IMG/VR virus record: IMGVR_UViG_3300042562_000534
Span: 1-24,554 of that record
Direction: 5' to 3' (one strand)
Length of the DNA stretch: 24,554 nt
Source of the DNA: a virus
Below the pieces are notes generated by a model, which did no database searches, was not told the DNA's origin, and saw only the letters and a program-made list of their open reading frames with translations. Positions 1-24,554 of the stretch are shown in pieces (within the stretch, counting starts at the first letter, position 1; each line of letters opens with the position of its first letter). A program made the translations under genes and the position numbers.

Positions 1-1152
1 ATATTTCCAGTCAGTTTTGTAGAAATCGTAAGAACCTCTTCTGAATCCTGAGAATCCTAAGTTCAAAGCCATTTCTTCAGAGTTTTCAAACAAACCGTAA
101 GCAACACCACCAGCAGCTCCAGAAGATAATGCAGCAAGCATATCATCAAAGTCAAGAGATGTTTCACGGTTTAAGAACAACATGTTTTCTTCAATAGCTC
201 CTTGAGTATCTAAGTTTTTCAAGATTGAATCAAACTCAGCTAAACCTGCAGCAGCAGAGAAGTTATTCAATACATTACCTCTATCTTGAACAGCAGAGAA
301 TAAACCTTGAGTACCTTTTTTACCGGCAGTTGCAGCAGCAGAACCAGCTGTAGCTAATTCACCCTCAACAACAGACATTTCAAGATAATCTTCAAAACGT
401 AATCTTGTTTCAGACTCAGCTTTCAAATACCAGTAGAATCCACCGGCGCCGTCTTCAGTAGCAATTTCTACCCATCCTACTTGTGCAGTATCAGAACCAT
501 TAACAACATACTTGTTACGGATAATGATTGGAGAGTTAGAATATTGAGTGAAAGAAGGAGTAATGCTAGTATAGTTATCATTAGCTAAGGTAGATCCTTT
601 TGCATATTCAGAACCATAAACAAAGATTTTTAAGCTATCCATCCCATCAGTAAATCCAGCAGCAGCCAAAGTAGCAGCGGTATAAGGAGCAACAGTTAAT
701 GCACCTGTAGTAACATCACTAGCGGTAACAATAGCTTTTACTTCTAATCCTGTAGCAGGATTCATAATAACGATAGTTTGGTGGATTGAAATAACGTTTT
801 GTACAAAATCAGCAGGATCCGCAGGAGTTAAATCTACTGGGATAAGCAAAGTATTTGCAGCAGCACTAACAACATCAACGCCAGTGTAAGCAACGTGTAA
901 TCTATTTTGTTCTGACCAAATAACTTGATCTGAAGACATTGGCATTTCTGCTCCTACCATACGCAAGAATCCAGAAAGAGTTCTGTTTCCGTAACGTTCT
1001 ACTTCAGCTTCGTAGATTTCAGGTAAGTATTGCTGTGCGAAAGATGAAAAATCAGGATTAGTTGGATCCGTGAAATTCAAATAGTTTGTGTTTAAAGCTT
1101 GTTGCTTCTGAGAAGGAACTATACTTCCAAACGTAGGCGTAACATTTGCCAT
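1..1152 (-). CDS. Major capsid protein, partial (C-terminus beyond window)
   Basis: The frame is open from the ATG at 1152 to the window edge, giving 384 residues without a stop. It should form the icosahedral shell (HK97-type fold expected). The translation contains a stretch around Gly-Phe-Leu-Arg-Met-Val-Gly-Ala-Glu followed by Trp-Ser-Glu-Gln-Asn-Arg-Leu-His, which I recognise as typical of crAss-like major capsid proteins, and an Ala/Gly-rich middle. Known crAss-like capsid proteins are near 500 residues, so roughly the last 100 are probably missing. It lies directly downstream of portal and an acidic scaffold-like gene, the expected head-module order. A second ATG at 1145 is less likely; the chosen start has an A/T-rich leader like its neighbours. 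Confidence 0.85.
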   Translation of the reverse strand, partial: MANVTPTFGSIVPSQKQQALNTNYLNFTDPTNPDFSSFAQQYLPEIYEAEVERYGNRTLSGFLRMVGAEMPMSSDQVIWSEQNRLHVAYTGVDVVSAAANTLLIPVDLTPADPADFVQNVISIHQTIVIMNPATGLEVKAIVTASDVTTGALTVAPYTAATLAAAGFTDGMDSLKIFVYGSEYAKGSTLANDNYTSITPSFTQYSNSPIIIRNKYVVNGSDTAQVGWVEIATEDGAGGFYWYLKAESETRLRFEDYLEMSVVEGELATAGSAAATAGKKGTQGLFSAVQDRGNVLNNFSAAAGLAEFDSILKNLDTQGAIEENMLFLNRETSLDFDDMLAALSSGAAGGVAYGLFENSEEMALNLGFSGFRRGSYDFYKTDWKY

Positions 1153-1164
1153 AATTGTTTAATT

Positions 1165-2340
1165 TTAATTGTTAAATTTTTTAATTTTTAGTTTTGTAGA
1201 ATCTACGCCGTTAATTGCTTTTACTCTTAATCCGTTAACAAAAATTTCGCCAGAAGACGTTTGTCTTGGTGCTGTATTAATGTTATTAGATTTTGCAACA
1301 ACTTCCTTAATAGCATCGGCTTTCCCTTGCTCATAGAAATGACTTGCAATAGTATCTATATTCTCAGCGCCATACATAGCTTTGTGATACCCTTTCAAAT
1401 CTGTAACTTCACCCTTATCGTTTAAGAACTTCTTAACTAGGTTTGTAATGTTTGATTGTTTATCGGCTACAACTTCTGCATTCTGTACGCCATATCTAAA
1501 ATTCTTTTCTCCTATCTTGAAATCAAAACCTTTGAAATCTTGAGAGAAAAACCCTTTAGTATCGTCTTTAAACTTAGAGTGTTGTGTTTCTACGTATGTT
1601 TGTTCTTCATTATATCGGTTAAAAAAGTCTGTAGCTTTTTGTTGTTCTTTGGTAACTCCAGGTCTCAACTTGATTTCCTCGTAATATTTACCTTTAAGAT
1701 CTTCTAAAAAGTTTTTAGCTTTTGCAACTTCTTCTTTGAACGCGAGTTTCTTTTTTCTGATGTCTCGCTCATCATCTTCGTCTTCGTCATAACTAAATTC
1801 ATCTTCCATTAAGAAATCAATCTCTTCTGAATCTAAATGCGGCCTTGACTTTCTATAATATTCTTTTATTAACTTTTCATTACTAACAGAAGAGTAGTCG
1901 GCATTTAATCTAACATAATCTTCAACCGTTCCACCGGTCTCTTCCATAAAAGAAACTAATTTCTCGATGTTTTCTGGTAATGGTTTACCCGTTATCTCAG
2001 CTTTTTCAATAGCTCTATTTGTTTCTTCAATTAATGTCTCAGCAACAGTATTAACTTCTTCCTGAGTTATCTCTTGAATTACAGTAACTACTTCTTCTTG
2101 ATTAACTTCGTTGGCAACTTGGATGTTGACGGCGTTTCCTTCGCCCACTTCTTGCAATCCCACTTTGGGCTCTTGATTGACCAACACGCTTTCATTTGTG
2201 CTTTGCTCTTGAACGGCATCTGTAACTATTTTAGTTGTTAAATCTACTTTTGAAACTACATTAGGTTTCTCTAACTTTTTCATAGGGGCTTTTCTTTTCT
2301 GAAGTTTAAATTCCCCTTCTTGTCTTACTTGTTCTGACAT
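1165..2340 (-). CDS. Acidic coiled-coil protein between portal and capsid; candidate scaffold
   Basis: A 391-residue protein with a Val/Glu-rich segment near residues 60-115, a run of Asp/Glu near 170-195, then a Lys/Glu-rich probably helical stretch and a more ordinary C-terminal part. No enzyme motif is visible. Its position between portal and major capsid protein, and its acidic, likely coiled-coil make-up, match what is expected of an internal scaffolding or head-morphogenesis protein, but that function is inference from context. It ends 12 bp before the capsid start, so the two are very likely co-transcribed. It could instead be a minor structural protein. The ATG at 2340 is the only good start and follows an A/T-rich leader. 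Confidence 0.75.
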   Translation of the reverse strand: MSEQVRQEGEFKLQKRKAPMKKLEKPNVVSKVDLTTKIVTDAVQEQSTNESVLVNQEPKVGLQEVGEGNAVNIQVANEVNQEEVVTVIQEITQEEVNTVAETLIEETNRAIEKAEITGKPLPENIEKLVSFMEETGGTVEDYVRLNADYSSVSNEKLIKEYYRKSRPHLDSEEIDFLMEDEFSYDEDEDDERDIRKKKLAFKEEVAKAKNFLEDLKGKYYEEIKLRPGVTKEQQKATDFFNRYNEEQTYVETQHSKFKDDTKGFFSQDFKGFDFKIGEKNFRYGVQNAEVVADKQSNITNLVKKFLNDKGEVTDLKGYHKAMYGAENIDTIASHFYEQGKADAIKEVVAKSNNINTAPRQTSSGEIFVNGLRVKAINGVDSTKLKIKKFNN

Positions 2341-2374
2341 GATATAATAATATAAAATTGGTTAATAAAATTCT

Positions 2375-4774
2375 TTACATTTCGAATCCTGATAAATCAT
2401 CATAGGATGATTCAAAATCTTTTGGCATAGAATTATTTTTTCTTTGATCTATTAATTCTGACTGTTGTGTTGCCTGAATCTTTGTTCTTTGATCTTTGCG
2501 ATCTTCTGCTTGCGTTTGTTTTTGTTGAGCAACTCCTAATTGCGCTTGAGCCAATTGCATATCATAATTAAATTGCTCAGCCATTATTTGTTTCTTAATC
2601 AATAACTCTTGTTGCATTCTTTGTATTTCAAATTGAGATTTAGATTGCAATATTTGTATTTCTGTTTGCGCTAACGCTTGTTGCTTTTGAACCTCTGCCA
2701 TTGCAGCAGCTTCAGAAGCTTGAGCGTTTGCCTGCGCTTGCGCTTGTATATTTGCTTGTTGATTTGCTTGATCTCTTTCTTGCTTCTTCTTTCTTTTATA
2801 TTTCAAAGATTGATTGGCAAGTTTAAGGTTTTTAATTTGCCTTAGATCAATTGCATCTTCTAAGTCTATACTGCCCGTCTGTAAAGACATTTGTATATTT
2901 TGTTCTAATTGTGCTTTTTCTTCATCTTCCGGCTCTAACTCTAAAAAGATACCAAAGTCATGTAAGTTTAAATTTACAATTTCTTTTAAGGTTTCTACAT
3001 TTGATATAGATATACTTTCAATAAGCGATTGTCTTGTTAATGGGAAATTTAAAGAATCATTAATTCTTAAAGACACATTCTCACATACCCTTAACGTTAA
3101 AAATAAACTAGCGTCCTTAATATGCCTTGTTGCGGTATTTGAATTCGCAGCAGCCATCTTCTGTAAGCCCACTAAAGCATCTTTATCCGGCGAACTACCG
3201 TCTCTTGCCTCATTCAATCCAGTTACATCACGAATCATTTGTAAATAATACTGATATGTAGCGATCAATGATTGTATCTTAGCGTTACCTGACGATGTTT
3301 GCAGTTCCTGAATTGGTACTTTACCTGGATTCATACCTCCATCTTGCGACTGAGATCTACCTACAATACTACCAGTTTGAAAATACATATTCAAAGCTTC
3401 CGAAGCATTATAGTTTGTTCCATTACCTAAATCAACTTCTGCTAAACCATCAACATCTACAAAAACCCCGTCTGGGACCATTCTAGATAATACTTGTTGC
3501 AGTTTTAAATGGGTCAATTGAATCATATCTGCAAACGTAGTTACACGACTCACTAATGATTCTATCTTGCCCTTATACATTCTAGGAGCACAAATAGTAT
3601 AATTCATTTCAACCTTTGTAGTATCAGCAAAAGGCCTAGTCATATTCTCTGACAATTTCCACTCTAACATTTTTTCAAATCCTAAAATCTTTGCTCCTGA
3701 ATATAATACTTCAATTGTTCTTGATACTCTTTCAAAGTTATCACTTGCAGGAGGATTAAAAGTATCAGGTTTTTCTAATGCTTTTTCTAATCCTTGCTCT
3801 GTTTGTTTTATTTTAAATACTTGATTTGAATAAGTTTTATATTCAAAATAAAGTACTTGTATTGTATTATCGTTTTGATCTTGCCCATAATAATTACGGG
3901 TATAATTAGAATCTCCAGGATATTTTTCTATTTCTTTTAGATCCGCATCGGATAAATAAGGAAATTGTTTTTTTAATTCTTCTAAACTAATAGACTTAAC
4001 TTCGCCTACATAATAAATATCTTCAAAGTTTGGATCTTCTGTATAAGAATAAACTAATGTAGCAGGATCTACCCAGTCAATTGTAATACCATTTGCTGGA
4101 TTCCAACTTGTTTTAGCAGAAGCAATACCCAGTACTGTTAAATCATAATTTAATCTTTTATTAACTAAAGCATATTTATTAGTATCTAATATCTGATTGA
4201 TTACTTCTTCTTCTGCAATCTCAATAGATTGTTTATAATCTAATTGCAAGTGTACCTCAAGTTCTTCAGTTGTTTCCGGTAATTTACTTGGATCAAGACT
4301 ATTATATAAATTAGCACCTAACTTTGATTGAATCTCATCTAATAAATCTTTTGCCATCATATCTCTCAATATACCGGCAGCATAATCTGTTTTCTGTTTA
4401 GTTGCTTCTGGATCTTGAGCATAAGCTTTAATTTCATAACTCTTATTGCTTAAACCATTAACAACAATATCTACAAACTTAGGTATAACAGGAATTGGTT
4501 TCCAATCTAAATTAAGATAAGACAAGTCTCCGTTTATAGATAATTCATCTTTATATTTCTGCACAGGCTGTTCCCCTCTAGCATAAAGCCTAAGTCTATG
4601 AAAGTTTTGCCAGTTTGACCCCCAACGATTACCGACTCCTCCGCCAACGCGATCTCCTCTGAACCATTCGTTCTCAATAGCCCTACCGACTAAAGCACCA
4701 TATTCATGACTTTGTTTTTCTTCATCAGATACTACCTGGCTAGGAAAAGAACTATTACTATTTGTATAAATCAT
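2375..4774 (-). CDS. Portal protein
   Basis: A 799-residue protein, the size usual for crAss-like portals. It forms the dodecameric ring at the capsid vertex through which DNA is packaged and ejected. Visible marks are an aromatic/Arg-rich N-terminal region (about 45-75), and a conserved block near residues 514-550 (Ile-Arg-Asp-Val-Thr-Gly-Leu-Asn-Glu, then Asp-Gly-Ser-Ser-Pro-Asp and Ser-Asn-Thr-Ala-Thr-Arg-His) that I recognise from crAss-like portals. From about 640 to 770 it becomes Gln/Ala-rich and probably a long helical coiled coil (barrel or crown). It starts 3 bp after the terminase stop, so packaging motor and portal are translationally close. Confidence 0.9.
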   Translation of the reverse strand: MIYTNSNSSFPSQVVSDEEKQSHEYGALVGRAIENEWFRGDRVGGGVGNRWGSNWQNFHRLRLYARGEQPVQKYKDELSINGDLSYLNLDWKPIPVIPKFVDIVVNGLSNKSYEIKAYAQDPEATKQKTDYAAGILRDMMAKDLLDEIQSKLGANLYNSLDPSKLPETTEELEVHLQLDYKQSIEIAEEEVINQILDTNKYALVNKRLNYDLTVLGIASAKTSWNPANGITIDWVDPATLVYSYTEDPNFEDIYYVGEVKSISLEELKKQFPYLSDADLKEIEKYPGDSNYTRNYYGQDQNDNTIQVLYFEYKTYSNQVFKIKQTEQGLEKALEKPDTFNPPASDNFERVSRTIEVLYSGAKILGFEKMLEWKLSENMTRPFADTTKVEMNYTICAPRMYKGKIESLVSRVTTFADMIQLTHLKLQQVLSRMVPDGVFVDVDGLAEVDLGNGTNYNASEALNMYFQTGSIVGRSQSQDGGMNPGKVPIQELQTSSGNAKIQSLIATYQYYLQMIRDVTGLNEARDGSSPDKDALVGLQKMAAANSNTATRHIKDASLFLTLRVCENVSLRINDSLNFPLTRQSLIESISISNVETLKEIVNLNLHDFGIFLELEPEDEEKAQLEQNIQMSLQTGSIDLEDAIDLRQIKNLKLANQSLKYKRKKKQERDQANQQANIQAQAQANAQASEAAAMAEVQKQQALAQTEIQILQSKSQFEIQRMQQELLIKKQIMAEQFNYDMQLAQAQLGVAQQKQTQAEDRKDQRTKIQATQQSELIDQRKNNSMPKDFESSYDDLSGFEM

Positions 4775-4777
4775 CTA

Positions 4778-6997
4778 TTATATTATTTTTGAACTATGAC
4801 CATCATTATTATATCTTTTGAAGCCTAAAGAAACAACGCCTTTTTGAAAAGCACTTGTTGGTGTATACATGTGTTTATTACACGCCATTATAGCTAAGCC
4901 TGAACTAATGGAGGCATCGTGCTTTGTTCTATCATTTATATTAAATCTAGCCCAATCTTCTAATGTTTTTTGAAAATACATATCTCCATGAGAATCAGTA
5001 TTATAACCAACAAAATTTTCTATATAGGTTTCTATTGCCGCTGCGTGAGCTTGAATAATATCTTGACCGGAGTTTGGTATTCCTCCAATTTCTTTTTCAG
5101 CGGGGGATAACTTGTTCCAAACTTTATCAGGTCTATTCATTGAGAATCCCCTGTACCCTCTTCTTTTAAAATGGTATAATAGCCTTGCTTTGTTATTTTC
5201 AGCCAAAATAGGCATGCCATAAAACACGCAAGCCATTAGTATTTCTTCAAAGAAAATTTCTGCGGTTTGTGGTCTTGCGATATATTCAAGAAAGAAATGA
5301 TTAGGAGGCACATCTTCCATAGAGAATTTAGTTAATCCATGTAAAGCACCATTCGAACCTCTATTATCTACTGTTCCCGATATATCGTAACTATCACAAC
5401 CAAATGCCCCACAATGTTCATTGCCTGGGTATTTGTAACCATCTTTTATTATTACGCGGTTTTGGAGATGTTTAGGTGGTACCCAAGATATTAAGAATCT
5501 GCCGTCTTTATTTGGATAAAAATCCACCTTGGAATCTAGTATGCCATTTGACCATTGAAAACTGCCTCTAGTCAAAACGCCGGTATTTCTTAAATCATCA
5601 TTGTAATCAATCTGTTCGTATATCTTAGTAAGATTGAATAATGATTGTTTTGTTTCGTCTCTAAATGCGTGTTGCTCTGTTCTTGGAAATTGTCTGTAAT
5701 ATTCATTTAATCCATCTGAATCAGACTTTAAACCGTCTACTTCATTTTGCCAATGCTCAATAACTCCGCAATCTATTTCATTTCCGTCAACTCCTTTGAT
5801 TGGTTTTTCTGGAGTATCGAACACAGGTAAGCCATAAGTATCAATGAATCCCTCGAACGACCATTCCATAGGTATGAACAAACTATATAATCCTGAGCTA
5901 GTCTGTCCGTTGCGGTTCCTTTTTTCAACGTCTGAGTCATAATAAAGTTTTTTATAATTAGATCCTCCTTTGTCTAATGCGTTTGAGGTTGACCCCATCA
6001 TGCATTTACCTACAATCTTACTACCTAATCTTAAACAAGTTTTAGTAACCCTCCAGTTATTAAGGATATTATCAGGTTTCAACCATTTAGCGGCCTCATC
6101 CTGAACTAATATTTTTAATTTTTCACCATCATAACTATTGTCTCCGGTATTTTTCCAGTCAATAGTTGTATCTAATCCTGCTAATTCATCCGCAGACTCG
6201 CTATTATCTAACTTCCTTCTTGTAAACTTTGAAGCAGGTACTCGATACGCAAGTTCTGTTTTAGGTCTATCCATACCATCTTGGATAGGTTTAAAAAAGA
6301 AAGGATAATTAAGTGATATAGGTACAACCTTATCTGTAAACATTGTCTTAGCATCAGACCCAGTCTTTGATAATATACCAAACCGGGAGTCACTAGACAT
6401 CGTGGCTATATTAACCAATTCGGCAGAAGACATAAATGAAAATCCGGAACGTCTATTCTTTAAATAACACATTCCATAACATCTATTATCTGCTTTGCAA
6501 GCTTCCCAAAATATAAAGAATAATCTATTAGACTCTCTAAAATCTGGCGCACCCACGTCAATCTTACTCCACTGTAGGTACATATAATGTGTACCAGTTA
6601 TGTATGTTGGTGAACCATTGCTATAAAATGAAAAACCTTCATCTCTATATTTGAACTCGTTGTCTATATAATCGTAATGCTTCTCTTTAAATGTATCTGG
6701 ATATTTATTCCAATCAAATACATTCTTTATTTTTTCTAACTCTTTAGGAACCTCTAATTGCTTCCAGTATTGTTGTTCTTTTTTATCAGATCTTTTATAT
6801 GAATTTTCTAGTAATGGTAATGCTATTTTTAGATTTTGGATTTCAATAATTTCACCAATCTTTCCAGTCTTACTAATAACAACCACATCATGGTCTTTAT
6901 TATATCCATATTTCCAATTGTTATAACGATTTGTTTTCTTTATGATACCAGGTTTTATGTGATCTGGCAGCACTTTGTAAAGCGTTTGTTCGTACAT
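4778..6997 (-). CDS. terL: Terminase large subunit (packaging ATPase and nuclease)
   Basis: A 739-residue protein that should power DNA translocation into the prohead and cut the concatemer. The N-terminal ATPase has a deviant Walker A at about 180-188 (Lys-Asn-Arg-Arg-Ser-Gly-Phe-Ser-Phe) and a Walker B at about 295-301 ending Gln-Asp-Glu. The coupling motif is probably Met-Gly-Ser-Thr-Ser near 334. The RNase H-like nuclease has Asp535 in Gly-Cys-Asp-Ser-Tyr-Asp, Glu600 in Leu-Ala-Glu-Asn-Asn and Asp694 in His-Asp-Ala-Ser, a plausible metal triad. Its start overlaps the upstream stop in TAATG, which implies coupled translation. Portal follows at once, as is usual in this module. Confidence 0.9.
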   Translation of the reverse strand: MYEQTLYKVLPDHIKPGIIKKTNRYNNWKYGYNKDHDVVVISKTGKIGEIIEIQNLKIALPLLENSYKRSDKKEQQYWKQLEVPKELEKIKNVFDWNKYPDTFKEKHYDYIDNEFKYRDEGFSFYSNGSPTYITGTHYMYLQWSKIDVGAPDFRESNRLFFIFWEACKADNRCYGMCYLKNRRSGFSFMSSAELVNIATMSSDSRFGILSKTGSDAKTMFTDKVVPISLNYPFFFKPIQDGMDRPKTELAYRVPASKFTRRKLDNSESADELAGLDTTIDWKNTGDNSYDGEKLKILVQDEAAKWLKPDNILNNWRVTKTCLRLGSKIVGKCMMGSTSNALDKGGSNYKKLYYDSDVEKRNRNGQTSSGLYSLFIPMEWSFEGFIDTYGLPVFDTPEKPIKGVDGNEIDCGVIEHWQNEVDGLKSDSDGLNEYYRQFPRTEQHAFRDETKQSLFNLTKIYEQIDYNDDLRNTGVLTRGSFQWSNGILDSKVDFYPNKDGRFLISWVPPKHLQNRVIIKDGYKYPGNEHCGAFGCDSYDISGTVDNRGSNGALHGLTKFSMEDVPPNHFFLEYIARPQTAEIFFEEILMACVFYGMPILAENNKARLLYHFKRRGYRGFSMNRPDKVWNKLSPAEKEIGGIPNSGQDIIQAHAAAIETYIENFVGYNTDSHGDMYFQKTLEDWARFNINDRTKHDASISSGLAIMACNKHMYTPTSAFQKGVVSLGFKRYNNDGHSSKII

Positions 6998-7272
6998 TAT
7001 CTAGATCTCCCTTCTGCAAATCCTTTAAATACTTTGGTATTAGGATCTTTTTCGCTTTCTTCCAACATTCTTTCTTCTTCTTCTATTCTATTAAGAATTT
7101 CAAAAGCATCAAAGATCGCTAGCTTTTTAGTTGCGGCGGCATTCTTTAATTTGTCCGCACTCAAATCATCATCTCCATTATTTAATATTGCTTCTTCAGC
7201 AACTTTAATTAACTCAAGGACCGCTTTGTGCCCAGCTTGGACTATACTCCTCTTCGTTTCCTTTATATCCAT
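6997..7272 (-). CDS. Small helical protein before terL; possible small terminase
   Basis: About 91 residues from the ATG at 7272; an alternative ATG at 7290 adds six hydrophobic residues. The sequence looks almost entirely helical, with an Ala/Lys-rich middle and a strongly acidic stretch near residues 60-75. Its stop overlaps the terL start by one base (TAATG), and its 5' end overlaps the previous gene by about 59 bp in another frame. A short helical protein immediately before terL is a classic position for the small terminase subunit that recognises DNA for packaging. I see no clear helix-turn-helix, so that role is only a positional guess. Confidence 0.65.
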   Translation of the reverse strand: MDIKETKRSIVQAGHKAVLELIKVAEEAILNNGDDDLSADKLKNAAATKKLAIFDAFEILNRIEEEERMLEESEKDPNTKVFKGFAEGRSR

Positions 7273-7822
7273 ACTTAATAACAATATCATTAGATTTCAT
7301 ACAATATAATCTCTGGTTATCTATAATGAATTCATATTCTCCAAAAGGAGTATAACCCACTAAGTCTCCAGGATTGATTTCTAGCTCTTTTAAAGAGTCA
7401 TTACCATATTTTAATATACCAATAAGTCTACGCTCTTTATCAAGCTTTAAATGGTCTATATTTTTTAATGGTTTAACAAAACACCTATCCCCAAATGATT
7501 TCCATTGTGTATCTGTTTTGTACAGGTAGATTTGGTCTGAATTGCAAAAGTACAAGTCTTCTTTAAAGTACGATCTACTATTTTTTTGTTTACCCTTCAT
7601 ATCATAAAATCGTCTAAAGACATTATGATGTATGACTACGGTATCCCCTACTTTTATATCTGTTTTATACGCTAATGGTATTGAAACCACTTCTGCCATA
7701 TTATTAACAGATTTAAAACTTTCTATCTTAGTATTGAGTATTAATTCTTTGCCTTCAACCTCAATACTATTTTCATATCTATTCCCTATAGGTTTAACTA
7801 TGAAGTCAAAAACGCCGGTCAC
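7214..7822 (-). CDS. Tandem GroES-like (co-chaperonin-like) protein
   Basis: This 202-residue protein reads as two successive GroES-like units. Each begins with the GroES signature of a short strand ending Val-Lys-Pro (Phe-Ile-Val-Lys-Pro-Ile at 7-12; Cys-Phe-Val-Lys-Pro-Leu at 114-119). Each later has Gly-Asp-X-Val (Lys-Val-Gly-Asp-Thr-Val at 57-62; Pro-Gly-Asp-Leu-Val at 151-155) and closes with a strand followed by Asp-Ile or Gln-Ile (about 94-101 and 172-182). Canonical GroES is about 95 residues; a duplicated version is known in plastid Cpn20. Co-chaperonin activity is inference; the fold call is moderately strong. It sits in the head module, far from the groEL-groES pair at 13530-15331, and could serve capsid or portal folding or simply be structural. 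Confidence 0.7.
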   Translation of the reverse strand: MTGVFDFIVKPIGNRYENSIEVEGKELILNTKIESFKSVNNMAEVVSIPLAYKTDIKVGDTVVIHHNVFRRFYDMKGKQKNSRSYFKEDLYFCNSDQIYLYKTDTQWKSFGDRCFVKPLKNIDHLKLDKERRLIGILKYGNDSLKELEINPGDLVGYTPFGEYEFIIDNQRLYCMKSNDIVIKYGYKGNEEEYSPSWAQSGP

Positions 7823-7823
7823 T

Positions 7824-8051
7824 TTAATATTCTAAATCGTATTCGACCGCAATGCTCATGTTTGAATTGAACTTCTTCCACGGCATTACTTCGTCATCTT
7901 TTTTAATAAATATATTATATGAACTGTCTTCTTCTTCTAATAATATATGTGAGATTTCATGTCCTCCATAAACATTTTGTCCTACAGAATAATGCATAGC
8001 GTTATCCTTATAGTCCGAACCAATGCTTATCTTACGAATAACCGAACTCAT
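7824..8051 (-). CDS. Small conserved phage protein of unknown function
   Basis: A 75-residue protein with an N-terminal segment (Ile-Gly-Ser-Asp-Tyr-Lys-Asp-Asn-Ala-Met-His-Tyr) and a following Val-Gly-Gln region that I recognise from small proteins near head genes in crAss-like and marine phages. It appears beta-rich with no catalytic motif or membrane segment. Its ATG overlaps the upstream stop in TAATG, and one base separates it from the tandem-GroES gene, so it belongs to the same tight transcription unit. The function is unknown. Confidence 0.75.
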   Translation of the reverse strand: MSSVIRKISIGSDYKDNAMHYSVGQNVYGGHEISHILLEEEDSSYNIFIKKDDEVMPWKKFNSNMSIAVEYDLEY

Positions 8052-8299
8052 TACTTTGTTTCTGGTTTTTCAATTTCAGCATACGAGCCATCTTCTAAAT
8101 TAATATTGATTGCTCCATATTCTGATTCTAACTCAGATTTAAACTCTTCAATTAATTGGTTCAAATCCGCTAATTGATGTAGGAATCCATGTTTTTGAGA
8201 CTCTAATACTCCGATGTTTGATAGGATTGCCGATAAATCTTTTTGTTGAGTAACTACCTTGTTTAACTGTTCCTGTGTAATTTGTTTTACTACTTCCAT
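8051..8299 (-). CDS. Small coiled-coil phage protein
   Basis: An 82-residue protein. Residues 1-62 are strongly predicted by eye as a long amphipathic helix rich in Gln, Leu and Glu, followed by a short segment ending Asn-Ile-Asn-Leu-Glu-Asp-Gly-Ser-Tyr. Similar small helical proteins are common among marine and crAss-like phage head genes; the role is unknown. It is the first gene after the tRNA-like gap and overlaps the next gene by one base (TAATG). The ATG at 8299 follows an A/T-rich leader. Confidence 0.7.
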   Translation of the reverse strand: MEVVKQITQEQLNKVVTQQKDLSAILSNIGVLESQKHGFLHQLADLNQLIEEFKSELESEYGAININLEDGSYAEIEKPETK

Positions 8300-8326
8300 T
8301 TTTATTTAATTTGATTGTTAATTAGT

Positions 8327-8397
8327 AGCAACGTATCAGAGTCGAACTGATTTAAGCGGGCTTATGAGACCCGTGAGATACCTTACCTCCCACCTGC
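8327..8397 (-). tRNA. tRNA-like gene, anticodon CAU (Met), weak acceptor stem
   Basis: On the minus strand there is a convincing anticodon arm, CGGGT / loop CTCATAA / GCCCG (4 pairs plus a G-T pair) with T33, anticodon CAT and A37. The T arm ATCAG / TTCGACT / CTGAT is perfect, and a D arm GAGG...TCTC encloses a GG-containing loop. No CCA is encoded. The acceptor stem is poor: GCA pairs with TGC and one G-T pair follows, but the lower three positions do not pair. In an alternative register the outer five bases TAGCA/TGCTA (8395-8399 with 8326-8330) pair perfectly. It may be a decayed or unusual tRNA-Met/Ile-type gene. It fills most of the gap between two genes. Confidence 0.6.
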
Positions 8398-8411
8398 TAT
8401 TTACGTATTTA

Positions 8412-8421
8412 ATTACGTAAT
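8412..8421. promoter_or_regulatory. Perfect palindrome ATTACGTAAT upstream of the tRNA-like gene
   Basis: The 10-bp perfect palindrome ATTACGTAAT overlaps the stop codon of the 121-residue gene and lies just upstream of the tRNA-like gene, with a second TACGTA at 8402-8407. The same core recurs at 15368-15377, as a variant at 12099-12106, and as GCGTAAT at 20811-20817, in each case in a leader before a leftward gene. It could be part of a late promoter or an operator; no direct evidence decides. Confidence 0.35.
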
Positions 8422-8778
8422 TATATTGTTATTTATCATAAAACTCTCTGGTATATATCCTTCAGCATCTTGAGCATATCCCATAAAACTATGTTTACAA
8501 TCTACCAGGAATATTTCGCTTTCAAAAACAATCTCTTGCTCACACATTACATCATAAGCATATCCATCATAATAAATAGGTTCTGTGATTATATTACCTT
8601 CTTCATCATAAGTACCTGGCACTTCAACTATTTTACCAATCTCAACAACTGCTTGAACGCCTTGTCCATAAGATAATGAAGTAACATTATTAAATGTTGT
8701 TTCCACATAAACTCCTTTAGCTAATAAATCAGCTATTGCAGTTTCTTTGTTTGTGTAATTTAATTTATATATATTCAT
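8413..8778 (-). CDS. Small protein downstream of the tail adhesin, conserved phage type
   Basis: A 121-residue protein starting at the ATG at 8778, which overlaps the stop of the large tail gene in TAATG; an in-frame ATG at 8802 would overlap that gene further and is less likely. It contains Pro-Gly-Thr-Tyr-Asp-Glu-Glu-Gly-Asn and a Tyr-Asp-Gly-Tyr-Ala-Tyr-Asp-Val block, a pattern I associate with small phage proteins that follow tail-fibre genes. No catalytic motif or membrane segment is visible. A role as fibre partner or assembly factor is inferred only from position. Confidence 0.75.
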   Translation of the reverse strand: MNIYKLNYTNKETAIADLLAKGVYVETTFNNVTSLSYGQGVQAVVEIGKIVEVPGTYDEEGNIITEPIYYDGYAYDVMCEQEIVFESEIFLVDCKHSFMGYAQDAEGYIPESFMINNNIIT

Positions 8779-10673
8779 TATAATGTTGTTAGGTTTATAC
8801 ATTCTTGGTCTGAAAGATACTCTTTAAAAAAAACTGCTGATTTATTATTAATGTAAGAACCTGAATAAATGGCATTCATAAATAATTTACTAAAATTGCT
8901 AAAAATAAAAGAATTAGAGGTTTGAATTAACACCCCATTTTTATATGTTTTAATTCCTAAAGAATTATATTGAATTGCTAATTTATAAGTATCTCCTAAA
9001 TTTAAAGATGATATGTTTCCTAAACCAGCGGTAGTAATATAAACCCCTCCAATAGATAAATCAACATAAATAGTAGAATCGGATGTAATATACATTTGAA
9101 TAAAATCTGTATCATTACTATTACCTAAACTTTGAAGAGTAACAGCTGAAGATAAATTTTTAAAATTAACTATATTTTCAAAGTAAAAAACACCTTCTGT
9201 TTGTCCTATTAAACTACTTATTCCTGTTTTAGATATTACATCAGCGTTACGAGTTACTGAAGATGCTACTGTTGGGATGTATGAAGTTGGATATGAACCT
9301 GCTTCTAATTGAGCACCGTAGATATAAACGCTTTTAGATGTATTATTAACATCAGCGTATATTCTATAAACATAAGATGTATTTGTAGCGGTTACTGTGG
9401 TAAATACTCTATACCAACCGTTGTTAACTGAAACAAACGAACTACCTATTCCAATAATTGATGTTAGAGTTGAACCACTCCAATTTATTAATACACCACT
9501 TCCATTAACATCTAAATATTGTGATTGTGTTGCGTTTAAGTTTTTAATATAAAAACTATTTGTATATGCAACGCCTATTGTCGTGGTTATAACTTGATAT
9601 AAAAAGTCATTAGCCCCTCCTGCTGAATTTAATGTTGTTCCGTTTGTTAAACCATCAGGCGATATTATACTATTCGGTGTAACAGGAGGTCCCGCAAACA
9701 TTATCCAAGCAGCATTACTAAAATCATTACTATAACGCAGTAAATTAGTTCTCTGCGGCTCTACTAATAAACTCGGACAACTTCCGTTTGAGTAATCTAA
9801 ACGTGGAATGTTTAACCTTGTTGTAGTTGGAAGATATTCTGTTAATGAGCCTTGTTCAAATTGAGCACCCCATATATAAACTGATGTTGTTAATGTATTT
9901 GACTCTATTCTTATAGAAGTAGCAGAAGTTATTAAAGCTATATTATTATTAGCGAAACCTGATAAAGCAGCGTTAAGATTTAATATACATCTATACCAAC
10001 CGTTACCAACATTTATTATATTTGCAGTTGCCCCCGAACCAACCGTACCTAATACGCCATTTAATAAATCAAAATTTGCATAAGCATTTGAACCATAAGC
10101 AAAATTACCTGATAATTGTATAAAATTATTTGTATTTTTTTTAGCATAAACAGTAAACGTATATGGTAAACCTACTTGATTTACCGTACTACTACCTACT
10201 GAATGAAGACTATTTACTCCATTACCAGCAAACGTATTAGCAGTAATAGTTCCATTTGGAGATGCAATTGAATTTGGTGTTATTATACTTTGTATTTTAG
10301 CCCAATAAGGATTATTAAATTCCTCTGAATAACTAAACAAATTTCTTGGTACTACTTCAATCAATCCTAACTCATTTACTCTTGTAGCTGTTGTAGCGCG
10401 AACTACATCCATATCGCCTAAGGGAGTGTTAGGGATTACATCATATAATATTCCTTCATTATAAGCATTAGGCGTAATAACCAAAGAAGCTTGTTCAAGT
10501 AATCCAATAGCGTTTAATTCAGTTAATGTAACATCTAAGCAAGGTTCTGCTTCAAATATACTATTTGGGTATGATAAAACTCTTTCTTTAAAGGCTTTTA
10601 TTAATTTTTTTGCATAGGAGATACCTGCACTTGCGTTAGGCCAACCTATACCAATACCATTACCCCAACCCAT
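8778..10673 (-). CDS. Large tail or fibre protein with carbohydrate-binding-like modules
   Basis: A 631-residue protein. The N-terminus (Gly-Ile-Gly-Ile-Gly-Trp-Pro-Asn-Ala) is a form I know from phage tail proteins. Two related jelly-roll-like modules follow, at about 110-285 and 310-470. Each carries Asn-Gly-Trp-Tyr-Arg and a Tyr-Ile-(Trp/Tyr)-Gly-Ala-Gln-(Phe/Leu)-Glu-X-Gly-Ser block, then Tyr-(Leu/Ile)-Pro-Thr. The C-terminal 150 residues look like a laminin-G/concanavalin-type beta sandwich. This architecture fits a virion protein that binds host surface glycans. The repeated module suggests internal duplication. It is translationally coupled at both ends by TAATG overlaps. Function as an adhesin is inference from architecture. 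Confidence 0.85.
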   Translation of the reverse strand: MGWGNGIGIGWPNASAGISYAKKLIKAFKERVLSYPNSIFEAEPCLDVTLTELNAIGLLEQASLVITPNAYNEGILYDVIPNTPLGDMDVVRATTATRVNELGLIEVVPRNLFSYSEEFNNPYWAKIQSIITPNSIASPNGTITANTFAGNGVNSLHSVGSSTVNQVGLPYTFTVYAKKNTNNFIQLSGNFAYGSNAYANFDLLNGVLGTVGSGATANIINVGNGWYRCILNLNAALSGFANNNIALITSATSIRIESNTLTTSVYIWGAQFEQGSLTEYLPTTTRLNIPRLDYSNGSCPSLLVEPQRTNLLRYSNDFSNAAWIMFAGPPVTPNSIISPDGLTNGTTLNSAGGANDFLYQVITTTIGVAYTNSFYIKNLNATQSQYLDVNGSGVLINWSGSTLTSIIGIGSSFVSVNNGWYRVFTTVTATNTSYVYRIYADVNNTSKSVYIYGAQLEAGSYPTSYIPTVASSVTRNADVISKTGISSLIGQTEGVFYFENIVNFKNLSSAVTLQSLGNSNDTDFIQMYITSDSTIYVDLSIGGVYITTAGLGNISSLNLGDTYKLAIQYNSLGIKTYKNGVLIQTSNSFIFSNFSKLFMNAIYSGSYINNKSAVFFKEYLSDQECINLTTL

Positions 10674-10966
10674 TAGTAAAGCGCTACTATGTCAGAACAC
10701 GTCGTTGGGTCTCCATCATTTGATTGCCATACGTTATTTACTATAACTGGAAAAAAAGTTCCGTCAGGTATATTTTTAAATACAGTAGTCCTCGTGGCTG
10801 GGTCTCCATCATTACCAACAATAGCACACCACAGTGTGCCTCCAGTTCCGATATACAAAGCTGCTGATTTTAAAGGTTGCCCAGGTATACCTAACTCTAT
10901 ATCTCCTGTTGGATCAATATTTAACGCTCTTGTCCCAAAATCTGGTTGATTTCCGTATTGTCCCAT
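10673..10966 (-). CDS. Small beta-rich virion-type protein
   Basis: A 97-residue protein, Gly- and Asp-rich, with Leu-Tyr-Ile-Gly-Thr-Gly-Gly-Thr-Leu-Trp near the middle and Val-Phe-Lys-Asn-Ile-Pro-Asp-Gly-Thr-Phe-Phe-Pro-Val, ending Asp-Ile-Val-Ala-Leu-Tyr. I have seen this pattern in small phage tail or spike-base proteins coded beside large fibre genes. A trimeric attachment or decoration role is plausible but unproven. It overlaps the fibre gene start by one base (TAATG), which fits joint expression. Confidence 0.75.
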   Translation of the reverse strand: MGQYGNQPDFGTRALNIDPTGDIELGIPGQPLKSAALYIGTGGTLWCAIVGNDGDPATRTTVFKNIPDGTFFPVIVNNVWQSNDGDPTTCSDIVALY

Positions 10967-10969
10967 AAT

Positions 10970-11221
10970 TTATTTTTTAAATATTCTATTGTATATTTTG
11001 TTTTTATTTTTTGTTCCAGGTTTAAATTCTAATACAGCGCTACCTGGAAAGTTAATTTCTTCTTCTCCTGGTTGCATTAGTTTAGAATTACCTAAATTAT
11101 CAATACCTAAAACGGGTTCATCAACATTTTTCATTGTGATGTTCCCGCTTGGTATTAAATTATAAGGTCTATCTTTATCAGGACTATTTTTTTTATAACC
11201 TGTTGTTGATAGATTTTTCAT
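10970..11221 (-). CDS. Small conserved phage protein (Ile-Thr-Met...Asp-Asn-X-Gly-Asn type)
   Basis: An 83-residue protein containing Asn-Leu-Ile-Pro-Ser-Gly-Asn-Ile-Thr-Met and Val-Leu-Gly-Ile-Asp-Asn-Leu-Gly-Asn, then Met-Gln-Pro-Gly-Glu and Phe-Pro-Gly. This is a familiar pattern of short proteins in crAss-like and other Bacteroidota phages. Its function is unknown, and its place among tail genes suggests a virion component. Neighbouring genes abut within a few bases. Confidence 0.75.
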   Translation of the reverse strand: MKNLSTTGYKKNSPDKDRPYNLIPSGNITMKNVDEPVLGIDNLGNSKLMQPGEEEINFPGSAVLEFKPGTKNKNKIYNRIFKK

Positions 11222-11683
11222 TTATCGAGCCATTTTAATTCTACTATTCTGAGCAAGTGTATTTGCTGTAGCATAATCTTTATATGACGCTTCGTCTTTA
11301 GTGAATTTTGATTTTAACGCGTCAACAGCTTTAGAGTTGAATTTATTAGCTTTTGCAGACGAAACTGTTTTGCCCGCACTATTCACGATAAAAGTATCTC
11401 CACTAGGTTGCGTAACTATTTTATTACCTGAAGGCTTAACCTCTGTTTCGCCAGATAAAGGATTAAATTTAGTATTACCCATTGGCCCTTTACCAGTTTC
11501 TTTATTTGCGAATCTTTTAGCCGCCACGTTTTCTGCAAATGTTAATCCGGCCGCTTCTTTTTTAGCTACTTGACCTCTCATTTTTGCTGTAGCAATTCCG
11601 TCAGTTGTTTGTAATAATACCCCGGGAAGTCCACTACCTGTTTTTGAATTGCTCCCTCTGCCTGGTGTTTGTGTATATGCCAT
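11222..11683 (-). CDS. Hypothetical Lys/Gly-rich virion-type protein
   Basis: A 153-residue, basic, Gly/Ser/Lys/Thr-rich protein with no membrane segment or enzyme motif that I can see. The N-terminus (Met-Ala-Tyr-Thr-Gln-Thr-Pro-Gly-Arg-Gly) and low-complexity composition are typical of small structural proteins in these phages. It begins after a 22-bp A/T-rich leader and ends right at the next gene's ATG. I do not recognise the family. Confidence 0.7.
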   Translation of the reverse strand: MAYTQTPGRGSNSKTGSGLPGVLLQTTDGIATAKMRGQVAKKEAAGLTFAENVAAKRFANKETGKGPMGNTKFNPLSGETEVKPSGNKIVTQPSGDTFIVNSAGKTVSSAKANKFNSKAVDALKSKFTKDEASYKDYATANTLAQNSRIKMAR

Positions 11684-11705
11684 TTTGTTTATTTTTAATT
11701 GTTTG

Positions 11706-12065
11706 TTATTTTATTTTTTTGTAAATTATTGTAGTATTGATTGGTCCTTTAACAGAACACTCTAAAGTATTATTATCAATAAAAGCATATGAACATTCAG
11801 TTACCCAATTTTTCTCATCAAATATTGATTTCACAACTAAAATATCGTTTTTTAATTTCATAGACAATAATCTTAAAGGAGTTCCACTAGTGGTGCTAAA
11901 TTGTACCAATTGTAAATTACCTTTAACATCATTCCAAATTACTAACTGAGCGGATGATTCATTAGGTTCCCAATAACCAATTAAGTCTTCAGTTGTAAAT
12001 TTTACTTGAGCATTAATATTCAAACTTAATAATGCAACTACAATAATAAAGAATACTTTTTTCAT
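11706..12065 (-). CDS. Small secreted protein with Sec signal peptide
   Basis: A 119-residue protein. Residues 1-20 form a textbook signal peptide: two Lys, a hydrophobic core and Asn-Ile-Asn-Ala-Gln, with cleavage expected after Ala19, a Bacteroidota-typical site. The roughly 100-residue mature part (Gly-Tyr-Trp-Glu-Pro early, alternating beta pattern) resembles small lipocalin-like periplasmic proteins of that phylum; this is tentative. No lipobox is present. It has its own 44-bp leader with a promoter-like motif, so it may be an independently expressed cargo gene, for instance one acting on the host envelope or against superinfection. Its function is unknown. Confidence 0.75.
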   Translation of the reverse strand: MKKVFFIIVVALLSLNINAQVKFTTEDLIGYWEPNESSAQLVIWNDVKGNLQLVQFSTTSGTPLRLLSMKLKNDILVVKSIFDEKNWVTECSYAFIDNNTLECSVKGPINTTIIYKKIK

Positions 12066-12080
12066 AATTAAATAATATTA

Positions 12081-12106
12081 GATTTATATAATATTATTAT
12101 TACGTA
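12081..12106 (-). promoter_or_regulatory. Candidate late promoter before the secreted-protein gene
   Basis: Read on the minus strand this gap holds TACGTAAT followed, after about ten A/T bases, by TATAAAT, ending about 17 bp before the ATG at 12065. The arrangement resembles the leader at 20795-20817 (GCGTAAT then TATAAAT). The call is made by similarity among leaders, not from a known consensus. Confidence 0.35.
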
Positions 12107-12109
12107 TGT

Positions 12110-12424
12110 TTATTGTTTTTTATATGCCTCTACTTCCCATGGCAGCTTTTTACTGCCTTCTTTCATAGTTGCCCTGGAATATTTTTTACCTTTCCATGTA
12201 ACATCGTTATCGGTATAAGATAAATCCCCTCTCTTCATTTGGTCTATATGAACCCTCTCGTGAGATATAGTTTTACTTTTACGTAATTCTAAAGGAGATA
12301 TATTTTTGTTTATTAAAATGGTCCCATTTGATTGGGCCATACCCAATACATTATCTTCCATGTCCATACTATAAATTGGAGTATTGTCCATTCCGTATGG
12401 AGGAGTAACCATTTTAAATGCCAT
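12110..12424 (-). CDS. Minimal HExxH metallopeptidase-like protein
   Basis: A 104-residue protein with Ser-His-Glu-Arg-Val-His at residues 54-59, a clear HExxH zinc motif (His55, Glu56, His59) inside a probable helix. Near the C-terminus Trp-Glu-Val-Glu-Ala-Tyr supplies Glu97 or Glu99 as a possible third ligand, the gluzincin pattern. Phage structural modules sometimes carry such short domains for head or tail maturation or for cell-wall or effector work; the substrate cannot be told from sequence. It begins Met-Ala-Phe-Lys, like the gene at 20020-20784. It follows the Lys-rich gene without a gap. Confidence 0.7.
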   Translation of the reverse strand: MAFKMVTPPYGMDNTPIYSMDMEDNVLGMAQSNGTILINKNISPLELRKSKTISHERVHIDQMKRGDLSYTDNDVTWKGKKYSRATMKEGSKKLPWEVEAYKKQ

Positions 12425-12598
12425 TTAGCACTTTTTCATTTTAGTAGGGGAAGTCTTCATTTGCTTTGTAGTAGGCTTAACTTTTCCGTATTCTTTTTTC
12501 ATTTCAGCTTTTGATTCAGTTTTTTCGTGTTTTTTCATAGCTGTTTTAGAAGCGTACTTTTCACCGGTTTTCTTTTCTGTAATTTTTTTAGTTGCCAT
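12425..12598 (-). CDS. Very basic Lys-rich small protein
   Basis: 57 residues from the ATG at 12598 (Met-Ala-Thr-Lys-Lys); a longer reading to 12655 would overlap the preceding gene and is rejected. Nearly a third of the residues are Lys, with several Met and Thr, and it ends Lys-Met-Lys-Lys-Cys. The composition suggests nucleic-acid binding or a virion DNA-associated peptide, but no domain is visible. It abuts the metallopeptidase-like gene. Confidence 0.6.
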   Translation of the reverse strand: MATKKITEKKTGEKYASKTAMKKHEKTESKAEMKKEYGKVKPTTKQMKTSPTKMKKC

Positions 12599-12609
12599 AT
12601 CTTTTTTTA

Positions 12610-12828
12610 TTATTGTTTTGCTTTTACTCTTTGTATAATAGAACCTCCAGTACAACTTGGTTCATCAAACCTAAGCTTAATACCATCTTTACCGGAACTA
12701 GATCCTTTGCCTTTTGGTAATCCAGTTGAATCAAAAGGACCGTCCCATATTGCAGTTGCGCCAACGCCGCTCATAGCAGCTTCTCTATCAAGAGGATGCG
12801 AGGGATGTTTTTTTGAGTTTATATTCAT
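12610..12828 (-). CDS. Hypothetical small protein
   Basis: A 72-residue polar protein, Gly/Ser/Lys-rich, with Ala-Ile-Trp-Asp-Gly-Pro-Phe-Asp and Leu-Pro-Lys-Gly-Lys-Gly in the middle. No signal, membrane segment or catalytic motif is seen. Its place in an uninterrupted run of small late genes suggests a virion component; I do not recognise it. Confidence 0.6.
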   Translation of the reverse strand: MNINSKKHPSHPLDREAAMSGVGATAIWDGPFDSTGLPKGKGSSSGKDGIKLRFDEPSCTGGSIIQRVKAKQ

Positions 12829-12838
12829 TGTTTATTAT

Positions 12839-13090
12839 TTATGTATTATAAAAATTGTTTGCAGGAACATTTGAATCAATAATAGGATTAGGGATCGGCG
12901 TAGGCCCATCTATAGTTCTATCGTATGAATTTGCAATTGGATTACCAAAAGCGCTTGTAATTGTATTTTGCGATTTTGGCGAAAAAGAAACCGGTGCTCC
13001 AGACGGTTTAATTCCTGTGTTAATTGGCGGTTGTGGCCCGCCGTCTATTCCGGTAATGGCAGGATCCTGTAAATTTGTGTTATTTATCAT
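12839..13090 (-). CDS. Hypothetical Pro/Asn/Gly-rich small protein
   Basis: An 83-residue protein, rich in Pro, Asn, Ile and Gly, apparently disordered, with repeated Pro-containing turns (Gly-Pro-Gln-Pro-Pro, Gly-Pro-Thr-Pro-Ile-Pro-Asn-Pro). It overlaps the upstream gene by 4 bp (ATGA type), which argues that it is translated. The function is unknown. Confidence 0.6.
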   Translation of the reverse strand: MINNTNLQDPAITGIDGGPQPPINTGIKPSGAPVSFSPKSQNTITSAFGNPIANSYDRTIDGPTPIPNPIIDSNVPANNFYNT

Positions 13091-13533
13091 CTTGTTTTAT
13101 CTTTGTTAACGTGGTTAATTGCAACTTGTAATACTTTATCAGTATATGTTTTACCTCGCATTATAGTGTTCCTATGATTGCTTGTTGGTACATCTTCATC
13201 TCCGAGCATAATACGGTACATTCTACTTATTAGTTGTTTACACTTAAATGAAACTTTATATATGTTATACTTTTGGGTTGTATGGTTTCTATTCCGCCAT
13301 ACTACTATCCACCCTTCTTTTAACAAATTGTTCCAGCGTTTATTGTCCCAACTATAGGCATAAGTACCAATCTTATAATCTTGTTTTGTAAAAAAATCCA
13401 TGCAATCAAAGTATATTAATAACTCTAAATCCGCATCTGTTAGTCCATTGTTCCTACAAGCCCATCTACGTATTAAACGATAATGTTTTAATAGCCCAAG
13501 ATTTTTTATATCTTTTGCTTCTGGCTTTCTCAT
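13087..13533 (-). CDS. Winged-helix-like protein
   Basis: A 148-residue basic protein. Residues about 14-100 read as helices followed by a short beta pair: an N-terminal Arg/Trp-rich helix, Leu-Thr-Asp-Ala-Asp-Leu-Glu-Leu-Leu, then a helix with Trp-Asn-Asn-Leu-Leu-Lys-Glu-Gly-Trp and a strand-turn-strand wing (Ile-Val-Val-Trp-Arg-Asn-Arg). This resembles MarR-type winged helices, and similar proteins occur in late modules of Bacteroidota phages. It might regulate late genes or be a DNA-contacting virion protein. It overlaps groES by 4 bp and the next gene by 4 bp. Confidence 0.75.
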   Translation of the reverse strand: MRKPEAKDIKNLGLLKHYRLIRRWACRNNGLTDADLELLIYFDCMDFFTKQDYKIGTYAYSWDNKRWNNLLKEGWIVVWRNRNHTTQKYNIYKVSFKCKQLISRMYRIMLGDEDVPTSNHRNTIMRGKTYTDKVLQVAINHVNKDKTR

Positions 13534-13790
13534 ACAACAATTACAACATCCTGTAACTTTATTACTTTATAATCATTGCCATCAAAATCAATTCCGTGGC
13601 CTGCGCTTTTATCGTAATAGATAACATCACCAACACTTAATGATTTTATATCTTCACTTATAGAAACTATAATAGCTTCTTTATATCTTATATTTTCTTT
13701 GTCTTTTTCCGCTAAAAGCAATCCGCCTTCTGTTTTGCTTAACCCGGTTTTCTTTGCTGATATTATAATATTATTACCTATTGCTTTCAT
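13530..13790 (-). CDS. groES: Co-chaperonin GroES
   Basis: 86 residues, slightly shorter than host GroES (about 95). It shows the family layout: an N-terminal strand (Asn-Asn-Ile-Ile-Ile-Ser), a mobile-loop region with Thr-Glu-Gly-Gly-Leu-Leu-Leu near 20-26, Val-Gly-Asp-Val-Ile-Tyr-Tyr at about 53-59, and an end of Lys-Leu-Gln-Asp-Val-Val-Ile. It should cap GroEL and release substrate into the closed chamber. It overlaps groEL by 4 bp and lies downstream of it, the reverse of the usual bacterial groES-groEL order. Confidence 0.88.
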   Translation of the reverse strand: MKAIGNNIIISAKKTGLSKTEGGLLLAEKDKENIRYKEAIIVSISEDIKSLSVGDVIYYDKSAGHGIDFDGNDYKVIKLQDVVIVV

Positions 13791-15331
13791 GATACGCGTA
13801 AGTTGTTAATTACACAATCAGTTGACAATATTGTAACAGCTACAGACGATGCATTTCTTAGTGCAGACTTAGTAACCAATAATGGATCAATAATTCCAGC
13901 CTCAATCATGTTTACATATTCATTCGTAATAACATTTAAACCATGCCCGTCAGCGCTAAGCTCTATTGCATAACTAATACCAGCATTGTTTAATATTGTT
14001 TTATATGGAGCTTGAATGGCTTTTAACAAAACCTCTCCGCCTATATCTAGCACACCAAAGTTTTTTGACGCATCTAACAAAGCTATTCCTCCTCCTGGCA
14101 CAATGCCTTCTTTGATAGCAGCTTTAGTTGCGCAAATTGCATCTTCGACTCTATCCGCTTTTTCTTTTAACTCTATATCAGATCCAGCTCCTACTTTTAC
14201 AACTGCAACTTTAGCAGACAATCTAGCGAGTCTTTTTTCTAATCTAATAACTTCTCCTGGGTTTAATTTACCTTCTAGTTCTCCTTTAATTTGATCAATT
14301 AAACTTTGAACATCTTCAGTAACTCCTCCAACTTGAATTATAGTTTCAGAATCATCGGTTGTACTTTTTAAACAACTACCTAAATGCTCTGGTTGGATAA
14401 GATCCATATCGTCTCCGAGATCTTCATTTATAATAGTTGCCCCGGTTAATAATGCTAGATCCATTAATGTATCTTTTTTACTGATACCATAAGTAGGGGC
14501 ATTAATTACATTAACCTTTATATTGCCTTTTACTTTATTCATGGCTAGGGTAGCCAAAACATTAGTTTCAACATCGGCAATAATAAGCAAAGACTTATTT
14601 GTTTTCACAACATATTCCAATACAGATTGTATTTGCCTAACATTCTCAACAGGCGATTCAATGATTAAAACTAAAGGATTATCAAGTTCTGCAATCCTTT
14701 TATTTGGATTAGTTATAAAATGTGAATTAACTAATCCTTTGTCATAAGGAACCCCGTCAATAATCTCTATTTCTGTTTCTGGCAGAGCAGACACTTCCAT
14801 CATTACTATTCCGTTTTCGCCAACGGCCCTAAAAGCATCAGCAATAATCTTACCAAGTACTGGATCATTATTTGTAGATATAGTTGCAATATTGTCAATC
14901 ATATCTCCTGTAACCGGAACCGCAATAGATTCTAAATAGGTTATAACCGCATTAGTCATTGATTCAATCCCGTCTTTTAATTCTCTAGCGTTAGTTTTAG
15001 ATTGCACTTTATAAGCTTCTTCTAAAATAGCGTGAGCTAATACTGTAGCGGTCGTGGTTCCATCCCCGGCCTCTTTAACTGTTTTACGGGCAGCCTCTTT
15101 TAAAAGTCTTGCGCCCATATTTTCAACTGGGTCAAGTAGGATAATACTATCCGCTACTGTAACTCCGTCTTTAGTTATAATTGGTCTACCTTGATTATCT
15201 TCTAGCATTACACATTTACCGCCAGCTCCTAAGGTTGAACTTACCGCTTTGGTTAATTTAGTAATACCTTCAAAAACTTTGTTCTGAGCTTCCAACCCAA
15301 AACTAAGATTTTTAACTATTGCATCTGACAT
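13787..15331 (-). CDS. groEL: Chaperonin GroEL
   Basis: A 514-residue chaperonin that folds proteins by ATP-driven encapsulation. Diagnostic motifs are kept: Ile-Thr-Lys-Asp-Gly-Val-Thr-Val (Asp55, equivalent to E. coli Asp52), Gly-Asp-Gly-Thr-Thr-Thr-Ala at 89-95 (Asp90), and Asp-Arg-Val-Glu-Asp-Ala followed by Glu-Gly-Ile-Val-Pro-Gly-Gly-Gly at about 393-415 (Asp397). All three ATP-handling aspartates are therefore present. The Gly-Gly-Met tail of host proteins is absent and the protein ends soon after the last equatorial helix. The usual Leu-Gly-Pro-Lys-Gly is Leu-Gly-Ala-Gly-Gly. It lies between lysis and virion genes with a 60-bp leader of its own. Clients are probably virion proteins, by inference. 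Confidence 0.95.
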
Positions 15332-15367
15332 ATTTAATTTGATTTGATTTAATTTACTATTTGTATT

Positions 15368-15377
15368 ATTACGTAAT
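15368..15377. promoter_or_regulatory. Perfect palindrome ATTACGTAAT in the groEL leader
   Basis: This copy of the palindrome found at 8412-8421 lies in the 60-bp gap before groEL. Read leftwards it is followed by A/T-rich sequence with TAAATTAAAT before the ATG. It may be a late-promoter element or operator allowing groEL-groES to be expressed apart from the lysis genes. Confidence 0.35.
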
Positions 15378-15391
15378 ATTTTTAAATTTAA

Positions 15392-15889
15392 CTACGCAAT
15401 ATACGTTTTATACATTTTCCTAACAAACAGAGCAAGAGCAACCCAAAATAATAATAATAATGAATATACGACAATATTGCCGACAATACTTTCTTTTTTA
15501 TCAGTATCTTTTGTTTTTCCATCTATCACTTCTTTTTTAACTGCTTTAATGCTCGCTATGGAGTCAGTACGCTTGTTATCTGACTGCTTTTTCTTATTTG
15601 TATATAAACTATTAGTTTTACTTTTTTTGACCTTTAAAACAACATTTTTATAGCGCTTGCCTTCTATAACAATTTCTTTGGAACTATCCACAGGTATAAA
15701 CGTTATTTCGTCTATATCCGCTTTTGTAATTACGTTTGTAGAATCTGTTTTTATTTTGTTTTCTGTAGTCGTAACTATAACTTTTGTATCTACAATACTA
15801 TCCTTTCTAATGTCGATGCTTGTTGCATTTGTTTTACGAGCGCCACACGATGCTAATATAAACACCAGTACTAATATATTTTTTTTCAC
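15392..15889 (-). CDS. Candidate unimolecular spanin (lipoprotein with C-terminal membrane segment)
   Basis: A 165-residue protein with a lipoprotein signal ending Leu-Ala-Ser-Cys (Cys15), a long polar, Lys/Thr/Ser/Asp-rich middle, and one strong transmembrane segment at about 136-156, followed by a short basic tail. Outer-membrane lipid anchor plus inner-membrane helix in one chain is the defining layout of u-spanins (as in phage T1 gp11), which fuse the two membranes at lysis. It is the last gene of a cassette with two holin-like proteins and a DUF5675 protein, with a TAATG-like junction upstream. A plain lipoprotein of other use is possible but less likely. Confidence 0.7.
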   Translation of the reverse strand: MKKNILVLVFILASCGARKTNATSIDIRKDSIVDTKVIVTTTENKIKTDSTNVITKADIDEITFIPVDSSKEIVIEGKRYKNVVLKVKKSKTNSLYTNKKKQSDNKRTDSIASIKAVKKEVIDGKTKDTDKKESIVGNIVVYSLLLLFWVALALFVRKMYKTYIA

Positions 15890-16275
15890 TATGATATAAT
15901 TGTTAATGTTATGTTTTTTGCAACTTGCATTTTTTTGAATAACTTATCAAAAGCTTTACGGGATTGCCCTATATAATTTTTATTTCTTGTCTGGCCTACT
16001 AATATACATCCCTCTGTATCGTGGTTAGAATTTCCGCTATGAATTCGAACCCCTTCAAAATTTGGGACATCGATCAATAAAGGTAATAATCTTTTAAACC
16101 TATTAGATTCATTTATAATCACTCTGTAGGTTCCTTTAGGTATTGCTGTTTCTCCCTTAATTTTAACCGGTCTTTCCGCGTCCTCTAAAGTAAAGCATTC
16201 GAATATACCGTCAATAAGCATTTCCCCTATTACAGAGTTATCAGTCTTGTATAGTCTCTTTACTGTTATTACCAT
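15889..16275 (-). CDS. DUF5675-type YkuD-like protein, candidate lysis enzyme
   Basis: A 128-residue protein of the DUF5675 family. The early part has Phe-Thr-Leu-Glu-Asp and Ala-Ile-Pro-Lys-Gly-Thr-Tyr, and the key segment is Val-Arg-Ile-His79-Ser-Gly followed by His85-Asp-Thr-Glu-Gly-Cys90-Ile-Leu-Val-Gly. A His and a Gly-Cys spaced this way recall the L,D-transpeptidase (YkuD) active site. In phages these genes usually sit in lysis cassettes, as here between holin-like and spanin-like genes, so a role in cell-wall cleavage or remodelling is plausible. Activity is inferred. It overlaps the previous gene by 35 bp. Confidence 0.8.
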   Translation of the reverse strand: MVITVKRLYKTDNSVIGEMLIDGIFECFTLEDAERPVKIKGETAIPKGTYRVIINESNRFKRLLPLLIDVPNFEGVRIHSGNSNHDTEGCILVGQTRNKNYIGQSRKAFDKLFKKMQVAKNITLTIIS

Positions 16276-16438
16276 CTTTTTTGTTTAATTTAATTAATAA
16301 CCAATCATATATTTTCATACTAGTATATACTATTGATATTAATAGTAATAGTATTTTTAGTGTAGTTTCCAAATTTGTAAAGCTTAAGTATATTGTTAAA
16401 GCATTTAATATGTACAGTCTTATTGATCCTTGGTCCAT
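16241..16438 (-). CDS. Holin-like small membrane protein 2
   Basis: 65 residues with a hydrophobic stretch at about 8-42 (broken near residue 20), which could form one long or two short membrane helices, then a charged Lys/Asn-rich tail. Size, topology and place between another small membrane protein and the DUF5675 gene suggest a holin or holin partner that controls lysis timing. It overlaps both neighbours (TAATG upstream, 35 bp downstream). Confidence 0.65.
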   Translation of the reverse strand: MDQGSIRLYILNALTIYLSFTNLETTLKILLLLISIVYTSMKIYDWLLIKLNKKDGNNSKETIQD

Positions 16439-16623
16439 TATCTTTTTAATTTATTAACAATGTCTGTAAATCCCTGGATGCCTATATAAGCAGTGGCTAT
16501 TATAACCCAATCTGTTGAACTTAAGTAACCAGAAAATAATCCGGCACTTGCCACAGCAAATACCATAAGTTTTCTACTAACCCATTTATTTAAGTATAAA
16601 TCTATTTTTTCTTTTGTGCTCAT
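16438..16623 (-). CDS. Holin-like small membrane protein 1
   Basis: 61 residues with two likely membrane helices (about 19-33 and 38-52) separated by a short Ser-Ser-Thr-Asp-Trp turn, with charged ends. This is a common holin layout in Bacteroidota phages. It is the first gene of the lysis cassette and couples to the next by a TAATG overlap. With a second small membrane protein beside it, one may be the holin and the other a regulator; sequence alone cannot tell which. Confidence 0.7.
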   Translation of the reverse strand: MSTKEKIDLYLNKWVSRKLMVFAVASAGLFSGYLSSTDWVIIATAYIGIQGFTDIVNKLKR

Positions 16624-16627
16624 AATT

Positions 16628-17842
16628 TTATATTATATCCATTCTAAAAGTTTTCCATCCATTATCAGCGTATCCACAAAAAGTTTGTAAATTAGTATCA
16701 TACACGATTAAACCATTTGCAGGACTTACTATATCTTCTCTTTCAGAACTCGTCATTCTCGGGGGCAAGAAACCTTTAGAATTAGAATCAACTTGTAACT
16801 TAGCCGTCTTTTCTATTATTGTTACACCTACTCCAACGCTTTGATCTGAATCTACTATTAGAGCAGTCAATGTCGCCCCTAACATATTAGTAGTTTGAAA
16901 TCTTATATTACCTCCATTCGTTGCGTTTTGAAATGTAAATTGATTCGTAGAGTTTTCAAATAATGCAGCAGCAGCGCCGGTTAAATTTGTAAACCTTATG
17001 GTTGATGTTCCTGCTGCATCTATATTTTCAATATTTATTCTAGTCGGTTGAGGTTGATTTTTTACAACATCTAATAAGTTATTAGGGGCTATTGTTCCTA
17101 TTCCTATATTACCTCTTAATATTGTTTTTGTAATGTTAGCGTTACCTAAAGTAATAGTATTTGACCCTTGACCAATAGTCTCTGCCCCAATCACTATCTC
17201 ATTAGTAGAATCGTCTTGTAAAGCTTTTGCGTTTGTTCCTAAAAAAGTACTGTTACTTGCTGTTGTAAGAGGGGTTATTCCGTCTGCAATCCAAACCCCA
17301 GAAGCTCTACCAACCGCAGTGTTATTACTTCCTGACGCAAGCCAATATAAAGGGTATGTTCCTACTCCTGTGTTATAGTTGCCACTTATACTACGCGACA
17401 ACACGCCGTAACCAATCCCAGCATTTTCTAATCCTGTAGTGTTTAACCACAATGCGTAATTTCCAATTGCACTATTCTTTATACCTGTGGTATTTTTGCT
17501 AAGAGTTTCTCTTCCAAAACTAGTTAACCAATAACCTGTCGTATTGTCAAGTAACGCATTAAGTCCAAACACTGTGTTTTCGTCATTACTTCCAGTGCCC
17601 CTACCGACAGTAATAGAATTAACAGTCAAATCAAACTCTCCTAAATTAACTGGTCCAATAGCCCCTGTATAGGGAACATAATCTATCAATACATTTGTTG
17701 TAATAAATGTTGCTAAACTACCTATTGAAAAGCTCTTAGTTTGGTTTTTAGTTCGGCCACCTACTATTACAGTAGATGTTCCTACTAAAGTATCCGTTGC
17801 TAGTATACCACCGCTAGGTGGGTAACTGTATATTATTGCCAT
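16628..17842 (-). CDS. Tail fibre with YadA-like beta-roll repeats
   Basis: A 404-residue fibre. The N-terminus (Met-Ala-Ile-Ile-Tyr-Ser-Tyr-Pro-Pro-Ser) resembles that of the neighbouring collagen-like protein and probably docks to the virion. Residues about 85-220 carry degenerate repeats of the form Asn-Thr-Thr-Gly-X-X-Asn-X-Ala-X-Gly, a YadA/trimeric-adhesin beta-roll pattern. The C-terminus (Gly-Phe-Leu-Pro-Pro-Arg-Met-Thr, then Ala-Asn-Gly-Leu-Ile-Val-Tyr-Asp-Thr) is a module often seen at the end of Bacteroidota surface and fibre proteins. Receptor binding is inferred from architecture. It is followed 4 bp later by the lysis cassette. Confidence 0.85.
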   Translation of the reverse strand: MAIIYSYPPSGGILATDTLVGTSTVIVGGRTKNQTKSFSIGSLATFITTNVLIDYVPYTGAIGPVNLGEFDLTVNSITVGRGTGSNDENTVFGLNALLDNTTGYWLTSFGRETLSKNTTGIKNSAIGNYALWLNTTGLENAGIGYGVLSRSISGNYNTGVGTYPLYWLASGSNNTAVGRASGVWIADGITPLTTASNSTFLGTNAKALQDDSTNEIVIGAETIGQGSNTITLGNANITKTILRGNIGIGTIAPNNLLDVVKNQPQPTRINIENIDAAGTSTIRFTNLTGAAAALFENSTNQFTFQNATNGGNIRFQTTNMLGATLTALIVDSDQSVGVGVTIIEKTAKLQVDSNSKGFLPPRMTSSEREDIVSPANGLIVYDTNLQTFCGYADNGWKTFRMDII

Positions 17843-17847
17843 ATTTT

Positions 17848-18861
17848 TTAGTATACTTTAGTTAATGTAAAATTTCTTGATAATATTGAATTATCCGCAT
17901 TATTTGTATTCCATTGCACAGTTACATTAAGTGTATTATTAATAGTAGTATCAAATGTTGTATTGTTAACAGCGCTTAATACATATCCTTCAAACTGGGT
18001 TCCGCCATTCCTAATATAAGAAAATAAACCCCCAGATGAAATAGACGCAACACCAGCTGTACCTAATGCCCTAACCGTAAAATATAAGGTTAGTATCCAG
18101 GACTTATCTGTAGCAGCTGCTAAATCAATTACTCCGGTATCAGCGAGCAAAGCTCCCGACAATGTTTTTATTCTAATTCGTATTTCCGAAGAACTTAAAC
18201 AAGAAATTAACCCGTCTAAAGATGCTTGGAAAGAATCCCCTATTTGAAATCCATTCGCTGGTACAGTTAATGTTCCTACTCCAGCGCCTATTATTGTTGT
18301 TTCTGTTATTGTAGCGGTTACAGGTCCACCGTCTGTAGTTTGGGCAAATAATCCTGGTAATCCAGCTGGTCCTTGCTCACCTTGAACGCCTTGAATTCCC
18401 TGTTCTCCTTGGACTCCTTGTATTCCTTGAGGACCTTGATCTCCGGGAGGCCCTTTAATATCTCCAGCATCAAACCACACTGTTCCATTCCAAGACCAAA
18501 GACTACCGTCATCGAGTGTAATCCACGCGTCCCCAACATTAACCCCAGGCGAACCACCAGCCCCCGCTAAAAAAGCCGCGTAGTCTACATAAGATCCTAA
18601 TATTGTAACTGAGTTACCGGCAGTTCCTTGTGGCCCCGTATTTCCTTGAACGCCTTGCTCCCCTTGAACGCCTTGCTCGCCTTGAATCCCTTGCTCTCCC
18701 GGTGGTCCTTGTGGTCCTTCGGGTATTTGTTCTTCAACTAAGCTGACTATTGACTGCAAAGGAAACAACTTTGTTGGTAATCCCTCATCAGCAAATTTAA
18801 TACCTAAAATATAGTCTACAGGCGTAGGGTCTGCGCTCGGGTAACTGCTAATTATTGCCAT
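17848..18861 (-). CDS. Collagen-like tail fibre
   Basis: A 337-residue fibre. The first 46 residues form an attachment-like domain starting Met-Ala-Ile-Ile-Ser-Ser-Tyr-Pro. Two Gly-X-Y tracts, about 49-82 and 137-170, should form triple helices; between them is a compact Trp-rich insert (Asp-Ala-Trp-Ile-Thr-Leu-Asp-Asp-Gly) typical of phage fibre modules. The C-terminal half (about 172-337) is beta-rich, with a jelly-roll or TNF-like head suspected. The protein is expected to be trimeric and exposed on the virion. It begins 1 bp after the preceding gene's stop. Confidence 0.88.
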   Translation of the reverse strand: MAIISSYPSADPTPVDYILGIKFADEGLPTKLFPLQSIVSLVEEQIPEGPQGPPGEQGIQGEQGVQGEQGVQGNTGPQGTAGNSVTILGSYVDYAAFLAGAGGSPGVNVGDAWITLDDGSLWSWNGTVWFDAGDIKGPPGDQGPQGIQGVQGEQGIQGVQGEQGPAGLPGLFAQTTDGGPVTATITETTIIGAGVGTLTVPANGFQIGDSFQASLDGLISCLSSSEIRIRIKTLSGALLADTGVIDLAAATDKSWILTLYFTVRALGTAGVASISSGGLFSYIRNGGTQFEGYVLSAVNNTTFDTTINNTLNVTVQWNTNNADNSILSRNFTLTKVY

Positions 18862-18862
18862 A

Positions 18863-19003
18863 TTATTTCTTTTTACTTTTTATTTTATTTTCTTGTTCAA
18901 GCATTGCCTTAGTCGGTTTTTTACCAGATCCTTTATTTTCTCTAATATTATCCCATAGGCCACGCTTAGACGTAGATCCATCTTTTCTTTTTAACAGTTC
19001 CAT
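18863..19003 (-). CDS. Small basic conserved phage protein
   Basis: 46 residues from the ATG at 19003 to a stop at 18863-18865. It contains Ser-Lys-Arg-Gly-Leu-Trp-Asp-Asn-Ile-Arg and Gly-Ser-Gly-Lys-Lys-Pro-Thr-Lys, a pattern I recognise from tiny proteins in many marine phages; the function is unknown. It overlaps the 3' end of the upstream gene by 13 bp and stops one base before the collagen-like fibre starts, so it is embedded in one polycistronic unit. Its Lys/Arg content suggests contact with nucleic acid or a negatively charged partner. Confidence 0.75.
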   Translation of the reverse strand: MELLKRKDGSTSKRGLWDNIRENKGSGKKPTKAMLEQENKIKSKKK

Positions 19004-19356
19004 TTGTCTAATGCTAATTTTTTTCTTGTTGGTTCTCCATTGGGTTTCTTCATAGGACCTGGCATACCAGACATCCTAGCGCAGAAAGATTTACGTCTTG
19101 CCGCATCTTTACTACCGGGTTTTAATTCCGATGGTTTTTTTGTTACTGCAGTTTGTAATTTACTACCAGGGTTAGCTGCTCTATAGCTTGCAACACCTTT
19201 AGCGTTTAATCCGCCTTTAGGATCTTTACCTTCTTTGCGAGTCCATGCCGCTGTTTTATGTAGTGGACTACATCCGCAGCCACTTGCTTCTCCAATAGTG
19301 TAACCATTGTTTTTGCTTGTCCCTAGCCCTTGAGGGCCTATACCTTTCATCTTCAT
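18991..19356 (-). CDS. DUF6321-like basic Cys-containing protein
   Basis: A 121-residue protein with Gly-Val-Ala-Ser-Tyr-Arg-Ala-Ala-Asn-Pro-Gly-Ser-Lys-Leu, then Ser-Phe-Cys-Ala-Arg-Met-Ser-Gly-Met, and the end Leu-Asp-Lys-Trp-Asn-Cys. I recognise this as the DUF6321 pattern found in many marine phages, whose function is unknown. Its N-terminal part has Cys-Gly-Cys. It overlaps the fibre-type gene upstream by one base (TAATG) and the 46-residue gene downstream by 13 bp. A virion or DNA-associated role is possible. Confidence 0.8.
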   Translation of the reverse strand: MKMKGIGPQGLGTSKNNGYTIGEASGCGCSPLHKTAAWTRKEGKDPKGGLNAKGVASYRAANPGSKLQTAVTKKPSELKPGSKDAARRKSFCARMSGMPGPMKKPNGEPTRKKLALDKWNC

Positions 19357-20009
19357 TAGTTATATACTCTTATTTCAAACGCAGTACTTTCTAATCCATT
19401 ATTATGATTATTTAACCCTATTCCAGTTGTAAGAATATTAATTTTAGTTGCGTTAACCCATTTAGTCCTTACACAGTTATTATATAATAGTTCTTTTTCA
19501 AAAAAATCATAAGGAGTACTATATGTTTTATTTTGTGTAAATAAATTAATTGATTCGCATGAATATATCCCGGGTGTTTCATAAACAAACCATACATTCC
19601 CAATAGTATTCTCTAGCACAGTTGCTACAGGGGCGCCTGTGTTGAAATATAGTGTAGCCAACCCGGGGTTCCCCTCTCCCCAGTCCGGTGTAGTTCCAGT
19701 TGCTATAAATGTGGTTAACCAATCATTATTTGGGGCTCCAACATTTGTAAAATCATAGCCTCTACCTAACCCATTTGCTATAGTATATGTTCTTCCAATT
19801 ACCAACTCTCCGCTATTTATAGAACTTGGGCCATCCCCATCATCCTGTGTCAATAAAGCAGTGAATACTTGATAAGAGCGAACTGTATTTGTAACATCCT
19901 CCATCGTGTACCATTGTTGCATTGCTTTTAAAGCCGCACTACCTGAATACGTTGTGTTAGTACTTTTACTAACCATAAAGACTTTCTCTTCCGCTGGAAT
20001 TATTGCCAT
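19356..20009 (-). CDS. Fibre-type virion protein sharing the Met-Ala-Ile-Ile start
   Basis: A 217-residue protein from the ATG at 20009. The frame is open upstream to 20204, but that extension overlaps the previous gene by 185 bp, and the Met-Ala-Ile-Ile start plus an A/T-rich leader matches the two other fibre genes. A middle section (Leu-Val-Ile-Gly-Arg-Thr-Tyr-Thr-Ile, then Asp-Phe-Thr-Asn-Val-Gly-Ala, Phe-Ile-Ala-Thr-Gly-Thr-Thr-Pro) is a small beta module common in phage tail and fibre proteins. The rest is beta-rich with no enzyme motif. A role as a tail accessory or short fibre is likely. Confidence 0.78.
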   Translation of the reverse strand: MAIIPAEEKVFMVSKSTNTTYSGSAALKAMQQWYTMEDVTNTVRSYQVFTALLTQDDGDGPSSINSGELVIGRTYTIANGLGRGYDFTNVGAPNNDWLTTFIATGTTPDWGEGNPGLATLYFNTGAPVATVLENTIGNVWFVYETPGIYSCESINLFTQNKTYSTPYDFFEKELLYNNCVRTKWVNATKINILTTGIGLNNHNNGLESTAFEIRVYN

Positions 20010-20019
20010 ATTATTTGTT

Positions 20020-20784
20020 TTATTTTGTGCTATATTTTTTACCGCTTTCACTCTTAGTACCATTCCCATCGTTACCTCTATTCCTTTTAGCCGTCTCCCA
20101 CTGTTGGTCTTCATGGTCCCAATCTTTACCTTTACCACTAGGATCCGCTCGATGCTTTCTTTGCGCATGTGCCTTCTTTGCCCTTCTATCATCTGTCTTA
20201 GCAAACGCCAAATCTCTATCCGCTTTAGCCTTAGCTGCCTTAGGAGATAACTTTTGTTTTAATAAAGGGGATTTCTTTTTACGAGCCAACATATCTTTAG
20301 CAGTCTCTGTGCCTATGCCACTAGTCCCATACTTCTCAACATTAGATACTACATTCTTTTTATTAGAAACACTACCTATAGCATTGTTGACAATATCTTT
20401 ACCCATTTCCTGTAACCCATTTATAATACCATTCTCGCTATTGAACGAAGCAACCTCATGCGCTGCTCCTAAAACATTAGCTCCTATGCCTCCAGCAATA
20501 TTGCCAAGGATTCCCCCACCTAACTTTTTAGATATAGCTTGGCGCGTATACATACTAGCAGCCGCGTGCCTAACCTTATCAGCCTTCATGTCATCTCCTT
20601 TATTTCTTGCCGTATAATCATCAGCAATAGACTGAGCCCTAGTCTCAGGGTATCCTAAAGTCTTATCAACACGCTCCTCAAGTCCGTATACTTTTTTGTA
20701 TACCTTATCAGAACCCTTATCGTAAAGCGTAGGCTTATTCTTATCCTGATATAGAGGTGATTGATTTCTTAATTTAAACGCCAT
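20020..20784 (-). CDS. Basic virion-type protein with Arg-His...His-Glu motif; first leftward gene
   Basis: A 254-residue protein, Lys/Ala-rich and basic. Residues about 65-113 hold Asp-Lys-Val-Arg-His-Ala-Ala-Ala-Ser, a Gly-rich hydrophobic stretch (Gly-Gly-Gly-Ile-Leu-Gly-Asn-Ile-Ala-Gly-Gly), and Leu-Gly-Ala-Ala-His-Glu. An Asp-X-X-Arg-His...His-Glu pairing is a motif I associate with DUF6973-like segments in phage structural and toxin-type proteins; this is tentative. The C-terminus is charged and low in complexity. It starts Met-Ala-Phe-Lys, like the small metallopeptidase. It heads the leftward block, so it is read first from the divergent region. Confidence 0.75.
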   Translation of the reverse strand: MAFKLRNQSPLYQDKNKPTLYDKGSDKVYKKVYGLEERVDKTLGYPETRAQSIADDYTARNKGDDMKADKVRHAAASMYTRQAISKKLGGGILGNIAGGIGANVLGAAHEVASFNSENGIINGLQEMGKDIVNNAIGSVSNKKNVVSNVEKYGTSGIGTETAKDMLARKKKSPLLKQKLSPKAAKAKADRDLAFAKTDDRRAKKAHAQRKHRADPSGKGKDWDHEDQQWETAKRNRGNDGNGTKSESGKKYSTK

Positions 20785-20794
20785 AGTATATGTT

Positions 20795-20817
20795 ATTTAT
20801 AATCTATACAATTACGC
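20795..20817 (-). promoter_or_regulatory. Candidate late promoter for the first leftward gene
   Basis: On the minus strand GCGTAAT (20817-20811) is followed nine bases later by TATAAAT (20801-20795), about 11 bp before the ATG at 20784. The same pair of motifs stands before the secreted-protein gene. If this is a promoter the leader is very short. Confidence 0.3.
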
Positions 20818-20836
20818 ATTGTAATCAATTCTCACA

Positions 20837-20884
20837 GTGTGACATTAGCCTACTATTTTTATATATAACTACCTTACGTCACAC
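20837..20884. repeat. GTGTGAC palindrome, copy 1 (diverged)
   Basis: The 5' arm GTGTGACATTAGCCTACTA and 3' arm ending GTCACAC pair over seven perfect outer bases, then imperfectly. The 5' arm matches copies at 22825 and 22934 almost base for base. A TTTT follows on the plus strand. It lies inside the divergent region, where a plus-strand terminator has no obvious upstream gene; on the minus strand it would fall in the leader of any transcript starting near 20987. Confidence 0.7.
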
Positions 20885-20972
20885 TTTTCGTTCATTTATT
20901 ATAACCAATCGCTGTATGTCTATTGTAATAAGATGCAAAAAAAAATATTATAAAAAATTTTTATGAGTGTTG

Positions 20973-20992
20973 AAAAAATGTTATTACAAATA
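20973..20992. repeat. Direct repeat, first copy
   Basis: AAAAAATGTTATTACAAATA occurs exactly here and again at 21015-21034, 42 bp apart start to start (about four helical turns). It could be a binding site pair or a promoter duplication. Confidence 0.8.
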
Positions 20993-21020
20993 TATATATA
21001 AGGGAAATGTATTCAAAAAA
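20987..21020 (-). promoter_or_regulatory. Candidate host-type (Bacteroidota sigma) leftward promoter
   Basis: On the minus strand a TTTTTTG (-33-like, 21020-21014) is followed by a 19-bp spacer and TATATTTG (20994-20987). This fits the published Bacteroidota consensus TTTG - about 19 bp - TAnnTTTG. It points to the leftward block, with a leader of about 200 bp containing the palindrome at 20837-20884. In A/T-rich sequence chance matches are possible. Confidence 0.45.
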
Positions 21021-21034
21021 TGTTATTACAAATA
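21015..21034. repeat. Direct repeat, second copy
   Basis: This is an identical 20-bp copy of 20973-20992. It overlaps the -33-like element of the leftward promoter candidate; the sequence beyond it differs (AAGGAG instead of the TA tract). Confidence 0.8.
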
Positions 21035-21139
21035 AAGGAGTAAGGGGTTACATACTACGTTTAGCCTCTCCTTTTGCATAGGGAAACGAATTGTGTTTAC
21101 CCCACCCCCCCAACGATTTATGGGTTTACCCAAAATGAT

Positions 21140-21420
21140 TTACCTTTTCCGGTGCGTGTGTGATACGATCTAGCTATCTCGTGTATGATATGTGTATGTA
21201 TATGGCATGATGCGTTTAGCGCGACGATATACGCGCTGTGGCGTGTGTATGATATGTTATATGATTGCATGCGATATGGCATTGCGTGTATGTTATACTA
21301 GATGATGTGCATTGTGTTGAGCTATAGCAGGTGTGTGTACATATGATGCACGATATGGTGTGGTAATGTGTATTACGTTGCACTCTTGCATGCTAACAGT
21401 GTTACCTCATCGTGCTGCAT
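21140..21420. other. G/T-rich, mostly alternating purine-pyrimidine segment
   Basis: About 280 bp dominated by interleaved short words such as GTGTATGATATG (near 21181; GTGTGTATGATATG near 21244), GATATGGCAT and GCGTGTAT, largely alternating purine and pyrimidine, with clearly higher GC than its surroundings. A small inverted repeat AGCGCG...CGCGCT sits near 21219-21238. No open reading frame of note runs through it. Such sequence is prone to Z-form or unwinding and is a candidate origin or regulatory region. Confidence 0.5.
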
Positions 21421-21449
21421 CATATCTAATAACGCGGAGCAACGCGGAG

Positions 21450-21472
21450 CGTGTATAGCAACGCGTATAGCA
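21450..21472. repeat. 23-bp exact direct repeat, copy 1
   Basis: The segment (starting CGTGTATAGCAACGCG and ending GTATAGCA) is identical to 23134-23156, 1684 bp away, and a shortened form GTGTATAGCAA lies at 21773-21783. All three precede a rightward promoter-like element, here ending 6 bp before it. Confidence 0.8.
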
Positions 21473-21478
21473 AATCCC

Positions 21479-21518
21479 TACAGTCTAAGTACGACCTAGA
21501 TCTGATAATATATATGAA
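21479..21518 (+). promoter_or_regulatory. Early promoter-like element A
   Basis: TACAGTCTAAG, then TACGACC, then TGATAATATATATGAA. TACA and TGATAAT are 24 bp apart, as in all eight copies. The ATG of the 29-residue gene is 45 bp after TGATAAT. GTATAGCAA lies 5 bp upstream, as in copy B. Confidence 0.75.
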
Positions 21519-21547
21519 TATAAATACTAACAATAAATAAATTAACT

Positions 21548-21637
21548 ATGAATAATCTAATTAACAATCTAGAATTAAGAATTAAAGTTGCCTTTAAAAA
21601 TCAGGCCATATTGGAATCATTAGGACTTTATAAATAA
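21548..21637 (+). CDS. Micro-protein, 29 residues
   Basis: The first rightward gene after element A. It is helical-looking, with Asn/Leu-rich and basic parts (Leu-Glu-Leu-Arg-Ile-Lys-Val-Ala-Phe-Lys) and ends Ser-Leu-Gly-Leu-Tyr-Lys. Its leader (AAATAAATTAACT before the ATG) closely resembles that of the gene at 24154, supporting expression. The function is unknown. A different frame just after the stop (21645-21683) reads Leu-Thr-Glu-Glu-Gln-Ile-Asp-Tyr-Ile-Ser-Lys-Ile, so a longer ancestral protein broken by a frameshift is possible. Confidence 0.5.
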   Translation: MNNLINNLELRIKVAFKNQAILESLGLYK

Positions 21638-21662
21638 ATATAAGTTGACTGAAGAACAGATA

Positions 21663-21685
21663 GATTATATATCTAAGATATAATC
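21663..21685 (+). other. Perfect inverted repeat (8-bp arms)
   Basis: GATTATAT and ATATAATC flank a 7-base loop just after the first micro-gene, and 13 bp further on there is a terminator-like hairpin. It may be a transcript-end structure or a remnant. Confidence 0.5.
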
Positions 21686-21698
21686 AGGTCTAATATTT

Positions 21699-21720
21699 AA
21701 CCCTATTACTTGGGTTTTAT
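21699..21720 (+). terminator. Rho-independent terminator-like hairpin
   Basis: AACCC and GGGTT form a stem around an 8-base loop, followed by a TTTATT run. It is placed after the first micro-gene and before element B, so it would end that short transcript. Confidence 0.6.
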
Positions 21721-21749
21721 TACTCTCTCTAGGGGGAATTGACAGGCGG

Positions 21750-21774
21750 AGCCGTGGCTTAACCCCATCGGGGT
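21750..21774 (+). other. Two small hairpins upstream of element B
   Basis: AGCC-GT-GGCT (21750-21759) and ACCCC-ATC-GGGGT (21762-21774) are adjacent. With GCGGAGC just before them and GTGTATAGCAA right after, they form a GC-rich block in the 225-bp gap before the next gene; GCGGAGC and GTGTATAGCAA also precede element A. They may be regulatory or part of an untranslated RNA. Confidence 0.4.
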
Positions 21775-21788
21775 GTATAGCAAGTTCT

Positions 21789-21828
21789 TACAGTCTAGGC
21801 ACGACAAGTAAATGATAATATATATGAA
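21789..21828 (+). promoter_or_regulatory. Early promoter-like element B
   Basis: TACAGTCTAGG, CACGACAAG, TGATAATATATATGAA with the invariant 24-bp spacing. GTATAGCAA stands 5 bp upstream, exactly as in A. The next ATG (21863) is 50 bp after TGATAAT. Confidence 0.75.
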
Positions 21829-21862
21829 TTAAATAAATAATAACAATCTAAATAAATATAAA

Positions 21863-22045
21863 ATGACTTTAAAAATCAATCAAAATTTCAAATCTTTAAT
21901 TAATTCAATATTAATTAATTCTAATAAATTAGAACATTCTTTTTTTATATTAAATAATAATTTAGTAATAAATAAAAATGACCTAGAACAGGTTGATAAA
22001 TTATTGACTAGAAATCTTTATAAATATAAAGTTCTACAGTCTTAA
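21863..22045 (+). CDS. Small early protein, 60 residues
   Basis: A polar, Asn/Lys/Leu-rich protein of alternating helical character (Asn-Lys-Asn-Asp-Leu-Glu-Gln-Val-Asp-Lys-Leu-Leu-Thr-Arg). There is no membrane segment or motif I recognise. It starts at an ATG with an A-rich leader downstream of element B. Its last four codons (Val-Leu-Gln-Ser plus stop) are read from the start of element C, so gene end and next promoter overlap. It is likely an early host-interaction protein, by position only. Confidence 0.65.
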   Translation: MTLKINQNFKSLINSILINSNKLEHSFFILNNNLVINKNDLEQVDKLLTRNLYKYKVLQS

Positions 22046-22074
22046 TACGGACAGTAAATGATAATATATATGAA
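22035..22074 (+). promoter_or_regulatory. Early promoter-like element C
   Basis: TACAGTCTTAA, TACGGACAG, TGATAATATATATGAA; 24-bp spacing. It overlaps the 3' end of the 60-residue gene. The next ATG (22112) lies 53 bp after TGATAAT. Confidence 0.75.
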
Positions 22075-22111
22075 TAAAGAAATTAATAATAATAAATAAA
22101 TCAAATAAAAA

Positions 22112-22318
22112 ATGGAACAATCTAAATTATCTAAAAAGGAATTAAAAAGGTTATTAACTAAGCAAGGCCTAATACAGTTATTAGAAGACCTAAATAATAA
22201 CCCAGACCTATACCCAACAGAAGAGGAAGAGGACCAGATAGCTGATTACTATGGAGTCTTAGTAGACGGTGAAGACCATAAGGTATGGCTACAGTTTATA
22301 ATAAATAACTATGCCTAA
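22112..22318 (+). CDS. Small acidic early protein, 68 residues
   Basis: It starts with a Lys/Leu-rich helix (Ser-Lys-Lys-Glu-Leu-Lys-Arg-Leu-Leu) and turns strongly acidic in the middle (Thr-Glu-Glu-Glu-Glu-Asp), then Trp-Leu-Gln-Phe-Ile-Ile-Asn near the end. No family is recognised. Acidic mini-proteins are common among phage early genes as inhibitors or DNA mimics, but nothing specific supports that here. It is preceded by element C and followed by a terminator-like hairpin, so it is probably monocistronic. Confidence 0.7.
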   Translation: MEQSKLSKKELKRLLTKQGLIQLLEDLNNNPDLYPTEEEEDQIADYYGVLVDGEDHKVWLQFIINNYA

Positions 22319-22324
22319 TACCCC

Positions 22325-22355
22325 TAAGCCTAAGTAAGCTTTAAAAAGGCTTTAT
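22325..22355 (+). terminator. Terminator-like hairpin after the 68-residue gene
   Basis: TAAGCC and GGCTTT pair across a loop of about 17 bases (an inner AAGC/GCTT pairing is an alternative), followed by TATTAT. It separates the acidic gene from element D. Confidence 0.45.
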
Positions 22356-22359
22356 TATC

Positions 22360-22399
22360 TACAGTCTTAATACGACCTAATAATGATAATATAATTGAA
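22360..22399 (+). promoter_or_regulatory. Early promoter-like element D
   Basis: TACAGTCTTAA, TACGACCTA, TGATAATATAATTGAA; 24-bp spacing. The ATG at 22434 is 50 bp after TGATAAT. Confidence 0.75.
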
Positions 22400-22433
22400 T
22401 ATAAATAATAATAATAATCTAAATATAATAAAG

Positions 22434-22802
22434 ATGAACAAATTTAAAAAAGAAGTAGTAGTTGAAGTAGTTGAAGTAGTAAAAACTAACAAAGAATTAT
22501 TAGTAGAAGCAATTGCAAAATTAAGTCCTGAAGACTTAGCTTTAATATATCCGCCAATTGAACGAGCTAACTTTGTAGTAAGAAAAAGTTGGTTTGGCCG
22601 TAATCAAGTTATAAGCTTTGTTAATAACAAAAATAAAAAGATAACTTACAATCATGATGAAGTATTAAAAGTAATGCTACCTAAACTATCTATAATGCCA
22701 TGTTGGATTAAAAGAGAATACTGGTCGCAATCTACTGATATGCCAAGTAATGTTAGACACTTAGCTAAAGTTGAATTGTTAGAAGTAGTTGAGGTTGTAT
22801 AA
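22434..22802 (+). CDS. Early protein, 122 residues, Glu-Val repeats at both ends
   Basis: The start is the ATG at 22434; an in-frame TTG at 22395 lies inside element D and is rejected. Both ends carry Val-Glu-Val-Val-Glu-Val-Val-like repeats (residues about 8-16 and the last ten), giving matching repeated DNA (GAAGTAGTTGAAGTAGT near 22460 and a similar stretch near 22780). The middle has Ser-Pro-Glu-Asp-Leu-Ala-Leu-Ile and a basic, aromatic-rich part (Arg-Lys-Ser-Trp-Phe-Gly-Arg, Trp-Ile-Lys-Arg-Glu-Tyr-Trp). No known family is recognised. The repeats could be a coiled or beta oligomerisation element. It is followed by a palindromic hairpin. Confidence 0.75.
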   Translation: MNKFKKEVVVEVVEVVKTNKELLVEAIAKLSPEDLALIYPPIERANFVVRKSWFGRNQVISFVNNKNKKITYNHDEVLKVMLPKLSIMPCWIKREYWSQSTDMPSNVRHLAKVELLEVVEVV

Positions 22803-22824
22803 GCCTCTTCTATTGTCTAAAATA

Positions 22825-22871
22825 GTGTGACGTTAGCCTACTATTATTAGTTTAATAGCCTAGTGTCACAC
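22825..22871 (+). terminator. GTGTGAC palindrome, copy 2; terminator-like
   Basis: GTGTGAC...GTCACAC forms a stem of about 16 positions with wobble pairs and one C-C mismatch, since both arms contain TAGCCTA. It is followed by TTTT on the plus strand, 22 bp after the 122-residue gene. It probably ends that transcript; the A/T context on the left could also serve leftward transcripts. Confidence 0.65.
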
Positions 22872-22933
22872 TTTTACAAAGTAACTAAAATGTAGTATAA
22901 TTTAACGATGCATAGTGTGTGGAAACTACCAAT

Positions 22934-22988
22934 AAATGTGTGACGTTAGCCTACTACTTATACCTTAATAGCCTAGTGTCACACATTT
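22934..22988. terminator. GTGTGAC palindrome, copy 3; symmetric, possibly bidirectional terminator
   Basis: The stem extends to AAATGTGTGAC...GTCACACATTT with the same TAGCCTA C-C mismatch inside. The arms are conserved with copy 2 while the loop (CTTATACC region) differs, which suggests that the stem is what is selected. The A/T flanks are symmetric. No gene ends within 130 bp on its left, so a protein-binding or RNA-processing role is equally open. Confidence 0.6.
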
Positions 22989-23133
22989 ACAATACATAGA
23001 CATCGATCTCTACATACAGCGGCAAATAAGGCTACTCCAGTCTCCGGTCCTAATCTGTATATATGTTTTCGAGCAAGCTCTTCTGAGTATATAACCTCAA
23101 CACGTTGTAATTATCACGGGTCTTTACCCGACA

Positions 23134-23156
23134 CGTGTATAGCAACGCGTATAGCA
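23134..23156. repeat. 23-bp exact direct repeat, copy 2
   Basis: Identical to 21450-21472. Here it ends 15 bp before element E instead of 6 bp before element A, so spacing is not fixed. Confidence 0.8.
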
Positions 23157-23171
23157 TCCGCTAAAGCCACT

Positions 23172-23211
23172 TACAAGCACAATACGGGAGTATATTGATA
23201 ATATATACGTA
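23172..23211 (+). promoter_or_regulatory. Early promoter-like element E (diverged)
   Basis: TACAAGCACAA, TACGGGAG, TGATAATATATACGTA; 24-bp spacing kept although the GTCT part is lost. No strong gene follows; the nearest ATG is at 23228. Confidence 0.65.
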
Positions 23212-23227
23212 GCCTGGCACTGAGATA

Positions 23228-23323
23228 ATGACCGGAAGAGTAGACTCCGTCCTACCTATATCCCAGTATATCGATCTTTACCTGCATTTATACCCTTACA
23301 GTCTGAATACGACCTCAATATGA
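23228..23323 (+). CDS. Possible micro-protein, 31 residues (weak)
   Basis: An ATG frame 32 bp after TGATAAT of element E, running through element F and stopping inside its TGATAAT. The composition (Tyr/Leu/Pro/Ser-rich, Ile-Asp-Leu-Tyr-Leu-His-Leu-Tyr) is unlike neighbouring proteins, and the leader lacks the usual A-rich pattern. The segment may instead be an untranslated RNA. Confidence 0.25.
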   Translation: MTGRVDSVLPISQYIDLYLHLYPYSLNTTSI

Positions 23324-23336
23324 TAATATATATGTA
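23297..23336 (+). promoter_or_regulatory. Early promoter-like element F
   Basis: TACAGTCTGAA, TACGACCTC, TGATAATATATATGTA followed by ACAAAG; 24-bp spacing and close to consensus. The nearest ATG (23355) is 34 bp after TGATAAT. Confidence 0.75.
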
Positions 23337-23354
23337 ACAAAGCAACGATAATTG

Positions 23355-23453
23355 ATGTTGATGTGGTTGAAAAGCCTTGCAAACAAAGGGATTCTTGGTT
23401 ATACCATTATCTCTTTAAATTCGATTAAACGAGTAACAACCTTCTTACAATAA
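23355..23453 (+). CDS. Possible micro-protein, 32 residues
   Basis: An open frame from ATG 23355 (second ATG at 23361) with a hydrophobic-basic character (Met-Trp-Leu-Lys-Ser-Leu-Ala-Asn-Lys-Gly-Ile-Leu-Gly-Tyr). It ends on bases belonging to element G, the same gene-end/promoter overlap as at 22035-22045. It could be a membrane-associated peptide. The lack of any other product after the strong element F favours it, but it is too short to be sure. Confidence 0.4.
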   Translation: MLMWLKSLANKGILGYTIISLNSIKRVTTFLQ

Positions 23454-23485
23454 CAATACGATGTAAGAATGATAATATAAGTGTA
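23446..23485 (+). promoter_or_regulatory. Early promoter-like element G
   Basis: TACAATAACAA, TACGATGTA, TGATAATATAAGTGTA then ACAAAA; 24-bp spacing. It drives the run of three small genes and the tRNA; the ATG at 23512 is 42 bp after TGATAAT. Confidence 0.7.
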
Positions 23486-23511
23486 ACAAAAACAAACTAA
23501 AACAAATAAAT

Positions 23512-23610
23512 ATGAGACGTTATTCAAGTGCAATTAGAGTGGTATTATTAACCATCAAAAAAGAGTTCTTAATTCAAGCGAAATATGCGGCTATGGCCTT
23601 AAGAAGCTAG
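23512..23610 (+). CDS. Micro-protein, 32 residues, basic helix
   Basis: ATG to TAG, with an A-rich leader (AACAAATAAAT). The sequence is a probable single amphipathic helix: Arg-Arg-Tyr early, Val-Val-Leu-Leu-Thr-Ile-Lys-Lys-Glu in the middle, Ala-Ala-Met-Ala-Leu-Arg-Ser at the end. It is the first of three closely spaced small genes. No family is recognised. Confidence 0.5.
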   Translation: MRRYSSAIRVVLLTIKKEFLIQAKYAAMALRS

Positions 23611-23637
23611 TATAAACAAATAAAAAATAGATAAATT

Positions 23638-23745
23638 ATGGAAAGTGATTGTTGTGGAGCGTACTCAAGTTGCTCAGAAGATATAGATATATGTCCAGAT
23701 TGTGGTGAACATGCAGATTGGAATGAATGTGAAGATGAATATTAA
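23638..23745 (+). CDS. Cys-rich acidic micro-protein, 35 residues, zinc-ribbon-like
   Basis: Six Cys in 35 residues (5, 6, 12, 19, 22, 31), including Cys-Pro-Asp-Cys-Gly-Glu-His at 19-25, a half zinc-ribbon or knuckle pattern, with an acidic tail (Glu-Cys-Glu-Asp-Glu-Tyr). A tiny metal-binding protein that contacts a host enzyme or nucleic acid is a fair guess, not proven. It starts 27 bp after the previous gene with an A-rich leader and precedes the 75-residue gene by 12 bp. Confidence 0.6.
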   Translation: MESDCCGAYSSCSEDIDICPDCGEHADWNECEDEY

Positions 23746-23757
23746 ATAAAGTAAATT

Positions 23758-23985
23758 ATGATAGGAGATTTTGAAATAGTAGAGTATACAAATCCGTATT
23801 ATCCGGATGTAGTAATGTATAAAGTTTTAATTAACAATAGAGAATTTCACACCGATGATTATGGTAGATTGATCGATTGGGCAATAGAAGTATTAGCAGA
23901 TGAACCTAATCAAATTGAACGTCAAGCAATCACAGATAAAGCGGTTGAGTCATTCTTTAAAGATAGTAATACAAGTAAAGATTAA
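23758..23985 (+). CDS. Small acidic early protein, 75 residues
   Basis: The N-terminal half looks beta-rich (Asp-Phe-Glu-Ile-Val-Glu-Tyr; Val-Met-Tyr-Lys-Val-Leu-Ile), with Asp-Asp-Tyr-Gly-Arg-Leu-Ile-Asp-Trp in the middle and a helical C-terminal half. It is acidic, with no motif I recognise. It is followed 6 bp later by a tRNA on the same strand, so gene and tRNA probably share one transcript from element G. The function is unknown. Confidence 0.75.
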   Translation: MIGDFEIVEYTNPYYPDVVMYKVLINNREFHTDDYGRLIDWAIEVLADEPNQIERQAITDKAVESFFKDSNTSKD

Positions 23986-23991
23986 ATAAAA

Positions 23992-24086
23992 AGTCAGGTG
24001 GGTGTAATGAGGAAAGGTTCCAAGCCCTTTAAATAGGTTATCTAATCCGTCTAGAACGGTATCCGGTTCGAGTCCGGCCCTGACTA
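23992..24086 (+). tRNA. Class II tRNA, probably Leu (anticodon UAA)
   Basis: A perfect 7-bp acceptor AGTCAGG/CCTGACT with discriminator A, T8-G9, a GG-containing D loop, and a T arm CCGG/TTCGAGT/CCGG. A long variable region includes hairpin CCGT-CTAGA-ACGG, so the RNA is class II (Leu, Ser or Tyr type). The best anticodon arm is AGCCC / TTTAAAT / AGGTT with T33 and anticodon TAA, which with A73 fits Leu. It has one C-A mismatch next to the loop and a weak D stem. No CCA is encoded. It may supplement host decoding of A/T-rich Leu codons. Confidence 0.7.
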
Positions 24087-24095
24087 CAAAGTGTT

Positions 24096-24135
24096 TACAA
24101 TCAAGACACGATAAAGAATTGATAATATAAATGTA
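24096..24135 (+). promoter_or_regulatory. Early promoter-like element H
   Basis: TACAATCAAGA, CACGATAAAG, TGATAATATAAATGTA then ACAAAT; 24-bp spacing. It starts 9 bp after the tRNA; the ATG at 24154 is 34 bp after TGATAAT. Confidence 0.7.
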
Positions 24136-24153
24136 ACAAATAAATAATTAACT

Positions 24154-24333
24154 ATGAAGAATATTAAATTTCTAAAAAACAATTTTATTAAAGTGAACGG
24201 TGTGCTATACACGCCTTATACCGTCGGCGAATTACCAAGTACTTTTGGTTTCATTTACAATGCGGATAAAGACCAAACCGGCACTGCCCAATGGTTCAAT
24301 TTTAAAGGTTTAACTTATATAATTAAACAATAA
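24154..24333 (+). CDS. Small early protein, 59 residues
   Basis: A short, probably beta-rich protein (Phe-Ile-Lys-Val-Asn-Gly-Val-Leu-Tyr-Thr; Phe-Gly-Phe-Ile-Tyr-Asn-Ala-Asp-Lys; ending Tyr-Ile-Ile-Lys-Gln). The leader TAAATAATTAACT before the ATG closely matches that of the first micro-gene. Its codons include more GC-ending triplets than neighbouring early genes. It overlaps the next ATG by one base (TAATG). No family is recognised. Confidence 0.65.
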   Translation: MKNIKFLKNNFIKVNGVLYTPYTVGELPSTFGFIYNADKDQTGTAQWFNFKGLTYIIKQ

Positions 24334-24485
24334 TGAAAAGATATAAAGTAAGAATAATAGAGACTAGAGTGGATGAATATATAGATGGATGGTTAACCGT
24401 TTATGAAAAACATTACTTAATAATAACAGAAAATGATAAAGCAAATTATTATCCAAAATCTAAAGTTATAATTAACGAAATATAA
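24333..24485 (+). CDS. Small early protein, 50 residues
   Basis: Coupled to the previous gene through TAATG. A basic N-terminus (Lys-Arg-Tyr-Lys-Val-Arg) is followed by beta-type sequence (Trp-Leu-Thr-Val-Tyr-Glu-Lys-His-Tyr-Leu-Ile-Ile) and Val-Ile-Ile-Asn-Glu-Ile at the end. No motif or family is recognised. Confidence 0.6.
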   Translation: MKRYKVRIIETRVDEYIDGWLTVYEKHYLIITENDKANYYPKSKVIINEI

Positions 24486-24491
24486 AATAAT

Positions 24492-24554
24492 ATGATAGTA
24501 ATAGCGACAAACATGAAAGAGGCATGTCAATACCTCGAAGAAAAGAAAGCTCGT
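24492..24554 (+). CDS. Start of a further early gene (cut by window end)
   Basis: An open frame from ATG 24492 to the end, 21 codons (Met-Ile-Val-Ile-Ala-Thr-Asn-Met-Lys-Glu-Ala and on), 6 bp after the previous stop and in the same orientation. Too short to classify. Confidence 0.45.
   Translation, partial: MIVIATNMKEACQYLEEKKAR

What the first reader, a model, noticed from the sequence alone, without database searches (positions are those of the whole stretch)
21479..24135. Eight copies of an unfamiliar early promoter-like element with invariant 24-bp spacing
At 21479, 21789, 22035, 22360, 23172, 23297, 23446 and 24096 the plus strand carries TACA(GTCT)-N-AA-(T/C)ACG(AC)-N-TGATAATATA(TATGTA). 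TACA to TGATAAT is 24 bp in every copy, the middle (T/C)ACG is at a fixed offset of 11, and the bases between differ. Each copy is followed 32-53 bp later by an ATG, and none was noticed in the leftward block. It does not match the Bacteroidota consensus TTTG-N19-TAnnTTTG or a standard -35/-10 spacing. A dedicated polymerase (crAss-like phages carry a virion RNA polymerase) or a modified host enzyme may read it. Alternatively it marks RNA processing sites.
Basis: partly seen in the sequence, partly recalled or inferred. Interest (0 to 1): 0.82.

Follow-up and report, generated by a model that had tools for sequence, protein, structure and literature searches.

The report
Phage sigma factor's private promoter class
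The eight repeats are switch-on sites (promoters) in a virus of marine or freshwater Bacteroidetes-type bacteria; the same sites occur in dozens of related uncultured viruses, which also carry their own sigma factor, a protein that probably steers the host's RNA polymerase to exactly these sites.

Summary
Eight plus-strand copies of TACA-N8-ACG-N10-GATAATA lie at the stated places (chance expectation 0.02), with none on the other strand. They are one case of a promoter class found in a large group of uncultured 50-70 kb podovirus-like phages. Nine near-whole relatives carry 8-16 copies each, always on the non-structural strand. Spacing is invariant (107 exact-core copies, all N8/N10). In 838 copies one base is almost always G or A. 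Taking it as +1 puts GATAAT at -12 to -7, ACG at -25 to -23 and TACA at -37 to -34; start codons peak at about +20 to +23. 45 of 50 motif-bearing contigs encode a ~253-aa sigma-70-family factor; the other five end just downstream of the motif array. Searching from the sigma gene, 74 of 80 loci carry the motif, on the sigma strand. Six motif-free relatives lack the sigma, and host genomes lack the motif. A ~206-aa helix-turn-helix gene sits just upstream of sigma. The motif varies in concert within genomes. No virion RNA polymerase was detected. I conclude that host core polymerase plus phage sigma reads the motif. The sigma gene lies beyond the window's edge (inferred by synteny). Timing ('early') is not shown.

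The parts
21479..21519 (+). promoter copy 1: TACA(-37..-34) .. TACG .. GATAAT(-12..-7), predicted +1 = G at 21516; ahead of a 29-aa ORF starting at 21549
21789..21829 (+). promoter copy 2, predicted +1 = G at 21826; ahead of ORF 21863-22045 (60 aa, homologue in relative G002)
22035..22075 (+). promoter copy 3, predicted +1 = G at 22072; ahead of ORF 22112-22318 (68 aa)
22360..22400 (+). promoter copy 4, predicted +1 = G at 22397; ahead of ORF 22434-22802 (122 aa, 88% identical to G002 29230-29595, which also follows a motif copy)
23172..23212 (+). promoter copy 5, predicted +1 = G at 23209; ahead of a 31-aa ORF starting at 23228
23297..23337 (+). promoter copy 6, predicted +1 = G at 23334; ahead of a 32-aa ORF starting at 23355
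23446..23486 (+). promoter copy 7, predicted +1 = G at 23483; ahead of a 32-aa ORF starting at 23513
24096..24136 (+). promoter copy 8, predicted +1 = G at 24133; ahead of ORF 24154-24333 (59 aa; homologue G002 34028-34207)
20785..21478 (.). divergent intergenic region between the leftward structural block (first ORF ends at 20784) and the rightward block that carries all eight copies

Best explanation
Each copy is a promoter of one phage-specific class, read by the host's core RNA polymerase carrying a phage-encoded sigma-70-family factor. The sigma's region 2 recognises the -10 element GATAAT (-12 to -7), with initiation at a purine at +1. The two upstream boxes, TACA (-37 to -34) and AAYACGA (-28 to -22), are contacted by sigma region 4 and/or by the ~206-aa helix-turn-helix protein encoded just upstream of the sigma gene. 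The rightward non-structural genes are thereby transcribed as many short units with ~20-nt or somewhat longer leaders, including in relatives the operon that encodes the sigma itself (positive feedback). Shown here: the motif, its strand and intergenic placement, its rigid spacing, the near-strict purine, co-occurrence with the sigma and HTH genes, and concerted variation. Inferred: that it is transcribed, that this sigma (not another factor) reads it, the role of the HTH protein, and that the window's phage has the same sigma. In the closest long relatives the sigma lies beyond the part matching the window; in G002 it starts 4.2 kb after the homologue of the window's ORF at 24154.
For: (1) 8-16 copies per relative, all on one strand, none in three motif-free relatives or shuffles; 50 contigs: motif on one strand bar single stray copies, reversed-pattern controls 0-1. 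(2) Fixed spacing: 107 copies at N8/N10 on the early strand, none on the late strand. (3) 838 copies: position +1 is G 66% / A 34%; A-11 and T-7 99-100%; ORF starts peak at +20 to +23. (4) 115 of 123 copies intergenic. (5) Sigma-70-family protein in 45 of 50 motif contigs, E 1e-105 to 1e-148; PHROG 351 sigma factor E 3e-21 to 7e-24, Pfam Sigma70_r2 6.5e-5, PDB best hit FliA 1e-6, Foldseek top 50 all sigma factors or their complexes. (6) Search from the sigma side: 74 of 80 viral sigma loci carry the motif; 446 copies on the sigma strand against 1. (7) Six motif-free relatives have neither. (8) Motif essentially absent from 100 Flavobacteriaceae genomes. (9) Concerted variation: position -13 within-genome identity 0.80 vs 0.32 shuffled, z 41, against z about 0-3 in most of the spacer; whole boxes replaced in all copies of single genomes. 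(10) The sigma has an intact region 4, which fits a promoter with upstream elements; in the phiEco32 / 7-11 phages, loss or presence of region 4 goes with loss or presence of the upstream element (PMC8948821).
Against: No transcript data. The window itself does not contain the sigma. Motif, sigma, HTH and the giant protein co-occur across the same lineage, so co-occurrence alone does not single out sigma. Covariation of sigma region 2.4 residues with the -13 base is only suggestive and confounded by phylogeny. TACA lies ~3 bp further upstream than a normal -35 element, and two boxes one helical turn apart are more than one sigma region 4 should read. Genomes L184/L198 lost the TACA box without an obvious change in the sigma recognition helix. 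A second, late-strand element (about ACGTAATAHTAATA) exists and could be the sigma's target instead. How the first sigma is made is unexplained if its own operon depends on it.
Confidence: 0.75

Rival explanations
1. The motif is read by a phage-encoded RNA polymerase carried in the virion (N4- or crAss-like); the giant 2.2-3.0 kaa protein of the structural block would be the candidate.
For: The giant protein is present in all nine motif-bearing contigs and has no BLAST match in motif-free relatives, so it co-occurs as well as sigma does. Strict motif conservation also fits a dedicated polymerase.
Against: No RNAP match by Pfam, PHROGs or PDB profile search, no DxDGD motif; an HExxH motif and a weak polynucleotide-kinase match (PHROG 415) instead. 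The AlphaFold2 model is poor (pLDDT 54), gives no significant fold match and so cannot decide. The -12/-7 element, purine +1 and ~40-bp footprint look like a bacterial holoenzyme promoter.
Confidence: 0.07
2. The host's own holoenzyme (sigma A or an alternative host sigma), alone or with a phage activator such as the HTH protein, reads the motif as early promoters; the phage sigma serves the late genes through the ACGTAATAHTAATA element.
For: Phage sigmas often serve middle or late genes; a late-strand element exists (12 late: 1 early over ten contigs); the motif-controlled block is the non-structural one; this would solve how the first sigma is made.
Against: The motif is essentially absent from 100 Flavobacteriaceae genomes and unlike the TAnnTTTG, sigma-54 and ECF-type motifs mapped in Flavobacterium psychrophilum (PMC9723704). 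A sigma with regions 2 and 4 fits the multi-block motif better than the short late element. Relatives of the group that lack the sigma also lack the motif.
Confidence: 0.15
3. The motif is an RNA-processing or other RNA-level signal in a long transcript.
For: It would also sit between genes on one strand.
Against: The first copies lie at the head of the block with no same-strand gene upstream; the 9-10 nt spacer is free in sequence but fixed in length; the pattern has -10-like and purine-start features.
Confidence: 0.03

Closest known systems
phiEco32-like phages (phi32_gp36; phage 7-11 SaPh711_gp47) and their promoters
   Same: Podovirus-type phages that encode a sigma-70-family factor redirecting host core RNAP to phage-specific promoters; 7-11 promoters are bipartite and its sigma has region 4 (PMC8948821).
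   Different: Different lineage and presumed hosts (gammaproteobacteria there); single-element tAATGTAtA or bipartite GTAAtg-(16)-aCTA motifs there, on middle/late genes; here three blocks with zero spacing variation, on the non-structural block, with an HTH partner gene.
sigma-28 (FliA) promoters, consensus TAAAGTTT-n11-GCCGATAA (PMC2859248)
   Same: The core -10 element GATAA(T) with G at the upstream edge; FliA (1rp3) is the best PDB sequence match of the phage sigma.
   Different: No TAAA element at the FliA position, no GCC extended -10; TACA and AAYACGA boxes instead.
T4 middle promoters (MotA/AsiA sigma appropriation, PMC6755090)
   Same: A -10 element plus an upstream box read by a phage DNA-binding protein that acts together with sigma region 4.
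   Different: T4 re-uses host sigma-70 and has no sigma of its own for this class; no MotA or AsiA homologue was identified here.
Bacteroidota sigma A promoter (TTTG-N19-TAnnTTTG)
   Same: Similar position of the -12 to -5 element relative to the start.
   Different: No TTTG at either element; the motif is essentially absent from host genomes.
Crassvirales virion RNA polymerase
   Same: Phages of Bacteroidota with GroEL-type chaperonin genes in the wider neighbourhood.
   Different: No DxDGD RNAP found, and no crAss-like phage among the portal matches.

Membership tests
Sigma-70-family factor (the protein in relatives) | sequence homology over regions 2 to 4 | tested here: met
   PHROG 351 RNA polymerase sigma factor, E 3e-21 to 7e-24, residues ~17-242; Pfam r2 6.5e-5 just below the gathering score (23.1 vs 24 bits), r4 0.054; PDB FliA 1.1e-6
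Sigma-70-family factor (the protein in relatives) | sigma fold | tested here: met
   AF2 mean pLDDT 75; Foldseek top 50 all sigma factors or sigma-RNAP complexes, E ~1e-6; TM-scores are low (0.25-0.34), as expected if the domains are placed differently
Sigma-70-family factor (the protein in relatives) | binds core RNAP and directs initiation | not testable with these tools
   needs biochemistry
Phage-sigma-dependent promoter class | multiple phage copies upstream of genes, one strand, not found in host | tested here: met
Phage-sigma-dependent promoter class | motif and sigma co-occur across genomes, both present or both absent | tested here: met
   45/50 and 74/80 with exceptions that are mostly truncated contigs; 0/6 relatives with either
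Phage-sigma-dependent promoter class | sigma-dependent transcription from the motif | not testable with these tools
   needs in vitro transcription
sigma-28 promoter | TAAA -35 element and GCCGATAA -10 at n11 (octamers) | tested here: not met
   only the GATAA core matches
Bacteroidota sigma A promoter | TAnnTTTG -7 box | tested here: not met
   consensus GATAATATAWATG
Virion RNA polymerase (crAss/N4 type) | an encoded RNAP catalytic domain | tested here: inconclusive
   none found by sequence; the fold model of the giant protein was too poor to decide
T4-type sigma appropriation | MotA and AsiA homologues | not tested
   no dedicated search; no such match appeared among the family scans of the proteins examined

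The most novel reading that the evidence does not exclude
A two-protein promoter-recognition system in a large uncultured phage group: a phage sigma factor reads the -10 element GATAAT, while a co-encoded helix-turn-helix partner (gene directly upstream, often overlapping) reads the TACA and TACG boxes one helical turn apart, giving a rigid composite ~44-bp promoter whose three blocks have been re-targeted separately in different phages.
Probability: 0.35. Interest if true: 0.75.

Novelty: new variant of a known kind. Interest (0 to 1): 0.62.

Why it matters
Phage-encoded sigma factors are known, but few have a defined promoter class and, as far as I found (papers searched), none has been described for these flavophage relatives. 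The sigma has no close homologue in 50,697 sequenced phages (best 30% identity), while at least 390 environmental viral contigs encode it. The motif lets one predict transcription starts and small, probably host-takeover, genes in these genomes. Its concerted drift within genomes offers a natural series for working out how sigma and promoter co-evolve. The orthogonal, compact promoter and sigma could be useful for expression tools in Bacteroidota.

Tried and rejected
Virion RNA polymerase: looked for DxDGD motifs in all ORFs of at least 250 aa, family and PDB scans of the giant protein, AF2 of its conserved C-terminal 1200 aa (pLDDT 54) and a fold search: nothing, not decisive. A sigma-region-2-like stretch in the giant protein (KYDPxxGIPLAAYINKYL) was considered: profile comparison with the phage sigma gave probability 0.3%, rejected. 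T7-promoter likeness (TAATACGA): the motif is too long and has -10 / +1 features; treated as coincidence, and no single-subunit RNAP match appeared in the proteins scanned. Motif in motif-free isolates (MW202828, elemoF, Panino): absent, best score below 1 against 30-55 in carriers. Host use: two hits at up to 1 mismatch in 100 Flavobacteriaceae genomes. Host-type TTG-N17-23-TAnnTTTG promoters as starters: no clear excess. Sigma residues co-varying with the -13 base: positions 62, 64, 107, 112 and 120 stand out weakly, confounded by phylogeny. Rfam on the window: nothing up to E 1. My first pattern had a spacer of wrong length; it was corrected.
Full report
OBSERVATION. TACA to TGATAAT is 24 bp start to start, ACG is at a fixed offset, and an ATG follows 32-53 bp after TGATAAT (sequence). 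The window is a 24,554-base virus record, a fragment: a leftward structural block (capsid, portal, terminase, GroEL-like and tail ORFs, named from the sequences and relatives) and, from ~21.5 kb, a rightward block of small ORFs.

THE MOTIF IS WIDESPREAD. An exact-pattern scan of IMG/VR returned 118 stretches. At up to one mismatch in the core they hold 596 copies with almost complete strand coherence per locus. In 50 whole contigs the loose pattern is found on one strand (3-16 copies in nearly all), with at most one stray on the other strand; the reversed-pattern control gives 0-1. A weight matrix built from 500 distinct copies finds 8-16 copies per near-whole contig on one strand, none on the other, none in shuffles, and none in three motif-free relatives (the matrix was trained on motif loci, so the carriers are not an independent test). 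Spacing is rigid: over ten contigs 107 exact-core copies at N8/N10 on the early strand and 0 on the late strand; nearly all other spacer combinations give 0, the largest being 6 at N11/N7. 115 of 123 copies are intergenic.

ANATOMY. In 838 distinct copies one position is G 66% / A 34% with essentially no C or T, preceded mostly by T. Among 412 copies taken from sigma loci two had T there. Taken as +1, GATAAT falls at -12 to -7, with the two bases that sigma factors flip out (A-11, T-7; established knowledge) at 99-100%. ACG is then at -25 to -23 inside AAYACGA (-28 to -22), and TACA at -37 to -34. (T/Y)AC(A/G) thus recurs 11 bp apart, about one helical turn. First in-frame ATGs of ORFs of at least 30 codons peak at +20 to +23. 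All eight window copies have G at this +1 (read). The +1 assignment is inferred, not measured.

Conserved non-structural genes were listed for two reference contigs. One, ~253 aa, is a sigma-70-family factor: PHROG 351 at 3e-21 to 7e-24 over regions 2 to 4, Pfam region 2 at 6.5e-5, just under the curated cut-off, PDB best hit FliA, and an AF2 model (pLDDT 75) whose top 50 Foldseek matches are all sigma factors or their complexes. A profile search finds it in 45 of 50 motif contigs. In the five without it the motif array runs to 0.15-3.8 kb of the downstream contig end (G024 151, G046 453, G048 2833, G011 3810, G007 855 bp), so the gene is probably cut off. In the reverse direction, not selected by motif, 390 viral stretches encode the sigma. 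Of the 80 kept, 74 carry the motif; over 87 loci, including seven from genome bins, there are 446 copies on the sigma strand, 1 on the other and 0 in shuffles. Of the six without, five have sigma within ~3 kb of the contig edge, and the sixth (L195) has two exact copies on the sigma strand elsewhere in the contig. Six sequenced relatives (MW202828, elemoF, Panino, phi38:1, phi18:3, Gundel_1) have neither motif nor sigma. The pattern hits 2 of 100 Flavobacteriaceae genomes, once each. No close sigma homologue exists in 50,697 phage records (best 30%).

A SECOND GENE. A ~206-aa protein with a C-terminal helix-turn-helix (weak Pfam matches) is encoded on the same strand just upstream of sigma in 82 of 87 sigma loci, often overlapping it; four of the five exceptions have sigma within 0.9 kb of the locus start. 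It is a candidate for reading the upstream boxes; this is inference from gene order and from the two-box geometry.

CONCERTED VARIATION. Copies within a genome resemble each other far more than copies between genomes at specific positions: at -13 the within-genome identity is 0.80 against 0.32 shuffled (z 41), while spacer positions -20 to -17 give z between -0.5 and 3.4. Single genomes have changed a block in nearly all copies: TACA replaced and AGGTT-like sequence gained in L184/L198, the ACG box decayed in L241, GATATT for GATAAT in L216. This is what one trans-acting reader per genome predicts. The sigma residues behind it could not be named: positions 107 and 120 in region 2.4 and 62/64 stand out weakly, and the box-1 change of L184/L198 has no clear counterpart in the sigma recognition helix, which leaves room for the HTH protein.

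WHY SIGMA AND NOT A POLYMERASE. No DxDGD motif was found, no crAss-like phage is among the portal matches, and the giant protein has no RNAP match. Its fold model is too poor to decide. The sigma-type geometry and the sigma gene favour host core RNAP with phage sigma. The remaining serious rival gives the phage sigma to late genes: a short element around ACGTAATAHTAATA precedes several late operons (12 late-strand against 1 early-strand matches). The sigma's complete region 4 and the motif's absence from hosts argue that sigma reads the multi-block motif, but only transcription assays can settle this.

THE WINDOW ITSELF does not contain sigma. Its closest long relatives by portal, contigs G002 and G027 (83%), do. 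Window ORFs 21863, 22434 and 24154 match G002 28466, 29230 and 34028, and the G002 sigma starts at 38439, so it is expected about 4 kb beyond the window's right edge.

NOT EXPLAINED. How the first sigma molecules are made if its operon depends on the motif (host-type promoter, virion delivery or read-through); whether transcription is early or middle; what the 29-32 aa ORFs behind several copies do.

KNOWN RELATIVES. Functionally closest are the phiEco32-like phages, whose sigma factors read single-element or bipartite promoters (PMC8948821). The -10 core resembles the sigma-28 GCCGATAA (PMC2859248). The possible sigma plus activator arrangement recalls T4 middle promoters (PMC6755090). None matches in full. 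I rate it a new variant of a known kind.

Noticed in passing
window 9181 and 12450 on the reverse-complement coordinate (upstream of the GroEL ORF at 13787-15331 and of ORF 11706-12065, - strand): A second, short repeated element around ACGTAATAHTAATA precedes several late operons in the window and relatives, on the late strand (12:1 over ten contigs); a candidate late promoter.
   Followed up: partly
window 20837, 22825, 22938 (+): Three long hairpins, GTGTGACRTTAGCCTACTA...TAGCCTAGTGTCACAC, near the divergent region and inside the early block; similar hairpins lie between the blocks in relatives G003, G010, G027, G030, G044 and G046. Function unknown (terminator, origin or transcript feature).
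   Followed up: partly
window about 8325-8398 (- strand): Cloverleaf-like element with a CAT anticodon-like loop, missed by ARAGORN and Rfam; similar elements lie upstream of the homologous ORF in G019 and G027.
   Followed up: partly
window 23992-24088 (+): A second tRNA-like element (acceptor-like ends AGTCAGG/CCTGACT, T-arm-like GGTTCGAGTCC) just before motif copy 8.
   Followed up: partly
L153:8380-17190 (-), L142:1116-10145 (+), L145:2086-8718 (+): Giant 2.2-3.0 kaa protein at the end of the structural block of relatives: HExxH motif, PHROG 415 polynucleotide-kinase-like stretch in some, well-conserved C-terminal ~700 aa of unknown fold; no BLAST match to the giant protein of motif-free relatives.
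   Followed up: partly
window 21549, 23228, 23355, 23513 (+): Very short ORFs (29-32 aa) each directly behind a motif copy; possible host-takeover peptides.
   Followed up: no
G021 (129,537-base contig): Two different copies of the sigma gene (20760-21524 and 83045-83800) on one contig; possibly a concatenated or chimeric assembly.
   Followed up: no
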